DNA of 64,000 bases from Paenibacillus sp. BIHB 4019. GTDB taxonomy: Bacteria > Bacillota > Bacilli > Paenibacillales > Paenibacillaceae. Every line of letters starts with the position of its first letter. Positions within the stretch are counted from its first letter, which is position 1. Below the pieces are notes generated by a model. It did no database searches. It was not told the DNA's origin and saw nothing but the letters and a program-made list of their open reading frames with translations. A program made the position numbers and the translations under genes. The stretch is from positions 744,001 through 808,000 of the forward strand of contig NZ_CP016808.1 of the NCBI RefSeq assembly GCF_002741035.1, in the 5' to 3' direction. Shown piece by piece: positions 1 through 64,000 of the stretch.

Positions 1-135
1 CTTCAGCTTCTTATCCCCGCCTGTACTGCCTGAGCCTGCTGCATTGCCGCTGCTTGTCCCCGTATTTCCTCCACCGCAAGCTGCCAGCACCAATAGAACC
101 GAAACCATGAGTAATGCCATCACATTTTTCTTCAT
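1..135 (-). CDS. Lipoprotein N-terminus, probable ABC solute-binding protein (partial)
   Basis: Only the first 45 codons lie in the window; the gene runs off the left edge. The start ATG (133-135, reverse strand) follows a GGGGGAACAGAGA ribosome binding site. The protein begins with a lysine-rich n-region, a hydrophobic stretch and a lipobox LVLAAC, then a Gly/Ser/Thr-rich linker. This is the usual start of Gram-positive extracellular solute-binding lipoproteins. The divergent AraC gene at 386 may control it. The substrate cannot be told from this piece, and other lipoprotein classes are possible. Confidence 0.7.
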   Translation of the reverse strand, partial: MKKNVMALLMVSVLLVLAACGGGNTGTSSGNAAGSGSTGGDKKLK

Positions 136-385
136 TCTCTGTTCCCCCACTCTCTGTCGATTAAAAGACGTGTCCCCTTTGAAACTAGCCGCCCGCGCTT
201 GCTGTCCTGAAAAGAATGCTTACCCCAAGTGTAATGTAGAAAATAAATAGGTTATAATAAAGGTACGCTTTTACGAATAGCTTGTTCGGGATGATACGAT
301 CATATCAAATTCGAAATCAAATAATTATCTCGATTCGGTCAACTTTTTATACGATTCGGCTATATACACGCGAAGGAGGGCTGTT

Positions 386-1138
386 ATGAATCGATTATTG
401 TATTTAGCAAATGACATACATGAGAGAAATACTAACATCCCTCCTCATCAGCATGAGTGCTACGAGCTTGTTTATTACATTCGCGGTATGGGTCCAACCG
501 TCATTGCAGGCCGTAAATATCGCTTTAAAGAGCATACGATTGCCCTCATCGCTCCTCGGCATATTCATAGCGAGATTCATGAGCTGGAGGGCGAGGTGCT
601 GTTCATTGGTTTTAACGCTCCTGATGTGGAATTAAAAGGATTAAGCGGGGTTTATGACGACGATGCGAGCCATACGATTTTAAAGCATTTATGGCGCATA
701 AAAGAGGAGTTTTTCATCCGTCCGAGAACCGACAGCGAATCGCTGAATGCTCTCCTCAATGAGCTGCTTCCGCCGCTGCAGCAAATTTTTGGAAACCGAA
801 AAACACCCCATCCATCAGAAGATCGGGTCAAATACGTGCTGCAATATATGGATGACCATTATAAGCAGAAGCTCACCGTTGAGCTGCTTGCCGACATGTC
901 CGGTTACAGCTATGACCGGTTCCGCCACCTTTTTAAGGAACGCTACAATATTGCGCCTCTCCAGTATATTTTGCTAAAACGTCTGGAATATGCAAAATCG
1001 CTGCTCATAGGTACCCAGATGCATATTTCTGAAATTGCCGCCGATGCCGGCTTTGCCAATGATGCGCAATTTTGCAGCATGTTTAAACGGGAAATTGGCT
1101 GTACGCCTCGCACCTATAGGAAGGGCAAAATTTTGTGA
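386..1138 (+). CDS. AraC family transcriptional regulator with cupin sensor domain
   Basis: A 250-residue regulator starting at ATG 386 behind a clear AAGGAGG site. The N-terminal half (about 1-135) has a cupin-like beta pattern with a PPHQHECYEL stretch, typical of AraC ligand domains. The C-terminal half (about 150-250) carries two helix-turn-helix units ending in the standard FKREIGCTPRTYRK signature. Proteins of this length usually activate a neighbouring sugar-uptake gene, and the divergent lipoprotein gene at 1-135 is the obvious candidate. The effector is unknown. The stop codon is followed almost directly by a broken FGE-like fragment. Confidence 0.9.
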   Translation: MNRLLYLANDIHERNTNIPPHQHECYELVYYIRGMGPTVIAGRKYRFKEHTIALIAPRHIHSEIHELEGEVLFIGFNAPDVELKGLSGVYDDDASHTILKHLWRIKEEFFIRPRTDSESLNALLNELLPPLQQIFGNRKTPHPSEDRVKYVLQYMDDHYKQKLTVELLADMSGYSYDRFRHLFKERYNIAPLQYILLKRLEYAKSLLIGTQMHISEIAADAGFANDAQFCSMFKREIGCTPRTYRKGKIL

Positions 1139-1171
1139 GGGTTTGAAAATATTAATCTATAGAGGGAAGGG

Positions 1172-1563
1172 AGTGACTGGAATGCCAATGGCTATCGCCT
1201 GCCTTCAGAAGCGGAATGTGGCAATATGCTTGCAAAGACGGTACAACAGGCTACAGATATGGAGAGCTTGATCAAATTGCTTGGTATGATGAAAATTCGG
1301 GAGGTGTCACTCACGAGGTCGGGCAGAAGGAATCTAACGCTTGGGGACTTTATGATATGCTCGGGAATACGTGGGAATGGTGCTGGGATTTATATGATGC
1401 GGAAGTATATGGTCCGTACCGTATTTTCCGTGGTGGCAGCTGGGCTGAAGAGGCCCGGGGCTGTGGGGCTACGTGCAGGCGCCGCAGTCATCCATCCTTT
1501 TGCATCGACGACCTTGGCTTTCGCCTTGCCCGATCCGTTGCACCATCGCATAGGCCAAATTAA
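1172..1563 (+). pseudogene. Truncated, frameshifted FGE-sulfatase (SUMF1-like) domain fragment
   Basis: Only the C-terminal third of a formylglycine-generating-enzyme-like domain is present. One frame (1172-1216) reads SDWNANGYRLPSEAE, the conserved family lead-in. After a TG dinucleotide repeat (1217-1220) the match continues two bases out of phase as WQYACKDG, then LYDMLGNTWEWCWD and IFRGGSW, and ends at 1563 with GFRLAR. An in-frame TAG lies seven codons before the first segment, so there is no normal N-terminus. Removing one TG would join the two segments. Treat it as a decayed gene; an intact FGE-like lipoprotein lies at 40263-41162. Confidence 0.75.
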
Positions 1564-1641
1564 TGAGACGAACTCACCAAGCATGGCGTGTGGGTTCATC
1601 TCATCTATCCATTAACAGCCTATTTCATGTTGACGCTTAAG

Positions 1642-1932
1642 CTAAGCTTTGCCTTTATATGTCTTCGTGGCTGTATCGAGCATGGATTTCCAATCTGCAA
1701 ACTCGGTCTCGCGCGCAACATGGCGATCAAACAGCTCATCAGGAATGTTGTCGATCTCCTCATGCGTTTCTGCTTGAAAATTGCCTTTCTCCAAAAACTG
1801 CCCAAAGCTGCTGCTGCTGGAATGCTTGCTCATAAATGCATCGTTAAACAGCTCGTTTAATGATACCTCGTTCGGATCTTCCTGGTTTGTTTTCTGTCCC
1901 TGCAGTTCCTTCAACAGGTCGTCAAATGACAT
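1642..1932 (-). CDS. Small conserved hypothetical protein, acidic
   Basis: A 96-residue, highly charged protein without signal peptide or membrane segment; I cannot name a family. The first ATG (1932) has its best Shine-Dalgarno (AAGGAG, reverse strand 1963-1958) about 25 nt away. An in-frame CTG at 1950-1948 sits 7 nt from that site and would add six residues (MRKQKP). CTG initiation is therefore worth considering. The sequence looks like a real soluble protein: Asp/Glu-rich start, a serine cluster near residue 38, and a mixed-charge C-terminus. It stands alone on this strand. Confidence 0.6.
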   Translation of the reverse strand: MSFDDLLKELQGQKTNQEDPNEVSLNELFNDAFMSKHSSSSSFGQFLEKGNFQAETHEEIDNIPDELFDRHVARETEFADWKSMLDTATKTYKGKA

Positions 1933-2049
1933 TGGTTTTTGCTTTCTCAGATTACCACTCCTTCAATTTGTGCGATCGACTCCAGGCCCATGCAAAATCC
2001 CTATACATGGAGTCTGATCTTTTTAAAAACCTTTTAAACATTCAAACGT

Positions 2050-2147
2050 AAACGGCTGAAGCCGGCCTTTGGCGGCAAGGCTTCCGTTTCGCAGGTGGAA
2101 TATAAGTTCATTTATAAGGGTCAAACTTATAAAGTCTTATATTTTCA
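2050..2147. repeat. Structured intergenic repeat, copy 1
   Basis: Two modules follow each other. The first (2050-2090) is GC-rich, with AAACGGCT, GCCG, TGGCGGC and a closing CCGTTTC. After an 8-nt spacer, an AT-rich nested hairpin (2099-2143) has outer arms AATATAAG/CTTATATT and inner arms TTTATAAG/CTTATAAA around a 7-nt loop. The same order of elements occurs at 2513-2603, so this is a repeat family rather than a chance hairpin. The two copies flank the DUF3934 gene in the same orientation. The 330-base stretch 1933-2263 holds no gene that I can support. Confidence 0.6.
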
Positions 2148-2263
2148 AAAAAAACCTTCTGGAAAGCACGGCTTTACGCTCACCAAGATTTCAGTTACTT
2201 CTATAATATCATTATTCATGCTATGCGTTAATATATGGATCGTTTAAGTTTTTTATTTTTGGG

Positions 2264-2446
2264 CTAAACGCTGGGCTTCTCGCCTTTTTGAGTACTTGAA
2301 GCAGCGGCTCCATCCTGGTTTTTAGTCCCTTTGCTTTTATAAGGCTTAGGCGCGTTTTTGGCTTTATTGGCACTAGCCTGCCACCGATTCCAGCCCTTCT
2401 TGTCCGTTCCCCTGCCTGTTCCACCCTTGCCCTTCGCCTTGCTCAA
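2264..2446 (-). CDS. DUF3934 family small basic protein
   Basis: A 60-residue, very basic protein starting at TTG (2446) behind AAAGGAGTGA at good spacing. The motif KGKGGTGRGTDKKGWNRWQ and the following NKAKNAPKPYKSKG segment match my memory of DUF3934, a small Firmicute family of unknown function. The high Lys/Gly content suggests nucleic-acid or ribosome association, but that is inference. It lies between two copies of a structured repeat. Confidence 0.75.
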   Translation of the reverse strand: MSKAKGKGGTGRGTDKKGWNRWQASANKAKNAPKPYKSKGTKNQDGAAASSTQKGEKPSV

Positions 2447-2512
2447 AAAATCACTCCTTTATGGTTGGCTCAAAATCGAGACCGTTGCTTGATGCCTAAA
2501 TCCAGCTAAGGT

Positions 2513-2603
2513 GAAACGGCTCTCGCCGTCCTCTGGCCGCGGCGCGTTTCATTCCAAGAAATATAGAGAAAGTATGGCGAAATCATATGCTTTCCTATAT
2601 TTT
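2513..2603. repeat. Structured intergenic repeat, copy 2
   Basis: Same two-module layout as the copy at 2050-2147. A GC-rich module (2513-2550) starts GAAACGGCT, contains GCCGTCCTCTGGC and ends CGTTTC. An 8-nt spacer follows, then an AT-rich nested hairpin with outer arms AAATATAG (2559-2566) and CTATATTT (2595-2602) and inner near-arms around AAAG and CTTT. Sequence identity is partial but the order and spacing of elements agree, and both copies face the same way. Confidence 0.6.
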
Positions 2604-2981
2604 AAAAATGAAAAAGCATCTCCTACGCCTGTATTAGCTGACAGACCTGCTGTGCAGCCAATGGAATAGACAGATGCAGACTCAGTATAACAATGAAACG
2701 CTTGATTTGCCAGAGGTAGCGATTATTAATGATCGCTTTTCATAGCGAAAGCAGGGGAACGGGGGCCAATGCCGGACAAAAAAGCAGCTTCAACAACGTC
2801 GATTCTCAGGTAAAGATGCTATATAATATGGTGGATTCAGGCACAGTGCTCTTAGCAGCAATCGCATAATGTGGTGCCCGGCTACTAATCGTCAGATGAA
2901 ATTGGCCTCGAATAAGCGCTAAGCAAGTAGCAGCAGAGAGATGAACGACCGGACATTTGCTGAGACCTTGAAGCTTGAGAA
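2604..2981. other. Gene-free stretch with possible decayed coding sequence
   Basis: No intact gene is visible. A short open segment on the plus strand around 2770-2870 reads protein-like (it contains SSFNNVDSQVKMLYNMVDSG) but has no plausible start and ends quickly. I can only say that it may be a gene remnant. Confidence 0.25.
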
Positions 2982-3116
2982 GACGTTTGGGATTCTCGGG
3001 ACGCTTGGGACGTTCGGGGCGCTTGGGACGTTTGGGATTCTCGGGGCGTTCGGGGCGCTTGGGGCGTTTGGAATTCTCGGGACGTTTGGGACGTTCGGGA
3101 CGTTTGGGACGTTCGG
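2982..3116. repeat. 9-bp minisatellite, about 15 units
   Basis: About fifteen head-to-tail 9-mers of the form G(A/G)CGTTTGG, G(A/G)CGTTCGG, G(A/G)CGCTTGG and GATTCTCGG. Because the unit is three codons long, both strands stay open: the minus frame reads RPK/RPE/RPEN repeats and the plus frame FGT/LGT repeats. Neither frame has a convincing start, so I treat it as a tandem repeat, not a gene. A similar 9-mer array lies inside the lipoprotein gene at 41045-41089. Confidence 0.85.
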
Positions 3117-3139
3117 GAAACTCCCTCCTTTTTTTCAAG

Positions 3140-3345
3140 GACTGAGAATCCGCTATTGTGGCTTTTAAATCGATTTCAGGGTGAACGCGGACAGGAAATC
3201 CATTATTGCCCCAATTTTCCCGTCAAACTGGCTTTTCGCAACGCATTAACGGCTCCTGAGTCCGCCAGTTATCCTAAACCCTTGAAATTGTTGAAATAGC
3301 GGCTGCTGTGTCCGCCAACCCTAGCTTTGGGCAGGGATTCGGTAT
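3140..3345. repeat. Imperfect tandem repeat with CTGAGTCCGC-like cores
   Basis: Four loosely similar blocks spaced about 50-60 nt apart begin near 3142, 3191, 3255 and 3305. Their cores are CTGAGAATCCGC, ACAGGAAATCC, CTGAGTCCGCC and CTGTGTCCGCC, preceded by ATTAACGGCTC- or AATAGCGGCTG-like leaders. From memory, similar text recurs between Paenibacillus genes, but I cannot check this here. No gene is visible between 3117 and 3427. Confidence 0.5.
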
Positions 3346-3427
3346 AACCCCTGAAACGGAAAACATGAAGCTGCTCTTCCGCCCGCGTCGATTTAAAAAA
3401 GCAGCGGCATAGTTATAGCCCGCTCTG

Positions 3428-4217
3428 TTATTGGGTCTGCCTGAATGCTTCTGTTTGATCCATGCTTTCGCAGAATGCTAAAGCCCTCTGTACCCATTCC
3501 TCAGGGCGATGCGCGCTTAATTCCCCATGCTTATAGCCTGCTAATTGCTCGACCTTGCAATTAGGTGTATTTTTTTGAAGGATTAAAGCCGCTTCCTTAA
3601 GGGGGCCTGGATCTTTACTTCCATACCAGCTAAGGATCGGCACCTCGCAGGTATTTATTTCTTTCCTTAAAGCATAGGCAAAATGGGAGTCAAAAATCGC
3701 ATCCGCGCTGTCCACATGAAATACGGACAATTCACGCAAATACATATCCATGTATGCTTTTGGCAGGTGTATGGGCTTCGGCGTCATGCGATCCGACAAT
3801 CTTGCCATGATTCCGGTCGAAAGAAAACGCAAATACGTCCGGTGAAGAAATTTGCCATATTTCAATATGCGCGGTTGAGGCATGCATGAGGCGCTCTCAA
3901 TAATCGCTTTATCAGCCAACCGGCTACGCTTAGTCAACATCTCAATAACGATCTGCCCGCCTAGCGACACGCCGGCTATTGCAAACAGCTTTCCATTGCA
4001 ATGCTCATCTATATAAGCAAGCAGTTTATTGGCTGATTCAATCGTCGAGCTATACCGTTCATTACTCTCTTCGCCATGCCCATCCAAATGTAGGCAAAAT
4101 CACATGATAGCGATGCTGGAGCATCTCAGCTTGTCTATCGAACATTCTGGACCACATCGCGCCATGCACGAGCATGACTGCCGGCAGATTTTTGTTGCCA
4201 TAGGTACGAAATTTCAT
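3428..4217 (-). pseudogene. Alpha/beta hydrolase, frameshifted by one base
   Basis: The gene starts at ATG 4217 behind AAAGGAG and reads MKFRTYGNKNLPAVMLVHG, a typical alpha/beta-hydrolase start with the oxyanion-loop HG. This frame runs out at a TAA-TGA just after 4087. The rest continues in another frame as LDGHGEESNERY, then GVSLGG (nucleophile elbow with Ser) and, near the end, GYKHGEL with the likely catalytic His. One extra T in the run at 4086-4088 (AAA on the plus strand) explains the break; without it the product would be about 262 residues. It is either a recent pseudogene or a sequencing error. The downstream frame alone could start at TTG 4087 but lacks the oxyanion loop. Confidence 0.75.
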
Positions 4218-4255
4218 GGGTTACACTCCTTTACTGCTGCCTGTACTTCATTATG

Positions 4256-4988
4256 TTAAAAATCGCATTCATCTCTAGTACCGGTCAGCTCTGCCCATCT
4301 CGCCATCAAAAGCTTCGCATAATCGACGGAAAATAGTCCATAATGCCCTAATGCATATCCATCATTCACTTCTATTAACAAGGTTTCCCCCTTATCCGTT
4401 AAGCCAAAATCTATCGCATTTCCTTTAGGCGCAGAGGTGAACTGTGCAACCGCGGTTTCAACGACTTTATAGTCAAAATGCATTCTCCAGTTTCCTTTGT
4501 ACCTGCGTATATCTAATATTTCTCCGTATCTGACGAAGCATCTCCATTCCGCTACAAAATGAACGACCTCGGAGCATAATATATCAGGATCTTCCCCGTA
4601 TGTGCCACAGCCTACTAAGTCCTTTGTCCCGCGAACAACGACGCCAGTGAACTTTTTGTCCTCAATTGGCTTTATAAATATGTTCCAGCTGTCTGGATTG
4701 TTTGCAATCGCGCTTAATTTAGATGTCCATATTTTTCTGCCCAAGTAGCCTTCCAGCTCCTCTGGATAATCCATTTCAGGCGTAATGATGTTATGTTTAA
4801 AAAGGGCTTCTCTCACTTCATTCACATAACCAACGACGGACGATGTCTTCTTTTTGATTTCCTGACAGCTCGCTGACCGTTTCAAAATAATGAATTTCAA
4901 AACCCATTTGCTTGAATCCGTCAAAAGCGGCATAAAAATTATGGCTCGCAATTTCATTATCGCTATTTTTTCGAATATACGCCCTCAT
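4256..4988 (-). pseudogene. ATP-grasp (R2K-like) protein, frameshifted by a 4-bp duplication
   Basis: Translation from ATG 4988 (RBS AAAGGTGA) gives MRAYIRKNSDNEIASHNFYA and runs to a stop near 4827. The remainder of the protein is in another frame, starting VVGYVNEVREALF. The junction holds GACGGACG at 4835-4842 on the plus strand; removing one GACG joins DIV to VGYVNEV exactly. The restored protein would have about 242 residues. IFIKPIEDKKFTG, EWRCFVRYGEI, DFGLTDKGETLLIEVNDGY and nearby charged residues resemble ATP-grasp domains of the R2K clade. The substrate is unknown. Like its neighbour at 3428, it is broken by a small indel. Confidence 0.7.
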
Positions 4989-5060
4989 CTTATTCACCTT
5001 TCTATCATGCTCTACTCGGCTATTAAATCTATATCACGATTATATCATTCCCTTTTTTGG

Positions 5061-5098
5061 AAAAAACAAAAAAAATAGACTGCTCCATGTGAACAGTC
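5061..5098 (-). terminator. Rho-independent terminator of the van operon
   Basis: On the minus strand GACTG ... CAGTC arms (5098-5094 and 5082-5078) enclose a short partly paired loop, followed by a run of T residues. It lies just beyond the vanT stop at 5108. Confidence 0.75.
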
Positions 5099-5107
5099 CA
5101 TTACTTA

Positions 5108-6355
5108 TTAATAAAGCAGATTTGTCTTTCTCTTTATTTGCGCAAATGCTTTAGCCTTCTCCATGCCTAAAGCATTAGAGATATACACATTTTCCACTCT
5201 GCTGCTGAGTGCGCTAACCACTTCATTCGTTATCGTTCCAACTCGCTTGGCGATTTCTCCGGCTGTTAGGCTCTCCTTGCCATCTTGTCCGATCAGCGTT
5301 GCCGTATCCCCTTGCTGAACCCCCGCTATCGAGGTCACATCGACCATCAACTGATCCATGCAGATTTTCCCTACTATTAAAGCCCGCTGTCCATGTATGA
5401 GTACACAGCCTCCCTTTTGGGACAGCTCGCGCGGAATGCCGTCGGCATATCCAATCGATACCGTTGCGATTTTGCTGTCTCGTGAAGGCGTATAGCACCC
5501 ATTGTATCCGACGGGCTCGCCTGCATGAATGCTCTTGACCAACGTAACGGTCGCTTTCAGTGACAAAACCGGACGCAGCTCGACGTTCGCATGCACGCGG
5601 TCGTTATCCTGGCTCAGTATGCCATATAGGGCGATGCCTGGCCTTACCATTCCATAACCTCTTTCCGGATAATTTAATATGCCGTAGCTGCTCTGGATAT
5701 GCGTGATGCCCGGATTTACGCCATCTGCCAGGAGCTGTTCGACCACGCTGTCGAATCTCTCTAACTGAAGCCTCGTAAAATCCACATCCTCCTTGCGGTG
5801 GCTTTCCGCAGACGTGAGGTGGCTGAATGTGCCCATAACTTGCAAATTTTTATGCTGATACATCGAACGTATACGCTCCATGTCGTTGTAATGTTCACCC
5901 AGCCGATTCATGCCCGTATTGATTTTAATATGCACCTTTATTTTTTTGCCAAAAGCTTGCAGCCTCTCTGCATCATCCGCATTAATAACGGTCTGCGCAA
6001 GTTTGTAGCGGCGCAGCTCCTGAAGACGATGCAATGGCGTATAGCCTAAAATGAGGATATCTCCTTTGATCCCTTTTTTGCGCAGGGCTATGCCTTCATC
6101 AATTGCTGCAACAGCGAAGGAACGAACGCCCGCTTCATTAAGCTTCCTTGAAATCGGGATGCTGCCATGACCGTATGCGTCCGCTTTGACCACCGCCATG
6201 ATTTGAGTGCCAGCTTGGGCAACCTTTTTAAACTGCCTGAGATTATGCACTAAATGATCGAGATTGATTTCTGTCCATGCTCGATGCAGAGCTGGCTTTC
6301 GACTCGCAGCAGCCAGCTTGAAATAGTCCATACCGCCATAGCCAAATTTACTCAC
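5108..6355 (-). CDS. vanT: Alanine/serine racemase, VanT-like soluble form
   Basis: A 415-residue PLP-dependent fold III racemase. VVKADAYGHG holds the PLP lysine, and KINTGMNRLG, RPGIALYGI and VGKICMDQLMVDVT are family motifs. The order ligase-vanXY-racemase argues that it supplies D-Ser (and/or D-Ala) to the ligase, as VanT does in D-Ala-D-Ser clusters. VanT proteins usually carry an N-terminal multi-pass membrane domain. Here only about 25 residues precede the catalytic domain and no membrane segment is visible. The GTG start overlaps the vanXY stop by 4 nt, indicating translational coupling. An ordinary alanine racemase recruited into the operon cannot be excluded. Confidence 0.8.
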   Translation of the reverse strand: MSKFGYGGMDYFKLAAASRKPALHRAWTEINLDHLVHNLRQFKKVAQAGTQIMAVVKADAYGHGSIPISRKLNEAGVRSFAVAAIDEGIALRKKGIKGDILILGYTPLHRLQELRRYKLAQTVINADDAERLQAFGKKIKVHIKINTGMNRLGEHYNDMERIRSMYQHKNLQVMGTFSHLTSAESHRKEDVDFTRLQLERFDSVVEQLLADGVNPGITHIQSSYGILNYPERGYGMVRPGIALYGILSQDNDRVHANVELRPVLSLKATVTLVKSIHAGEPVGYNGCYTPSRDSKIATVSIGYADGIPRELSQKGGCVLIHGQRALIVGKICMDQLMVDVTSIAGVQQGDTATLIGQDGKESLTAGEIAKRVGTITNEVVSALSSRVENVYISNALGMEKAKAFAQIKRKTNLLY

Positions 6356-7239
6356 AGCTCCGATCCGCCTTTCTGATGAAATACTGTCACAACAAAGCCA
6401 TCCTGATTATTGCCGGATAGTTGATAGCTATCTCCGTTAATAATAGGTACCGTTGTTACCTGCTCCTCTGCTTCCACATAATAAATTTCGGCGAAGGCAG
6501 AACGCCCCTCCACATAAAGATGCTCATTGCGGTAAGAGAAGCTCTTCATATAGGCCGTATACTCCTCCAAGCACAAATCCAGCTGCTTCATCAGCATAGA
6601 ATGCGGATAACCCACGTAACGGTAATGCCAAGGCTCGCAAGCGATGCCCGTAATGGCTTCCTTGCTTTCCTCATACCTTTGGATAAAACCGTACTCTGCC
6701 GCAAGCGCTTTGAACCTGCCGCTCGCGCCATCATCGGGAAACGTCGGACAAATATAATCGATCTCGCCGCTGCACAGCCCCACATCTATTGCAAGCCCTG
6801 TCTGGTGCTCGCTTGCTCCCGGAATGGCCACATATCTCGATGTGAAAGCCGCTCCATTTTCCTCTAGCGAAGCCGCATATATTTTGGCTTGCGCTTCTCT
6901 GGAACGATAGCCGCTTACTGCGGCAATTTCGTTCACCGCCTGGCACGCCTCCAAGAGCGCGGACAATGGCTGGAGGCACATTTTATCGAGCATAATCCGC
7001 TGCTCCTGCACATGGCTAGCCTTACGTATACTTGCCGGCACTGACCTCAGGCTGGGCACAATTTGTTTGACCGGATTTTCCGGATTCACTAGAATTAAGC
7101 AGCCTTTATGCACGTCTTCTCGGCTCACCTGTATACGGCTTTCTTGCTGCCTATCAAGCTGCCTTTCTCTCTGCCTTTCATGCTGCCTTTCCTGCTTCCT
7201 CTCGCTGGGCTTGCGGCTTATGCTTATGGCTTCCATCAT
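6352..7239 (-). CDS. vanXY: D,D-dipeptidase/D,D-carboxypeptidase, VanXY-like
   Basis: A 295-residue zinc peptidase of the VanY/VanX family. SGYRSREAQ, SEHQTGLAIDVG (zinc His and Asp) and EPWHYRYVGYPHS (catalytic Glu and zinc His) are all present. The C-terminal SGNNQDGFVVTVF closely matches the tail I remember from VanXY-G, which supports a bifunctional enzyme removing D-Ala-D-Ala dipeptide and terminal D-Ala. No signal peptide or membrane anchor is seen, so it is cytoplasmic. Unlike VanXY-G it has a 35-residue N-terminal extension containing five R-Q-x-E-like tetrapeptides (residues 14-33). Its ATG overlaps the ligase stop by 4 nt. Confidence 0.85.
   Translation of the reverse strand: MMEAISISRKPSERKQERQHERQRERQLDRQQESRIQVSREDVHKGCLILVNPENPVKQIVPSLRSVPASIRKASHVQEQRIMLDKMCLQPLSALLEACQAVNEIAAVSGYRSREAQAKIYAASLEENGAAFTSRYVAIPGASEHQTGLAIDVGLCSGEIDYICPTFPDDGASGRFKALAAEYGFIQRYEESKEAITGIACEPWHYRYVGYPHSMLMKQLDLCLEEYTAYMKSFSYRNEHLYVEGRSAFAEIYYVEAEEQVTTVPIINGDSYQLSGNNQDGFVVTVFHQKGGSEL
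7141..7200 (-). repeat. 12-bp repeat encoding R-Q-x-E tetrapeptides
   Basis: Five 12-nt units encode RKQE, RQHE, RQRE, RQLD and RQQE at the N-terminus of the VanXY-like protein. The units differ mainly in the third codon. Such in-frame arrays can change length by replication slippage. Confidence 0.8.
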
Positions 7240-8300
7240 AATGGCGCCTTTGCTGTCTCCAGCTCGATGAGACGGTCCAGCAGCTCAGGAAAGGCAAGCC
7301 CCGCATGCTTCATCATATTCGGATACCTGCTGTGCGCTGTGAAACCGGGAAGCGTGTTGACTTCATTAAATAAGAGCCGCCCATCGCTCGCATAAAATAA
7401 ATCCACCCTTGCTAGCCCGCTGCATCCCAGCACGCTATAAATCCGCAGCGCCATCGCTTTCACTTTGTCCGCCATATCCTTATGGATGCGGGCAGGCAGA
7501 TGAATGGCTGCTGTGCCTAACGAGTATTTTTCTTCATGGTCAAAAAACTCGCCCGTCAGCGCTATTTCATCGATTTCGCCGATCATGGGCTGCGAGGCAT
7601 CGCCAAGTATAGCGCAGCCCACCTCAAAGCCATTCACATGCTGCTCGATTACAACTTTTCCGTCATGGGAAAAAGCTTCCTCAATGCCGCTTATCAGCTC
7701 TTGCTCTGAGTAAGCTTTCGTTATGCCGATGGAGGAGCCTGATCTGGAAGGCTTCACATAAAGCGGGAAGCCCAGCTTCGCCGCTGCCCCCACTGCTTCG
7801 GCAATGGAATCGCCAGCCAGGACGGTAATTGAAGGCGGCACTTCCAGTCCGGCAGCTTGGACTACATTTTTGGCCACCGCTTTATCCATGCATATGGCAG
7901 AGGATAATGTGCCGCAGCCTACGAATGGCAGGTCGGAAAGCTCAAGCAGCCCCTGCACGGTGCCATCCTCGCCATTTTTACCATGCAAAACCGGGAATAC
8001 GACATCTAACGTTGTGATGTGAAATTCCGTATGCACAAGCTCAATGAGTCCTCTCGTTTCTTTGCTCGGAGATAAAACAGCCGGGACGCACTGGGCAGAC
8101 TGGCTGCTCCAGCGATCCTCCCGAATGTCTGCTAAGTCCCCGTTATATCTATACCAGCGTCCGTCTCTCGTAATACCGATCATGACGACATCATATTTAT
8201 CTCGATTTAAATGCTCCAGAACAGCGGCTGCTGAGGATAACGACACTTTATATTCCGTAGAACAACCGCCGAACAATACGCCCACTCGTATTTTATTCAT
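7236..8300 (-). CDS. vanG: D-alanine--D-serine ligase, VanG-like
   Basis: An ATP-grasp D-Ala ligase family enzyme of about 354 residues. FGGCSTEYKVSL, FPVLHGKNGEDGTVQG, the KPSRSGSSIGI loop and LFNEVNTLPGFTAHSRYP are diagnostic. The omega-loop region FFDHEEKYSLGTAAIHLPARI matches the EKY-type segment of D-Ala-D-Ser ligases (VanG, VanC, VanE), not the VanA/VanB D-Ala-D-Lac type. It should make D-Ala-D-Ser for peptidoglycan precursors with low vancomycin affinity. I chose ATG 8300 (AAGGAGAAC before it); an in-frame ATG at 8312 follows GGGGG directly and is possible. A terminator and GTTAAG boxes upstream suggest its own VanR-controlled promoter. Confidence 0.85.
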   Translation of the reverse strand: MNKIRVGVLFGGCSTEYKVSLSSAAAVLEHLNRDKYDVVMIGITRDGRWYRYNGDLADIREDRWSSQSAQCVPAVLSPSKETRGLIELVHTEFHITTLDVVFPVLHGKNGEDGTVQGLLELSDLPFVGCGTLSSAICMDKAVAKNVVQAAGLEVPPSITVLAGDSIAEAVGAAAKLGFPLYVKPSRSGSSIGITKAYSEQELISGIEEAFSHDGKVVIEQHVNGFEVGCAILGDASQPMIGEIDEIALTGEFFDHEEKYSLGTAAIHLPARIHKDMADKVKAMALRIYSVLGCSGLARVDLFYASDGRLLFNEVNTLPGFTAHSRYPNMMKHAGLAFPELLDRLIELETAKAPL

Positions 8301-8395
8301 GTTCTCCTTCATCCCCCTATCAGATGTATGAATCTAGCATAGCGGGCTTCTCTTATGAGCCTATAACCGTAAGCTTAGTAGAATCGAAACATTTG

Positions 8396-8421
8396 CTTAT
8401 CATTTCTTAACACTTCTTAAC
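8396..8421 (-). promoter_or_regulatory. Probable VanR binding sites before the ligase operon
   Basis: On the minus strand GTTAAG (8421-8416), GTTAAG (8411-8406) and GATAAG (8401-8396) are direct repeats with an exact 10-nt period, just downstream of the vanRS terminator and about 100 nt before the ligase start. OmpR-family regulators bind such helical-phase direct repeats. The same core occurs upstream of vanR. The binding partner is inferred from position. Confidence 0.55.
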
Positions 8422-8432
8422 ATTTGTTTAGC

Positions 8433-8477
8433 AAAAACAAAAAACACAATTCCTCGTATACAAGGCCATTGTGTTTT
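8433..8477 (-). terminator. Terminator between vanS and the ligase gene
   Basis: Minus-strand arms AACACAAT (8475-8468) and ATTGTGTT (8450-8443) are followed by T-rich sequence. It ends the vanRS transcript, so the ligase genes probably have a separate promoter. Confidence 0.7.
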
Positions 8478-8482
8478 CGTTA

Positions 8483-9844
8483 TTAATATAAAGGAAAGCG
8501 CGTTTCAAATATCGTCTCGCCCCGCCTGCTTTTTACCGCAATCGTTCCATCATGCAGCTCCACAATGCTCTTGGCAATCGAAAGCCCCAGTCCCGTTCCG
8601 CCTGTCTGCTGTGACCGGGATTGGTCTCCGCGATAGAAGCGTTCAAATAAATAAGGCAAATATTTTTCGGGAATCGCCTCGCCATAATTGACGACCTCCA
8701 CTACAGCATAGCCCTGCTCCCGCCGCAAACGGACATCGACATAGCCGCCTTCCTGCCCGTATTGAATCGCATTCATAACCAAATTTTCAAAGGCTCTGAC
8801 CAGCCGGTCGCCATCGGCCTTAATTTTGAGCGGAGCAGCGTCTGGAAAGACACGTCCCTTCATTCCTGCCGCTTCCAAATTCGGCACGAACTCCTCTAAC
8901 AGCTGCTGGATAAAACCGTTCAAATCCAATTCAAGCTTTTCCAAAGGCATGCCGTTATTGACCCGCGTAAATTCGAATAAATCATCAATTAATTTTTTCA
9001 AGCTTAATGACTTTTCATAGGCAATGCCAATGTAATAACGAAGCTCGACCTCATCTTTATAGCGATCCTGTTCGATCAGCTCCAGAAAGCCGAGAATCGA
9101 GGTCAAAGGCGTACGCAAATCATGAGAGACGCCAGTGATCAAATCATTTTTCGTCTTCTCCGCCTTGCGCTCCTCCTCAATCAGCATGTTCAGCTTGTGG
9201 CCCATTTGATTGATGTTATAAGCGACCTCGCCCAATTCATCCGAGGATTTTACCGCGATCTCGTAGTTCAGATTGCCATTAGCAATTTGCTGGAGGCCGA
9301 AGGTAATTTCCCTTAAATAATGAATCGTTTGATTGCTGATTAGAAAAAATACGACCAGGAAGAGAAAAAAGCAGGTGGCGATAATGAGCGGCAAACGCCC
9401 TACCGTTTCAATAATGCCGCGTATGAGCTCGCCTAGCGGCGCTATTTCTGCAAGCAATACGACTGCAAAATAAAGCAGCATAAATAAAATAAAGCTGATG
9501 ACGAGGCTTATTAAAAACCCGAATACGAGCTTCCACCGAATCGTTCGAAACAGCCAGCTTCCCGTTCCAAATGCTGCAAGGCTTCCGCGATAACCAGCCT
9601 TTGCCGCATTCGTCTCCCGGCTGTAGAAGAAAATTAAACAGAGGCTGAACAAAAGCAAAGCCGCAAATAGGACAAGCGGTAAAGTCCCTACAATATTTTG
9701 CAGCCCTCTTACGGTTTCCCGGAATGGCCGAAAATTCATGAGCACATTGGCTGACAGCCCATAGGCGACAAACAAGCCGATTATCGTAATCGCGAAGCTT
9801 CCAAGCGTAGCAAACATAAGGCGTTTCATTTGCTCACTGCTCAT
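8483..9844 (-). CDS. vanS: Sensor histidine kinase, VanS-like
   Basis: A membrane histidine kinase of 453 residues. Four hydrophobic segments fill the first half, two before and two after residue 115. A HAMP linker follows (FGLQQIANGNLNYEI), then HisKA with VSHDLRTPLTSILG, an N box ENLVMNAIQYG, and the G box GGTGLGLSIAK. The start ATG 9844 overlaps the vanR stop, with GGAGG in front, and is preferred over an in-frame start 30 nt upstream. Position in the cluster makes it the probable glycopeptide or cell-wall-stress sensor. Four membrane segments are more than the two of classical VanS, so the signal it senses may differ. Confidence 0.75.
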   Translation of the reverse strand: MSSEQMKRLMFATLGSFAITIIGLFVAYGLSANVLMNFRPFRETVRGLQNIVGTLPLVLFAALLLFSLCLIFFYSRETNAAKAGYRGSLAAFGTGSWLFRTIRWKLVFGFLISLVISFILFMLLYFAVVLLAEIAPLGELIRGIIETVGRLPLIIATCFFLFLVVFFLISNQTIHYLREITFGLQQIANGNLNYEIAVKSSDELGEVAYNINQMGHKLNMLIEEERKAEKTKNDLITGVSHDLRTPLTSILGFLELIEQDRYKDEVELRYYIGIAYEKSLSLKKLIDDLFEFTRVNNGMPLEKLELDLNGFIQQLLEEFVPNLEAAGMKGRVFPDAAPLKIKADGDRLVRAFENLVMNAIQYGQEGGYVDVRLRREQGYAVVEVVNYGEAIPEKYLPYLFERFYRGDQSRSQQTGGTGLGLSIAKSIVELHDGTIAVKSRRGETIFETRFPLY

Positions 9845-10545
9845 AGCGCCTCCATTTTGTAGCCGATGCCCCATACCGTTTTTATAAACTTGGGATGCTG
9901 CGGGTCCTTCTCGATTTTCTCGCGAATTTTACGAATATGCACCATGACCGTATTTTTCGATTCCATGAACGGCTCATTCCAAGCTACCTCGTAAATTCGC
10001 TCCGTACTCAGAACAATGCCCCGATTAATAGCTAACAGCTCCAGCACGGCAAATTCACGCGGCGTCAGCTTTACCTCCTGCCCGTCGGCGGTAACGGTAT
10101 GGGCATCAATATTAATGACAAGGTCATCAATTACAATTTGCTGGTCGCTGCTCGGCTCCGACTTCTGAATACTCATCCGATTATAACGGCGCAAATGCGA
10201 CTTAATCCGCGCAACGAGCACAAGCGGACTGAACGGCTTGGACACATATTCGTCAGCACCGATGCTAAGACCCGTAATTTTATCGATATCCTGCGTCTTC
10301 GCTGACAGCATAATAATCGGGATATTGTGATCCTCGCGAATTTTCATACAGGCTTCCAGTCCGTCCATCTTCGGCATCATGACATCCAGTATGATCAGAT
10401 CAACGCTATGTTTGCTCAGCAGCTCAAGCGCCTCTAATCCATTCGACGCTTGCAGCAGCTGATAACCTTCATTCAGCAAATAAATTTCAATCAGCTTTAA
10501 TATTTCCTTCTCATCATCGACCATTAATATCGTTGCAGCAGCCAT
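9841..10545 (-). CDS. vanR: OmpR family response regulator, VanR-like
   Basis: A 234-residue response regulator: receiver domain with acidic pocket VDDE and phosphoacceptor Asp54 in LIILDVMMPKMDG, SAK and SKPF switch residues, then a winged-helix DNA-binding domain (LTPREFAVLELLAINRG, VMVHIRKIREKIE, VWGIGYKME). It is the first gene of the van cluster and is translationally coupled to the kinase. By analogy with VanRS it should activate the ligase operon and its own promoter; GTTAAG repeats in both upstream regions agree. A general envelope-stress regulator that became linked to the van genes is an alternative. Confidence 0.75.
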   Translation of the reverse strand: MAAATILMVDDEKEILKLIEIYLLNEGYQLLQASNGLEALELLSKHSVDLIILDVMMPKMDGLEACMKIREDHNIPIIMLSAKTQDIDKITGLSIGADEYVSKPFSPLVLVARIKSHLRRYNRMSIQKSEPSSDQQIVIDDLVINIDAHTVTADGQEVKLTPREFAVLELLAINRGIVLSTERIYEVAWNEPFMESKNTVMVHIRKIREKIEKDPQHPKFIKTVWGIGYKMEAL

Positions 10546-10653
10546 TATGTGACCCCTTTCCTCCCAAGCCCCTTGCCTTGTTCCCTACAGTTTACCCTCC
10601 CTGCATTATGAAGGAAACAGTTTAACAACAAGGGCCTCAATACTTATGAATGG

Positions 10654-10670
10654 TTTAACTTTTTCTTAAC
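10654..10670 (-). promoter_or_regulatory. GTTAAG repeats upstream of vanR
   Basis: Minus-strand GTTAAG (10670-10665) and GTTAAA (10659-10654) form a direct repeat with an 11-nt period, resembling the boxes before the ligase gene. They lie between vanR and the divergent LytTR gene and may mediate autoregulation. Confidence 0.4.
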
Positions 10671-10849
10671 GATGAGCGGATACCGCTCTTATATGCTGTC
10701 CCATTTTTACGACTATTACCTATTTACGTCATTTGAGGGATTCAAATATGCATTTTACCCAAAAGCTGTTTTTTCATCGCCAAATAATTGTATGATGTTT
10801 AGATACCGTCGTACAATGACGCAAGTGGAACTGAGGGAGGTATCCTTTT

Positions 10850-11605
10850 ATGTACCGAGTAGCAATTTGTGAGGATGAGGAGCAGCAAAGAGAGCTCGTT
10901 AGAAGCATGCTCATTGCTTTGTCGATCAAGTCCAATATCGATTTTGAAATCGAATTATTCAGCTCGGGAGAACAGCTTCTCTCTCATTACGAGCGGGAAG
11001 AAGCGCCTTTCCATATTTTAATCTTGGATGTTGAAATGGGCGGGCTAAACGGGATTCAAACCGCTCGAAAAATTAGAGGGCTCCATCGCCTCGATGAGCA
11101 AATTGTCTTCCTGACAAGCTACCCGGAATATATGGTCGAAAGCTTTGACGTCATGACCTTTCAATATTTATTAAAGCCGGTAGCCCCTGCAATCCTTGAG
11201 GAAAAAATAATAAAGCTATGCCAATACTTTCAAGCGCTTCACAAAAAGTTTCTGGTCATCAAGTCGGCTTATGAAGAGGTTGTTTTAAAATATGATGACA
11301 TCATTGGCATCGAGGCAGCCAAAAGCTTAAGCGTAAAGAGCAAGCTGAATTTTATGACCTCACATGGAACCTATGAAAGCAAAGGCATCCTTGCCGATTA
11401 CGCTTCAGCCTTGAAGGACAGCAACTTCTTGCAAATTCATCGATCCATTATTATTAATCTGCTCCACGTAAAGAAGTTTGCGAGCGGGGTTGTTCTCATG
11501 TCTAATGGCCTGGAGCTGCCGATCGGGCGTTCAAAAATTAAAGAAGTGAAAGATTTTTATACTAAATTTATGATTATGAGGGTTCATGAATATGATTCAA
11601 GGTAG
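10850..11605 (+). CDS. LytTR family response regulator (AgrA/LytR type)
   Basis: A 251-residue regulator with an N-terminal receiver (acidic ICEDEEQQ, Asp60 in ILILDVEMGGLNG, LLKPV) and a C-terminal LytTR DNA-binding domain from about residue 140 (ESKGILADYASAL, FLQIHRSIIINL). A GAGGGAGG site precedes ATG 10850. The kinase gene overlaps its end by 20 nt, so the pair forms an operon. It is divergent from vanR. No agrB/agrD-like peptide gene is next to it, so a peptide signal is unproven. Confidence 0.9.
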   Translation: MYRVAICEDEEQQRELVRSMLIALSIKSNIDFEIELFSSGEQLLSHYEREEAPFHILILDVEMGGLNGIQTARKIRGLHRLDEQIVFLTSYPEYMVESFDVMTFQYLLKPVAPAILEEKIIKLCQYFQALHKKFLVIKSAYEEVVLKYDDIIGIEAAKSLSVKSKLNFMTSHGTYESKGILADYASALKDSNFLQIHRSIIINLLHVKKFASGVVLMSNGLELPIGRSKIKEVKDFYTKFMIMRVHEYDSR

Positions 11606-12875
11606 CCTGTTTATCGTAATAAGCATTGCTTTTGTAATGTGCGTTCAAGTCTCTATATACTTTAACTCCGTTTTTGGCAAGTCGGCTAGAAAGCCGCATC
11701 GCTTCCTTTATTCCATTATTTTCATCATATTTGATTCACTATATTTGATTTTTTATATCTCGCCTGTTATATCCTCGACTTTAGCGCTGCTTGTCATATT
11801 TAGCTTGGCTCAGTCGTACAAGGTCGAGTTAAAAGCCAAAATCATTTTTACGATTCTTTATAGCGTGATCATGTCCATCGTTAATCTCATCTCGCTTTAT
11901 ATTTTTTATCAGCTGGATTCTGTTGACTTCAGCAGCTTTAATTCCATTAATGCTGAGGACCCGTTCGCTTACACGAAGGCTACTATGCTCACTTGCATCA
12001 TCATGTTTGCCATCATTCAAATTATACGCCTAATTGCTAAGCACAAAAGCTTCTCTGTGCATTACCGTTACTATTTGCTCATCATGATTATCCCTGCAAT
12101 CAGCCTGTACCAGCTTAATGTGCTGACAAGCTATAGCGAGAAGAACATTCATTATTTCATATCGGTCATCGGGTTTCTTTTCATCAATGTGATGATCATT
12201 TATATTTTTGATATGATCATTGAAAAATTTCAATTTATGCATGAAAATGCCCAATTGCAGCAGCAAATGGACTATCAGGATGCCAATTACGAGAAAACCG
12301 TCCATAGCTTCAAATCCATTAAGAGGATCATTCATGATACGAACAAGCAGTTTTTGTACATCGAGGAATGTATTAAACGAAACGAGCTGGCGGCAGCGAT
12401 GGAGCACATTAAGACAACGTTAAACAAAGTCGAAGGCGCCTATCAGAGGGTGAATACGGGGAATCTCGTTATTGATGCGCTTGTTACGAATACGCTGACG
12501 ATTGGCCAGGCGAATGGCATACGAATCGATACGAAGCTTAACCTGAACGCCCAGGAAGTTGCCATTGACCGGTATGACCTTTGTGTCGTCCTAGGAAATA
12601 TGCTGGATAATGCCATCGAAGCTTCTAAACAGGTGCGAATCGCTGAGGATCGCTCCATTCTCATTCACATCCATGCCAATGAATCGGCACTGTTCATCCA
12701 TATTCTTAATCATATGGAAACAGCGGCCGCCTCGCTGAACAGCCAGAAGCCGAACCCGGAGTATCATGGCATTGGCTTAACCAACATTGCTAGAATATGC
12801 GACAAATATGGTGGCCATATGACCATTGAGACGAAGCCGAAACGTTTTCAAAATATGGTCATGCTGCCCTTTTGA
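11586..12875 (+). CDS. GHKL sensor histidine kinase (AgrC-like)
   Basis: A 429-residue membrane kinase. About six hydrophobic segments occupy residues 5-215, followed by a coiled coil (FQFMHENAQLQQQMDYQ). The phosphoacceptor region RIIHDTNKQFLYIEE and a GHKL ATPase with N box VVLGNMLDNAIEAS and GIGLTNIARICDKYGG follow. This is the AgrC/CitA-like layout that pairs with LytTR regulators. The ATG lies inside the end of the regulator gene, giving translational coupling. The ligand is unknown. Confidence 0.88.
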   Translation: MNMIQGSLFIVISIAFVMCVQVSIYFNSVFGKSARKPHRFLYSIIFIIFDSLYLIFYISPVISSTLALLVIFSLAQSYKVELKAKIIFTILYSVIMSIVNLISLYIFYQLDSVDFSSFNSINAEDPFAYTKATMLTCIIMFAIIQIIRLIAKHKSFSVHYRYYLLIMIIPAISLYQLNVLTSYSEKNIHYFISVIGFLFINVMIIYIFDMIIEKFQFMHENAQLQQQMDYQDANYEKTVHSFKSIKRIIHDTNKQFLYIEECIKRNELAAAMEHIKTTLNKVEGAYQRVNTGNLVIDALVTNTLTIGQANGIRIDTKLNLNAQEVAIDRYDLCVVLGNMLDNAIEASKQVRIAEDRSILIHIHANESALFIHILNHMETAAASLNSQKPNPEYHGIGLTNIARICDKYGGHMTIETKPKRFQNMVMLPF

Positions 12876-12878
12876 ACG

Positions 12879-12921
12879 AACAATCCTTAAACAACCTTGT
12901 TGTTTAGGGATTGTTTTTTTC
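12879..12921 (+). terminator. Terminator after the LytTR/kinase operon
   Basis: Arms AACAATCC (12879-12886) and GGATTGTT (12908-12915), with inner TAAACAAC/GTTGTTTA pairing, are followed by seven T residues. Confidence 0.9.
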
Positions 12922-13016
12922 GTTTCAGGGTCATTCGCTCCATATGCCTTCCCCTCCTAGTAAGATACAAACAGGAAGTAAAATTTGGCAATGGACTTAA
13001 GAGGAGGATTTTAAAA

Positions 13017-15083
13017 ATGAAAAAAATGATTGCTGGATTAATGGCTGCTGCGCTGTTCATGATCCCCGTAGCCCAGACGTTTGCTCAGGCGAATAAGGGG
13101 GCGGCACTGGATACGGTTAAGGAAAAGGCGCAGCTGCTCGCCTCGGAGCTTGTGTCCAATTACGGGGTCAGCGGGCTGCAATATGCGATTATGGATGAGG
13201 GGGCCGTTGCCCTATCGGATAGCGCGGGGGTAGATGATAGAGCGACCAAGACGCCCATTACGAAGGACAAGATGCTCGGAATAGGCTCGGTAAGCAAAAT
13301 GTACGTTACAGCAGCAGCGATGATGCTCGTTGATGCTAAGCAAATTGATATCGATAAGCCGTTGACGACGTATATCAAGGATTTTAAAATGGCCGATGAG
13401 CGCTACAAGCAAATAACGCCGCGCATGCTCATGAATCATTCAGCAGGACTTTACGGCTCCCACTATGAAAGCAGCATGCTGTTTGGTGACAACGATACAA
13501 GCAATCATGATAAATTATTGCTCCGCTTGCAAACTGAACGGTTAAAATCAGCTCCCGGCGAATTTTCGGTATATAGCAACGATAGTTTTCAACTGCTTGA
13601 GCAGTTGGTGGAACGAGTGAGCGGTTTAAGCTATACCGAATTCATTGCGCAGCGTATAGCCAAGCCTCTGAATTTAAGCGCTACGAAAACACCGCTCGAC
13701 TCCTTTGATCGGACGCGGCTGGCAAAAACGTATTTTCCGACGATGAATCAGGCTATGCCCGACGAAAACGCCAATGTCATTGGGACAGGAGGCATTTACT
13801 CAACGGCAGAGGAATTAAGTAAATTTGCTGACGTATTAATTGGCAATCATCCCGATATTTTATCCGTACAAGCTGCTGAAGCGATGCAAAGCCATGAGTA
13901 TAAAAAAGGCCTCTGGGTTTCGGATGAGTCTAATACCTTTAACTATGGCCTTGGCTGGGATGCCGTCAGCTTGGCGCCGTTTGATGATTATGGAATAACA
14001 GCCCTCTCTAAAGGCGGAGATACGATGATGTATCACGCTGCCCTGATAGCGCTGCCTGAGCACAACATTTCCATCGCCGTGCTTTCCTCGGGAGGAAGCT
14101 CCCTTTACAACAGCGTTTTTGCAACCAATGTTTTGCTAGAGTATTTAAAAGAGGAGAACATCATTCCAGACATTTTGCAGGATAAAACGTTCGAGCCTTC
14201 CGTGAAAGTCGATATGCCGGCAGATCTGCTTGCGTATTCCGGATTTTACGGTACGGTGGGATCAACATTGGATATTGCGATTGAGGACGGAGAGCTTGCT
14301 TTACCTGCTTTAATGGGAGGATTTATACCTGAACAAAAATACGTATACACAGGCAATGGACAATTCAAAAACAAAGAAGGCAGCATAACGCTAAGCTTTG
14401 ATGAGCAAAGCAATGGCAAAACGTATTTAAAGCTTAGCTCCTATTTGGATTTCCCGGGCATCGGCCAAACGCTCATGGTCGTTTACAGCTATCAGAAGCT
14501 GGACCCTAATCCTTTAACCCCGGCAACGAAACAGGCATGGGAAGCTAGAAACGGCAAAAGCTACTACCCTTTAAATGAGAAAATCACTTCTATTTTTTAT
14601 TTATTGCAGCCGTATTTCGTGAAGAAGGTTACTGTGAATGCCGAGTATGGATACGCATCAGGCACTAAAATTATGGATGCTAATACTGCCGTCAATGCTG
14701 CCGAAATTCCGGTTATGGACGGAAGAGATGCCTTTGACCTTCATTTCTACACATTGAAAAATAAGGAATATTTGATGATCGACGGCTCCTCTTTTATCCG
14801 TGAAGATGCAATCGCGCCTCTTTTCAGCGGAAAATCGTCGGTCAGCACGATCCCACCTAGCGGCCATGCCGTATGGTATAAAATTGACAAGAAGTCAGCG
14901 AATAAAAAGATGACTGTGGATGTGCCAGCAGGCGGCGGCTTTGCCGTGTATGATGCAGCAGGAATGATCGTCAACTTCTCGATCGCCAGTCTTGAAAAAT
15001 CGGTGACGCTGCCAAAAGACGGACTGATCGTTTTCGGCGGCCAAGCCGGGGATACGTTTAAAATTGATTTGAACAAGCAATAA
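13017..15083 (+). CDS. Secreted serine hydrolase, class C beta-lactamase fold
   Basis: The start is ATG 13017 behind GAGGAGG; the reading frame is open further upstream, but that part lacks a signal. The product has about 688 residues with a Sec signal peptide ending near AQTFAQA. The beta-lactamase/DD-peptidase domain (about 25-400) has SVSK (nucleophile Ser, about residues 91-94) and YSND in the YxN position. The remaining 280 residues form beta-rich domains I cannot name. Related proteins act as D,D-peptidases or esterases at the cell wall. The neighbouring van cluster gives a cell-wall context but not proof of that role. Confidence 0.85.
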   Translation: MKKMIAGLMAAALFMIPVAQTFAQANKGAALDTVKEKAQLLASELVSNYGVSGLQYAIMDEGAVALSDSAGVDDRATKTPITKDKMLGIGSVSKMYVTAAAMMLVDAKQIDIDKPLTTYIKDFKMADERYKQITPRMLMNHSAGLYGSHYESSMLFGDNDTSNHDKLLLRLQTERLKSAPGEFSVYSNDSFQLLEQLVERVSGLSYTEFIAQRIAKPLNLSATKTPLDSFDRTRLAKTYFPTMNQAMPDENANVIGTGGIYSTAEELSKFADVLIGNHPDILSVQAAEAMQSHEYKKGLWVSDESNTFNYGLGWDAVSLAPFDDYGITALSKGGDTMMYHAALIALPEHNISIAVLSSGGSSLYNSVFATNVLLEYLKEENIIPDILQDKTFEPSVKVDMPADLLAYSGFYGTVGSTLDIAIEDGELALPALMGGFIPEQKYVYTGNGQFKNKEGSITLSFDEQSNGKTYLKLSSYLDFPGIGQTLMVVYSYQKLDPNPLTPATKQAWEARNGKSYYPLNEKITSIFYLLQPYFVKKVTVNAEYGYASGTKIMDANTAVNAAEIPVMDGRDAFDLHFYTLKNKEYLMIDGSSFIREDAIAPLFSGKSSVSTIPPSGHAVWYKIDKKSANKKMTVDVPAGGGFAVYDAAGMIVNFSIASLEKSVTLPKDGLIVFGGQAGDTFKIDLNKQ

Positions 15084-15090
15084 AAAAAAT

Positions 15091-15138
15091 AAATCCCCTC
15101 TTAGAATGGCATTTCGCATGCTCTAAGAGGGGATTTTC
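15091..15138. terminator. Terminator between convergent genes
   Basis: Perfect 15-bp arms AAATCCCCTCTTAGA (15091-15105) and TCTAAGAGGGGATTT (15122-15136) around a 16-nt loop, with T residues on the plus strand and an A-rich flank that gives U residues on the other strand. It can serve both the serine hydrolase and the SLH gene. Confidence 0.85.
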
Positions 15139-15227
15139 ATCCATTAAACGGCGTATTCTATTTACGATTGTCGCTTCTTTCTATTTCCTCCAGGCGGCCA
15201 CAAACCCGGCTAGCGGTTCAAAACCGA

Positions 15228-18200
15228 TTAGTACTGGTTATAAATCCGGTACAGGAATACCGCTGCTTCCGCTCGGGTTGTGAGCGCCCGGGGATTAAGC
15301 TTATTTCCAGAACCGGAGATTAAACCTTCCTCCACAAGAAGCGCGAGGCTTGATTCCGCATAGGCAGCTATATCCTCTCTGTCGCGATAAGGCTCCAGCA
15401 CGGAGACATCTGCTGCAGCTTCCAGCCCTCTGAACTTCTCCAGCGCGCGGGCCGTCAGCACGATCATATCCTGCCGCGAGATGCTTTCCTGCGGATGGAA
15501 TTCATTGCTGCCTGATCCTGTCGCCAAGCCTAGCTGCTTGGCAATGCCCAGCGCTTCATAATAGTAGGCGTCCGAATCTGCATCAGCGAAGTTTTCTTTA
15601 AACTCGGCTGCCAGTCCTAATGTCTTTACAAGCAGGACAAGATAATCGGCCCTTGTGATGTTGGCGGCCGGCGTATAGTTCCCAGCCGATGTACCGCCGA
15701 TAATTCCCTTGGAAGCCATCACCTCGATGGAATGCCTCGCCCATTCCACCTTGCCTAAGTCTGCGAAGGTTTTGTGTACATAAGCCACTGCGTAGGAGCT
15801 AAAATGCGACGTTTCAAAGGTCACCGTTCCGCTCACCGCATCATAGCGTCCGCTTGGAACAGCGATGGCGTCGCCGCTGCCGTCGATATACCAAATGACG
15901 ATATGCTCTGGATTTTTCAATTGTTCAGCCGTTGGTGCGTAAGGGATCGTGATTTTAACTGGCGCGGCTGGATTGTTCCACGGCGTCGTTACGCCGTTCA
16001 GCGCCAGTGTAAGCTCAATTAGCGGGCGGTCGCCTATCGCTTCAGCCGCTTTAGCGGACAATCCCTTCTTATCGCCTACACCAATCGTAAGGCTTGCGAT
16101 TTTCCCATTCGTTTCTGCCATGCCATGCAGCATGTTAGCTGGAATGGCTATACTGCCTGCACGAGTTATGAAAATGAGTTCACCAGCGGCTTGCGCCATG
16201 GATATTGAATCCGCTGGCACTTCGAGCGTGTAAGATTTGATAGCAGGGATATTGGGCACAGTCATAACCGTCGTCTCGCTGGCGGTGAATATCTGTTTCG
16301 CCAGTTCGCCAATGGAAATGACTGCGCGCCCTGCCGCTGTATCAACCTTGACCGGCAGCGTTGGAAGCGTCGTTCCCCCGCTTCCTGTTACGGTTACAGA
16401 GTATTCCGGTGTCACCGTACTGCTTCCACCACTCCCACTGCCTCCGCTGTTACCATTGCCACTATTACCGCCACCACCGCTACCATTGCTTGGTTGGTTT
16501 ACCGTCAAGGTTACGATATAAGTGTCCGTAGAATCTGTAAATCCATCGTTGGCTGTGAAAACCAACGTCACAGTCCCTGCCAATGTTGGTGTGTACGTGT
16601 AGCTCTCGGTTGCTGCCACCGCCGCTGCACCGTCTACCGAAACTTTGTACGTTAGCGGATGATTATCCGCATCTTCAAATATGCTGGCAAGATCAAGTAT
16701 ATATGGCGTATTCACCGTCACAATTGCGGCTCCTGTCGCATCCACATCTGCCTGTCGGACAGGCACCGTATTAGCCGTGAGCTCCAACGTATAGGTATCC
16801 ACCGAATCGATTGTTCCATCGTTCGCCGTAAAGAGAAGCGTTGCTTGGCCTGCTGTTGTCGGCGTGTACATATAATTTTCCGCTGCAGCAACAGCGGCTG
16901 CTCCATCTATGGAAACCTTGTACGTTAGTCCATCGCCGTCTGCATCTTCAAAAATAGCGCCTAGATCTAGCGTATAAGTCCCGTTCAGCGTTATAACAGC
17001 AGTAGACGTTGCTCCAACGTTCGACTGACGTATTGGGATCGTATTAGCTGTAAGCTCCAACGTATAGGTATCTACGGAATCTATCACTCCGTCGTTCGCT
17101 GTAAAAACAAGCGTTACTTGGCCTCCCGCTGTCGGCGTGTACGTGTAATTCTCGACCGCAGCTGCTGCTGCCGCACCATCCACCGACACCTTGTACGTCA
17201 AGCCATCGCCATCTGCATCTTCAAAAATGTTAGCAAGATTAAGTGTATACGGCGTATTCACCGTCACAATTGCAGTTGCTGTTGCATCCACATCTGCTTG
17301 GCGAACAGGCACCGTGTTAGCCGTGAGTATCACCGTGTAGGTGTCCACCGAATCGATCGTTCCATCATTCGCTGTAAAAAGAAGCGTTACTTGGCCTGCT
17401 GTTGTCGGCGTGTACGTGTAATTTTCAGCCGCTGCTGCCCCCGCCGAACCATCCACCGATACTTTGTACGTCAAGCCATTTCCGTCAGCATCTGTAAAAA
17501 TAGTTGCTAAATCAAGCGTATACGGCGTGTTCACCGTCACCGTCGCTTCAACCGTCGCATCCTTATCCGGCTGGCGGACAGGCAGCGTGTTCACCGTCAG
17601 CTCTACCGTATACGTGTCCGATGAATCGCTCATGCCATCATTAGCGGTAAAAACGAGCGTAAATTGGCCTGCCGCTGCCGGCGTATACGTATAATTCTCT
17701 GCTGCTGTTACTGCCGCAGCGCCATCTAGGGATACGTCATAGGCTAATGCATCCGCATCTGCATCTTCAAAAATAGCGGCTAGATCAAGTATATACGCTG
17801 CATTTAACGATACAGTCGCAGTTGTCGTCGCAGCTACAGCCGCCTGTCGAACAGGCGCTTGATTCACCGCCAACTGGATCGTGTAAGTATCGTCCGATAA
17901 ATCTTCCCCATCAGCAGCCGTGAAAACAAGTGTTACGGGAGCTGCCGTATTTGGCGTGTAGGAGTAGGCTGCGCTTGCTGCTACCGCTGCTGCGCCGTTC
18001 ACCGCTACGTTATAGCTCAGCGGGTCGCTGTCCACATCTTCAAAGATCGTTGAAAGATCAAGCGTATAAGGCGTGTTTAGTGTTACTTTGGCAGTGTCCG
18101 CCGCATTTACATCCGCCTTGCGATTAGGCTTATTGTTAGGCGCCTCTATAACGGTCAAGTTGAACGATTTTATCCGGGTTTGCCCTCCCGATTTGCTGAT

Positions 18201-19748
18201 TGTAGCTGTTAAAGTAACGGCATGATCATCATCGGTTGCCCTTGTCACTTGGCCTGTGCTTGGATTAATGAGTCCGCTCACCGATGCGCTCCATATTATG
18301 GTCGAACCCGCAGCGCCATTTGCCGGAAGATTTAGATCCGCCGTTACATTATTTTCCGAGCTATTGGTTCCCTTAATCAAATCCCAAGTTAAATTCACAT
18401 GATCCAACGCTGTGGATTCCTTCGGCGTATAAGACTGCCACTGGAGAGAAGGATACGTGTACCCTTCTACAACTCTCCATACATTATTAAAGTCCCAAGT
18501 GGAGTAGGTCGCCTGCTGCATAAGCTCTCCGTTATTTTTAGCAGTGCCTCCGGCCGATGTAGCAGCACTTAAATGATAGTAATAGCTGTTTGTGACATTA
18601 CCGCTAGGATTGTAGCCAATCAGACCGCCAGTGGCATCCCTCCCGCCACTTGCAATTCCCGCGCTGTAGCTGTTGCTGACATCTCCCATATTCATTCCAA
18701 TGAGACCGCCTACAAAAACGGAGTTATCGCCACTGGCACTTCCCGTGCTGTAGCTATTGTTAATTGATCCACCTGACTTATAGCCAACCAAGCCTCCGAC
18801 CATTCCATCTGTATCAGCGTCTGTATTCCCTGTACTGTAGCTGCCGTTAATATAGCCTGCATTTCTGCCGACTAGCCCCCCGACAACCGAGCTATTTTTG
18901 CCGCTGGCATTACCGGAACCAAAGCTGTTATTAATGGTTCCGCTTGATGCATTAGAGCCAACCAGACCGCCCGCTGAAGAGGCATCTCCGGTTGTTACCG
19001 CGCTGCTGCTTTGGCTATCGCTAACGGTTCCCGCGTTCATGCCAGCAAGACCGCCAGCATAAGCCTGCAGATGATTGGTATTTACAGAGCCGCTGGCGCT
19101 GCTGCCCATGATGGATCCAGCATTCACACCGACCAGGCCGCCTGCACTAAAGTCATCAGCGCCGCTAGTAATTACGCTGTTGCTTGAGCTATTGCTGATC
19201 GTCCCGGCATTATTACCAACCAGCCCCCCTACCGCGGTAGGATCGGTAAAAGAAAGGAGACCATTGCTCTTGCTATCCGTAACGGTTGCACCCGATGCGG
19301 TGTAGCCGACCAAACCTCCGACATGCGCATTATTTCCTGTAGCCGTAATATTAAAATCGGCCAGCGTCATATTTTTAAGCACAGCCCCGCTACTTAGTTC
19401 TGAAAACAAGCCCACAAAGAAATCCGCTGAATTCATATTCAGATTATAAATGCCAAAACCATTGCCGTCATAAATACCGCGAAAAGCCCCGAGCGGCGTC
19501 CAATTGCCCGTCAAGTGAATATCCCCTGTCTGCTGAAAATAAGCTCCCGCTCCCGGAATATTGACGTTGCTTAATTCCGCCGCGCTTGACACTTTATAGG
19601 GATTCGCAAGCGTGCCGTCTCCCCCTGAGAAATTCACCGTATCTTCGGCCGCATACACCGCTTGGGGCATCCCCACAGCGAAAAGGCTTGCCATCATACT
19701 AATGACAATAAGCATAGCTGTCGCTCTGTTCCACACTCTTTTATCCAT
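15228..19748 (-). CDS. SLH-anchored surface protein with GLUG motifs and six Ig/cadherin-like repeats
   Basis: A 1506-residue exported protein. Domains in order: signal peptide (1-34, ending VYAAE); GLUG-type repeats (about 100-400) with VGGLVG..AGTISNS units; a bacterial Ig-like domain (about 440-530); six tandem repeats of about 91 residues (539-1084) with TPYTLDLATIFEDADG and FTANDGTIDSVDTYT cores; a Gly/Ser linker; an unassigned domain; three SLH domains (1324-1506) that bind secondary wall polymer. RBS GGGAGG precedes ATG 19748. It is likely an S-layer-attached adhesin or carbohydrate-facing protein; no catalytic domain is recognised. Confidence 0.9.
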   Translation of the reverse strand: MDKRVWNRATAMLIVISMMASLFAVGMPQAVYAAEDTVNFSGGDGTLANPYKVSSAAELSNVNIPGAGAYFQQTGDIHLTGNWTPLGAFRGIYDGNGFGIYNLNMNSADFFVGLFSELSSGAVLKNMTLADFNITATGNNAHVGGLVGYTASGATVTDSKSNGLLSFTDPTAVGGLVGNNAGTISNSSSNSVITSGADDFSAGGLVGVNAGSIMGSSASGSVNTNHLQAYAGGLAGMNAGTVSDSQSSSAVTTGDASSAGGLVGSNASSGTINNSFGSGNASGKNSSVVGGLVGRNAGYINGSYSTGNTDADTDGMVGGLVGYKSGGSINNSYSTGSASGDNSVFVGGLIGMNMGDVSNSYSAGIASGGRDATGGLIGYNPSGNVTNSYYYHLSAATSAGGTAKNNGELMQQATYSTWDFNNVWRVVEGYTYPSLQWQSYTPKESTALDHVNLTWDLIKGTNSSENNVTADLNLPANGAAGSTIIWSASVSGLINPSTGQVTRATDDDHAVTLTATISKSGGQTRIKSFNLTVIEAPNNKPNRKADVNAADTAKVTLNTPYTLDLSTIFEDVDSDPLSYNVAVNGAAAVAASAAYSYTPNTAAPVTLVFTAADGEDLSDDTYTIQLAVNQAPVRQAAVAATTTATVSLNAAYILDLAAIFEDADADALAYDVSLDGAAAVTAAENYTYTPAAAGQFTLVFTANDGMSDSSDTYTVELTVNTLPVRQPDKDATVEATVTVNTPYTLDLATIFTDADGNGLTYKVSVDGSAGAAAAENYTYTPTTAGQVTLLFTANDGTIDSVDTYTVILTANTVPVRQADVDATATAIVTVNTPYTLNLANIFEDADGDGLTYKVSVDGAAAAAAVENYTYTPTAGGQVTLVFTANDGVIDSVDTYTLELTANTIPIRQSNVGATSTAVITLNGTYTLDLGAIFEDADGDGLTYKVSIDGAAAVAAAENYMYTPTTAGQATLLFTANDGTIDSVDTYTLELTANTVPVRQADVDATGAAIVTVNTPYILDLASIFEDADNHPLTYKVSVDGAAAVAATESYTYTPTLAGTVTLVFTANDGFTDSTDTYIVTLTVNQPSNGSGGGGNSGNGNSGGSGSGGSSTVTPEYSVTVTGSGGTTLPTLPVKVDTAAGRAVISIGELAKQIFTASETTVMTVPNIPAIKSYTLEVPADSISMAQAAGELIFITRAGSIAIPANMLHGMAETNGKIASLTIGVGDKKGLSAKAAEAIGDRPLIELTLALNGVTTPWNNPAAPVKITIPYAPTAEQLKNPEHIVIWYIDGSGDAIAVPSGRYDAVSGTVTFETSHFSSYAVAYVHKTFADLGKVEWARHSIEVMASKGIIGGTSAGNYTPAANITRADYLVLLVKTLGLAAEFKENFADADSDAYYYEALGIAKQLGLATGSGSNEFHPQESISRQDMIVLTARALEKFRGLEAAADVSVLEPYRDREDIAAYAESSLALLVEEGLISGSGNKLNPRALTTRAEAAVFLYRIYNQY
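16495..18130 (-). repeat. Six tandem about 273-bp coding repeats
   Basis: The six Ig/cadherin-like units of the SLH protein are similar at the DNA level, particularly the four from about 16500 to 17600, where whole phrases such as the FTANDGTIDSVDTYT codons recur. This suggests recent unit duplication or gene conversion. Unit-number variation between strains is likely. Confidence 0.8.
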
Positions 19749-19880
19749 TTTATGGCCTCCCGATTGCTTGCATGGTTCTCTTCATTTAGTAACGTCACGG
19801 AAACCAGCATCATCTGCCTCCGCAAATCAATTTAATAATAACAAAGGCCAATAAAAGGATAATAAAAGAATTTTGCAAAT

Positions 19881-19926
19881 AAAAGCGAAAAACCGCCTAG
19901 CATCAGGCTTTTCACCGCTTTTTTTA
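19881..19926. terminator. Hairpin with terminal T-run between divergent genes
   Basis: AAAAGCG ... CGCTTTTTTT outer arms with GCCT/AGGC inner arms. It looks like a plus-strand terminator, yet no plus-strand gene ends nearby; it may stop antisense transcription below the SLH gene. Confidence 0.45.
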
Positions 19927-20045
19927 GTAATAAATATTTTATTGTGCGTCCTTATTTCTATCAAACTCGAAAGCATATGGTAACATGAATAGGGATAAAC
20001 GCTGTTCTAACAAACCTGGCATACGGAAAAATTGAGGTGTATACG

Positions 20046-22037
20046 ATGAAATGGGATGAACATATGCTGCTGTGGAGCAAAGCGGCTGTACGTATCCTTG
20101 ATATTCGCTATAAAGTGATGTGGGAAGGGCAGGATATGCTTTCTTACCGACTGCCTGCAAACGTATTTTTGCTTGTTACAAGCGGCAGTGCCTACGTCCA
20201 AATTGATGAAAATAAAACCCTGCTCAAGCGGTATCATTTATTGCATGCGGGCAAAGGGATGTATGTAGATGTGATGCCTGCCAAGCATGAATTTGCTTGT
20301 TATTTAGTTTTCTACAAGGCCGTCCTCCCCTCCACTTCGCCGAATTCTGCCATGAAGCGGCTTGCCGAGCAAGATAGGCCATTCGGCAAATTTTTTCACG
20401 TTATTCCTCCTGAGCCTGCTATGCTGTACAACCAGATTCGCCGAATGTACGAAGGATGGCAGCAATCCGGTGTGCTTGCCCAAATTCGGATGAAGGCTAT
20501 GCTGTTCGAATTTATATATGAGCTGTTCACCCAACTAGAAACCTCCAAGGAAATGGGCAGCCCTTCTGATCTCGTCACTCATGCTTTGCGGTATATTCAT
20601 GAGCATTACACCAAACCCGTTACAATGGTTCAATTGGCCGATCTCCTCGGCTGCAGCATCAGCTATATGCACAGGCTGTTTAAAGCAGAGGTAGGCAAAA
20701 GCCCGAATGAATATATCATCGGAAAGCGCATGGAGCAGGCTCAACAATATTTGCTTACTACTCAGCTGAATTTGCGGGAAATAGCCGAATCAGTCGGTTA
20801 TTCGGATGTGTATTATTTTAGCCGCTTATATAAAAAACAGTTCGGCATCTCGCCACTGCAAGCTCGAAAATTTCAGTCTGAAAACGGGTTTAGCGATGTT
20901 AATCCATTAAATCCGTCACGATCCTCTATTGTTCCATCCCTGCCGCACTCCTATAATCATGATGTAAATGAAAATCATTTTCATCAAAAGGGAGAGGTAG
21001 ATTTGATTTCAAACCGCAATACAAAACCTTCAATGACTGCTTTGCTCGTGCTGTGCCTATCACTGCTAATGAGCGCCTGCCAATCGGGAGGCAATTCAAT
21101 AAGCTCAGAAAATCAGGGCAATCACACATCCAACGCTGTCAATCAAGCAGCGGCTAACTCCGCTGCAAAGGATGGCGAATCCGCTCCGGCTACAAGGCTT
21201 TACAAGCATAAATACGGAGAAACCGAAATTCCTGTGCAGCCAAAGCGGATTATCACGCCTTACCATCTCGGACATATGCTCGCACTCGGCGAGCGTCCAC
21301 TCGGTGCTGCTACCTATGTGCTGCAATACTCCGCAAGCGCGATGGATACAACTGGTATTGCCGATTTAGGAGCTCCTCTTAATCTGGAGGCCATTTCCGA
21401 TCTGGAACCGGATTTAATTATTATAATAGAAGCTTACCTTGAACCAAGCGGCGGTTATGAGGCATTCAGTAAAATCGCCCCTACCGTTGTGCTAGAGGCA
21501 CATCAGGATCCAATCAAAGATATTACACTGATTGGAGATATACTTGGCAAGCAAGAGGAAGCTCAGCAATGGATTACCCAATTCGAAGCCAAAATTGCCG
21601 AAACCAAAGAGCGCGTACACCAAGTCATTAACCCGGAGGAAACGTTCACGATACTGAATGTAAGAACCGCCAAAAATCGAATGATTTATCGGGACCGCAA
21701 TATGGGCGGCAATATTTTGTATACGTATTGGGGATTTAAACCTCAGGAGAAAGTTTTGAAGGATGTAATCGAAGGCATTGATGATGAATCCTCTTATCTG
21801 GATATAGCGGAGGAAGCGATTCCTGAGTATGCTGGCGATCACTTAATATTAGCCGCCGCTGCAGATGCACAAGATTCAGTTGACGAGCTAATGAAGAGCG
21901 GGATTTGGAAAAATCTTGATGCCGTGAAAAATAATCACGTGTATACGATCGATTTTGATCAGTTCCTATTCAACGATCCGATCTTTTCGATGAAGCAAAT
22001 CGATATATTAACGGATCTGCTAACTGCAGGCCAATAA
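20046..22037 (+). CDS. AraC regulator in frame with siderophore-binding lipoprotein (composite ORF)
   Basis: One open frame of about 663 residues; I start it at ATG 20046 (GAGGTG before it). An in-frame GTG at 20037 is an alternative. Residues 1-180 resemble an AraC ligand-binding part, and 182-275 form the AraC HTH (LADLLGCSISYMHRLFKAEVGKSPNEY, IAESVGYSDVYYFSRLYKKQFG). A 45-residue low-complexity linker follows, then a complete lipoprotein signal and an iron-siderophore binding domain. In Bacilli, Btr/YbbB-like regulators fuse AraC to a cytoplasmic binding domain; here the second half has its own lipobox. The DNA under the linker holds a promoter, a Fur box and an RBS, so a separate second product is likely. 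Confidence 0.8.
   Translation: MKWDEHMLLWSKAAVRILDIRYKVMWEGQDMLSYRLPANVFLLVTSGSAYVQIDENKTLLKRYHLLHAGKGMYVDVMPAKHEFACYLVFYKAVLPSTSPNSAMKRLAEQDRPFGKFFHVIPPEPAMLYNQIRRMYEGWQQSGVLAQIRMKAMLFEFIYELFTQLETSKEMGSPSDLVTHALRYIHEHYTKPVTMVQLADLLGCSISYMHRLFKAEVGKSPNEYIIGKRMEQAQQYLLTTQLNLREIAESVGYSDVYYFSRLYKKQFGISPLQARKFQSENGFSDVNPLNPSRSSIVPSLPHSYNHDVNENHFHQKGEVDLISNRNTKPSMTALLVLCLSLLMSACQSGGNSISSENQGNHTSNAVNQAAANSAAKDGESAPATRLYKHKYGETEIPVQPKRIITPYHLGHMLALGERPLGAATYVLQYSASAMDTTGIADLGAPLNLEAISDLEPDLIIIIEAYLEPSGGYEAFSKIAPTVVLEAHQDPIKDITLIGDILGKQEEAQQWITQFEAKIAETKERVHQVINPEETFTILNVRTAKNRMIYRDRNMGGNILYTYWGFKPQEKVLKDVIEGIDDESSYLDIAEEAIPEYAGDHLILAAAADAQDSVDELMKSGIWKNLDAVKNNHVYTIDFDQFLFNDPIFSMKQIDILTDLLTAGQ
20929..20957 (+). 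promoter_or_regulatory. Internal sigma-A-type promoter inside the composite ORF
   Basis: TTGTTC (20929-20934), a 17-nt spacer and a perfect TATAAT (20952-20957) lie within coding sequence, 46 nt before the TTG start of the lipoprotein segment. Confidence 0.75.
20968..20984 (+). promoter_or_regulatory. Fur box
   Basis: ATGAAAATCATTTTCAT is a perfect 17-bp palindrome matching the classical Fur consensus (TGATAAT-n-ATTATCA, 7-1-7) closely. It begins 11 nt after the -10 hexamer, where bound Fur-Fe would block the internal promoter. In the composite frame it is translated as NENHFH. Confidence 0.8.
21003..22037 (+). CDS. Iron-siderophore ABC transporter substrate-binding lipoprotein (internal start)
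   Basis: The probable stand-alone product of the downstream half: TTG 21003 follows GGGAGAGG with 5-nt spacing. The 344-residue protein starts with a basic n-region, a hydrophobic core and lipobox LLMSAC, then a Ser/Asn/Ala linker. The class III binding-protein domain has PVQPKRIITPYHLGHMLAL, LEAISDLEPDLIIII and YTIDFDQFLFNDPI, as in FhuD/FeuA-type receptors. It should capture ferric siderophores at the membrane face. No permease or ATPase genes are adjacent, so it must use a transporter encoded elsewhere. The Fur box upstream predicts iron repression. Confidence 0.8.
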   Translation: MISNRNTKPSMTALLVLCLSLLMSACQSGGNSISSENQGNHTSNAVNQAAANSAAKDGESAPATRLYKHKYGETEIPVQPKRIITPYHLGHMLALGERPLGAATYVLQYSASAMDTTGIADLGAPLNLEAISDLEPDLIIIIEAYLEPSGGYEAFSKIAPTVVLEAHQDPIKDITLIGDILGKQEEAQQWITQFEAKIAETKERVHQVINPEETFTILNVRTAKNRMIYRDRNMGGNILYTYWGFKPQEKVLKDVIEGIDDESSYLDIAEEAIPEYAGDHLILAAAADAQDSVDELMKSGIWKNLDAVKNNHVYTIDFDQFLFNDPIFSMKQIDILTDLLTAGQ

Positions 22038-22087
22038 CCGATTTCGTTCATCCATATAACGAGCCTTTCAGCAAATCGATTAGCGGG

Positions 22088-22126
22088 ACAAAGGAATATG
22101 CGGACAAGCTGCGCATATTCCTTTGT
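22088..22126 (+). terminator. Terminator after the siderophore-binding gene
   Basis: Perfect 15-bp arms ACAAAGGAATATGCG and CGCATATTCCTTTGT around a short loop, with TTTAC following. Confidence 0.8.
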
Positions 22127-22168
22127 TTACAAGCCTGCTCGTCGATGCTCTATTTCAGAAAGATAAGA

Positions 22169-22402
22169 TTAAGGCCTGCCGCCTCCTCTTCCTTGCCCTC
22201 CGTTTCTCCCCATACTGCCTCCATCTATTCCTGGCATGCCATTTGTATCCGGCCTTACGTTCATCCCCGCTCCGCCATTTCCCCTTGAGCCTGTGTCCGA
22301 TTGGGTTATCGCTTGAGCAGTAATGGTCTCGCATGAGGCAAGCACCAAGGAGCAGCTGAGCATAACGAGAATTAAAGCAAAGCCATATCTTGTACTTCGC
22401 AT
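22169..22402 (-). CDS. Small glycine-rich lipoprotein
   Basis: A 77-residue protein with a hydrophobic signal and lipobox LVLASC. The mature part is only about 54 residues and is rich in Gly, Asn, Arg and Met (NGGAGMNVRP, GGSMGRNGGQGRGGG). RBS GGAAGAGGTGAG precedes ATG 22402. It sits 30 nt behind the glycosyltransferase gene and is probably co-transcribed. No family is recognised. The low-complexity tail suggests a wall-embedded peptide rather than an enzyme. Confidence 0.65.
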   Translation of the reverse strand: MRSTRYGFALILVMLSCSLVLASCETITAQAITQSDTGSRGNGGAGMNVRPDTNGMPGIDGGSMGRNGGQGRGGGRP

Positions 22403-22432
22403 CTTTAGCTCACCTCTTCCAGCGTATAATCG

Positions 22433-23989
22433 TTATCTCTGGAAATATTTTTTCCACCCATACTCATAAAAATCCTTAAAGCCCATGTAGGATAACACAA
22501 TCAGCAATGGATACACGGGGTAGATATATCGGGACTTGATTTCCCATAACAGATAAAACCCGATGAACCCTAAAATGACGAGAATTAAAGAGGTTTCTTC
22601 GAATCGCTTGCCTTTAATTCCACCAAGCAATCGGATGAAAATCCCGACATACATTAGAAAGCTCATCACATACAGCACCCAGAGCAGCCCTGTTCTATAA
22701 TTCGAATCAGCTTTAAACAAGTCCGTCGCCCATGTCGTATAGCTGTAGCGCTCCAGATTAAAGCTCCTTCTTCCTCCTGTATCGGACGAGCCATCGTTGC
22801 CCATGCCGTACCTCTCCATCTGATACGTTCCTTCCGTCCACGTCCAGACGATCTTTTTAAAATACATTTCTGTTAAATCGCCTATACTCGCCTCGGAAAG
22901 CTTATTGCTAATCGACTCCTTAAACAGCTCTACACTGTCCGCCTTATTATAGCCCGCGTCTCTTTGATAAATATTGTAGCTTTGCCGGTTATCCCAAAAC
23001 CCAAACGTGTCTTTGTTAATGCCCATATTCAGCCACATGTAGACTGGCGCAGAATTTTCGTTGACCGATTCATCTACGACATTCGTCGCCTGCAATGCCG
23101 CATTTTGCGTCCAGGCTGGAACATTAAACAGCGCCGCCAATAAAATCAGCGAGGCGATAGCCTTCTTCACTCCGATTTTCCTTAGGTTAAAAATAAGGCT
23201 AAGCAGCACAGCAATCAGAAAAATGACGCCGATGCTTCTGAAATAGTTGCCAATGGCCAGCAAAATGGCCGCGAGGATGATCGTCTTAATCGATTTTGTT
23301 CGGATAAACCTCACAGAGAAATACAAAGCGCTGGTCAGAAAAGCGGTAGCGATCACATCGTTATAAATAAAATTGCTCATAAACAGTGCTGGAATATAGG
23401 TCGCGCCGAACACTAGAACGCCATAGTCGTTTTCCTTTGACTTGCTATTCAGCTCTCTATAGAGCAAGTAAATCATTAGTGTAGTAACGAGAGTAAATAG
23501 GATATTGAAGGCTTTAATCACCAAATAATTATCTGGAAATAGCTGCAGCAGCGTTTTTAAGTATAGGACGATGGAAAAGTTAAACGGAAACATATACAGA
23601 TATCCGCCGGTCTGAAAGGTGGAATAGTCCTTTTGATAAAGCATACTCATCGCCAGAGAAAGCACCGTCTCGGAATCATCCGTAGGCAGGCGGGGAAACA
23701 GGAAAATGATCGCGATTTGGAGCGCACACGAAAGCAGCAGCGTGGCAGGAATAACGATTTTCCAGCTGTACTTGTTCAGCTTCAAGCAAAGCTTGTATAG
23801 AAAGATGCTTAAGGCGAGGACTGTCCCGATGATCAAAATAAATAAAACCAGCTGCTGCTTTCCCAAGTGTGGCGTATCGCCGTATTCGTAAAATTGATAT
23901 TCCGCCCTCACAAAAAACGACGACGCGATAAAAAGTCCGATAAAACAAGCAAGCAGCACATACAATATTTTTTGAATGCCCTTAACCAT
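22433..23989 (-). CDS. Multi-pass membrane glycosyltransferase, GT39/PMT-like
   Basis: About 518 residues from ATG 23989, which follows AAGGAGG; the frame extends upstream but without an RBS. At least ten hydrophobic segments are visible. The first extracytoplasmic loop carries PTDDSETVLSLAMSMLY, where GT-C enzymes place their catalytic acidic residue, and KSRYIYPVYPLL near the end is typical of the ArnT/PMT family. It likely moves sugars from a polyprenyl carrier onto a cell-envelope acceptor. The acceptor is unknown. The small lipoprotein downstream is co-oriented. Confidence 0.75.
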   Translation of the reverse strand: MVKGIQKILYVLLACFIGLFIASSFFVRAEYQFYEYGDTPHLGKQQLVLFILIIGTVLALSIFLYKLCLKLNKYSWKIVIPATLLLSCALQIAIIFLFPRLPTDDSETVLSLAMSMLYQKDYSTFQTGGYLYMFPFNFSIVLYLKTLLQLFPDNYLVIKAFNILFTLVTTLMIYLLYRELNSKSKENDYGVLVFGATYIPALFMSNFIYNDVIATAFLTSALYFSVRFIRTKSIKTIILAAILLAIGNYFRSIGVIFLIAVLLSLIFNLRKIGVKKAIASLILLAALFNVPAWTQNAALQATNVVDESVNENSAPVYMWLNMGINKDTFGFWDNRQSYNIYQRDAGYNKADSVELFKESISNKLSEASIGDLTEMYFKKIVWTWTEGTYQMERYGMGNDGSSDTGGRRSFNLERYSYTTWATDLFKADSNYRTGLLWVLYVMSFLMYVGIFIRLLGGIKGKRFEETSLILVILGFIGFYLLWEIKSRYIYPVYPLLIVLSYMGFKDFYEYGWKKYFQR

Positions 23990-24065
23990 GGACAACCTCC
24001 TTGACAGCATGAATATAGAAGCATTATAAGTCCCTAATCTGAAAATCTCATGAATAGACAAAATA

Positions 24066-24099
24066 AAGACGCTCCAGGGGCAAGCTCCCGGGGCGTCTT
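24066..24099 (-). terminator. Terminator after the LRR gene
   Basis: AAGAC ... GTCTT outer arms with a GC-rich inner stem, followed on the minus strand by TTTATTTTG. Confidence 0.75.
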
Positions 24100-24122
24100 G
24101 TTTGGCAGATGTATGGAATTTA

Positions 24123-25283
24123 TTAATAAACTTCATAGATGAGCTCGCTGTCCATTTCAAGCTTATGATTAAAAGCCGCGTAAATGTATAGCTGCCCCGC
24201 TGGACTGTCGCCAGCATCGTAGCCTAATCGAAAGGTGCGGTCTCCGGCAAACTCCAGCCCGGACAAAACGAGCTCATTCACATCCTCATCAGGATGCATG
24301 CCGGCAATCCGAGCCAGCGCGCTATCACATAACTGGTCAAAGCGCTCCCACGCTTTTTTAATAGTGGGCGACAGCCGTTTCATGTCCGCTTTGGTGGCGA
24401 CAGCCACACTTATGGCAAGCTCTTTCTCCTTATATAGAAGCGTGGTGGAATAGGATATAAGCGAGACGTCGTATACAAAGGTTCCTACCCCTTTGATCGT
24501 ATGATCGGGCTCGACAATGAGATTGCTTGAATAATCCAGCCGCGCAAGCTTTGGATTACAGCTCGTATCCAGCTTCGAGATTTTATTTTCCGAGCAATAG
24601 AGCTCGGCTAAAAGCACATTATGGCTAATATCCAAGCCTTTAATATGATTATTAAAGCATCTTAAGCTTTGCAGCGCTGGATTGTGGGTTACATCCAATT
24701 CCGTAAGATGATTGTTGTTGCAGCGAATTTCAAGCAGGCTCGGACATTCCTTTACGTTCAGGCTTATTAAATAATTGTTTCCGCAATCAAGGCGTGAAAG
24801 CTGGACATTTTGATCCAAATTTATATTAAAAAGGGCATTGTAGCCGCAGCTTAGCTGCTCTAAATTCGTGTTGTGACCCACTTGCAATTCCGAAAGGAGG
24901 TTCCAATAGCAGTCCAGCTTGACGAGCATGTCGTTGCGGCTAATATCCAGCTCCCGAATCCGGTTGAACCCGCAATCCAGAGCTTCCAGCTTCCGATTGT
25001 TCGTCAAGTTTAAGGCATGAATCTCGTTTTTGTTGCAGTTAAGCTTTCTCAGATTTAGATTGCGGCTAACATCTAGCTCCATCAGGTTATTGTATGAGCA
25101 ATCCAGCTCTTCAAGAGACGTAAAATGTTCCAAGCCTTTCAGACTTGAATATTTTTGGCTGGCGAGCTGCAGCGATACGATTTGCACCACATCGCTCGTC
25201 TGAATCGATTCGCGATTTTCACAATAATTTTCTAAAATATATGTTTTAAATCGTTCATCTATAAAATCTTCTGTAATATTCAT
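24123..25283 (-). CDS. Leucine-rich repeat protein with cysteine ladder
   Basis: About 386 residues from ATG 25283 (AAGGAGG in front). Residues about 55-265 contain nine to ten 21-residue repeats of the form L-x-x-L-x-C-x-x-N-x-L-x-x-L-x-V-x-x-N, for example LEELDCSYNNLMELDVSRN. Nine consecutive units keep Cys at the same position, which would stack as an internal ladder. No signal peptide is visible, so the protein is probably cytoplasmic. The C-terminal 120 residues form a separate alpha/beta domain I do not recognise. The repeat type suggests a protein-protein interaction scaffold. Confidence 0.8.
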   Translation of the reverse strand: MNITEDFIDERFKTYILENYCENRESIQTSDVVQIVSLQLASQKYSSLKGLEHFTSLEELDCSYNNLMELDVSRNLNLRKLNCNKNEIHALNLTNNRKLEALDCGFNRIRELDISRNDMLVKLDCYWNLLSELQVGHNTNLEQLSCGYNALFNINLDQNVQLSRLDCGNNYLISLNVKECPSLLEIRCNNNHLTELDVTHNPALQSLRCFNNHIKGLDISHNVLLAELYCSENKISKLDTSCNPKLARLDYSSNLIVEPDHTIKGVGTFVYDVSLISYSTTLLYKEKELAISVAVATKADMKRLSPTIKKAWERFDQLCDSALARIAGMHPDEDVNELVLSGLEFAGDRTFRLGYDAGDSPAGQLYIYAAFNHKLEMDSELIYEVY

Positions 25284-25476
25284 AGCGCTCCTCCTTAAGG
25301 CAAAATCGTAATGAATGCAGTCGATTAGTGGCTGCCAAAACTCCAATAGGCAGTCTAAATCTATCATAGCATAAATTTGGATATTTCCATTCCCAAAACT
25401 CGACAAAACCCGTCATTTGCTCCTTCTTTTCTACCATTTACAACCGTATTTTAATAAGATATATTGGAATGGTTAG

Positions 25477-25496
25477 AAATGTTAGCGCTAACATTT
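25477..25496. promoter_or_regulatory. 20-bp perfect palindromic operator, site 1
   Basis: AAATGTTAGCGCTAACATTT is a perfect palindrome about 95 nt before the first secreted-protein gene. The core TGTTAGCGCTAACA fits LacI/GalR-family operators and matches the cre (CcpA) consensus at all but one position. An even longer version precedes the third paralog. Confidence 0.75.
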
Positions 25497-25590
25497 AGTG
25501 AGAAGGGAATGATGCGAATCGCTTCGAAAGGTTTAGTTTGTATCTGATTTAAGCTTTAAAATAATCCATTTTTGAGAGGATGGACCTTTT

Positions 25591-25986
25591 ATGAAAAAAC
25601 TAAGCGCAAAATTATTCGTACTTGTTTTGGCAATGTCTCTTATGTTCAGCATGACGGCATCGGCCAGTGCTAATACCGTAACCTATGGAATTACCTATTC
25701 CGATACGCTCGCAGCTGGGCAAACCTCTGCCTATTTTCTTTCTAATGCTAAAACGACTGGTACAAGCGTTAAGGTAACAGCATCGGTAGCAAATGCCATT
25801 CAACTGCATTACTACTGGACCTACAACAATACAACATTGGACCTTGGCACATACGTCGTAAACAGCACAAATTACAATGGCGGTGCGGCCTACTACAACC
25901 CTGGCACTTTGACTACAGTAGTAGAGCGCGTTCCAGGATCGACGATTCCTTTGCCTTCCGTATCTTACACCATTACTTTCAATTAA
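25591..25986 (+). CDS. Small secreted protein, tandem paralog 1 of 3
   Basis: A 131-residue exported protein. The Sec signal peptide ends near MTASASA, leaving a mature domain of about 105 residues with alternating polar/hydrophobic beta character. Shared features with its neighbours are QLHYYW.YNNTT.DLGT, NST.Y.GG..YY.PGTL and TVVERVPGS. There are no cysteines or known catalytic motifs; the many Tyr, Thr and Asn residues suggest a beta-sandwich, perhaps carbohydrate- or surface-binding (inference). RBS GAGAGGA precedes ATG. It shares a transcript with paralog 2, 43 nt downstream. Confidence 0.8.
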   Translation: MKKLSAKLFVLVLAMSLMFSMTASASANTVTYGITYSDTLAAGQTSAYFLSNAKTTGTSVKVTASVANAIQLHYYWTYNNTTLDLGTYVVNSTNYNGGAAYYNPGTLTTVVERVPGSTIPLPSVSYTITFN

Positions 25987-26029
25987 TCGCATCAGTTAAC
26001 CATCCATTTTTTGAGAGGACGGACCTTTT

Positions 26030-26425
26030 ATGAAAAAACGAAGCGCAAAATTATTCGTACTTGTTTTGGCCATGTCTCTTATGTTCAGCATGACGGCATC
26101 GGCCAACCCTATTATCATCGCCTATGGAATTACCAATTCCTACACGCTCACAGCTGGTCAAAGCTATACCTACATTCTCCCTAATGCTAAAACATCTGGT
26201 TCAAGCGTTAAGGTAACGGCAACGGCAGCAAATGCCATTCAACTGCATTACTACTGGAGCTACAACAATACAACACAGGACCTTGGCACATCCATCGTAA
26301 ACAGCACAAATTACAATGGCGGCTCGGGCTACTACAGCCCTGGAACTCTGATTACAGTAGTAGAGCGCGTTCCAGGATCGACAACTGCTATTCCTTCCGT
26401 ATATTACTCTATTACTTTCAACTAA
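26030..26425 (+). CDS. Small secreted protein, tandem paralog 2 of 3
   Basis: 131 residues, nearly identical to paralog 1 in signal peptide and in the QLHYYWSYNNTTQDLGT and TVVERVPGSTT segments, while the first 35 mature residues differ more. The leader and RBS (TTTTTTGAGAGGACGG) are also duplicated. No promoter or operator is visible in the 43-nt gap after paralog 1, so the two are probably one transcript. Function unknown. Confidence 0.8.
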   Translation: MKKRSAKLFVLVLAMSLMFSMTASANPIIIAYGITNSYTLTAGQSYTYILPNAKTSGSSVKVTATAANAIQLHYYWSYNNTTQDLGTSIVNSTNYNGGSGYYSPGTLITVVERVPGSTTAIPSVYYSITFN

Positions 26426-26460
26426 TCGCACAGATCATCTAGCTTTTACTTAAATTTGTT

Positions 26461-26484
26461 CTAAATGTTAGCGCTAACATTTAG
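26461..26484. promoter_or_regulatory. 24-bp perfect palindromic operator, site 2
   Basis: The same AAATGTTAGCGCTAACATTT core as site 1, extended by CT and AG to a 24-bp perfect palindrome. It lies 36 nt before the third paralog, giving it separate control by the same regulator. Confidence 0.75.
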
Positions 26485-26519
26485 TAAGAGGAGCATCATT
26501 TAGAGAGGACGGATCCTTT

Positions 26520-26915
26520 ATGAAAAAACTGGGCACAAAACTATTTGTTCTCGTTATGGCAATGTCTCTTATGTTCAGCATGACGGCATCGGCTAATCCT
26601 GCGATCGTCAGCTATGGAGGTACCTATAATAATGCACTTGCTGCTAGTCAATCCTATGCCTACATCCTCCCTAACGCTAAAACTACAGGTACAAGTGTTA
26701 CTGTCATTACAGCCGTTCCAAATACACTTCAACTGCATTACTACTGGAGCTACAATAATACGACGCTCGATCTAGGAACGGCCATCGTTAACAGCACCTA
26801 TTACATCGGCGGTTCGGCCTACTATAACCCTGGCACTCTGATCACAGTAGTAGAGCGCGTTCCAGGATCGACAACAGCCTATCCGTCCGTATCCTATAGC
26901 ATTTCCTTCAAATAA
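26520..26915 (+). CDS. Small secreted protein, tandem paralog 3 of 3
   Basis: 131 residues, the most diverged of the three (its signal region begins MKKLGTKLFVLVMAMSLM), yet with the same length and the same NNTTLDLGTAIVNSTYY and ERVPGSTTAYPSVSY motifs. It has its own upstream palindrome. The mature start (NPAIVSYGGTYNNAL) resembles paralog 2. Function unknown. Strong signal-peptide conservation and equal length indicate recent tandem duplication with selection to keep export. Confidence 0.8.
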   Translation: MKKLGTKLFVLVMAMSLMFSMTASANPAIVSYGGTYNNALAASQSYAYILPNAKTTGTSVTVITAVPNTLQLHYYWSYNNTTLDLGTAIVNSTYYIGGSAYYNPGTLITVVERVPGSTTAYPSVSYSISFK

Positions 26916-26987
26916 TAGGGTCGGGTAACGTCATCATTTTGGTTTTGGTTGACTTTGTCATAGTAAAATATGGAGTCATACAAATGA

Positions 26988-27032
26988 AAAAGAACACGCG
27001 GTTACCATTGGGTACCTGCGTGTTCTTTTTTC
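26988..27032. terminator. Bidirectional terminator
   Basis: Arms AAGAACACGC and GCGTGTTCTT with a further GGT/ACC inner pair; flanked by A-run and T-run, so it can end both the secreted-protein transcript and the leftward orphan genes. Confidence 0.85.
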
Positions 27033-27046
27033 CCACTCCATGTTCT

Positions 27047-27574
27047 CTAAATACCATTGTAAATAAGCTTATAATCTCCAGCTTCGACCTGTATCGCGAA
27101 CTCAATTAACTTTCTTAAAGTATTAAGAACCTCTATTTTGCTAAATGACAATTTATCATAATAGCCTGATTGTTTAGGGTTCTCATCGTCCGTCCATGTA
27201 TACCAACCAGTTAACTTAATCTCATCTGGAGCTTGAGAAAATAGCAAGAGCCAAGCCTCCATTACCTTCAAAAATGTTGCAGCGCCACTTTTTCCGATTA
27301 TCGAGTAACCATAATAGTTGAATCCAAGCTCACTCTCATTATTAACGGGATTGTAAGTTTCTACCCATTTCAATGAATCTTGCATATATCCAAACATATC
27401 GTCGTGTACATGGACAACACGATGTGGATGCTTCTTCATGTACTCTGAAATGCTGAAAACGGGAAATGATTCAAATTTATGGTTTGAAATCAGTATGAAG
27501 TCATGCGCTAGAGCTATATCACACCTCTCCTTTTTTAAAGTGCTGCTCGTATCCTCTGGACCCAAGTCTATCAT
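27047..27574 (-). CDS. Hypothetical protein
   Basis: 175 residues, acidic, no signal peptide or membrane span. Aromatic-rich segments (GWYTWTDDENPKQSGYY, DDMFGYMQDSLKWVE) give it the look of small immunity- or SUKH-like cytoplasmic proteins, but I recognise no family. It starts 8 nt after the stop of the gene at 27582, sharing that gene's tail as ribosome site, so the two are coupled. Confidence 0.6.
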   Translation of the reverse strand: MIDLGPEDTSSTLKKERCDIALAHDFILISNHKFESFPVFSISEYMKKHPHRVVHVHDDMFGYMQDSLKWVETYNPVNNESELGFNYYGYSIIGKSGAATFLKVMEAWLLLFSQAPDEIKLTGWYTWTDDENPKQSGYYDKLSFSKIEVLNTLRKLIEFAIQVEAGDYKLIYNGI

Positions 27575-27581
27575 TTAGGCT

Positions 27582-27944
27582 CTAAATGATTTCTCCCTTC
27601 CAATCAACAACGATTAATCGCTCCTTCTTATGAAAACACCATTCAATAATCGTCTTTACTAATTCTGGTGTGATAATCGTATCCTTCCAGATTGGAGTCT
27701 GTACCCTCATCCAGCCCTGCCAACCGGATCTATCTAATCCTTCAAATTCCCGTCCCTTAATAACGATATGGGGTGTTTTGGGATTCTTGGACTGACCGAC
27801 TTCATATGAAACGATCCACTTTTTATCATCTGAAACGATATTTAGCTTTATTTGCCCACAATCGTCATAGTCCGGCTGGACATACCAATAAAATAATCTG
27901 GCGTTACATACAATCTTTCTTCTACCTTTTTTATTAACACTCAT
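27582..27944 (-). CDS. Hypothetical protein
   Basis: 120 residues, basic N-terminus (MSVNKKGRRKIV), beta-rich middle (LFYWYVQPDYDDCGQ) and several Trp residues (GWQGWMRVQTPIW). GGAG lies 8 nt before ATG 27944. It is upstream of and coupled to the gene at 27047. No family recognised. The pair is AT-rich compared with the flanking operons. Confidence 0.6.
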   Translation of the reverse strand: MSVNKKGRRKIVCNARLFYWYVQPDYDDCGQIKLNIVSDDKKWIVSYEVGQSKNPKTPHIVIKGREFEGLDRSGWQGWMRVQTPIWKDTIITPELVKTIIEWCFHKKERLIVVDWKGEII

Positions 27945-28020
27945 TAATCACGCTCCGGCTCCAGCATATCCTCAAACTTAACCTTGGATGGAAAGAAATA
28001 ATAGATAAAGGAATATAATA

Positions 28021-28548
28021 TTATTCTAAACGACACCCCAACCATACTTCACAATTAGGATTCAACAACTTAAATTCCTCAATCTCATCCATTGGAATAA
28101 ACGTTTTAGCAATACTTAATACTTGCAAGTTTTTTAAATTCAAAATCGGTTTAAGCGTTTTGATTTGATGGTCTGGAATATAAAGCTTCTCAAGATTCTT
28201 TAGTTGGCGTAATGGCTCAATCGTCTTTATACTATTAAGCGGAGATGAAATATCTAGTTCCCGAAGCTCATAAAGCTCTGCCAAAGGTTTAATATCCGTA
28301 ATGCTACAAAAGTCTGCATATAAAACCTGCAATTTTTTTAGTTTCTTTAATGGTGTTATATCTCTTATGCCTAGGCCAGAGATGTTTAAGTGCGTCAATT
28401 CCCTAAAAACCGCTAGTGCTTCTATACTTGTTATTTCTTGAAGCAAGCTATCTTCAAGGTCAATCTTGACTACAGTAAAAGGATTTGACATGTGGTACTC
28501 GTATTTCTCACCAAATAGTTCTAATAATGCTTGTTCAAGCTTCCCCAT
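28021..28548 (-). CDS. Leucine-rich repeat protein (short, internalin-like units)
   Basis: About 175 residues from ATG 28548 (GGAG 9 nt before); an in-frame TTG at 28563 is less likely. Residues 40-165 hold five or six 22-residue LRR units of the type LTHLNISGLGIRDITPLKKL and LYELRELDISS. No export signal. It resembles the SDS22-like LRR family and differs from the cysteine-type repeats of the protein at 24123. It is AT-rich like the two genes after it. Confidence 0.7.
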   Translation of the reverse strand: MGKLEQALLELFGEKYEYHMSNPFTVVKIDLEDSLLQEITSIEALAVFRELTHLNISGLGIRDITPLKKLKKLQVLYADFCSITDIKPLAELYELRELDISSPLNSIKTIEPLRQLKNLEKLYIPDHQIKTLKPILNLKNLQVLSIAKTFIPMDEIEEFKLLNPNCEVWLGCRLE

Positions 28549-28631
28549 ACAGTTCAGCTCCAAAAATTCATTTTGAATTATTATATCATTCTACTCTAAC
28601 CTACTTTTGTTTCTTTCACATCAAATATCGT

Positions 28632-29804
28632 TTAACTGCTGCTCGGCACAACATCTGAAGTCATCCTTGGTTCCCGGCTGGAATCTGTTTTCCCAGCTTC
28701 CCGCAGTACAAGTAATCCAATAACCAAGGACACAACGCCGATAATGATCAGCAGCGCCCCCAATTCCTGGCCGTAGGCTGTTAGCTCCCCCTCGCGAAAA
28801 GCCATCCCGCGGATGAGCCGGTTCAGCCAGTTCATCGGCAACGCCCATGCGAAAATTTGAAAGGGCTCTGGAAATGCGAGCGGAGTCAGCTGAATTCCCG
28901 TAGCAAGAAACGATGGATACAGCACCAAGCTGGTTCGCAAACTGACTTTGGACTGGTCTTTGGCAGAATAGCCAATCAACATGCCCACAAGTGACAACGC
29001 AAAGGCATAAACAAGCAAGGGGATGATAAAAACATAGGGCTCCGCTTCAAACCGCATGGCCCCCACCTGCTTTAATAATCCATAGCACAGAAGCAGGGAT
29101 AGGGAGCTCAGAACAGCGTAAGGTACAGTGCGCATCCACAGCTGAAAAGGCGACTTCCCGCTTTCGAAGAGCTTTCCCTCCTGACGCAGGCGAGGTACAA
29201 TCGAACCCGCTGCGCTTGTCGTAATCATGAGAACGACAATATTTACAAACCCAAGCACCATAAAGCCGACATAGCTTGTGGTCGGATTAAACAGCATGCG
29301 CTGCTGAAGGGACAACGGGGAGACGAGCCCTTTGGTCGTTTCCGCATCCATTCCTTTTTGCAGCAGACGGGTCATGGAAAGGGTCGTATTTTCCGTTACG
29401 ACGACTTCCTGAATTGCGGTTCGGATGCCCGTCAGCCCGGAGGGCATCGTATTATCCATTAAAATGCCGATATTCGTTGATATTCCCTGCTGCTGACGCT
29501 GCTCCAACTGTTTGGGAAGCATGATGACCGCTACAGCCTGCTCATTAGCCAGCAATGTTTCTGGGGCCATACGGCTGGCGTACACGTTAGTGACTTTCAT
29601 ATATGGGGAAGCATTGATTTTGGAAATGATCTGCCGGGAATAAGCACTGTGATCCTCATCAATGACAACAACGGGAGATTCGCTGATCTGGTTCTGCGAA
29701 AACATCAATCCAAAAAAGATGGCCGCAATGATCGGACCGATAAAGATCATACGAGCATACTTGCTGCCCGCTACGTGCTTCCACTCGTCAATCAGCGAAT
29801 TCAT
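28632..29804 (-). CDS. ABC-2 type transporter permease
   Basis: A 390-residue permease of the YhgE/YbhS-like ABC-2 class: one N-terminal membrane helix (MIFIGPIIAAIFFGLMF), a large extracytoplasmic domain (about 35-165), then five or six membrane helices. ATG 29804 follows GGAGG and overlaps the HlyD gene by 17 nt. No ATP-binding subunit is encoded next to it, so it must borrow one or act as a DUF3533-like exporter. With the membrane fusion protein it forms a probable drug- or lipid-efflux pair. Confidence 0.8.
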   Translation of the reverse strand: MNSLIDEWKHVAGSKYARMIFIGPIIAAIFFGLMFSQNQISESPVVVIDEDHSAYSRQIISKINASPYMKVTNVYASRMAPETLLANEQAVAVIMLPKQLEQRQQQGISTNIGILMDNTMPSGLTGIRTAIQEVVVTENTTLSMTRLLQKGMDAETTKGLVSPLSLQQRMLFNPTTSYVGFMVLGFVNIVVLMITTSAAGSIVPRLRQEGKLFESGKSPFQLWMRTVPYAVLSSLSLLLCYGLLKQVGAMRFEAEPYVFIIPLLVYAFALSLVGMLIGYSAKDQSKVSLRTSLVLYPSFLATGIQLTPLAFPEPFQIFAWALPMNWLNRLIRGMAFREGELTAYGQELGALLIIIGVVSLVIGLLVLREAGKTDSSREPRMTSDVVPSSS

Positions 29805-30420
29805 CAAGTCTCACCTCCGCGGTCATGCCCGGAAGCAAATCAGCATTTGATTCCATCGCTATTCGAACAAGGAACATGCTTAAATCAGCTTGCCCTTTCT
29901 CACGACTCATACGCAGGTTGGCAAATTGAGGCGCAGCTGCAATGGAAGCCACAACACCATCGATCTGAACTTGACGCTCCACATATGGAAAATGAACCTC
30001 TACCCTTTTATTGACCTCAAGCTTATCCATTTCACTTTCCTGAATGTATAGATCTGTATAGAAGGTATTCTTTTGCAAAATCGCAACGGGCATGCCTTGT
30101 GCCAGCTGTTCCCCCGGCTTTACAGCGACTCTGCTGATTAATCCGTCATTCGGCGCAAGCACATCGATTTCCCCTTCGTCAGCTGATTTAACCTGAAAGA
30201 GCACATCTCCCTGTTTTACGGAATCGCCTGCAGCTGCATTAACCTTTACCATCATCCCTGGACTCTTGTCATAAAATAGTGTCGTTTGCTCCGCCTCAAG
30301 CACACCTTGCTTTCTGCTCTCAGCTTGACTGACAGCATCCTTTCCTTTCATCGCAAGTAGCGAGCCTCCCACGATAAGCACAATCGCAATCCCGATATAA
30401 AAACCTGCTTTTATCTTCAT
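29788..30420 (-). CDS. HlyD family membrane fusion (adaptor) protein
   Basis: 210 residues: one N-terminal membrane anchor (IGIAIVLIVGGSLLAM), a lipoyl/barrel-sandwich region (VKVNAAAGDSVKQGDVLFQV and DGLISRVAVKPGEQL) and a beta-barrel domain ending with LLPGMTAEVRL. It is shorter than typical HlyD because the long coiled coil is missing. RBS AGGAGA before ATG 30420. It lies 42 nt after the lpd gene and overlaps the permease gene, so all three form one operon. Confidence 0.85.
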   Translation of the reverse strand: MKIKAGFYIGIAIVLIVGGSLLAMKGKDAVSQAESRKQGVLEAEQTTLFYDKSPGMMVKVNAAAGDSVKQGDVLFQVKSADEGEIDVLAPNDGLISRVAVKPGEQLAQGMPVAILQKNTFYTDLYIQESEMDKLEVNKRVEVHFPYVERQVQIDGVVASIAAAPQFANLRMSREKGQADLSMFLVRIAMESNADLLPGMTAEVRLDEFAD

Positions 30421-30462
30421 TGTTGTATCTCTCCTATTTCCATTTCCATTTTCTATTTGCTG

Positions 30463-31866
30463 TTAAACCTGCTGCTCTTTTTGACTTGTCATCCTCATTT
30501 TTCTGACCGCGTTTTCGGCAGCCTCCATCATTACTTCTCCCAATGTAGGATGGGGATGAATCGTCATAGCCAAATCTTCTGCGGCTGCCCCCATCTCTAT
30601 CGCAAGGGCAAGCTCCGATATAAGGGTGGATGCCTCTACTCCAACGATTTGTGCACCAAGGACGATTCCTGAGATCGGGTCCGCCACCACTTTGACGAAG
30701 CCTTCCGATTCCTTCAATGCCAATGCTCTTCCGTTGATTGCGAAAGGGGCTTTGCCGACAACAATCGGGATGGCTTTTGCCTTTGCTTCCGTTTCGCTTA
30801 AGCCCACACTAGCCAGCTCTGGATTGGAAAAGACGACGAGCGGAATCGCTTTATAATCGACCTCGGAGGCATAGCCTGCAATCGCTTCGGCTGCAACTTT
30901 CGCTTCATAGGACGCCTTGTGTGCGAGCGCCGGACCAGCCGTAATATCTCCAATTGCAAAAATATGCGGGATAGCCGTTCTGCACTGTTTATCCGTACTG
31001 ATCAGTCCTCTGCTTGTCACTGGCAGGCCGATGCGATCCAGCCCTAACTCGCCGTCTGTATTTGGTTTTCTGCCGACAGTGACTAATGCATATTCCGCTG
31101 TAACCTGATGCTGCTCTTTATTTTTAGAATAATGAAGCGTAATGCCCGCGGAATTCTGCACCATTTTTCCCGCCGTCGCACCCGTTACGATGTTTATCCC
31201 ATCAGCCTTCAACTGCTTGACAACAGGGGCAGCAAGCTCCGCCTCGAATCCCGGCAGCACTTGTTCTCCTCCCTCCAGAATCGTCACCTTTGTGCCAAAT
31301 TTGGCATACATCTGCCCAAGCTCAATCCCGATATATCCACCGCCGATGACCACTAAGCTAGCAGGAACCTCTGGGAGTGAAAGAGCCTCAGTGGAAGACA
31401 GCATACGCCCGCCGAACGGAAAGGCTTGCAGCTCAATCGGACGAGAGCCCGTTGCCAGTATGGCGTACTTGAAAGAGATGAGCTGCTCTTGTCCAGCTTG
31501 TTTGATAAGAGCGGTATGTTCATCAACGAAACGGGCTTGCCCCTCCAAAATGCTCACACCGGCAGTCTTTAATAAATAACTGACTCCGCCTGCCTGCTTA
31601 TTCACAATTCCCTGCTTGAAAAGCTGAGCATTCTTAAATGTCGCTGCCGCATCTGCAGGATAGAACTCTTGGAGCAATTCATGGCGATGCGATTCTGCTA
31701 TCAACGCTTTGGATGGAATGCAGCCAACATTCGTGCAGACTCCCCCAAGCTGACTGCGTTCAACAATTGCTGTCTTCATTCCAAGCTGTGAACAGCGCAG
31801 CGCCGCCCCATAACCTCCCGGACCTGATCCAATGACTAACGTTTCTACCGATTCAAGCTTACTCAT
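30463..31866 (-). CDS. lpdA: Dihydrolipoyl dehydrogenase-like flavoprotein
   Basis: 467 residues from ATG 31866 (AGGAGG in front). FAD motif GSGPGGYGAA, redox-active CTNVGC (Cys44, Cys49), NAD motif VIGGGYIGIE, FAD-binding FAIGDI and the C-terminal HPHPTLGE base are all present, so it should be an active lipoamide-type disulfide reductase. No pyruvate or oxoacid dehydrogenase E1/E2 genes are near. Instead it heads an operon with an adaptor protein and a permease behind a TetR-controlled promoter, suggesting a stress or detoxification role. Confidence 0.85.
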   Translation of the reverse strand: MSKLESVETLVIGSGPGGYGAALRCSQLGMKTAIVERSQLGGVCTNVGCIPSKALIAESHRHELLQEFYPADAAATFKNAQLFKQGIVNKQAGGVSYLLKTAGVSILEGQARFVDEHTALIKQAGQEQLISFKYAILATGSRPIELQAFPFGGRMLSSTEALSLPEVPASLVVIGGGYIGIELGQMYAKFGTKVTILEGGEQVLPGFEAELAAPVVKQLKADGINIVTGATAGKMVQNSAGITLHYSKNKEQHQVTAEYALVTVGRKPNTDGELGLDRIGLPVTSRGLISTDKQCRTAIPHIFAIGDITAGPALAHKASYEAKVAAEAIAGYASEVDYKAIPLVVFSNPELASVGLSETEAKAKAIPIVVGKAPFAINGRALALKESEGFVKVVADPISGIVLGAQIVGVEASTLISELALAIEMGAAAEDLAMTIHPHPTLGEVMMEAAENAVRKMRMTSQKEQQV

Positions 31867-31897
31867 ATCGTGATACCTCCTGTTGAAGTTGCTTCCC

Positions 31898-31948
31898 AAA
31901 ATATGATGATCGTAATATATTATAACCATCATATTTTAAAAACGTCAA
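31898..31948 (-). promoter_or_regulatory. lpd operon promoter with inverted-repeat operator
   Basis: Minus-strand TTGACG (31948-31943), 18-nt spacer, TATAAT (31924-31919). An inverted repeat with 11-bp arms AAAATATGATG (31898-31908) and CATCATATTTT (31927-31937) straddles the -10. It is well placed for repression by the divergent TetR protein. Confidence 0.75.
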
Positions 31949-31995
31949 CAGCCGCATTTAGCCTTTTTGGAGCTAAACGTTAGCTTATCGCTAAA

Positions 31996-32024
31996 TTGAC
32001 AGGCTTAATTATGACGATTATAAT
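31996..32024 (+). promoter_or_regulatory. Promoter of the TetR gene
   Basis: Consensus TTGACA (31996-32001), 17-nt spacer, TATAAT (32019-32024), 52 nt before the ATG. Confidence 0.8.
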
Positions 32025-32076
32025 ATTTTAAAAGATGGCATGATGAAGTTAATGATGATGATATGGGGTGATTACA

Positions 32077-32643
32077 ATGCCGTATCCCAAAGGCCATAAG
32101 CTTAAAGTAAGGAATAAGATCGTTGAAAGTGCTGCTCAGGCTTTTCGCACCAATGGGATCCATGATGTAAGTGTTCCGTTCATTATGAAGGGGGCCGGAT
32201 TGACCCATGGAGGGTTTTATTCGCATTTTGACAACAAAGAGCAGCTGGTCGCCGAAGCCTGCCAGTATGCCACCAGCGATACGATCGCACTGCTGCAGAG
32301 CATCGCTGATCAGGAGCTTCAGAATCCCAAAATCAATACGGTCATTGACTATTATTTAAGTCCATACCATCGCGACAAAACGGAGATGGGCTGCATTCTG
32401 CCTGCCCTTTCCAGCGAAATATCCCGTTCCTCCGAAGAGATTCGGCAAGTATTTACCATTGAACTGGAGCGGATGATTGCGTTTATATCCGATTTGGCAG
32501 GAATCGACCTAACCAAAGGCAGCGCCCTGCTGAGCACGATGATCGGCTCTCTTGTTCTTGCACGTTCTGTTCACAATCCTGAAATGAGCGACAGCCTGCT
32601 CTCGGCAGGCAAACAATATGCCAAAGCGCTGGTTATCGCCTAG
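32077..32643 (+). CDS. TetR/AcrR family transcriptional regulator
   Basis: 188 residues from ATG 32077 (GGGGTGA before it). The N-terminal HTH reads RNKIVESAAQAFRTNGIHDVSVPFIMKGAGLTHGGFYSHFDNKEQL, close to the AcrR/YxaF branch. The C-terminal ligand domain has GCILPALSSEI, common in regulators of thiol- or quinone-responsive genes. It is divergent from the lpd-HlyD-permease operon and the likely repressor acting on its inverted repeat. Confidence 0.88.
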   Translation: MPYPKGHKLKVRNKIVESAAQAFRTNGIHDVSVPFIMKGAGLTHGGFYSHFDNKEQLVAEACQYATSDTIALLQSIADQELQNPKINTVIDYYLSPYHRDKTEMGCILPALSSEISRSSEEIRQVFTIELERMIAFISDLAGIDLTKGSALLSTMIGSLVLARSVHNPEMSDSLLSAGKQYAKALVIA

Positions 32644-32665
32644 ACTTGTCCAAGCTGCTAAGCAC

Positions 32666-32700
32666 AAAAAAAACACACCCATAAATGGCGTGTTTTTTTT
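32666..32700 (+). terminator. Terminator after the TetR gene
   Basis: AAAAACAC ... GTGTTTTT arms with a short loop and eight T residues. Confidence 0.85.
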
Positions 32701-32760
32701 GTTCAAGTAGTAGCTTCCGGCATTGAGGCGCATGGAAGCACGTAGACTCCAATTGGGAGC

Positions 32761-33705
32761 TTACCCTTTTACCCCGCCTACCATCATGCCTTTGACAAAA
32801 TATTTTTGCAGGAAAGGATACACCATAATAATCGGCACCGAGGCAACAATCGTCATCGTAGCACGAACGGCCATAGGCGTAACCATATTTTGCTGTGCTC
32901 CGCTGGCTCCTTGAATCATCCCATCCATGCTCGATGTTCCGGTGGTCGTATTGGAGTTTTGCAGAATTTTCTGCAGTTCATATTGCAAGGTGCTCAAATT
33001 GCTGTCTGATGAATTATATAGAAAGACGTCGAACCACGAATTCCATTGGTATACCCCGGAAAATAAAGCTACCGTTGCAAGCACGGGCACCGTTAACGGC
33101 AAAATAATGCTGAAAAAGGTTCTGTAATCTCCTGCACCGTCCATTTTTCCCGACTCAAGGATGCTTTCCGGAAGATTCTCAATAAAGGAACGAATGATGA
33201 TCAGGTTGAATACGCCAATGATTCCCGGAAGAATGTATACCCAGAAGCTTCCAACCAGCCCCATATCTCTCATTAGGAGATAATTTGGAATTAGGCCGCC
33301 GTTAAAATACATAGTCATAATAAAGGCCACCGTAATGAATTTGCGGAGCACATATTCCTGTCTGCTGAGCGTAAAAGCCAGCATGGCCGAGCAGAAGACG
33401 GTTACGACAGTTCCTATGACCGTTCGCAGGACTGATATGAGAGTCGCATGAAAAATGGTCGCCTCTCTAAAAATATAGCTATAGTTAGCGATTGTCCACT
33501 CTCGAGGCAGCAGATAGATTCCGCCTTTTATTGAATCCTGTGCACTGTTGAGAGAAACCGCAAGTACGTTCAAAAATGGATAAAGAGTAATGATCATCAA
33601 AAAAATCATGAAGCTGTAGTTGCAAATGACAAACAAGCGGTCACCGGTGGAAGAGCTCACTCGATGCTTAATCCGTTTATTCTTTTTGACAGCTACGTTT
33701 TCCAT
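32761..33705 (-). CDS. Carbohydrate ABC transporter permease, LplC-like
   Basis: 314 residues, six membrane helices, with the EAA loop SGKMDGAGDYRTFFSIILPLTVP that docks the ATPase. The C-terminus (PFLQKYFVKGMMVGGVKG) is typical of LplC/YtcP permeases. AGGAGGAG precedes ATG. It is the last gene of the transporter cassette; the ATPase is not encoded here, as usual for this family, which shares a common MsmX-type ATPase. Confidence 0.9.
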   Translation of the reverse strand: MENVAVKKNKRIKHRVSSSTGDRLFVICNYSFMIFLMIITLYPFLNVLAVSLNSAQDSIKGGIYLLPREWTIANYSYIFREATIFHATLISVLRTVIGTVVTVFCSAMLAFTLSRQEYVLRKFITVAFIMTMYFNGGLIPNYLLMRDMGLVGSFWVYILPGIIGVFNLIIIRSFIENLPESILESGKMDGAGDYRTFFSIILPLTVPVLATVALFSGVYQWNSWFDVFLYNSSDSNLSTLQYELQKILQNSNTTTGTSSMDGMIQGASGAQQNMVTPMAVRATMTIVASVPIIMVYPFLQKYFVKGMMVGGVKG

Positions 33706-33721
33706 TCGTGCTCCTCCTTTT

Positions 33722-34696
33722 CTAATACAGCCTGGCTTCGCCCATGCGTTTCGCGGCGTTATTCGCTATAAACAATAGGATGAAGCTGACCACGGTCTTG
33801 AACATGCCTGCTGCAATAGAAAGAGAGAAATTGCTCTGCGCAATCCCGTATTTCAGCACGAATATATCTATGTTCTCGGAATAATCAACATTCATGCCGT
33901 TGCCCAGCAAATATTGTGGTTCGAATCCCGACTCCAGCAAATAACCGATATTCATAATTAGCAGTATAATTACAACAGATTTAATACCAGGCAATGTAAT
34001 ATAGATCATTTTCTTAAAACGGTTCGCCCCGTCAATCTCTGCAGCTTCATATTGCGTAGGATCAATCGTCGTCATTGCCGCCAGATACACAATGGTATTC
34101 CATCCAATGTCTTTCCAGATAGAGCTTGCTCCGAATATGGTCCAGAAATACTCTGGAATGCCTAAGAACAAAATTTCATTGCCGCGATCAATAAATCCTA
34201 ACCCGACTAACAATTGGTTGATCGTTCCGTCCGGCGACAAGGTCGTTTGGATAATGCTCGCTGCGACCACCCAGGATATAAAGTGTGGCAAATAACTCAC
34301 GGTCTGAACGACGCGTTTAAAGGCGATATTGCGTATTTCATTTAGCAGCAAAGCAAGTGTAATCGCTGTAACGAAGCCAAAAATCAAATTAATCGAGCTC
34401 ATAGCCAGCGTATTGCGGAGAACTCTGAGAAATCGGTCATCCCCGAACAAAAATTTAAAATGCTCAAACCCAATCCACGCTTGATCCATAAATTTCTTAG
34501 CCGGCTTATAATCCTGGAAAGCGATGGTCCAGCCCCATAGCGGTAAATATTTAAATATAATCAGCCATATTAAAAAGGGAACAGACATTATGGCGAGGGC
34601 ACGCTGTTGAAACAGCTTTTTAAAGAAAAGCCTGATTCGGTTCTCGTATTTATTTCCCTTGGACTGGGAAATGGCCAATACCGTATTTTTGTCCAC
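33722..34696 (-). CDS. Carbohydrate ABC transporter permease, LplB-like
   Basis: 324 residues from GTG 34696 (AAGGAGAG before it; the frame is open further upstream). Six membrane segments and the EAA loop AAEIDGANRFKKMIYITLPGI. It pairs with the LplC-like permease 16 nt downstream. The C-terminal ANNAAKRMGEARLY is typical of the family. Substrates of related systems are oligosaccharides or uronate-containing sugars; this one is not determinable. Confidence 0.9.
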   Translation of the reverse strand: MDKNTVLAISQSKGNKYENRIRLFFKKLFQQRALAIMSVPFLIWLIIFKYLPLWGWTIAFQDYKPAKKFMDQAWIGFEHFKFLFGDDRFLRVLRNTLAMSSINLIFGFVTAITLALLLNEIRNIAFKRVVQTVSYLPHFISWVVAASIIQTTLSPDGTINQLLVGLGFIDRGNEILFLGIPEYFWTIFGASSIWKDIGWNTIVYLAAMTTIDPTQYEAAEIDGANRFKKMIYITLPGIKSVVIILLIMNIGYLLESGFEPQYLLGNGMNVDYSENIDIFVLKYGIAQSNFSLSIAAGMFKTVVSFILLFIANNAAKRMGEARLY

Positions 34697-34740
34697 CTGT
34701 ATTCTCTCCTTCCAAAACCACACGGGTAAAGCAAACATTC

Positions 34741-34778
34741 AGAAAGGCCAGCCTCAACCGATGCAGTCTGGCCTTTCT
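34741..34778 (-). terminator. Intercistronic hairpin between binding-protein and permease genes
   Basis: Perfect 11-bp arms AGAAAGGCCAG and CTGGCCTTTCT. There is no long T-run, so it probably acts as a partial terminator or mRNA stabiliser that raises binding-protein over permease expression. Confidence 0.65.
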
Positions 34779-34789
34779 CATAAACGGGA

Positions 34790-36493
34790 TTATTGGTTCG
34801 CCATCGCAACCTTCTGCTTCACTTGCTCCGTTGTCCATTTCTCATAACCCGCAGTGTCCAGCTTGCCGAATTCCTTCATATACTCCTCCCATACAGCATC
34901 AAATTTATCCGGAGTTGCCATTACCATTTTCGGGAAGTATTTCTTCGTCATTTCATCCTTGCTTGCTTCCCATAGCTGTTCCGGCGAGTTTTGCTCCTTC
35001 GCAAATCCCCAGGCAGGGAAGTAAGGACGGCTGATCGGCTCAGCGTACAACTGGCTATAGGTTTGCACCCCATATTTCTCCAGAATGAGTTTATCCTTCT
35101 CCGTCAGTGTCATTTGGAAAACCTCTGGCTGGCTGGCAACATTTCGCGCATTTCCGTTAGCCAGTGTAGAGGTAGCATTATACATAGGCCAGTTCCAGCT
35201 GTAATATTTGAAGCCAAAGCTCTCTCTGAACGTCTCATCAATTTTGTCAATTTGCTCTTGAGTACGATAGTAGCGGCCTTCTTCATTTACTTCATAGGTA
35301 TCGCCCTTGATTCCCCATGACAACAGCGTCTGATTCTCTTCTGTCAGCATATTGTCAAAGTACTGGATGATTCGGACCGGGTCCTTGGCGCTGACCGTAA
35401 TCCCGATTCCGCGGTTGGTTACTAGACCGCCCGGAGGGTCCAGATAAGCATCCGGGGTATTTTCATCAAAGGTAATGGGCAGCGGGAAGTAATTATATCC
35501 GTCCAGGGAAGGATCTTTTCTTGCCGCATCCTTCAGGACATTAAGCGCATTATCTACCTGCCAGCGGTAATCGAAAAAGCCGAGTACCTTATGGGAAGTT
35601 AGTTTGGCGATATACTGGTCGTAGTTATCTACAAAGGACGCTTTGTCAAAAAGCCCATTTGCATTCAGTTTATTTAATTCTTTCAACCACTTCTTGGTAG
35701 CGTCAGAACCTGCATACGTTTTTGCTTCCCAAGTGTTGGTATCTACAATAACATTGCCGTCATTCGGGTAACCCATAAGGTGCATAGGCGGATTGGAGGT
35801 AGCAAAAAAACGCCAGTCATGTGTAAGTGACACTAATCCTGTCAAATTTTCATCCTTATGCTTATCTCGGTAATTCGTAATTAGCTCGACGTACTGATCC
35901 AAAGTTTTGATCTTGGGATATCCGGCTTCCTCCAGCACACGACGCTGCACCCAGAAGGCTGCTCCTGCTTCCGGTTCGGGAATAAAATCGTTCACTTGCG
36001 CAGCAATAGGGAGGAAATAGATTTTTCCATCTTTCGCTTTCATTTGATTCAGCGATTTTCCATAAACCCGCTTGATATTTGGACCGTATTGCTCAATGAG
36101 ATCATCGAGCGGTATAAAAGCGCCTGCATTCAGCACTTCTTCTATTGCTGCATCCGGGATTAGCACATCAGGGTAATCGTTAGCGGCAATCATCGTTCCA
36201 ATCTTTGTATTTAAGTCGCCGACTACAAACTCCAGTTTGAAATTCACGCCGGTTTGATCCTCAAGGAGCTTGCCGATTGTAGTTTGATTGGTATTGCCAT
36301 CCTTCGAACCGGCTACCCCGTTGAAAATTTTAAAGGTTACTTTATCCTGCTTGGCTCCTGTAGTTGCACTGCCACTCTGCTCCGCCGATCCCGTATTTTC
36401 CTTCGTATTATTGTTGCCAGAGCAAGCTGTAATCACAGATAATGATAATACTGCTGTTAAACAGAGAAGCCAAACTCTATTGATTTTGCTCAT
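34790..36493 (-). CDS. Extracellular solute-binding lipoprotein, LplA-like
   Basis: 567 residues. Signal peptide with lipobox VITACSG, then an Asn/Ser/Thr linker and the large family 1 binding fold (FKIFNGVAGSKDGN, NDYPDVLIPDAAIEEVLNAGAFIPLDDLIEQY). The length matches LipO/LplA proteins that feed LplBC permeases. RBS GGGGGAG before ATG. A near-consensus cre site lies about 50 nt upstream and the YesMN pair precedes it, predicting both catabolite control and signal-dependent induction. Confidence 0.92.
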   Translation of the reverse strand: MSKINRVWLLCLTAVLSLSVITACSGNNNTKENTGSAEQSGSATTGAKQDKVTFKIFNGVAGSKDGNTNQTTIGKLLEDQTGVNFKLEFVVGDLNTKIGTMIAANDYPDVLIPDAAIEEVLNAGAFIPLDDLIEQYGPNIKRVYGKSLNQMKAKDGKIYFLPIAAQVNDFIPEPEAGAAFWVQRRVLEEAGYPKIKTLDQYVELITNYRDKHKDENLTGLVSLTHDWRFFATSNPPMHLMGYPNDGNVIVDTNTWEAKTYAGSDATKKWLKELNKLNANGLFDKASFVDNYDQYIAKLTSHKVLGFFDYRWQVDNALNVLKDAARKDPSLDGYNYFPLPITFDENTPDAYLDPPGGLVTNRGIGITVSAKDPVRIIQYFDNMLTEENQTLLSWGIKGDTYEVNEEGRYYRTQEQIDKIDETFRESFGFKYYSWNWPMYNATSTLANGNARNVASQPEVFQMTLTEKDKLILEKYGVQTYSQLYAEPISRPYFPAWGFAKEQNSPEQLWEASKDEMTKKYFPKMVMATPDKFDAVWEEYMKEFGKLDTAGYEKWTTEQVKQKVAMANQ

Positions 36494-36540
36494 TGCTTTT
36501 ACTCCCCCTTTTATATGAATGGTGTGTTACTCCCTTAGTA

Positions 36541-36554
36541 TAAAAGCGTTTTCA
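36541..36554 (-). promoter_or_regulatory. cre-like site (CcpA) in the transporter promoter
   Basis: Minus strand TGAAAACGCTTTTA matches the cre consensus (TGWAARCGYTWNCW) at 13 of 14 positions and overlaps a TATACT -10 (36542-36537). Position inside the promoter predicts glucose repression. Confidence 0.6.
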
Positions 36555-36595
36555 TTTCATCGTTACCCTTTAAATTATGGTTTATTCTTTGAAAA

Positions 36596-38338
36596 CTATG
36601 GATTCGATGGAATTTTCAGCACGATTCGTGTTCCTTCACCAGGGCGGCTGTGTACTTCAAATACAATTCGGTCGCCATACAGCATTTTGCCCCTGTAAAT
36701 TACATTCTGTATCCCAATCCGGTCGCCAATAAGTTCTTCCCCCTTAAGGTAGTCATACAGCTTGCTGACCTGCTCCTCGTTCATGCCAATTCCGTTGTCT
36801 TTGACCGAGAAAACGACAAAATCCTCCTCCATTCCAATCCGGATATCAATTCCCCCGCCTTTTTTCAACGGTTCAATTCCATGAATGCTAGCGTTCTCCA
36901 CAAAGGGAAGAAACACCATCTTCGGGATTACACAGGCACGGGCTTCAGGCTCTACCTCGACATGGTATTTCAATTTGTCTTCGAAACGGTATTTCTGTAT
37001 ATCTAAAAAGCACATGATAAAACCCAGTTCCTCCTCCACTGTTACCCATTCCTTATTCCAGGTTAGAGAGCTGCGTAAAATCATCGCCATGCTTTGAATC
37101 ATTTTAGCTGTCTCCTTCTCATGCTTAAGCAGACTTCGCATCCGTATCGTTTCCAGCGCATTGAACAGGAAATGGGGATTAATCTGGCTTTGAAGAGCAT
37201 TTAGCTGCGCCTTCCGCCGTTCCAGCTCAAGCGATTTTTTCTGGATAGCCGTAATATACACATCGTTAATTAATGTCTTAATCTGCATAATCATATTGTT
37301 GAATTCGAGCGTCAGCTGGCCGATTTCATCACGGGCTTCCCCATAATTGATCATCTGGAAATTCTGTGTTTTTACTTTCTTCATATGCTTTAAAATTTCA
37401 ATAATCCGTACGTTAATGGACCTTGTAATGATTAAGATGATTACAGTAGGAACAATCATCATCACGCATCCGGACCAAACAATGAAATAGCGGGACTTCA
37501 GCTCCTCCTTAATAATCTCATGCTCATTAATGGTACCCACGACCTTCCAGCCGCGCAAATAACTGATGCTGCCATATCCCTTCTCAAATTGAATGAGATT
37601 ATCCGATTTCAGGGAGCTGTACAGATGCTCAGCATTATCCTGCCAGTTGATTGCCCGGTTGGTTGTGTATTCTATTCGGTCTCCTGGACCCAGCAGGTAC
37701 ATATCTCCCTTTACATTCAAATTAGAAAAAATCTCCATAATATCAATCGTCTTGAAATCAATTTTAATGAGCTTCTCCTTGGCCATCCGATCCGCAAAAT
37801 AATCCATTCGCCGGAGCAGCGAAAACGATTGAAATTGGCCCTCCGGGTCTTCGATACGAACGAATACAGGCTGGGATGACGCATCCTTCAGCCAAAGCTT
37901 ATACCATGCTTCTTCACGAACCTCGTCGGATAATATGCCGATATTTCCTGAATTCAAAAGCGTGGGATTGTCTACATATATTGTTTTGTTCTGCAGAGAA
38001 GAAGAAAACGGGGAGTAATTGTTCAGAATCGATCTTAGATAGAGATCATAGGCCTCTACATAGTCTTCCGTATGCGTAAAATTCATGTTTAACACTTCAT
38101 TGGTTTTGTAATCCGCATAAAAAAAGGAGGATAATCCTACACCTTGATCAACCATTAACTGGAACTCATTTTTAATTTGCTCCACGGCACGGTCAATATC
38201 ATTGATTCTTTGTTCTTTTACATTCTCGGTAATAATATTATAAAAAATCGCATTCGTCAGAATGATTGGAGCAATGACACCAAGGAAATATACCAAAAAC
38301 ATTTTGTTTCTCAGCCGGATATTATTCAGAAAATACAT
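36596..38338 (-). CDS. Sensor histidine kinase, YesM-like
   Basis: 580 residues: membrane helix near 13-33, a large extracellular sensor (about 35-280), second helix (IVWSGCVMMIVPTVIILII), HAMP, then the His_kinase domain with QINPHFLFNALETIRM and an ATPase domain with MVFLPFVENASIHGI and DNGIGM. It should sense an extracellular carbohydrate and phosphorylate the AraC-type regulator encoded just upstream. A 24-nt gap separates the two genes. The layout YesN-YesM-binding protein-permeases is typical of Paenibacillus. Confidence 0.92.
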   Translation of the reverse strand: MYFLNNIRLRNKMFLVYFLGVIAPIILTNAIFYNIITENVKEQRINDIDRAVEQIKNEFQLMVDQGVGLSSFFYADYKTNEVLNMNFTHTEDYVEAYDLYLRSILNNYSPFSSSLQNKTIYVDNPTLLNSGNIGILSDEVREEAWYKLWLKDASSQPVFVRIEDPEGQFQSFSLLRRMDYFADRMAKEKLIKIDFKTIDIMEIFSNLNVKGDMYLLGPGDRIEYTTNRAINWQDNAEHLYSSLKSDNLIQFEKGYGSISYLRGWKVVGTINEHEIIKEELKSRYFIVWSGCVMMIVPTVIILIITRSINVRIIEILKHMKKVKTQNFQMINYGEARDEIGQLTLEFNNMIMQIKTLINDVYITAIQKKSLELERRKAQLNALQSQINPHFLFNALETIRMRSLLKHEKETAKMIQSMAMILRSSLTWNKEWVTVEEELGFIMCFLDIQKYRFEDKLKYHVEVEPEARACVIPKMVFLPFVENASIHGIEPLKKGGGIDIRIGMEEDFVVFSVKDNGIGMNEEQVSKLYDYLKGEELIGDRIGIQNVIYRGKMLYGDRIVFEVHSRPGEGTRIVLKIPSNP

Positions 38339-38362
38339 AGCTTCCCCTTCTCCCTCCTCGCT

Positions 38363-39928
38363 TTAGCGCTTGCCGATCCGGCTTCTATATTCCGTAGGGG
38401 TCATCTGTCCCAGCTTTTCAAATTGGGTCACGAAATAATCCGCATTTTTGAAGCCCACCTGCTCGGCAATTTCATAGATCCGCAAGTCGGTCTGTCTTAG
38501 AAGCTTCTTGGCTTCCGTAATACGCAGCTGGAGCAAGTAGTCGTTGAAATACATCCCATAGTTTTTTTTGAATAGTTGTCCGAGATAAGCAGAACTCATG
38601 TAAAACTGATTAGCTATACTTTTCAGATTAAGATTTTCATGAAAATTTTTATCTACATAACACTTAATTTTATAAAGCCCGCTGCTTCCGCAGCTTTGAT
38701 AAAGACTCTGAATCAATCTGGCAGCCTCCAGCGCAAAGGTTTCAAATAAGGCCCGGAGCTCGCTAAATGTAATGTTATGATCCTGCCAGTTCATGATAGG
38801 CATAAGACTTGCCAGCTGCTTTTCATCTCCTTCCATACTTCTAACCGTATTCAGCACACTGTGGACACATTGAATCGTGGCCGCTTTTATAGCTTCCTGC
38901 GATACCGCCTTCTCTGCAAACTCCGCAAACATCCGGTCGATAACCAAAACAAGCTTTTGCTCGTTGTTCTCTTCAATGGCTTCAATGATTGTACGGTACA
39001 CCTCGTCCTTGACATGGACATAACGGAGATCCTTCTCGGCAATATCGGAATGCAGCAGGATTGGCTGGGTGTGCCTAAAGTATTTATATTGCACGGTCTC
39101 CTTAGCACTGATGTAAGAATGCTTCAATAGCATGAAGGAGCTTACCGTTCTGCCCACATAGGCTTGTATGTCTAAGGAGAACAAATTGCTGAGCTGAAGC
39201 AGGCAATCTGCCATGAAGCTTCGTGCATCACCATTATGCCCCCTTAAATAGAGATCGGGTATAATAAATCCGAATGCGCGCCGATGCTCGTGCACAATCG
39301 GGGTTTCCGAACAAAGCTGCTGAACCGATTGCTGGATTGCATTTTTGAATTCTGCCTTAGGAGGCATAAGCCTGTTTCCCCACGGAAACACATTATTAAT
39401 TTCCAGCAATACGTACATAAACTCCTTCGCTCCCATTCCAGTCCAATGCTTTTCCCAGACCTCAAGTGCCTCGTCCTTCACTTCACCGCGAATGAGCGTC
39501 TCAATCAGCTTCTCTTCCTCGTGAATAATAAGCCTCTCTTTTAACTGTTTCTGTGCAGAAAACTTGTCGCGATATTTGTGAAGCGCTTTCACGATTTCGT
39601 TCTCATTAATAGGCTTAAGCACATAATCCAGCACATCGTACCGAACCGCCTGCTGGGCGTAACGGAAGTCATTATAGCCGCTAATAATAATAAATTCGGT
39701 TTCAAGCTTCGCCTCCCTTACCGCTTGAATTAGCCCGATTCCGTCTAAAATTGGCATACGGATATCCGTAATGACAAGATGCGGCTGCTGCTTGCAGATT
39801 AGCTCCAGAGCGTCTTCTCCGTTGTCTGCCTCACCTATCACCTCAAAACCGCTGCTTGCCCAATCCACCATTTCAATCAAGCCCTTGCGGACAAATAATT
39901 CATCGTCGACAATAATGATTCCGTACAT
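38363..39928 (-). CDS. Response regulator with AraC DNA-binding domain, YesN-like
   Basis: 521 residues: receiver domain 1-120 (VDDELFVRKGL, Asp in LVITDIRMPILDGIGL, VLKPI), a long middle region, and a C-terminal AraC HTH (LKSIANQFYMSSAYLGQLFKKNYGMYFNDYL, IAEQVGFKNADYFVTQFEKLGQMTPTEYR). It probably activates the adjacent sugar transporter. RBS GGGAGTGAG before ATG. First gene of the cassette. Confidence 0.92.
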   Translation of the reverse strand: MYGIIIVDDELFVRKGLIEMVDWASSGFEVIGEADNGEDALELICKQQPHLVITDIRMPILDGIGLIQAVREAKLETEFIIISGYNDFRYAQQAVRYDVLDYVLKPINENEIVKALHKYRDKFSAQKQLKERLIIHEEEKLIETLIRGEVKDEALEVWEKHWTGMGAKEFMYVLLEINNVFPWGNRLMPPKAEFKNAIQQSVQQLCSETPIVHEHRRAFGFIIPDLYLRGHNGDARSFMADCLLQLSNLFSLDIQAYVGRTVSSFMLLKHSYISAKETVQYKYFRHTQPILLHSDIAEKDLRYVHVKDEVYRTIIEAIEENNEQKLVLVIDRMFAEFAEKAVSQEAIKAATIQCVHSVLNTVRSMEGDEKQLASLMPIMNWQDHNITFSELRALFETFALEAARLIQSLYQSCGSSGLYKIKCYVDKNFHENLNLKSIANQFYMSSAYLGQLFKKNYGMYFNDYLLQLRITEAKKLLRQTDLRIYEIAEQVGFKNADYFVTQFEKLGQMTPTEYRSRIGKR

Positions 39929-40262
39929 CGTAATCTCACTCCCTTGCTAAAGCTCATTCCAATTAGATACTAACTATAAAATATAATTTCCAAAAAGAAT
40001 ACCGTGAGTTTTCCATCGACTACTTGCTCAAAATCTTCTTCTATAGATCGGAACATTTTCATATATGTACAGAATAAGCAGATCATAAAGCAAGACTGGG
40101 GTTGATTATATCAGAGCGTACTAGGAGCATATAGACTTTACATAAGAAAAGCAAAGGGTTATCTTTGCTTCCCTTTGCTTCAAAAATCGCGGCTTGCCAG
40201 GCGCTATACACTTGCGAACTTCGGCCTGATACTGCCTAATATATGGTAGCCATTTTCCGATT
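39929..40262. terminator. Gene-free gap with one terminator-like hairpin
   Basis: The only structure I see is at 40149-40180: AAGCAAAGGG and CCCTTTGCTT arms, followed on the minus strand by TTTTCTTAT, suited to end the FGE-like transcript. The part next to 39929 should hold the promoter of the YesN gene; I could not pick convincing hexamers. Confidence 0.5.
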
Positions 40263-41162
40263 TTATTGGGCCCGGCTCACACGAAAACCTTGATCCGGGC
40301 CAATCCCATTCGCCTCAAACTTTCCCCGATAAGATAACTCGTTGTTTCTGACGTCGCCGATCCAACCGCCGCCCTTTACAACCCGGAAAGAACCGCTCTC
40401 GTTATCCAAGTCCCCATCCCCGTACCAGTTCCAGCACCACTCCCTTACATTACCTGACATATCGTAAAGACCTAGCTCATTGGGTTTTTGGGCACCGACA
40501 GATTTTGTTTTATTTTTGTTGCTTTCTATAATCGTCCAGTTCCATTCTCCTGATAAGTATTTGTCTCCGGCATTTTTCCAATACCAAGCTACTTCATCTA
40601 CATTATTGCTCCCGCTGTAGGTGTAGCTGTGGCTCACCTGGCCTCCACCTGCGGCGTATTCCCACTCCGCTTCCGTCGGCAATCGGTAACCACTCGCTCC
40701 CTCATTGATCGTTACTGTCCATTTTAGATTATCGTGATCACTCTTATTACTCGGATCTTTTTTATTTTTGTCAATCTCGTAATACGGTTTCAGGCCCTCT
40801 TTAATACTTCGTTTATTGCAGTATTCAACAACATCATACCAGCTCACCATTTCTACCGGTAAATGGTCTCCCTTGAAGCCGGAGGGGTTGCTTCCCATAA
40901 CCTCAACCCACTCTTGTTGAGTTACCTCATATTTGTCGATATAAAAGCTCGGTATGGTTACACCTTTTCCATAAAAGTTGGACTTTGTATTCACAAAATT
41001 TCCGCCTTCTACAAATACAAGGCTATCATTGTTTTTATTGTTTTCGGTCTTCTCGGGCTTCTCGGGCTTCTCGGTCTTCTCGGTCTTTTCAGGCATTTCT
41101 TGCGAGCAAGCAATGACTACCAATAATATTGCTGGCAAAAGGAAAATAAATCGTTTTCTCAT
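40263..41162 (-). CDS. FGE-sulfatase (SUMF1-like) domain lipoprotein
   Basis: 299 residues from ATG 41162 (AAAGGAG before it). Lipobox VVIACS, then a Glu-Lys-Pro/Thr repeat linker (residues about 25-39), then the complete FGE-like fold: FYIDKYEVTQQEWVEVMG, PVEMVSWYDVVEYCN, GYRLPTEAEWEYAA, ELGLYDMSGNVREWCWNW and the terminal GFRVSRAQ. No cysteine is present in the last 60 residues, where true formylglycine-generating enzymes have their catalytic pair, so it is probably not an oxidase. Similar domains bind ligands or lack known activity. It stands alone, upstream of nothing obvious. Confidence 0.8.
   Translation of the reverse strand: MRKRFIFLLPAILLVVIACSQEMPEKTEKTEKPEKPEKTENNKNNDSLVFVEGGNFVNTKSNFYGKGVTIPSFYIDKYEVTQQEWVEVMGSNPSGFKGDHLPVEMVSWYDVVEYCNKRSIKEGLKPYYEIDKNKKDPSNKSDHDNLKWTVTINEGASGYRLPTEAEWEYAAGGGQVSHSYTYSGSNNVDEVAWYWKNAGDKYLSGEWNWTIIESNKNKTKSVGAQKPNELGLYDMSGNVREWCWNWYGDGDLDNESGSFRVVKGGGWIGDVRNNELSYRGKFEANGIGPDQGFRVSRAQ
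41045..41089 (-). repeat. 9-bp coding repeat in the lipoprotein linker
   Basis: Five 9-nt units, CGG(T/G)CTTCT-type on the plus strand, encode the EKT/EKP tripeptides of the linker. The unit length equals that of the minisatellite at 2982-3116. Confidence 0.8.
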
Positions 41163-41288
41163 TACTATTTCTCCTTTTAACGAATAGGAAAAGGATACAA
41201 GCAAAAATCTTTTGTTGAAATAGATAAGGCCGCCAGCTGTGAGACCGGCAGGCCTTAGCAAGCAATATTTAAAATGAAATGATGCCTT

Positions 41289-41930
41289 TTACCACACCGT
41301 TACATTAGAGCTGCCGCTGCTTTGATACCCCTCTGTCGCAAATACCTGGTACGTCCAGCTGCTCCCTAGATTCATTCCTTTACTCTGCCATGCATTAACG
41401 TGGTTGCTGAACGTGATTGCGGAGTTGACCCCAGTTGCTCTCTTCGACTGGCGGACACTCCAATACTGAGGGAAGGTCTGTGTCCCGTCGATGGATGGCG
41501 CGTTGTAACGCATAGTCGTATAAATGTCATATGTGCCTCCGTCGCTGGACACGGTTCCTTTATACGTTCCGGTAGGACGATACGTGCCCCAACTGTCAAC
41601 GACGTAATATTCAATTAGCGAGTTTCTTGTCCACCCGTAAAGAGTCAAATATCCATTGCCAGACGGCGCCCAGACGCCGGCATTATAGTTAACTATCCGG
41701 TTTGGCGATCCGTTAAGCCAGCCTTTGCCAACAACGAAATTCCCGACATTTGACCATGTAACACTATAATTGCCGCCGGATCCATTGACAGCATTTACTG
41801 TTCCGCCGCCATCGGTCCAATTTTGCCAATAGTCAGTCGCTGCACTTGAGGTTGCCGAAAACAAGCCCAAGCTCATAGAGGCTGCAAGGCATACCGTCAA
41901 AATTTTCTTATTCAGCTTTAATTTGAACAT
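41289..41930 (-). CDS. xynA: Endo-1,4-beta-xylanase, glycoside hydrolase family 11
   Basis: 213 residues from ATG 41930 (GAGGAGG in front). Signal peptide ends near ATSSAA; the mature beta-jelly-roll follows. Catalytic nucleophile Glu107 lies in [13 protein letters not shown] and acid/base Glu200 in [11 protein letters not shown], 93 residues apart, as expected for GH11. Also present: [22 protein letters not shown] and the thumb motif. It should cut internal xylan bonds outside the cell. No binding module is attached. Confidence 0.95.
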
Positions 41931-42271
41931 AAGATACCTCCTCATTTTTTATCGTTATTTGCCTATGTGTTAGGGTTTCTTCTTTATGCCGCCCAACACT
42001 TATCCTGTGTCATGTCTCGCCATCATTTTACTATCACCTCCTTCTTGAGGTAAATTATAACAAGTAAGCGCATACATTAATACATTGTAGATTATAGGTT
42101 TTTCCTTCATTTTCTAAGCTTATTTTTTACTGAGCAGGATGAGTCGCCGATTACAGATCTGGCCTACCTGCCCGTGGCCTTGCTTTTCTCGGCCGCCATG
42201 GCTATATGCGTTTTATCAACAAAAAAAGGAGTCGGCACTTTTATGCCCTCCTTTTGCATCGTAAAACTACA
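41931..42271. other. Gene-free stretch upstream of the xylanase
   Basis: Expected to hold the xylanase promoter. I see a short inverted repeat ACCTCC/GAGGT near 42035-42052 and AT-rich sequence, but no convincing operator, cre site or gene. Confidence 0.3.
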
Positions 42272-42988
42272 TTATTCGGCTCCCGATTTTTTGCGACGTT
42301 TCCAGTCCTGGTAACGCTCCGTAATTATCGGCTCGATGATGTGATAGTTTTCAAACGAATCTTCTACATGGTAGATCGTCGGCAAGCCGGCTGCCAATCC
42401 ATTCGTGAAATCAACGGCCGTATAGATGTCGTTTTGGATATTGAGATATTCGCGGGCAAACGCATCTGCCTCATCCGACAATTCGTTCGAGCTCAGCACG
42501 CCATCCCAGTTTTTACGATAAAATTGAGCTCCGGTCATCTCATTTCTTTTGACAAGCTCAATTTCCGCTGCATCTTCTTTGCGGCTTCGTTTGCTGAGCA
42601 AATCATTTTTGATTATCCAAGCGATGAACATGCCCGACGGAACGTAAGCTTGGTGGTGCTCCAACTCTTGCGGAAAATCGCCATCGTAATGCCATTTCGC
42701 CTTATCGTAGACGTAATTTTCTTTTTCTGCGATCTGAAATAAAATATCTCGCGGTTCTTCCACAAAACCTTTATCCCTCAGTTCATCAGCCAATTCGTTC
42801 AGCCGATCGATCGCTTCCTGCTTGACGGGATAGGGCTCGTATGTCGGGTTCATCGTCTTCTTGTCAGCATAAAGCCGGCCCTTGATGATATTAAGGATAT
42901 AAACCTCTATTCCTTCGGTAATCGCTAAATGCCGATAATCTTTAAACGTCTTTCCCTGTTTGGTCAATACCAGTTCCATCTTGCTCAC
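42272..42988 (-). CDS. DUF7832-like conserved protein
   Basis: About 238 residues from GTG 42988 (GGGAGGGG 9 nt before it); an ATG at 42979 is an alternative. The central YVYDKAKWHYDGDFPQELEHHQAYVPSGMFIAWII resembles the DUF7832 signature as I remember it. No signal peptide. Such proteins are cytoplasmic and often lie near polymorphic-toxin immunity genes, but function is unknown. It overlaps none of its neighbours; the DUF3841 gene ends 16 nt before it on the same strand. Confidence 0.7.
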   Translation of the reverse strand: MSKMELVLTKQGKTFKDYRHLAITEGIEVYILNIIKGRLYADKKTMNPTYEPYPVKQEAIDRLNELADELRDKGFVEEPRDILFQIAEKENYVYDKAKWHYDGDFPQELEHHQAYVPSGMFIAWIIKNDLLSKRSRKEDAAEIELVKRNEMTGAQFYRKNWDGVLSSNELSDEADAFAREYLNIQNDIYTAVDFTNGLAAGLPTIYHVEDSFENYHIIEPIITERYQDWKRRKKSGAE

Positions 42989-43004
42989 CTTATCTATCCC
43001 CTCC

Positions 43005-43540
43005 CTATATTTCACGTTGCTTCCTTGTCACAAAATGCTCAACCTTATTGACTCTGCTTATATGGATCCTACCAGCAACTCCCTGAGAACATCTGCTGTC
43101 CGTTCCATGCCAATCAGGATCACGCAGTCTATTGAAATCGAATATTCGATCCCAGCTCTCTTCCTTGCTCATAGACAGCTTTCCTAAATGATAGTCATCC
43201 CACTCTTTTTCGTTATCAGCTAAGAAACTATCATTTAGAACTAAATGCCAATCATCAAAATCAGAAATTAATACCTCTTTATCATCCAACTCTAGACGTA
43301 TTCTTACACAAGAGGTACAGCTTTCAAAATGACCTGACGAACGCATATCCGGCTTCTGTACCCATAGCCAAATAGGACTTTCTCCGGAATAGTTGGGAAG
43401 CCTTTCGTTCATTTTAGTCATCATCCACTGATATTCCTGTGGAAACAGGGCATGTTTTTCAGAGCCTTCTAGATACCCTTGATTCTCAAATAGGCTCCAA
43501 ATTTCTTCTCTTTGAAGCGTCCAATATATGCCGATTTCAT
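43005..43540 (-). pseudogene. DUF3841 family protein, 5' end frameshifted
   Basis: An intact frame from 43424 gives 139 residues with SPIWLWVQKPDMRSSGH and LISDFDDWHLVLND, typical of DUF3841. Upstream, a second stretch in that same frame reads YWTLQREEIWSLFENQGYL and QEYQWMMTKMNERLPN, the normal family N-terminus, but it has no start codon before a TAA. The good start (ATG 43540 after AGGAGAG) is one base out of phase. A one-base deletion near 43525 explains this; restoration gives 178 residues. Translation could still begin at the internal ATG 43424, without the N-terminal part. Confidence 0.7.
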
Positions 43541-43652
43541 ATCTCTCCTGTTTTTTTTAATATGGTCGTGACGAATTCCTCGAAGGTAACTTCCTCTTTA
43601 AAGCATACCAATTCCCACCAAATTAATATATGAATAAGTCGGAAAATAAAAA

Positions 43653-43677
43653 AAGAACCTCCTGTTCAGGAAGTTCC
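43653..43677 (-). terminator. Terminator after the DUF3224 gene
   Basis: Minus-strand GAACTTCCTG/CAGGAGGTTC arms followed by seven T residues. Confidence 0.8.
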
Positions 43678-43717
43678 CCGATTACCAAACGATGACGAGC
43701 AAGCTGCTGTAAACAGC

Positions 43718-44122
43718 CTATTTTGTAAATTCGAAATTTAATACCAATTCACTCGTGTGACCGAGGAAATTATAGTTGTAGCTTCCGATTAATTTTTCCA
43801 ACTCTCCTGTGCCGTTAATGATTTGAGCGGGGCTATCAAGAGTGCCGTTATCAAACATGCCGTTTTCACAGGCTGTAAATGTTCCATAATGTCCATCGTA
43901 ATGACCTTCAAAGTGCAGAAACCCCGCAATTTTGGATTTGGCCTTTTCAGCATCTTCAATCGTACTATCTAAGTAATATAGCAAATATTCTAAAGTTGCT
44001 TTCCCTTCCAAAATCCCTTTAATTTCGTATTCAACTTTTGCAGTATTAACGGGGAAGTTGCTAAGATTATTTTCAATCGGTTGCTCCTCCCATTTTGTTA
44101 CAGTAAAAATAGCTGTTTCCAT
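43718..44122 (-). CDS. DUF3224 domain protein
   Basis: 134 residues, no signal peptide. KVEYEIKGILEGKATLEYLLYY, FLHFEGHYDGHYGTF and the end ELIGSYNYNFLGH-like segment match the DUF3224 small beta-barrel family (allene-oxide-cyclase-like fold). Function unknown. RBS AGGAAAGAG before ATG. A terminator follows at 43653. Confidence 0.8.
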   Translation of the reverse strand: METAIFTVTKWEEQPIENNLSNFPVNTAKVEYEIKGILEGKATLEYLLYYLDSTIEDAEKAKSKIAGFLHFEGHYDGHYGTFTACENGMFDNGTLDSPAQIINGTGELEKLIGSYNYNFLGHTSELVLNFEFTK

Positions 44123-44193
44123 ATCATCACTCTTTCCTCAAAATAGTATAATTAAAATAAGTTTGATTTTAAAACGAGACCCTGCTTATATTT

Positions 44194-44820
44194 TCACCCA
44201 ATGGCATTCATCAATTCATAGAAATACTTGGATTCCTGCGTCTTATTCAGGCTATACCAGGCATCTAATGTATCTGGTGAATACACCTCCAGCGCCCTCA
44301 AGACATGTACAGAAAACTCCAATGGTGCTATGCCAGATGCAGTAATTAGTTTTCCATCCGTTACAGCAGACTCCATCTTGTAATATTTTTCGCCTGTGTA
44401 AGTGGGACAGATCATGTTAAGGTACTCCAAATCATTGCTTGTATGCCAGCGTGAATCCAGCAGCCCCGTCTGGGCAAGTCCGATTGTAGCCCCACAAATC
44501 GCTGCCACTAATGCCCCTTCCTTTAAACACCTTTCCGCCGTTTCTAAAATGGGTTGGTGAATGGTGGTTGTCCAGGTTTCTCCACCGGGTAAAATCAATG
44601 TATCTGTGCTTTCAATGCTGCACTCATCCAGTCTGATATCTGGCCTTATTTTCAATCCGCCCATTGTCGTTACAGGCGTCTTATCCATTCCCACGGTAAC
44701 GATTTTGGATGGAGCCAGCCCTTTTTTATAATATCTTCCCGTGTTCAGTTCGGCTGTTAAATAACCGATTTCCCAGTCTGACATCGTGTCAAACACATAA
44801 AGATAGACTATATTCGTCAT
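44194..44820 (-). CDS. DJ-1/PfpI family protein
   Basis: 208 residues from ATG 44820 (AAGGGGA before it). Class I glutamine-amidotransferase-like fold with YLYVFDTMSDWEIGYL at the start, LILPGGETW, and the nucleophile elbow AAICGATIGLA containing the reactive Cys. Members include chaperones, glyoxalases and stress proteins. It lies downstream of a WYL regulator in the same orientation, separated by a hairpin. The exact reaction cannot be inferred. Confidence 0.85.
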   Translation of the reverse strand: MTNIVYLYVFDTMSDWEIGYLTAELNTGRYYKKGLAPSKIVTVGMDKTPVTTMGGLKIRPDIRLDECSIESTDTLILPGGETWTTTIHQPILETAERCLKEGALVAAICGATIGLAQTGLLDSRWHTSNDLEYLNMICPTYTGEKYYKMESAVTDGKLITASGIAPLEFSVHVLRALEVYSPDTLDAWYSLNKTQESKYFYELMNAIG

Positions 44821-44902
44821 TTGCAAGTTCCCCTTATTTTACAACTCATCAAGGGATTCCAACCATCCATGCATCGGCAATCCATGATTACCCCCATTAT
44901 AA

Positions 44903-44939
44903 AATAGCTTCACTGACAGCTGCTGTCAGTGAAGCTATT
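44903..44939 (-). terminator. Perfect 17-bp stem terminator overlapping the WYL stop codon
   Basis: AATAGCTTCACTGACAG and CTGTCAGTGAAGCTATT around a 3-nt loop, then TTTTATAAT on the minus strand. The stem begins inside the stop codon of the gene ending at 44938. Confidence 0.75.
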
Positions 44940-45900
44940 AAAGCCGATAATATTCCATTAACTCCGATGCAGCACCAACAAGCCTGTCCTTCAAACTCTG
45001 TGGTTCGACGACTTTAATGGATTTCGCATAGGATAGGAGAAAATACGGGACATGTGTCTGAATGGATGTTTCCTCAAGTAAAAAGATGGCTTGATTGGCT
45101 GTCCGCTCTTGCAGATGATGCCCCATAAACCAATGCAAGCATAAGTCATCCAATGCCTCTGCTCTGCCTTCAATCATTACAGGAATTAATCCTTCCTTGC
45201 CGACTAACTTAGGCAACAGATTTTGCATAAAAAATTCACGGGCCGAAAATGCTTCCGAACGCTTAAAGAGCAGGGAAGTCCGCTTGATTTGCACAATTCG
45301 ATCTACCCGAAAACTGCGAATCTCCTTCCTTAGGTGGCAAAATCCAACCGTATACCATTTATGGTTCCAGTTAACCATTCCATAGGGGTCTATCACCCTG
45401 TTCCTAGGTTGTTCTTCCCGTCCTGTGCGATAGTCCATTTCTACAGCGTATTCATTTGCTACAGCCTGCTCCAATTCCGCCAATATCGGCTGAACCGAAG
45501 GGTATCCGCTGCGGTTTATCACTTCAAAACCGGCTAACTGGCGGCTAAGCATGCTTTCCTGCTCCTCGTTTGAATACATTTTCAATTTGGAGGTCGCATT
45601 GCCTAACGCCTCGCTTAAAGGGTATCCGGCCTCTTTGGCAAAAGCAGCCGCATGAAGGAGCGCCTTTTTCTCTTCCATATCAAATAGCAGAGGGGATCTG
45701 ATAAATTGATTGAGCAAGCGATACCCGCCATTATGGCCTGTGTCGGATATGATCGGCACTCCACTGGCACATAATGCATCTATATACCGATAAACGGTCC
45801 TTATATTTATTTCCAGCTTTTCAGCTATTTGTTTTGCCGTCATTTTCATGCCCGAATTCAGCATCCAGAGAATGGCCAGCATATTATCGTTTTTTGGCAT
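44938..45900 (-). CDS. YafY/DeoR-type regulator with WYL domain
   Basis: 320 residues. The N-terminal winged helix (MKMTAKQIAEKLEINIRTVYRYIDALCASGVPII) is followed by a WYL ligand domain (about 140-230) with DPYGMVNWNHKWYTVGFCHLRKEIRSFRVDRI, and a C-terminal WCX-like extension. Such proteins sense nucleotides or stress signals. The nearest same-strand gene is the DJ-1 family gene downstream, a possible target. Confidence 0.88.
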   Translation of the reverse strand: MPKNDNMLAILWMLNSGMKMTAKQIAEKLEINIRTVYRYIDALCASGVPIISDTGHNGGYRLLNQFIRSPLLFDMEEKKALLHAAAFAKEAGYPLSEALGNATSKLKMYSNEEQESMLSRQLAGFEVINRSGYPSVQPILAELEQAVANEYAVEMDYRTGREEQPRNRVIDPYGMVNWNHKWYTVGFCHLRKEIRSFRVDRIVQIKRTSLLFKRSEAFSAREFFMQNLLPKLVGKEGLIPVMIEGRAEALDDLCLHWFMGHHLQERTANQAIFLLEETSIQTHVPYFLLSYAKSIKVVEPQSLKDRLVGAASELMEYYRL

Positions 45901-45931
45901 ATCAGCAACCCTCAGTTTCTATATAAACCTC

Positions 45932-46528
45932 TTAACCAGATAAATGATTTAGATTATCGATTTTGGTCACTATAAACGGCAAGGCTTTTTCTATATATTG
46001 TTCTGCCGAGGGAGACCCTTTATTGATCCAATCTACTGATGCTGCGTAAATGCCAGAACTTAATATAAGTGCACCCAGCTTTAAAGCTTCCGATTCAAGA
46101 TTAGACTGTTGTTTTAAAAGTAGAGAATAAAATAAGTTTTCCAGATTTGTTTTCATTTTTTGTTCAACGATTGTGCTAAATGATTCATAGCTCCTTCTGC
46201 ATTGGGCGTTTAAGTTTGAATTTGTAATCGACTCTGTATGAAAATCAGTTAAGGCAAGAAAAATTTTCACATAAGTTTCTTCATTTAATTTATCGAAATA
46301 ATCTAGGTTGTTAATAGTGTTATCTATTACCGTTTCTTTAATGACGATATCCAATAATTCATACTTATCGTTAAAATGGGAATAAAGAGTCGCACGATTA
46401 ACAGTAGCTTCATCCGTAATATCTTTTATCGTAATATCTTTGAAGCTCTTTTTTAATATTAGTTTGATAAAAGCATCCATTAACAATTTTCTTGTTCGTA
46501 AAATACGCGGATCTATTTTTGGTGTCAT
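45932..46528 (-). CDS. TetR family transcriptional regulator
   Basis: 198 residues. HTH: RKLLMDAFIKLILKKSFKDITIKDITDEATVNRATLYSHFNDKYELL. The ligand domain resembles the TetR_C_7-like branch. RBS AGAGGAG before ATG. Divergent from the flavin reductase gene at 46708 and probably its repressor through the inverted repeat at 46621-46638. Both genes are AT-rich compared with neighbours. Confidence 0.88.
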   Translation of the reverse strand: MTPKIDPRILRTRKLLMDAFIKLILKKSFKDITIKDITDEATVNRATLYSHFNDKYELLDIVIKETVIDNTINNLDYFDKLNEETYVKIFLALTDFHTESITNSNLNAQCRRSYESFSTIVEQKMKTNLENLFYSLLLKQQSNLESEALKLGALILSSGIYAASVDWINKGSPSAEQYIEKALPFIVTKIDNLNHLSG

Positions 46529-46620
46529 TCCTGTTTACTCCTCTCTCTCCTATAGAGATGGACAACTATTTTTTTGGTTTGTTGTTTAAGCGATAAAACG
46601 CCAGCATTGATGATTGAAGA

Positions 46621-46638
46621 TAAATGAACATCCATTTA
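46621..46638. promoter_or_regulatory. Inverted repeat, probable TetR operator
   Basis: TAAATG-AACATC-CATTTA forms a 6-6-6 inverted repeat in the TetR/flavin reductase intergenic region. Confidence 0.5.
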
Positions 46639-46707
46639 CAATTCACTTTACAACAACTGTTGCCAGATCATACATTGATCGAACAGTAAAAATAAGGAGG
46701 ATTACAA

Positions 46708-47283
46708 ATGAGAAAACCGATTGATTATGTTTCAGGGCATGCTTACCCTGGTATGGTGGCTCTTGTCACATCTAGCTATGAAGATAAGCAAAATATAATG
46801 TCGGCAGGCTTTCATACAACGATAGGTTATGCTCCTCTAATTTATGGTTTTTCGTTACGAAAAGAAACCTATTCATACGATTTGATTATGAAAAGCGGTA
46901 ATTTTGGTATTAATTTTGTTCCGGCAAACCTTGCTGAACTCATTCAGATTGTAGGAACTAGAAGTGGGAGAGATGAAGATAAGTTCTCTAAGTATAACAT
47001 CGAGTATGACAATGGCATAAATCTGAACGTTCCCATATTAAAAGAAGCCTATTTTGCTTATGAGTGCAAGGTAATAGATTCAAGAAACTATGGCAGCCAT
47101 GACTTTGTAACAGGAGAAATCCAGACTATTTACAAAGATGAAGAAAAATTTATAGAAATAGATGGCTGGACTATGCCAAATATGAATAAGTTAGAAGTCC
47201 CTCTTTATTTAGGGCGTTCCGTATATGCTACTTTCAATGGTGATTCGGAGCAAAAAGATTATGTAAAGTATCGTTTTAAATAA
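46708..47283 (+). CDS. Flavin reductase-like domain protein
   Basis: 191 residues behind AAGGAGG. The FMN-binding split-barrel fold is indicated by HAYPGMVALVTSSYEDKQNIMSAGFHTTIGYAPL near the start, where the family binds FMN, and FGINFVPANLAELIQIVGTRSGRDEDKF. It should reduce or bind flavin; physiological partners are unknown. Likely induced through the divergent TetR protein. Confidence 0.85.
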   Translation: MRKPIDYVSGHAYPGMVALVTSSYEDKQNIMSAGFHTTIGYAPLIYGFSLRKETYSYDLIMKSGNFGINFVPANLAELIQIVGTRSGRDEDKFSKYNIEYDNGINLNVPILKEAYFAYECKVIDSRNYGSHDFVTGEIQTIYKDEEKFIEIDGWTMPNMNKLEVPLYLGRSVYATFNGDSEQKDYVKYRFK

Positions 47284-47413
47284 AGAAATTTGGAGAAACA
47301 AAGACTATGGTTAACACAGGTTGAATAGGCTAGCCGTATGAATATATCTTATCAAATTTCGAGACTCCTAACACGGATTACTTTATCATAAATCAATTTT
47401 TCCCAAAAAATAA

Positions 47414-47459
47414 GAAGTCCTGCCACTATCCAGCGCGAGGCTCGATAGTGACAGGACTT
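47414..47459 (-). terminator. Terminator after the large SLH gene
   Basis: 16-nt arms with one mismatch (AAGTCCTGCCACTATC/GATAGTGACAGGACTT), followed by TTATTTTTTGG on the minus strand. Confidence 0.85.
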
Positions 47460-47475
47460 TATGAACGTTAACCGC

Positions 47476-50400
47476 TTAAATCAGATCCGATTTTTGCAAT
47501 AATCGCTGGATAATAGTTGCAACCTCGGCACGGGTCATGTTCCCCTTCGGAGCAAGTAAAGCCCCGTTTCTTCCAAATACAAGGCCAGCCTGCACATTGT
47601 CCGCAACGCTGCTTTGTGCCCATGCGGCTACTTTCGCTGCATCTGCAAACGGACGAAGGGCATGGTCTGCCGATTGCTCGAGCAGCGTATCCTTCAGCCC
47701 AGTTATCGCCATCGCTTTAGATAGAATAACCATCGCTTGTTCTCTCGTAATTTTGTCATTCGGCCGGAACGTGCCGTCTTCAAAGCCGCTAATTAGCCGG
47801 TATGAATACGCAGTATTGACCGCGCTGCTATACCAATCGGACGACAACACATCCGAGAATGGTGTTGCTCCATTTTCCAGCTTGAGTCCTAATCCGCGAA
47901 CGATGATCGCTGCAAATTCGGCGCGGGTGATCTCCAGGTCAGGACTGAACATCCCGTTGCCCGTTCCGTCGACAACCATTCGAGACCCCATGTCGTTAAC
48001 GGCATTTTTCGCCCAATGATTCATCATATCGCTAAATTCGAGCGGATGCCATACGACCGCATACTCGCTGTTGGTCAAGCTATTGATTTGAGCCTCATAT
48101 TTCCCGTTCATATTTCGGATTTTAGTCGGCACATGGCGTACGGAGCCATCCGGCTCAACGACAACTCCTGTCGTAATCTTGCCCGGATCAACGCCATCCG
48201 GAATCGCAATCGTTCTCTCCACATAAGCGTTAAAATTCGTTACTTCGAAGATCTTATCTCCATATACAGCTCTCACCGTAAAGCTCAGCGGCTGGCCGAC
48301 AAGGGTGAACCGGCCTTTGGCTGCTGCGTTCTCCACAAGCTTCAACGTATCCGTTGTCGGGATGGCAATTTCAATCTGCACTTTAATGTCTTGCAAAGCT
48401 ATTGATTCGCCAACCTGCTTGGATATAGCATCGATATTGATTTGGCCTGCTGGAAGCGTGTATGTCGCATTTGCGGTTTTGAACACCAGAACAGCTTGCT
48501 TGTCCTCCATGTTTTTCACCATTTGGCCATTCAACTCTCCAACGAAAATGTCGGATTTTTGATCAATCGGAATTGTGACTATGGCATGCTGCCCTTCTGC
48601 AGCAAGTCGCTCATCCAGTTTTTTCTGATCCACAATCACCGTTATTTCGGTTTGATTGTTTCGCTTTGTCACCGTAGCTGTACCCGCATTCTCAACTTTC
48701 CCGTTAACCAGAATATTCACACCGTTGTTTGCAGTGCTCGTATTGCCCGATGTCGATGGAGCAGAAGGCTGAGATGGCGTATTTGATGCTGCTGGAATAA
48801 CTGTATTCGATTCCGCAGAAGCAGCGCTCCTACCTGCATCATTAATCGCTTTTACCGTAAAGGTGTAGCTTGTTCCATTCGTCAAGCCTGTGAGCGTAAT
48901 TGGACTTGCTCCTCCGATCACGGTGATATTCCCCGGTGAAGCGGTCACTTCATATCCTGTAATCGCGCTTCCGCCATTATCAGTTGGAGCCGTAAAGGTT
49001 ACGACAGCTTGTCCGTTGCCCGCCACTGCGGATACGTTAGCTGGCACTCCCGGGATGGTTGATGAAGTCGCGCTTGTGTGGTTCGACGCCCCGCTCAAGC
49101 CGCCTGCGTTTTCTGATTTTACTACAAAGTAATAGGTGGTACCGTTGACCAAATTTTGTGCGCTGTAAGTAGGTGATGTGACAATCGCCACTTCAACGAG
49201 GTTATTTGGGTCAGCATCCGTTGCCATGTAAACACGGTATTGGATTGCATCCGATACTGCACCCCAGTTCAGCGCAACTTGACGGTCGCCGCCGACAGCC
49301 ACAAGATTTTGCGGATTTTCGGGAGCATTAGGCAAGTTCACTGCTTGCGTAACGTCAAATGTTACAGGTGTCATGTGATCCGCAGTTATGGTTACCGTTG
49401 CCGTGTAGGTGCCAGCTGGCAAACCATCTTTTGCATGAATATCAAAGCTTGTTGATGCGCTGCCTGCTAAAGTAGAATTCGGCTGTGTCATAACAAAATC
49501 ATTAGCATTTACTCCACTAAGCGCTGCCGACAGGTTCAGCAAATTGCCGGTGCCGGTATTCATGACTGGAATGCTCTTAGTCTCTTGGGTACCTAATTCG
49601 TAACCCTGAGTAAGTCCCGTTAACGTTTGATCCGTTATGGCAGCGATTGAATAGGAAGCTGCTGCCGTGACGGTAATCGTCGATGTTCCTTTTTTGCTGT
49701 TATCTATCGTTGACGTTGCCGTGATCGTGTAATCGCCTAGCGCGGCATCCGGTGCGACGGTTACATTCCCTGTGCTGTCTACCTCCACCTTGTTGCTTCC
49801 GTCGTTGCTCGTCCAAGTGACCGTTGTTGCTGCCCCTCCTACTGCATCTACAGATGCTGTGAGCTGCTCGCTTCCTCCTTGCACGACGCTTGCGGTGCTT
49901 GGACTCACCGTTACGCTGTTGATGGCTTGTGCTACTGTGACGGTAATCGTCGATGTTCCTTTTTTGCTGTTATCTATCGTTGACGTTGCCGTGATCGTGT
50001 AATCGCCTAGCGCGGCGTCCGATGCGACCGTTACATTCCCTGTGCTATCTACTTCCACCTTGTTACTCGCGTCATTGCTTGTCCAAGTGACCGTCGTCGC
50101 TGCTCCTCCCACTGCATCTACTGATGCTGTGAGCTGCTTGCTTCCTCCCCGCTCAACGCTAGCGCTATTCGGACTCACACTTACGCTATTGATGGCTGGC
50201 GCTGCTGTGACCGTAATCGTTGACGTTCCTGTTTTGCTGCCATCTGCTGTCGACGTTGCCGTGATCGTGTAATCGCCTAGCGTGGCATCCGGTGCGATGG
50301 TTACATTCCCCGTGCTGTCTATTTCCACCTTGTTGCTCGCGTCATTGCTTGTCCAAGTGACCGTCGTTGCTGCTCCGCCTACTGCATCCACCGTAGCTGT

Positions 50401-52302
50401 TAGCTGCTCGCTTCCTCCTTGTACAACTCTTGCGCTGACCGGGCTCACGCTTACACTGTTAACTGCTGGCGCTGCCGTTACGGTAATCGTCGAGGTGCCT
50501 TTTTTACTGCTATCTACCGTCGACGTTGCCGTAATCGTGTAATCACCAGGCGTTGCATTCGCTGCTACGGTTACATTCCCCGTGCTGTTCACCGCGACCT
50601 TGCTCGCGTCGCTGCTCGTCCAAGTCACCGTCGTCGCCGCTCCTCCTACTGCGTCCACTGTAGCCGTGAGCTGTCTGCTTCCTCCTTGAACAACGCTTGC
50701 CGTGCTTGGGCTCACCGTTACGCTGTTGATAGCCGGCGCCACTGTGACGGTAATCGTCGACGTTCCTGTTTTGCTGCTATCCACCGTCGATGTTGCCGTG
50801 ATCGTGTAATCGCCAGGCGCGGCATCTGCCGCTATGGTTACATTCCCCGTGCTGTTCACCGCGACCTTGCTCGCGTCGCTGCTCGTCCAAGTCACCGTCG
50901 TCGCTGCCCCGCCTGCTGCATCCACCGTAGCGGTGAGCTGTCTGCTTCCTCCTTGTGCAACGCTTGCAATGGCTGGACTCACCGTTACGCTATTAATTGT
51001 CGGAGGCACAGGCGGCACATAATTGGACGCTCGGATTTGAGTAGACGTTCCATTGGTCTCCTGCCAACCAACATATAAAACATTGTTTAACGCTGCTGCC
51101 GCAGGAAATTGTGCGGCCCTCGAGACGTTTACGTTCAAGCCCTTAACTGCGTTTCCATCTACGCTCGTCCAACTCGTACCGTCATATTTTTTAACCCGAA
51201 TTTGAAAAGCCGTTCCATTGTACTCCTGCCACACTGCATATAAAGCGTTATCGAGTGCCGTTAACTCAGCATAGTTTGCTCTGAAATTAATATCCTTGTT
51301 TATACCATACGTCCCGTTGCCGTCTACACTCGTCCAAGTGCTTCCGTCGTATTTCTTGACTCGAATTTGATTATCATTCGTTCCGACTACTTCGTCCCAT
51401 GCCAAATATAAGTTGTTGTCGAATACAGCAAATGAGAGGTTGGCTGCGGTTTTTGCCACATTTACATTCAGACCGGTCGTACCTCCGCCGTCAATGGACG
51501 TCCAATTCGTCCCATCATATTTTTTGGCGCGAACTTGAACAGCGCTTCCGTTGGATTCACTCCACGCCACATATAAAGAACCATTGTATTCTGCCATTTT
51601 AGGAAGACCCGCTCCCAATGACGTATTTGCGTTCAAACCGTTCGCGCCACCGCCGTCAACGCTTGTCCAAGCCGTGCCGTCATACTTTTTGATCCGGATT
51701 TGACCGGCGTTGCTGCTGTTAGCCTCGCTCCAAGCCGCATACAGATTATTGTCATATTCATACAAAACAGGGTATGATACTCCTATTGAGGCATTAATGT
51801 TTAGTCCATTTGGGCCGCCATCAACGCTCGTCCAGCTCGTGCCATTATATTTCTTGACCTTTACTTGATTAATGGTGGTAGCTGAGTTTCTTTCAACCCA
51901 TATGACATATAATTCATCGTTAAAAACAGCCATAGCAGGGGTAGTCGCCGCTTTTGCAGGATCTACATTCACTCCGCTTGCCCCGTTACCGTCGACACTT
52001 ATCCAGCTCGTGCCATTATATTTCTTAACACGTATTTGGTTCGCCGTTCCATTCGGTTCCTGCCATGCTGCATATACTTCATTTCTAAATACCGCTAATA
52101 CCGTGTTTTCGCCATCTCTTGCAGCGTTTACGTTTACGTTTATGCCATTCGTACCGCCGCCATCCACTGATGTCCATTCGTTTGCCGCCCAAGCCGTACC
52201 TCCGCTTGATAGAAGCGATAGAACAAGCATAACAGCAAGTACAAGATGTACCGTTTTTCGGAATTTATCGTTCATTCTGTGTTTACTTATTACTTGGATC
52301 AA
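47476..52302 (-). CDS. SLH-anchored surface protein with predicted seven-bladed propeller and five Ig-like repeats
   Basis: 1608 residues from TTG 52302 (GAGAGGA 9 nt before it). Order: signal peptide (1-40, ending GGTAWAA); seven repeats of about 55 residues (41-427) with WTSVDGGG..GLNVN, NNLYAAW.E and QIRVKKYDGT, likely a seven-bladed beta-propeller; five Big2-like Ig repeats of about 90 residues (427-880); an unassigned domain; two fibronectin type III domains (about 985-1165); another unassigned domain; three SLH domains (1421-1608). It would sit on the wall polymer with the propeller outward. The 7TM kinase and SARP regulator directly upstream may control it. Confidence 0.9.
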   Translation of the reverse strand: MIQVISKHRMNDKFRKTVHLVLAVMLVLSLLSSGGTAWAANEWTSVDGGGTNGINVNVNAARDGENTVLAVFRNEVYAAWQEPNGTANQIRVKKYNGTSWISVDGNGASGVNVDPAKAATTPAMAVFNDELYVIWVERNSATTINQVKVKKYNGTSWTSVDGGPNGLNINASIGVSYPVLYEYDNNLYAAWSEANSSNAGQIRIKKYDGTAWTSVDGGGANGLNANTSLGAGLPKMAEYNGSLYVAWSESNGSAVQVRAKKYDGTNWTSIDGGGTTGLNVNVAKTAANLSFAVFDNNLYLAWDEVVGTNDNQIRVKKYDGSTWTSVDGNGTYGINKDINFRANYAELTALDNALYAVWQEYNGTAFQIRVKKYDGTSWTSVDGNAVKGLNVNVSRAAQFPAAAALNNVLYVGWQETNGTSTQIRASNYVPPVPPTINSVTVSPAIASVAQGGSRQLTATVDAAGGAATTVTWTSSDASKVAVNSTGNVTIAADAAPGDYTITATSTVDSSKTGTSTITVTVAPAINSVTVSPSTASVVQGGSRQLTATVDAVGGAATTVTWTSSDASKVAVNSTGNVTVAANATPGDYTITATSTVDSSKKGTSTITVTAAPAVNSVSVSPVSARVVQGGSEQLTATVDAVGGAATTVTWTSNDASNKVEIDSTGNVTIAPDATLGDYTITATSTADGSKTGTSTITVTAAPAINSVSVSPNSASVERGGSKQLTASVDAVGGAATTVTWTSNDASNKVEVDSTGNVTVASDAALGDYTITATSTIDNSKKGTSTITVTVAQAINSVTVSPSTASVVQGGSEQLTASVDAVGGAATTVTWTSNDGSNKVEVDSTGNVTVAPDAALGDYTITATSTIDNSKKGTSTITVTAAASYSIAAITDQTLTGLTQGYELGTQETKSIPVMNTGTGNLLNLSAALSGVNANDFVMTQPNSTLAGSASTSFDIHAKDGLPAGTYTATVTITADHMTPVTFDVTQAVNLPNAPENPQNLVAVGGDRQVALNWGAVSDAIQYRVYMATDADPNNLVEVAIVTSPTYSAQNLVNGTTYYFVVKSENAGGLSGASNHTSATSSTIPGVPANVSAVAGNGQAVVTFTAPTDNGGSAITGYEVTASPGNITVIGGASPITLTGLTNGTSYTFTVKAINDAGRSAASAESNTVIPAASNTPSQPSAPSTSGNTSTANNGVNILVNGKVENAGTATVTKRNNQTEITVIVDQKKLDERLAAEGQHAIVTIPIDQKSDIFVGELNGQMVKNMEDKQAVLVFKTANATYTLPAGQINIDAISKQVGESIALQDIKVQIEIAIPTTDTLKLVENAAAKGRFTLVGQPLSFTVRAVYGDKIFEVTNFNAYVERTIAIPDGVDPGKITTGVVVEPDGSVRHVPTKIRNMNGKYEAQINSLTNSEYAVVWHPLEFSDMMNHWAKNAVNDMGSRMVVDGTGNGMFSPDLEITRAEFAAIIVRGLGLKLENGATPFSDVLSSDWYSSAVNTAYSYRLISGFEDGTFRPNDKITREQAMVILSKAMAITGLKDTLLEQSADHALRPFADAAKVAAWAQSSVADNVQAGLVFGRNGALLAPKGNMTRAEVATIIQRLLQKSDLI
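49660..51000 (-). repeat. Five tandem about 270-bp Ig-repeat units
   Basis: Five units encoding NSVTVSPSTASVVQGGS ... TVTWTSNDASNKVEVDS ... DYTITATSTIDNSKKGTST. Neighbouring units are nearly identical over long DNA stretches, showing recent homogenisation. Confidence 0.85.
51020..52185 (-). repeat. Seven tandem about 165-bp propeller-blade repeats
   Basis: Seven coding units with the W-(T/I)-S-(V/I)-DG ... LY-x-x-W-x-E ... QIR(V/I)KKY(D/N)GT pattern; more diverged at DNA level than the Ig units. Confidence 0.8.
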
Positions 52303-52410
52303 ACTTCATCTTCCTCTCCACATTAGCATTCTGTCGCATAGTCCATATGATCTAGCTCAGCATACAGGAAGACACCTTAAAAAAACCTTAAAAACCGACA
52401 TTTTTCTACA

Positions 52411-52462
52411 AAAAATAGGCCCCATCGCAAAACGATGAGAACCTGTTGTGGAAGCCTATTTT
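52411..52462 (-). terminator. Terminator after the hybrid kinase gene
   Basis: AAAATAGGC ... GCCTATTTT outer arms with an inner CATCG/CGATG stem; the minus-strand flank is T-rich. Confidence 0.65.
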
Positions 52463-52493
52463 GAAAACCTGTCTTGTTAAGCCTAACAGCCTG

Positions 52494-55400
52494 TTAAACA
52501 CGCGAGGCAGGAATATGTATGGTGACTTTCGTACCGAGCCCTAGCTCGCTCTCCAGCTCCAGCGAAATCCCGTATTCGTATTTCAAGCGCTTGTTAATAT
52601 TACGCAAGCCGACCCCCTGCTGCTCAGCCGTATCGCTCCGTTCCAGCAGCGTCTCCAATCGTTCAGGCGCAATTCCGACTCCATTGTCGGCTACGACAAA
52701 TCGCCAGCCTCCATCCAGCTCCTCCACCGTCATTGTGACCCTTCCGCCCTCCATGCGATCACCGATGCCATGACGGATCGCATTTTCTACAAGCGGCTGC
52801 AGCACAAGCGGCGGCATACGCAAGCCATAAGCAGCCTCCTCGATCGCATATTCGAAACGAATACGATCCTTGAAGCGGGCCCGCTCAATGTCCACATACG
52901 TTCGAATAAGGCTAAGCTCTTCCGCAAACCCGATGCGCTCCTCCGTGTTGCTGAACCGAAAGCTTCCTCGCAGATAATCGGCCAGATCAACAATCATCTT
53001 CCGAGCGCGCTCTACATCCTTATAGCTGGATGCTACAATACTATTCAGCACGTTATACAAAAAATGAGGCTTGATCTGCGATTGTAAAAACGCCACCTCC
53101 ATGTGGACAGCACGGCCAAGCGACTCCTTCATGGCGAGCAAGCTGCCGATTCTTGCCTTTAGCTCATTAAGATCAAACGGCTTTGGTAAGTAATCGTTCG
53201 CACCCGCTTGGAAGGCCGCCACCTTATCTTGCGGCTGATAAGCTGCCGTAACCATTAGAACGGGCAGCTCCAGCAGCGAATATTGCTTGCGTATTACCTG
53301 GCACACTTCATAGCCCGACATGCCTGGCATCATTAAATCGAGGATAACGAGATCGATTCGGCCCGATTGATCCAGCTGCTCCAGCGCCTCGTACCCATTC
53401 TTGACCGCAATGACGTGATAGTCGAAAGCTTGAAGAGCGTCTATTAAAACTTTAAGGTTCACATACTGATCGTCGACGATTAGAACCGTGTGCTTTCCGC
53501 CCGGATTTGAATAGTACGGCGTATGGAAAGAATAATCGGGTTCCTTGAGCATCGCCTGAGGATTTGAATTGGATAAGAGCCGAGGCGCTTCTCCCTGCTC
53601 TTCGGCAATCGGAAGCGTGAATGTAAAGGTCGAACCGACTCCCTGTGTGGAAACAACTGCAATCGTTCCCTTTTGCAGCTCGACCAGTTGCTTCGCAATG
53701 GGCAGCCCTAATCCAAAGCCGCGATGGTGTGCTCCCTCAAGTGATTTGAATGGTTCAAAAATATGGGGAAGGTCCTGCGGCTCAATGCCTTCTCCTGTAT
53801 CCTGCACCGAAATTTCGAGTCTACCTCCCTGCTCTCTTCCGGTAATGATGATCTCTCCGTTTTTCGTATGCTTAATCGCATTATCCAGTAAATTTCCGAT
53901 AATCTGACTCAAGCGAATTTCATCGGCAAAAGCAGATGGCAGCTGCGCTGGCACCTGGTTCACAAGCCCAATCTCGCTTTCCGTGCATAGATAGGAATAA
54001 AAGCGCACCTGAACCTCCGCTACCGAACGAACATCGATCGGCACCGGAACCATCCTCATTTCCCCCTGCTTCAGCTTGGATAAATCCAAGATGTCATAAA
54101 CGAGCTGCGAAAGCTTCCTTGTAATGTCGGTAATCATCTGAAGCTTTTCCCGCTGCTCCACAGTTGGCGGATGCACGGCATCGCTTAGCATAGCCTGAGA
54201 AATATTCAATACACCATGAAGCGGCGTCTTGAATTCATGCGAGGTTCGGGCGAGAAACTCATCCTTCTGCTTGTCCGCTTGCAGCAATTGCCCGGACAGC
54301 TCCTCAATTTTTTGGAAGGCGTTCGAGAAACGGAGCGACATCAGCAAGGCAAGCATTAGCAGCACAAGAAAAGGCTCAATCGGCGGAAGCGTATAGATCG
54401 GCACACCGAAATAAACGTTCATATTCTGGTTTAACACTAGCGCATTCAATGCCATTGCCGCCACAGCTAAAAACCCGCTGCCCGCTACTTTATGCAAAGC
54501 CGTATATACGAATACATAGGTGGCGTACAGTAACGAGATCGTTACATATAGCGACGTCAATTGGCGAAAGGGGCCTGTTGAAAGCTGGGAGGCAAGACCC
54601 ATATTCAGCATGACAAGTATCACTCCAAAGGCTAGCCCTCCTCGCGTAAGCCATTTAAAGCAGTAAGGCCGAAAAGCGGTATAGACATAAAGGAAAAATC
54701 CTAGACCAACACCCACTGTAGAGACCATCTGGATGCGAAAGTACAGCCAGAATGGAAAGGAGCCGACCGCATTAAATAACACTCTTTCACCGCTTACGCT
54801 TGTAAATATAGCTATACATATGCAAACGAAGCCAAACACCACCAGTGATAAATCATTTCGACGTTGCGAGAATAATCCGATAAAATATAACCCCATGATC
54901 AGAAATGCGGTTAACGCAACCCAATCATGAGCGGTAGCCTGATCGCGAAGTCTGGTCATTTGCTCAGCCTTGCCTAAGAGAAGGGATTCACCAATTCCGC
55001 TGCCAACACGAAATTCGTAATTGGCTACCTGAACCAGAATTTCATTCCAGCCTGGTTGCAATGTAAAATAGCTTACATATGGTTTATTAAGTGCTTTGTA
55101 ATGCTCTTGCTCAGCCGGATTCCCGCTTGATCCGACGATTTCGCCGTTAACAATGAGCCGATTGGAAATCAGGATCGACGCTGTTTTCAAGCCATAGACT
55201 CCGCCCGTATCGCCCATCTGAAGCTGCAAGCGATAGGTCGCCATGCCAATGGTGTCTATCTGCTTTGACCATGATCCGGGAACCTGAATCAGCGCCGGTG
55301 ACATATCCCCCGCAGCGCCAGAGGAGAGAGCGGGCTGATGGGTGAGCAATTGATTCGGGTAAAGCTCCCACTGCCCATCCAATCGAACGGCCCCTTCCTC

Positions 55401-55547
55401 CTCGAACCTCCACGCCGTTAAGTCCATAATTCCATTCACTGCTGCCGGCATAGGCTTCAGCTGGAACGTTGAATAAGTCAATAGCATGACGTAGGTTGCA
55501 ATCAACAAAGTTAAAGTGATCAGCGCCGCCGCAACTTTTTTTCTCAT
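52494..55547 (-). CDS. Hybrid sensor kinase: 7TM-DISM, HisKA, receiver and second LytS-type kinase domain
   Basis: 1017 residues. Membrane helix near the N-terminus, an extracellular galactose-binding-like 7TMR-DISM region (about 40-200), seven membrane helices (about 205-405), then HisKA with ARTSHEFKTPLHGVL (about 440), HATPase (GRGFGLGLPIAKQL-type G box, about 545-650), a receiver (686-795) with Asp in LVILDLMMPGMSG, then a second kinase of LytS type with SQIKPHFLYNVLNSI (about 822) and HATPase (PLVLQPLVENAIRHGI, DNGVGI). Two catalytic cores in one chain are notable. Its ATG overlaps the stop of the SARP regulator. Confidence 0.88.
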   Translation of the reverse strand: MRKKVAAALITLTLLIATYVMLLTYSTFQLKPMPAAVNGIMDLTAWRFEEEGAVRLDGQWELYPNQLLTHQPALSSGAAGDMSPALIQVPGSWSKQIDTIGMATYRLQLQMGDTGGVYGLKTASILISNRLIVNGEIVGSSGNPAEQEHYKALNKPYVSYFTLQPGWNEILVQVANYEFRVGSGIGESLLLGKAEQMTRLRDQATAHDWVALTAFLIMGLYFIGLFSQRRNDLSLVVFGFVCICIAIFTSVSGERVLFNAVGSFPFWLYFRIQMVSTVGVGLGFFLYVYTAFRPYCFKWLTRGGLAFGVILVMLNMGLASQLSTGPFRQLTSLYVTISLLYATYVFVYTALHKVAGSGFLAVAAMALNALVLNQNMNVYFGVPIYTLPPIEPFLVLLMLALLMSLRFSNAFQKIEELSGQLLQADKQKDEFLARTSHEFKTPLHGVLNISQAMLSDAVHPPTVEQREKLQMITDITRKLSQLVYDILDLSKLKQGEMRMVPVPIDVRSVAEVQVRFYSYLCTESEIGLVNQVPAQLPSAFADEIRLSQIIGNLLDNAIKHTKNGEIIITGREQGGRLEISVQDTGEGIEPQDLPHIFEPFKSLEGAHHRGFGLGLPIAKQLVELQKGTIAVVSTQGVGSTFTFTLPIAEEQGEAPRLLSNSNPQAMLKEPDYSFHTPYYSNPGGKHTVLIVDDQYVNLKVLIDALQAFDYHVIAVKNGYEALEQLDQSGRIDLVILDLMMPGMSGYEVCQVIRKQYSLLELPVLMVTAAYQPQDKVAAFQAGANDYLPKPFDLNELKARIGSLLAMKESLGRAVHMEVAFLQSQIKPHFLYNVLNSIVASSYKDVERARKMIVDLADYLRGSFRFSNTEERIGFAEELSLIRTYVDIERARFKDRIRFEYAIEEAAYGLRMPPLVLQPLVENAIRHGIGDRMEGGRVTMTVEELDGGWRFVVADNGVGIAPERLETLLERSDTAEQQGVGLRNINKRLKYEYGISLELESELGLGTKVTIHIPASRV

Positions 55548-56692
55548 CAGGCTTGCCGCTCTGTTTGGTCTGTCGTTTCTTCAATTAGCCGCAAGGTCTC
55601 TGCCTCTAGGTCAGCTCCCAAGTGCAAGCGGACTGCTTGCTGCAGCTGTAGACAGACACGGTACGCCTCATTGCGATTGCCCATCTTCAAATGCAGCTTA
55701 ATCAATTCGCGTCCGTCCAGCTCCGAATCCGGGGCTAACGACAATAGCTTTTGCAGGCTGTCTATTGCAAGCGAAAGATTGCCCTGAATTTGAAAATGCG
55801 CATACCCTCTGCGAAGCAAGCGAACGTAAGAGGATTTAATTTCCAGCTGTCTAGCAGTAGCCCAATTAAAATCGCAGGCTTCCATATATTCACCTTTGTA
55901 CAGCTGGTTTATTTTATGATAGGACCTTTCATCCAGCTCCACCATAGCCAAGGTGCTGCTGATCAGCTGCTCGAATTCAATGACATCGACCGTCACGCCG
56001 TCCAAGGAAGCGCCAAAGCCTTGATCTGCTTTTATAATATGAATTGGAATATGATGCTCCGCCAGGCTTTTCCTTAAATAAGACAGGCATGTATACAAAT
56101 ACGTCTTCGCCTTGCTCAGATCATAACCCGGCCATAATGCCTCAATGATAGATGCAGTATTCACAGACTTTCCGGCATAATGGATTAAAAACGCGCAGAG
56201 CTCCTTTTCCTTCTTCGTCCTCCATGTCAGTCCCTTGCTCGTGTTATCAGGCAGTACAAGCTGGAAGCCTCCCAAGCATTGAACAGCAGGGGCGGTCCCT
56301 GCTCTTTGGCGTGAAAGAATAGCGGACTCGGCTAAGGTCTGCTTTATGCGCGACACCGTGTTCTGTAATCTATCTATCGTAAATGGCTTCAGTAAATAGT
56401 CGATCGATTGAATTTCAAACGCTTCGACCGCATATTCGGCAAAAGCCGTTGTGAATACGATCGGCATTTGCGGGAACATGCTTCTGATGATTCTGGCAGC
56501 CTCCGTGCCCTTCATTCCCGGCATTTGGTTGTCTAGAAACACGGCATCTACGAGTGACTGGCCTACAGCCTCAATCGCTTGAATCGGATTCAAATATCTT
56601 CCTACGACTTGAACATCGCCCATTTGCCCAAGCAATATTTCCAACAAATCCAGCGCATCCTCTTCATCGTCAATGAGCATTACACGAATCAT
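55547..56692 (-). CDS. Response regulator with SARP/BTAD-type output
   Basis: 381 residues: receiver 1-120 (MLIDDEEDALDLL, Asp in AVFLDNQMPGMKG, LLKPF), a winged-helix part (about 145-230, RTKKEKELCAFLIHYAGKSVNTASIIEALWP) and a bacterial transcriptional activation domain with TPR-like helices (240-381). This architecture accompanies 7TM-DISM hybrid kinases in Paenibacillus. It is the first gene of the pair, 9.2 kb upstream of the end of the SLH gene and read in the same direction. Confidence 0.88.
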   Translation of the reverse strand: MIRVMLIDDEEDALDLLEILLGQMGDVQVVGRYLNPIQAIEAVGQSLVDAVFLDNQMPGMKGTEAARIIRSMFPQMPIVFTTAFAEYAVEAFEIQSIDYLLKPFTIDRLQNTVSRIKQTLAESAILSRQRAGTAPAVQCLGGFQLVLPDNTSKGLTWRTKKEKELCAFLIHYAGKSVNTASIIEALWPGYDLSKAKTYLYTCLSYLRKSLAEHHIPIHIIKADQGFGASLDGVTVDVIEFEQLISSTLAMVELDERSYHKINQLYKGEYMEACDFNWATARQLEIKSSYVRLLRRGYAHFQIQGNLSLAIDSLQKLLSLAPDSELDGRELIKLHLKMGNRNEAYRVCLQLQQAVRLHLGADLEAETLRLIEETTDQTERQA

Positions 56693-56830
56693 TCGTTCTT
56701 GTCTCCTTCAACTTTTTTGCATGTAACCTTCTCTGCACGGAGAACACTAACTTAACTATGTAAGGGGGAAACTTATTAATTCTTATATTTTATATTTCGC
56801 AAATAACTGACTACATCTAGCCTTTTATTT

Positions 56831-57400
56831 CTAAAACGTACTAAGCCGTAGTTCATAAAAATACTGCACACTCGGATGCTTTAGCTTCATCTTCTCGCTC
56901 ATGTTTAAAATCCGCTTTTTCCCAACGCGCCTGTCCACCAAAGCTAGTATATTCAATAAAATATCATGGCTCTCCATACTTTCATCAATAGAGGTGGATA
57001 AAAACTTAGTCGCTGCAGTGATAAAATTAGATTTGCTTAATAAGGACTGTGCCGCCATAAGCTCCTTTGCATGCTCGGAAATTTTTCTGCTTCGGGCAAT
57101 GACGATTAGACGATCCTCTGGAACTAAACCCTTGGTCTCTTTTCTGACGGCTTCCATTTCTTCCATGCTGATAGGAATTTGAATGCTTGAATCATTCTTA
57201 ATCTCCAGCTCTGTCTGGTACCATCTGATGGCGTTAGCCCTATCACTCATATTGAGCACATTCTTCTTATCTACCGCAATATAACAAAGCCCTGCTTTAT
57301 CAGGCAAATAACGATAGCTGGTTGCACGATATTCAACCCTTCCCTGTAACGCAGGACTAAGAAAACTCTCCAGATTTTGTTTCATTTTGCTCCAGGACAT
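56831..57400 (-). CDS. Conserved protein, possibly SF0329 family
   Basis: 189 residues. The start MSWSKMKQNLESFLSPALQGRVEYRATSYRY resembles the W-S-K-x-K ... L-x-G-R-V lead-in that I associate with the SF0329 family; certainty is moderate. No signal or membrane segment. ATAGGAGG precedes ATG. Function unknown. The C-terminal half is helical with many Lys/Glu residues. Confidence 0.6.
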   Translation of the reverse strand: MSWSKMKQNLESFLSPALQGRVEYRATSYRYLPDKAGLCYIAVDKKNVLNMSDRANAIRWYQTELEIKNDSSIQIPISMEEMEAVRKETKGLVPEDRLIVIARSRKISEHAKELMAAQSLLSKSNFITAATKFLSTSIDESMESHDILLNILALVDRRVGKKRILNMSEKMKLKHPSVQYFYELRLSTF

Positions 57401-57502
57401 GTATTCCTCCTATGTTCTCTATTAATAACTGCCTCTCGATACAGTCTTGCTATCATCTATAATACAATAACCAATCCTCAATCCACTATGTTCAAATGAA
57501 AA

Positions 57503-57527
57503 AACCTCCACTGCTACAGGGGAGGTT
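57503..57527 (-). terminator. Terminator-like hairpin
   Basis: AACCTCC/GGAGGTT outer arms and CTG/CAG inner pair; a T-run follows on the minus strand. No intact gene ends beside it. Confidence 0.6.
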
Positions 57528-57737
57528 AACATAATTCTTGCTATTAACGTGGTTTGCCTCGCAAACCATCCTAATGTCGGAGGAAAAATTTAAAGTTTCC
57601 AATTTAGGTAAATATTTAAAATAAGGTCAAGTCTGATGCCTGCCACTTAATTCCCAACTCTAATCAAAGTAGCAAGCAATCATTTAAACATCTATTTGTA
57701 AGCGAGTAACTGTTCACACTTCCCTACTAATTAAAAA

Positions 57738-57768
57738 AAGAACAGCCCATAGAGTACAGGTGTTCTTC
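57738..57768 (-). terminator. Terminator-like hairpin
   Basis: AAGAACA ... TGTTCTT arms followed by seven T residues on the minus strand. It would end transcripts from the DUF4256 gene or the remnant at 57820. Confidence 0.65.
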
Positions 57769-57819
57769 TCACTTCAAGTATCTTTTTTTATTAAAAGCAA
57801 ATACATAATCGATTTCTGT

Positions 57820-57951
57820 TCATCCATGAGAGACATCCGAATTCGCAATCGGGACAATATCTCTATTGTTGTATTCCTTTACAATTTGGCCTTCCGATGT
57901 TTTATAAACAATATATGTAATGAGGGAAGAGGTTAACCTATTTCTTGCTAT
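57820..57951 (-). pseudogene. Small reading-frame remnant
   Basis: A 43-codon stretch reading ARNRLTSSLITYIVYKTSEG and continuing QIVKEYNNRDIVPIANSD has good protein character but would start with ATA and has no RBS. It may be a decayed small gene. The rest of 57401-57987 shows only hairpins. Confidence 0.35.
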
Positions 57952-57987
57952 CTAATGTAAAAAATCAATCGGTCTCCACCTGAAAGG

Positions 57988-58566
57988 CTAGACCCTTAAC
58001 CAGCCCCGGAACCCTCTAGCGCCATAATAGGATTCTGCTCCATTGTGATATAAGAAAATTGTGTTATAGCGACGATCACAAAAAACAGCACCGCCGAGCT
58101 CTCTAATATTAGCGGGTGTTTTCACCCAACTGGACGTTTTTAAATCGAATTTCCCAAGCTCCTGCAGCCCCCGATACTGTTCTTCTGTTAAAAGCTCAAT
58201 ACCCATGGATGCTGCCATTTCCATCGCACTAGTTTGCGGCTTATGCTCTTTTCGTGACTCTAGCGCTTCACGGTCGTAGCAAATGCTTCTGCGACCTTTA
58301 GGACTTTCCGCCGAACAATCATAAAAAATGAACTCGCCCGTCTCCTTGTCGTAATCAACAACATCCGGTTCACCGCTGGTTCTCTCCATTTCATAAAGCG
58401 ACCATAGCTTCTCGGTCTGAGCTTCAAGCTTTGCTTGTACGTTAGCCCATTCAAGATCCTTATGCCGATCTATATTTTTATTAAAACGGGCTTTCAAGAC
58501 TTTAAGCAATTCCTCACGCAGCTCTGCAGACAGCTCCTTTGTAGAGCTGTTTGAACGCGTTGTCAT
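57988..58566 (-). CDS. DUF4256 family protein
   Basis: About 192 residues from ATG 58566 (GGGAG 8 nt before it); in-frame ATGs at 58572 and 58590 are alternatives. The family features are LRELLKVLKARFNKNIDRHKDLEW-like N-terminus, GEPDVVDYD, FYDCSAESPKGRRSICYDREAL and the C-terminal AVFCDRRYNTIFLYHNGAESYYGARGFRGWLRV. Cytoplasmic, function unknown. Confidence 0.85.
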   Translation of the reverse strand: MTTRSNSSTKELSAELREELLKVLKARFNKNIDRHKDLEWANVQAKLEAQTEKLWSLYEMERTSGEPDVVDYDKETGEFIFYDCSAESPKGRRSICYDREALESRKEHKPQTSAMEMAASMGIELLTEEQYRGLQELGKFDLKTSSWVKTPANIRELGGAVFCDRRYNTIFLYHNGAESYYGARGFRGWLRV

Positions 58567-58774
58567 GTTCATTTCTCCCTTCAATATCATGCTGCTGCAA
58601 GCCGCTTACCCAACCTTCCGACCTTACGTGTGCATCCTCCTTTCATTTGACATTCGTTACGCGATTTCCTGCCTCGTCTATCGTTTCACATGCCGCATTG
58701 CTTGTTTCAATGCTGCTTCTTTTGACTCCAAAACCATATGATGATACCTTTATTTTAGAATGGAGGAGATATCT

Positions 58775-59431
58775 TTGACGAAACGAGCAATGACGGATGA
58801 AGCAAAGGCTTTAAAAGCCCAAGCCATTATAGATAAGGCGGCAGAGATGTTCGCTTCTTCAGAATACGATAAAATTAAAATGTCTGATATTGCTATAGCA
58901 ATGAATATGTCGAAAGGCATTTTGTTCGTTTATTTTAAAACGAAGGAATCGCTTTTTTTTCACCTGCTGTGCACAGAATATGAAAAAAGGCTTATTAGGC
59001 TTACGGAAATGATTCAAGCTAGCCAAATACAAAAATTCGACGACTTCAAAGATTTAGTTATGACTGAACTGATTGAACTCGTTGATCATAATCCGCTCTA
59101 CATTCGCTTGGAAGCTATGCGTTCCGCCGTTCTTGAGCAAAATGTAGATGCTGAACTGATGTTGCGACTGAAGACAAATTTATATGCCGAAATGATGAAA
59201 ATGACAGCATTAATTTGTGAAAATAATATATTAGATCCATCGGAAGTGATGGATATTTTTCAAGCACAGGGCTCCATTATCATTGGATGCAAGCTTTCCT
59301 CCATGATACCAGCGGAGCTTGAAGCAATCATTACGGAAAACGGTCTAGAAGGATTCAAACGTGATTTCAAAACAGATGTTCTCCGAACAATGAAAAATTA
59401 TTTGGACGGTTACAAAAGGGATAGCCTTTAG
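58775..59431 (+). CDS. TetR family regulator, paralog A
   Basis: 218 residues from TTG 58775 behind GGAGGAG; the alignment with paralog B supports this start. HTH: ADKAAEMFASSEYDKIKMSDIAIAMNMSKGILFVYFKTKESLFFHLL. The whole length aligns with the gene at 60526 including LVDHNPLYIRLE and IITGCKL-like segments, so the two arose by duplication. They flank an SDR gene read in the same direction. Confidence 0.88.
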   Translation: MTKRAMTDEAKALKAQAIIDKAAEMFASSEYDKIKMSDIAIAMNMSKGILFVYFKTKESLFFHLLCTEYEKRLIRLTEMIQASQIQKFDDFKDLVMTELIELVDHNPLYIRLEAMRSAVLEQNVDAELMLRLKTNLYAEMMKMTALICENNILDPSEVMDIFQAQGSIIIGCKLSSMIPAELEAIITENGLEGFKRDFKTDVLRTMKNYLDGYKRDSL

Positions 59432-59465
59432 ATTACCTCTATTTAGAACACTATAAGAGTCCATT

Positions 59466-59508
59466 AAAGGGCGTCTGCTCGTCAAAAAACGAGGCAGATG
59501 CCCTTTTG
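59466..59508 (+). terminator. Terminator after TetR paralog A
   Basis: AAAGGGC(G)TCTGCTCGT and ACGAGGCAGA(T)GCCCTTT arms with a short A-rich loop, then TTGTTGTT. Confidence 0.8.
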
Positions 59509-59576
59509 TTGTTGTTCATTTTTTTTATTGTGATCCTCATTTGTCCAGCCTATTCACCATTAAAGTATATTGGCCC

Positions 59577-59619
59577 TTTACAATTGACCTTAAGTCATTT
59601 ATAATTGACCACAAGTCAA
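59577..59619 (+). promoter_or_regulatory. SDR promoter with two tandem TetR-type operators
   Basis: TTTACA (59577-59582), 17-nt spacer, TATAAT (59600-59605). Two inverted repeats, TTGACCTTAAGTCAT (59584-59598) and TTGACCACAAGTCAA (59605-59619), are exactly 21 nt apart, placing one in the spacer and one just after the -10. Both paralogous TetR proteins are candidates to bind. Confidence 0.7.
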
Positions 59620-59640
59620 CTATAACAGGAGGAATAAAAA

Positions 59641-60459
59641 ATGAGCAAAAAAGTAGCGCTAATTACAGGAGCATCTGCAGGTATTGGAAAGTCGACAGCC
59701 ATCGAGCTTCACAACAAAGGGTTTATTGTATACGGTGCAGCCCGCCGCAAAGAGATGATGCAGGATCTCGCTAAATTGGGGATACGCACGATTTCTCTGG
59801 ATGTGACCAATGAAGAGTCGATGGTCAGCTGCGTGAACGAAATTTTGAAGAAGGAAGGCCGGATTGACGTACTCGTCAATAATGCTGGATATGGCTCATA
59901 CGGAGCAGTAGAGGATGTGCCGATGGAGGAAGCAAGACGTCAAATGGAAGTGAATGTGTTCGGGCTCGCTCGTATGACTCAGCTTGTATTGCCTAGCATG
60001 AGAAAACATAAATTCGGAAAAATCATCAACATTTCTTCTATGGGAGGAAAGGTCTGGACCTCTTTTGGCGGCTGGTATCATGCTACTAAGTTCGCGGTTG
60101 AAGGCTTCTCCGATTGCTTGCGATTGGAAGTCGAACCATTCGGAATTGATGTCATTGTCATCGAGCCGGGTGGAATTGCCACCGATTGGGGCGTCATCGC
60201 AGCCGAGAATCTCAGAATCGCTTCTGCAAAGGGAGCTTACATGGAGGCTGCCAATAAATCGGCCGATAATATGGTGAAGACTTATTCTGGCAGCAGCCTA
60301 ACCAAGCCGGAAGTGATCGCTCGCTGTATTGGCAAGGCCGCAACGGTCAAAAAGCCGAAAACCCGTTATCTGGTTGGCTTTGGCGCAAAACCAATGGTAT
60401 TTATCAAAACCGTTTTTGGTGATCGCGTGTTCGACAAAATGATTAAAAGATTCAGCTAA
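59641..60459 (+). CDS. Short-chain dehydrogenase/reductase
   Basis: 272 residues behind CAGGAGG. Classical SDR: TGASAGIG cofactor motif, NNAGYG, catalytic ISSMGG Ser and YHATK Tyr/Lys, and EPGGIATDWG after the active site. The sequence type (YGAARRKEMMQDL) fits NADP-dependent oxidoreductases of lipid or ketone substrates; substrate unknown. Its promoter carries paired operators and the gene lies between two TetR paralogs. Confidence 0.9.
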   Translation: MSKKVALITGASAGIGKSTAIELHNKGFIVYGAARRKEMMQDLAKLGIRTISLDVTNEESMVSCVNEILKKEGRIDVLVNNAGYGSYGAVEDVPMEEARRQMEVNVFGLARMTQLVLPSMRKHKFGKIINISSMGGKVWTSFGGWYHATKFAVEGFSDCLRLEVEPFGIDVIVIEPGGIATDWGVIAAENLRIASAKGAYMEAANKSADNMVKTYSGSSLTKPEVIARCIGKAATVKKPKTRYLVGFGAKPMVFIKTVFGDRVFDKMIKRFS

Positions 60460-60525
60460 CTGTGTTGTGTTGTCCCTGTTATAGTACGACTCCAAATCGA
60501 GTTGTTGTTTGAAATGGAGGTTGAG

Positions 60526-61182
60526 ATGGCAAAGCGTGCAATGACAAATGAGGCAAAGGCCTTGAAGGCCCAATCCATTCTGGATAAAGCGGTGGAGCTG
60601 TTTACCTCCTATGATTATGAACAGATCAAGATGTCGGATATTGCAAAAGAAATGAACATGTCTAAGGGTATTTTGTTCGTCTATTTTAAAACAAAGGAAT
60701 CGTTGTTTTTCCATCTGCTCACCAGGGAATATGAAAAAAGGCTCCAGCATCTGATGAATATGATTATAGAAACACGAATCAATAATGAGGACGATTTCAA
60801 GCAACTCGTTATGAAGGAGCTCATCGAGCTGGTCGACCACAATCCTTTGTATATTCGGCTTGAGTCTATTCGCACATCGGTGCTGGAAAAGAATATTGAT
60901 GCCGAAGTAATGCTGGAGCTGAAATCCGGTCTTTATAACAAAATGATCATAATGACAAATTTGCTGTGCGACAGCGGCATTGTGACGGAAGCCGCAGTGA
61001 TGGATATTTTCCAAGCGGAAGCCTCGATTATTACTGGCTGCAAATTGTCTGCTACCTTGCCGAATGAAGTGATTGAAATTATTGAAAGAAACGGCATGCA
61101 TGGTTTTAAGCGCGATTTCAAGGCCGATGTTATGGATACAATGTCCTATTATCTCGATGGTTATTTCCAAGGGAGACGATGA
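60526..61182 (+). CDS. TetR family regulator, paralog B
   Basis: 218 residues from ATG 60526 (GGAGG before it), starting MAKRAMTNEAKALKAQSILD. Closely similar to paralog A (MTKRAMTDEAKALKAQAIID) over the whole length. It follows the SDR gene by 66 nt and may be partly co-transcribed, giving a feedback loop. Confidence 0.88.
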   Translation: MAKRAMTNEAKALKAQSILDKAVELFTSYDYEQIKMSDIAKEMNMSKGILFVYFKTKESLFFHLLTREYEKRLQHLMNMIIETRINNEDDFKQLVMKELIELVDHNPLYIRLESIRTSVLEKNIDAEVMLELKSGLYNKMIIMTNLLCDSGIVTEAAVMDIFQAEASIITGCKLSATLPNEVIEIIERNGMHGFKRDFKADVMDTMSYYLDGYFQGRR

Positions 61183-61262
61183 GTCCCCGTTCCTGTCGGG
61201 GCTCTGCTTCCCCCTTTATATGCAGAATCGGTAGTTGATTTGGAACTTTAGAGGAGGAAAAA

Positions 61263-61347
61263 ATGCAAAAGAGTCCAGAGCTTATCTATACAAAATGCTA
61301 ATGCCGTGCTGAATGAACTACTAGGGTTGTCTCATCAATTGGCCTGA
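61263..61347 (+). pseudogene. Short remnant with strong ribosome binding site
   Basis: GAGGAGG precedes ATG 61263, but the frame stops after 12 codons (MQKSPELIYTKC). A second frame over the same stretch continues QNANAVLNELLGLSHQLA to TGA 61347. The pattern suggests a frameshifted and truncated gene start. No family recognised. Confidence 0.35.
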
Positions 61348-61365
61348 TTCATGACGGTCTCATGA

Positions 61366-61398
61366 AAAAGGTTCAAGCCGCTGGGGCCTGAACCTTTT
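61366..61398. terminator. Bidirectional terminator
   Basis: AAAAGGTTCA(A)G ... C(C)TGAACCTTTT arms; usable in both directions, between the remnant and the AlkD-like gene. Confidence 0.75.
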
Positions 61399-61490
61399 GG
61401 AATAGCTTACTCAAAATGTTGAGCGGCATCATGCTGTATGGACGCTTCCATACTCAATGTCAATTGAGAACTGAGCCAGGTCAAGCCTTG

Positions 61491-62198
61491 TCAGCACCTT
61501 ACGTATTTGCGCTTGAAGCCGATCTGCCCTTTATCGACGGCCTTCTGAATATTGCCAGCTGCGTCGAGCTGCTTGCTCTTGGCCTTCGAATCCGTCACCT
61601 CTACCGGCCCGATAGCTGCGGCGGTTTCGACCGCCTTGGCATGCAGAGGCTCATAGGATACCGCTGTCGTATAGACGAAATAATTCATCGCATATTTGGT
61701 GCGCTCAGGAGCATCGTGAATCGTATCGCGGACCGTCGCCAGCATCCCAGCTAGCTTGCTCTCGGAAAATTCACTGTCCGGACGGCTGCCAAGCAGCCAG
61801 CAATAACAGCTCCAGCCTGCCGACATGCGCAGCTCCTCGCCGCTTAAAATCCATTTATCGGCCACCTCTTGTGCAATATCCGTTTCCGCCAGCGTTACCG
61901 CTACGACGTAATCAGACAGCATAAAGAAATAGGCAGCGTCCAGCCAGCGATCGAAGTCAGCCTCCGTCATCGCCTTAGGCTCCGCAATAACGCCGGCAAA
62001 ATACATTGCGTCATAATTTCCGGTCGCATAAAGCTGCTCGGCCAGCGGCTGATTTTTTTTCGTTTTCCGGGCAATCGGCTTCATCGCACCTGTCGCCACG
62101 CCAAACAACGGCTCATGGGCTCCATTGGAAACATATATTTTTTTGGTGCGCTCCTTGCCGAGCGCTTCAAGCTCCTGCATAACTTCTTCGACATTCAT
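61491..62198 (-). CDS. DNA alkylation repair (AlkD-like) family protein
   Basis: 235 residues. HEAT-like helical repeats; KKIYVSNGAHEPLFGVATGAMKPIARK, QLYATGNYDAMYFAGVIAEPKAMT and DWYAVDVV-like position replaced by SDYVVAV. Matches the alkylation-repair family (PF08713) as I know it. Canonical AlkD uses Trp/Asp residues to bind alkylated bases; I cannot confirm these here, so enzymatic activity is open. ATG 62198 follows AGGCAGGG. Confidence 0.75.
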   Translation of the reverse strand: MNVEEVMQELEALGKERTKKIYVSNGAHEPLFGVATGAMKPIARKTKKNQPLAEQLYATGNYDAMYFAGVIAEPKAMTEADFDRWLDAAYFFMLSDYVVAVTLAETDIAQEVADKWILSGEELRMSAGWSCYCWLLGSRPDSEFSESKLAGMLATVRDTIHDAPERTKYAMNYFVYTTAVSYEPLHAKAVETAAAIGPVEVTDSKAKSKQLDAAGNIQKAVDKGQIGFKRKYVRC

Positions 62199-62340
62199 CC
62201 GAAATCCCTGCCTTCTGCTCTATAGTAAAGTTTGCTCCGCTATCATCTCTTCCTATTCAGCATCCCCGCTGTACCCCTATTTTAATATGGAACGCAGCTA
62301 GTCCAATGACTGAAATGAAGTTTTATTCGTGCTTCCTCTA

Positions 62341-64000
62341 TTATAGATGCAAAAAGCGGAACCAGCCAAAGTCGAAGTTGCTGCCCGGCAGAAAGATGAA
62401 GGTCACCTTCTGCAGTCCTGTGACCTGCTCCAATTCAAATGTCCGTTCTTCGTATCCCTCCGACTTCTCGAATTCGACGAGCTGATTGCTTTCGCCGTTC
62501 TCGCCAGCGAATCGAATATGGATCGTATTTTTGTCAATCGGCGAGCTCCCACTGATGACTAGCTTCGAAGCGCCTTCACCCGCAAAATCCATATGTGCAA
62601 ATTCGAGTGAAACATTATTGCCGATGCCTTCCACACGCTCATCTGCGAAGGTAAAGGTATCGCCATATACCCGATCGCAGGAGGCTGCCGCATTTTGCTC
62701 GAAAGCCCTATTTTGGCGTTCAAAAGAAAATCCTTTAATATGCACCTTCTGGCGAAGCACGAAGCAAATCGGCGTTATGCCGCGAAGCCTCTTGGTCAGA
62801 CGATACGTTTCTTCCTGATAGACGTTCCACTTGGACGGCTTCTGATAGATGACGTCGGCAACTAAGCTGCTTCCCTCCACACCGGGCATCCCTTCCCAAA
62901 TTTGCAGCGTATACGCCTCGCTGGACAAGGCGAAGATCGGCATCGTAATGGTATCGGAGCCATACGGGCCGAAGTCGATATCGTGGAAGCCTACTTGCGT
63001 CTCGCCATCCCGGCTTGTCGCTACGCCTCTTTCGTTGCCGTTCCCAACCTCGCCTTTACTGTAATCGTAAAGCCCAGCCGAGATGAAGCCATACGGGTCC
63101 TTGTAAGCAGTTCCGAGACCTGCTGCCTTAAACTCAAGCTGGGAAATCAGCTTCGTCTTGTCCGTGCCGTTCTTACTTGTACAACGCAGACGGAAGGCAC
63201 CGTCGCCGATAGCGGATATTTTCGCCTCAAGCCCATTCGCTTCGACCTTGGCAATATTTGAATCAATCCCTTCGTCCGTTACGGCACGCCATTCCACGTC
63301 TCGATACGACGTATTTTCCGGCCATAGCTTAGCTCGAACAACGATTTCTTTGGTCGATTCATCTATGATTTGCCCAGAGCCGCTAATCATTTCGATTTTT
63401 CGAAGCGGCGTTTCCTCATCCTCTCCCGTCACGCATGCCAGCTCTTGATTGCTCGTATTTGCTGAAATGCCGTTCAAGCTTACATCGTTCACATCGATCA
63501 CATCGCTTGTAGGGTGCGACTCAAATTCCGCCACCTGAGCTTGCATCCCCTTGGAGGAAACCTCGATTCGGATTTTCCCCGGCTCAAGCGTCGCCCCGAT
63601 AATCGCCATCAGCTTGCCGCTGAACAATCTTCTGCTTGTTCCCTTATACGGATCAAAATCCGTGCTGTCGCCATTATCAAGCCCAAGCAATCGGCCTGCG
63701 CCTGTCACCTCGACGTGAACACGATTGTTCGCGTTGTCTACCGAATGCCCCTGATCATCCAGCATACCAATTTCCACAAAAATCAAATCTGTACCGTTCG
63801 CCGTCAGCACCGCTTTATCGGCCTCAAGACGAAGCTTTGTCGCATCCCCAAACGAGGCTCGAACATCGGTTGCGATTACGTTGCCATGCTCGTCATAGGC
63901 GATAGCCTTCATTTCCCCTTCCGCATAAGGCACCTTCCACCAACCCACAAGCTTTGTTCCATGCTCGTGATCAATATTGTAAGTTCCAATCGTATCCCCA
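62341..64000 (-). CDS. Glycoside hydrolase family 2 enzyme, C-terminal part (partial)
   Basis: The frame is open to the right edge, so the catalytic part lies outside the window; 552 codons are visible. LVGWWKVPYAEGEMKAIAYDEHGN is the domain that follows the GH2 catalytic barrel, and LRLEADKAVLTANGTDLIFVEIGMLDDQG with GRLLGLDNGDSTDFDPYKG is the GH2 C-terminal Ig-like domain. A further domain and a CBM6-like module (about the last 140 residues, ending FIFLPGSNFDFGWFRF) follow. Probable beta-galactosidase or related enzyme. No export signal can be judged. Confidence 0.85.
   Translation of the reverse strand, partial: GDTIGTYNIDHEHGTKLVGWWKVPYAEGEMKAIAYDEHGNVIATDVRASFGDATKLRLEADKAVLTANGTDLIFVEIGMLDDQGHSVDNANNRVHVEVTGAGRLLGLDNGDSTDFDPYKGTSRRLFSGKLMAIIGATLEPGKIRIEVSSKGMQAQVAEFESHPTSDVIDVNDVSLNGISANTSNQELACVTGEDEETPLRKIEMISGSGQIIDESTKEIVVRAKLWPENTSYRDVEWRAVTDEGIDSNIAKVEANGLEAKISAIGDGAFRLRCTSKNGTDKTKLISQLEFKAAGLGTAYKDPYGFISAGLYDYSKGEVGNGNERGVATSRDGETQVGFHDIDFGPYGSDTITMPIFALSSEAYTLQIWEGMPGVEGSSLVADVIYQKPSKWNVYQEETYRLTKRLRGITPICFVLRQKVHIKGFSFERQNRAFEQNAAASCDRVYGDTFTFADERVEGIGNNVSLEFAHMDFAGEGASKLVISGSSPIDKNTIHIRFAGENGESNQLVEFEKSEGYEERTFELEQVTGLQKVTFIFLPGSNFDFGWFRFLHL

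Follow-up and report, generated by a model that had tools for sequence, protein, structure and literature searches.

One reading frame for an AraC-type regulator and a siderophore-binding lipoprotein, with a conserved predicted promoter inside it, in a Paenibacillus gene family

Membrane-spanning one-component regulators are known from the ToxR and CadC type. The ferric-hydroxamate receptor lipoproteins of Gram-positive bacteria, such as FhuD2, FtsB, YfiY and SirA, are encoded by separate genes. Regulators of the AraC/XylS class characteristically have a direct-repeat operator that overlaps the −35 element of the target promoter. Btr (YbbB) of Bacillus subtilis is described as a one-component regulator of the AraC type whose sensor domain resembles FeuA (PMC9609785, PMC3896406). 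The AraC-like virF gene of Shigella is reported to yield a long and a short protein, and a promoter inside the gene is a further source of the short one (PMC5101355). A recent survey gives Paenibacillus 29.43 receptor genes per siderophore cluster, a higher ratio than in any other genus (PMC13293324).

The locus studied here lies in a 64-kb stretch of DNA from Paenibacillus sp. BIHB 4019, which was analysed as a whole and is called the window (Table 1). The initial annotation had placed an AraC protein, a lipoprotein signal and a binding domain in one open frame, and this is borne out: the 663 codons read through both halves, and Pfam finds PF00165/PF12833 followed by PF01497, with the AraC HTH at residues 184–275 and Peripla_BP_2 at residues 445–637. 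The double HTH scores above the cut-offs of both models (HTH_18, 76.5 bits against 33.6; HTH_AraC, 85 bits against 26.6), as expected of an AraC/XylS protein. PF01497 scores 82.7 bits (cut-off 27.5), and together with the lipobox, whose Cys codon is at 21078–21080, this marks the C-terminal half as a predicted siderophore-binding lipoprotein of the Peripla_BP_2 type. In an AlphaFold2 model of the long protein (34 sequences; mean pLDDT 79.5, pTM 0.46), a β-rich N-terminal domain, which we take to be cupin-like, is followed by the double HTH up to residue 279, a low-confidence linker (280–330), a helix at the lipoprotein signal (330–344), another low-confidence stretch and the binding domain (383–660). 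The closest solved structures of the binding domain are 3hxp, 3g9q, FtsB, FhuD2 and SirA by sequence, and FtsB, FhuD, FhuD2, YfiY and SirA by fold; these are ferric-hydroxamate and related siderophore receptors.

Table 1. Features of the long frame and of the elements embedded in it (positions in the window).
Feature	Position	Strand	Description or basis
Long frame: AraC regulator, linker, lipoprotein signal, siderophore-binding protein	20046..22037	+	663 codons, 663 aa, stop-free
GTG, alternative start of the long frame	20037	+	
GAGGTG, probable RBS of the long frame	20034..20039	+	Sequence; family trend for SD at the AraC start
AraC half, residues 1–278: N-terminal β-rich domain and double HTH	20046..20879	+	Pfam; AlphaFold2 model
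Half-site 1 of direct repeat, consensus AT..TCCATT, candidate AraC operator	20899..20909	+	Family alignment
Half-site 2, 22 nt after half-site 1, overlaps −35	20921..20931	+	Family alignment
−35 TTGTTC, weak (3/6 to TTGACA)	20929..20934	+	Sequence
−10 TATAAT, 17 nt after −35	20952..20957	+	Sequence
Fur-like palindrome ATGAAAATCATTTTCAT, covering the expected start of transcription	20968..20984	+	Sequence; family Fur scores
RBS of the inner gene, GGGAGAGG	20990..20997	+	Sequence; family codon constraint
In-frame TTG start of the inner gene	21003–21005	+	Leads the lipoprotein signal
Inner gene: lipoprotein siderophore-binding protein, 344 aa from TTG, same frame	21003..22037	+	Sequence
Hydrophobic signal helix (residues 330–344) and lipobox Cys345	21033..21080	+	Model helix; alignments
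Siderophore-binding domain, residues 383–660, ferric-hydroxamate receptor-like fold	21192..22025	+	Pfam, sequence, model, fold comparison

The arrangement had been called unusual, which it is in kind, but it is not an isolated case. The genome itself (7.25 Mb, one contig) contains 20 full-length copies including this one, all stop-free, the other 19 being 27–50% identical to it; a 21st, weaker match (L021) carries one TAA. Forty genomes were searched in a way that translates across stops and tallies them (E ≤ 1e-80); this gave 86 rows from 10 genomes, again with the source genome among them, and 86 of 86 are stop-free. At the same threshold there are at least 189 matches in 26 of 51 genomes of the genus (own genome included; these counts are lower bounds), and all the matches listed are stop-free, down to about 30% identity. 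Pairs whose halves lie in different frames, and distant members such as L020 and L021 of the source genome, escape searches at E ≤ 1e-80. Most of the named relatives are from Paenibacillus and Cohnella; besides these there are two entries from Bacillus and one from Lysinibacillus.

When DNA was scanned for the receptor half, 55 loci emerged; 43 of them (L058–L100) are in Paenibacillus, Cohnella and a Paenibacillaceae bacterium. The single frame is intact in 37 of the 43. L099 is a distant receptor (26%) without an AraC half; excluding it, 37/42 loci are intact and 5/42 are lesioned. The N-terminal half of the AraC part is interrupted by a stop in L075 and by a frame change in L098, and in both the stretch from the HTH to the receptor is open. 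Both halves of L094 are broken, and L097 is a receptor fragment. In L096, the AraC half is intact and ends at a stop, and the receptor half, shortened at its N terminus, is in a different frame, a picture suggestive of a deletion. A stop separating two intact halves, AraC and receptor, occurs in none of these 42 loci. The initial annotation had asked whether homologues commonly carry such a stop. Among close relatives it is not common; it was seen in L021, in the deletion-like L096 and in a distant split subfamily (20 pairs, L021 included).

For comparisons along the frame, we codon-aligned 80 non-redundant intact fusions (20 from the source genome, 37 of L058–L100 and 23 of L113–L138). Since these were chosen for their open frame, the set is without stops by construction; the stop counts free of this selection are those from the source genome and the 40-genome, genus and receptor-anchored scans. 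The lipobox is present in 80/80 members, none having been discarded for want of it, and its Cys is in all rows of two family alignments. The n-region of the signal is net positive in 80/80. The +1 and +2 frames of the linker contain stops in 64/80 and 80/80 members. Upstream of stand-alone receptors, an in-frame stop occurs within 47 codons of the assumed signal-peptide start in 18 of 19 cases, L099 being the one without; L021 and some distant receptors are part of this set. Chance read-through is ruled out by these two controls and by the frames of the split pairs, which are spread over all three phases (0/1/2 in 7/8/5 of the 20). A protein search for stand-alone relatives of the AraC half, of limited sensitivity in that split proteins of the L021 type were not listed, gave as its nearest results one 419-aa protein at 36%, matches to the HTH alone and fragments.

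The linker is constrained as DNA. In 368 pairs of 60–95% identity from the 80 aligned members, the fraction of identical codons given the same residue is 0.60 in the N-domain, 0.58 in the HTH and 0.55 in the substrate-binding protein (SBP) part. It is 0.94 in the first half-site, 0.80 in the operator/−35 region, 0.99 in the −10, 0.93 in the Fur site and 0.89 in the RBS, and it falls back to 0.54 in the promoter spacer. Likewise, pS is 0.02–0.29 in the embedded elements versus 0.59–0.65 in the domains. The pN/pS ratio of the spacer is 0.85; the residues of the linker evolve almost freely, and the protein linker itself therefore shows no function.

The TTGTTC-17-TATAAT, 17-nt palindrome, RBS and TTG described in the initial annotation were all found, at 20929–21005. 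Viewed in isolation, the inner elements of a single locus are no more than suggestive; they are raised above chance because they are conserved as DNA across the family. With up to one mismatch, TGAWAATNATTWTCA occurs once in the 64-kb window, in the linker and without mismatch, where 0.18 occurrences are expected; at least one was present in 17 of 100 shuffles. The −35 starts with TTG in 66/80 members (mean match to TTGACA, 3.4/6), and the 17-nt spacer between −35 and −10 is ungapped in 80/80. The −10 hexamers are CATAAT (27), TATATT (15), TATAAT (14), TATAGT (11) and others. A generic promoter scan did not report the inner promoter, because its −35 matches TTGACA at 3/6 positions, and we take this silence as the sign of an activator-dependent promoter rather than of absence. 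The column of the inner start holds ATG, GTG or TTG in 72/80 members, and the TTG of this locus sits two codons ahead of it. A Shine–Dalgarno-like match of at least 5/6 precedes 79% of 78 outer starts, 56% of 80 inner starts and 10% of 646 control codons; the figure for the outer start is favoured, as this start was chosen as the best-scoring one in a range.

The palindrome of the long frame matches GATAATGATAATCATTATC at 15/19 positions and is therefore not among the genome sites with three or fewer mismatches. Searching both strands of the source genome for such sites gave 87 matches versus 1 for the reversed pattern. By coordinates, they fall in the linker of 10 of the 20 long fusions; the other 10 linkers, this one among them, have no Fur site at ≤3 mismatches. 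Scored over the 80 linkers, the Fur site reaches a mean of 15.4/19 (range 13–18), against 9.9 for a control inside the AraC part. With a predicted Fur box over its promoter, the inner gene has the sequence mark of a Fur-regulon member. Upstream of the long frame, a stretch of 200 nt gives a mean of 12.1 and, in some members, up to 17/19, although this stretch is longer than the control, which inflates the maximum score. The long product may thus be under Fur in a minority of members.

A direct repeat at 20899–20931 adds to the elements that had been named before. It overlaps the TTGT of the −35 at a spacing of 22 nt, the operator layout of the AraC/XylS class, and judged from the family alignment it is likely the AraC operator. 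In 77 ungapped members, the half-sites agree at 6.87/11 positions at 22 nt, versus 1.6–4.4 at other spacings between 12 and 33 nt. Each member's own half-sites agree better than shuffled pairings (6.87 vs 6.40), a value reached in 0/5000 shuffles for the 77 members and in 24/5000 for 19 copies of the source genome alone; kinship inflates this permutation test, as it does that on operator–HTH distances. The operator score (mean of 17) is 14.5 in the linker, 9.85 upstream and 9.9 in the control. The 200 nt upstream being at control level, the long product is mostly not under the operator type of the linker. In 15/80 members the operator consensus is weak (≤12/17, inside the control range). Operator distance follows HTH distance, with a partial r of 0.42 given the SBP and 0.76 given the N-domain; the same values for neighbouring control DNA are 0.33/0.36 and 0.22/0.27, and linkage contributes. 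Half-site 2 alone follows the HTH and the SBP alike (partial r 0.17 and 0.20). With up to two mismatches, the operator pattern occurs at 14 sites of the source genome, 8 of them in linkers of long fusions, with many weaker matches elsewhere; its 61 matches compare with 2 for the reversed pattern, a control that is poorly matched in composition.

L021 is a locus of the source genome that resembles the long type and has a stop between the halves. Its AraC half led to a distant split subfamily of 28 loci, of which 20 have a receptor downstream. These pairs keep a similar direct repeat, spaced by 22 nt in 5 and by 23 nt in 15. In a best-fit scan that allowed spacings of 20 to 24 nt and had no shuffle control, the AraC stop lies inside the repeat in 13/20 pairs; with the spacing set to 22 nt, which overlooks the 23-nt repeats, the stop falls in the operator in 8/20. 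With their similar operator–promoter layout, split pairs of an AraC protein and a binding protein are a plausible unfused relative, and the position of the stop suggests that the fusion arose by loss of a stop inside the operator of an in-phase pair. Given L021 and this subfamily, fusion is not indispensable. In a tree of the HTH, 30 of 31 sampled long-type members group with four others (support 0.90), one of these being the lesioned L096, while in the SBP tree the long-type halves are mixed with stand-alone SBPs; the trees were made with FastTree from 31 of the 80 members and short alignments. HTH and SBP distances correlate at 0.84, which speaks against frequent exchange.

From the open frame, its conservation, the constraint on its DNA and the repeat, we arrive at a reading that we hold to be rather probable: one frame would give two products, a membrane-spanning sensor-regulator and a lipoprotein receptor made from an inner promoter under AraC and Fur control. 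Translation from its own start would yield the 663-aa protein, in which a cytoplasmic AraC activator is followed by a disordered linker and by one membrane helix, the lipoprotein signal. Its binding domain would then be extracytoplasmic and bind the ferric siderophore, and the long protein would probably be a membrane-spanning one-component sensor. From the second promoter, in the linker, only the binding protein would be made, as a lipoprotein receptor; this promoter would combine an AraC-type operator on a weak −35 with a good −10 and with a Fur-like site that covers the transcription start, and an RBS and a start codon would follow. When iron is scarce, Fur would leave its site, and binding of the cognate ferric siderophore would bring the AraC half onto the repeat in its own coding sequence and raise receptor synthesis. 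The topology, the ligand-dependent activation and the binding of Fur in this scheme are modelled on the Fur and lipoprotein families and on AraC and Btr. One set of codons would encode both sensor and receptor, which would keep the ligand specificities of the two from drifting apart. Selection acts on the DNA signals, as for a separate receptor, and on the open frame, as for a fused product, which favours two products. The initial annotation had put two proteins and a membrane-spanning fusion as alternatives. Each finds support, as the family retains both a stop-free frame and, at the DNA level, the promoter, Fur-like site and RBS; the choice between them falls away, since the evidence fits both together.

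Two other readings appear improbable to us. The frame may hold two conventional genes whose separating stop was lost, so that only the AraC part of the long product is active and the receptor, made from the inner promoter, is tolerated baggage on it. The split pairs with a similar operator and promoter speak for this, as the AraC protein presumably works unfused in these relatives, and so do the nearly unconstrained residues of the linker. Yet the frame is open in 86/86 rows and in all genus matches listed, to about 30% identity, while 18/19 stand-alone receptors have stops upstream, and the protein search, within its limited sensitivity, found no close full-length stand-alone AraC half. Marginally less probable still is a cleaved arrangement, in which the long protein is inserted, lipidated and cut at the lipobox to release the receptor from a membrane-bound or later liberated AraC protein, which would report secretion or processing, not ligand. 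The lipobox and the net positive n-region, each in 80/80 members, fit both products. The inner promoter would already supply a lipoprotein, however, and the lipobox is then explained by that alone, though the long protein could be cut there too.

A long fusion as the sole product, with inner elements that are coincidental or vestigial, agrees with the silence of the generic scan on the inner promoter. We regard it as very unlikely, as the focusing of synonymous-site constraint on the elements, the ungapped 17-nt spacer in 80/80 members and the Fur-like sites point to a function at the DNA level. A missed stop or frameshift, i.e. an artefact of sequencing or annotation, could be read into the lesions of some relatives (L075, L094, L096, L098), but it is in effect refuted by the family, with 20 open copies in one single-contig genome and the same architecture in nine further genomes.

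Returning to the two-product reading, we give an even chance to a wider proposal, namely that the family is a previously undescribed class of receptor-as-sensor genes. Here the outside domain of a membrane-spanning AraC activator would be the transport receptor itself, the operator, Fur-controlled promoter and receptor start would lie inside the activator's own coding sequence, and up to about 20 copies per genome would serve as private xenosiderophore switches. In the open-licence PMC literature, we found no description of a regulator–receptor frame with an embedded promoter. FecCD permease genes directly adjoin 2 of the 20 copies by coordinates (L008, L012); most copies, the present one included, would therefore have to share permeases, and no function can be read from operons. 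If true, the proposal would explain how, out of dozens of siderophore receptors, a scavenging bacterium can induce just the one that is of use, and the shared codons would let the specificities of sensor and receptor evolve together. The family is also a clean case of a complete predicted regulatory region (operator, promoter, Fur-like site, RBS and start) conserved inside a reading frame, and the split relatives suggest a route to it, the loss of one stop that is already inside the repeat in most pairs. Where family proteins have database names, these are mostly either regulator or receptor, and counts of both are therefore affected.

Compared with known systems, the long type shares with Btr the order of an AraC half and a siderophore-binding-protein domain. 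In Btr, the binding domain is joined directly, is cytoplasmic and has no signal peptide. In the Btr-type fusions of the source genome, likewise, about 0 aa lie between the HTH and the binding domain, which leaves no room for a signal peptide, whereas 57–76 residues separate the domain matches in the 80 long-type members, a linker that carries a lipoprotein signal and the predicted promoter. The AraC part aligns with the Btr model NF049932 (residues 39–272), but the whole protein scores 118 bits against a curated cut-off of 900, below the Btr threshold. The earlier idea that this locus could show how Btr-type fusions evolve is not established. FeuA is the product of a separate gene, and here the receptor would double as the sensor. 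The C-terminal half resembles FhuD2, FtsB, YfiY and SirA in fold, sequence and lipobox, and conventional receptor genes of the source genome show, by eye, a similar −10/Fur/RBS layout; the difference is that promoter and start here lie inside the coding sequence of another protein. The proposed topology, with an N-terminal DNA-binding domain inside, one helix and a sensor outside, would be that of ToxR and CadC. Those proteins use an OmpR-type winged helix in place of the AraC double HTH, and the sensor here is a complete transport receptor and the helix a lipoprotein signal. With VirF, the long frame would share one AraC-family frame, two products and an internal promoter. The short form of VirF is a truncated regulator, whereas the short form predicted here is an exported receptor with Fur-like and AraC-type sites of its own.

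Two FecCD permease genes directly follow the long fusion L008; the promoter embedded in this copy would transcribe receptor and permeases as one operon. Two further copies in the same genome, L010 and L007, lie in tandem, head to tail, and each carries a separate embedded Fur-like site. Among the matches listed in the genus search, adjacent same-strand pairs of long-fusion matches are also seen in genomes G010 and G064.

Features discussed and their positions
Feature	Location	Strand	Position relative to other features
L008 long fusion	G000:C1:730655-732538	-	~11.5 kb ahead of window start
L010 + L007 long fusions	G000:C1:4444005-4448168
Long-fusion pair	G010 4808715-4812861
Long-fusion pair	G064 4293794-4299679
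L021 split AraC / receptor pair	G000:C1:2387227-2389098
1506-aa protein	window 15228-19748	-	adjoins long fusion
Operator-like direct repeat	window 14354-14386	-	outside long fusion's frame

In the window, the 1506-aa protein has, by eye, a secretion-like start, repeats and a C-terminal region resembling S-layer homology domains. The operator-like direct repeat has two mismatches.

Regulator and receptor are split pairs in 20 of 28 loci (L021 and L186-L213, found with its AraC half), and the direct repeat there often contains the AraC stop codon. Two lesioned family loci, L075 and L098, have a stop or frame change within the AraC N-half; the HTH-to-receptor part and the inner promoter region are open. 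The pattern looks as if the receptor can outlive its regulator, or these lesions may be draft sequence errors.
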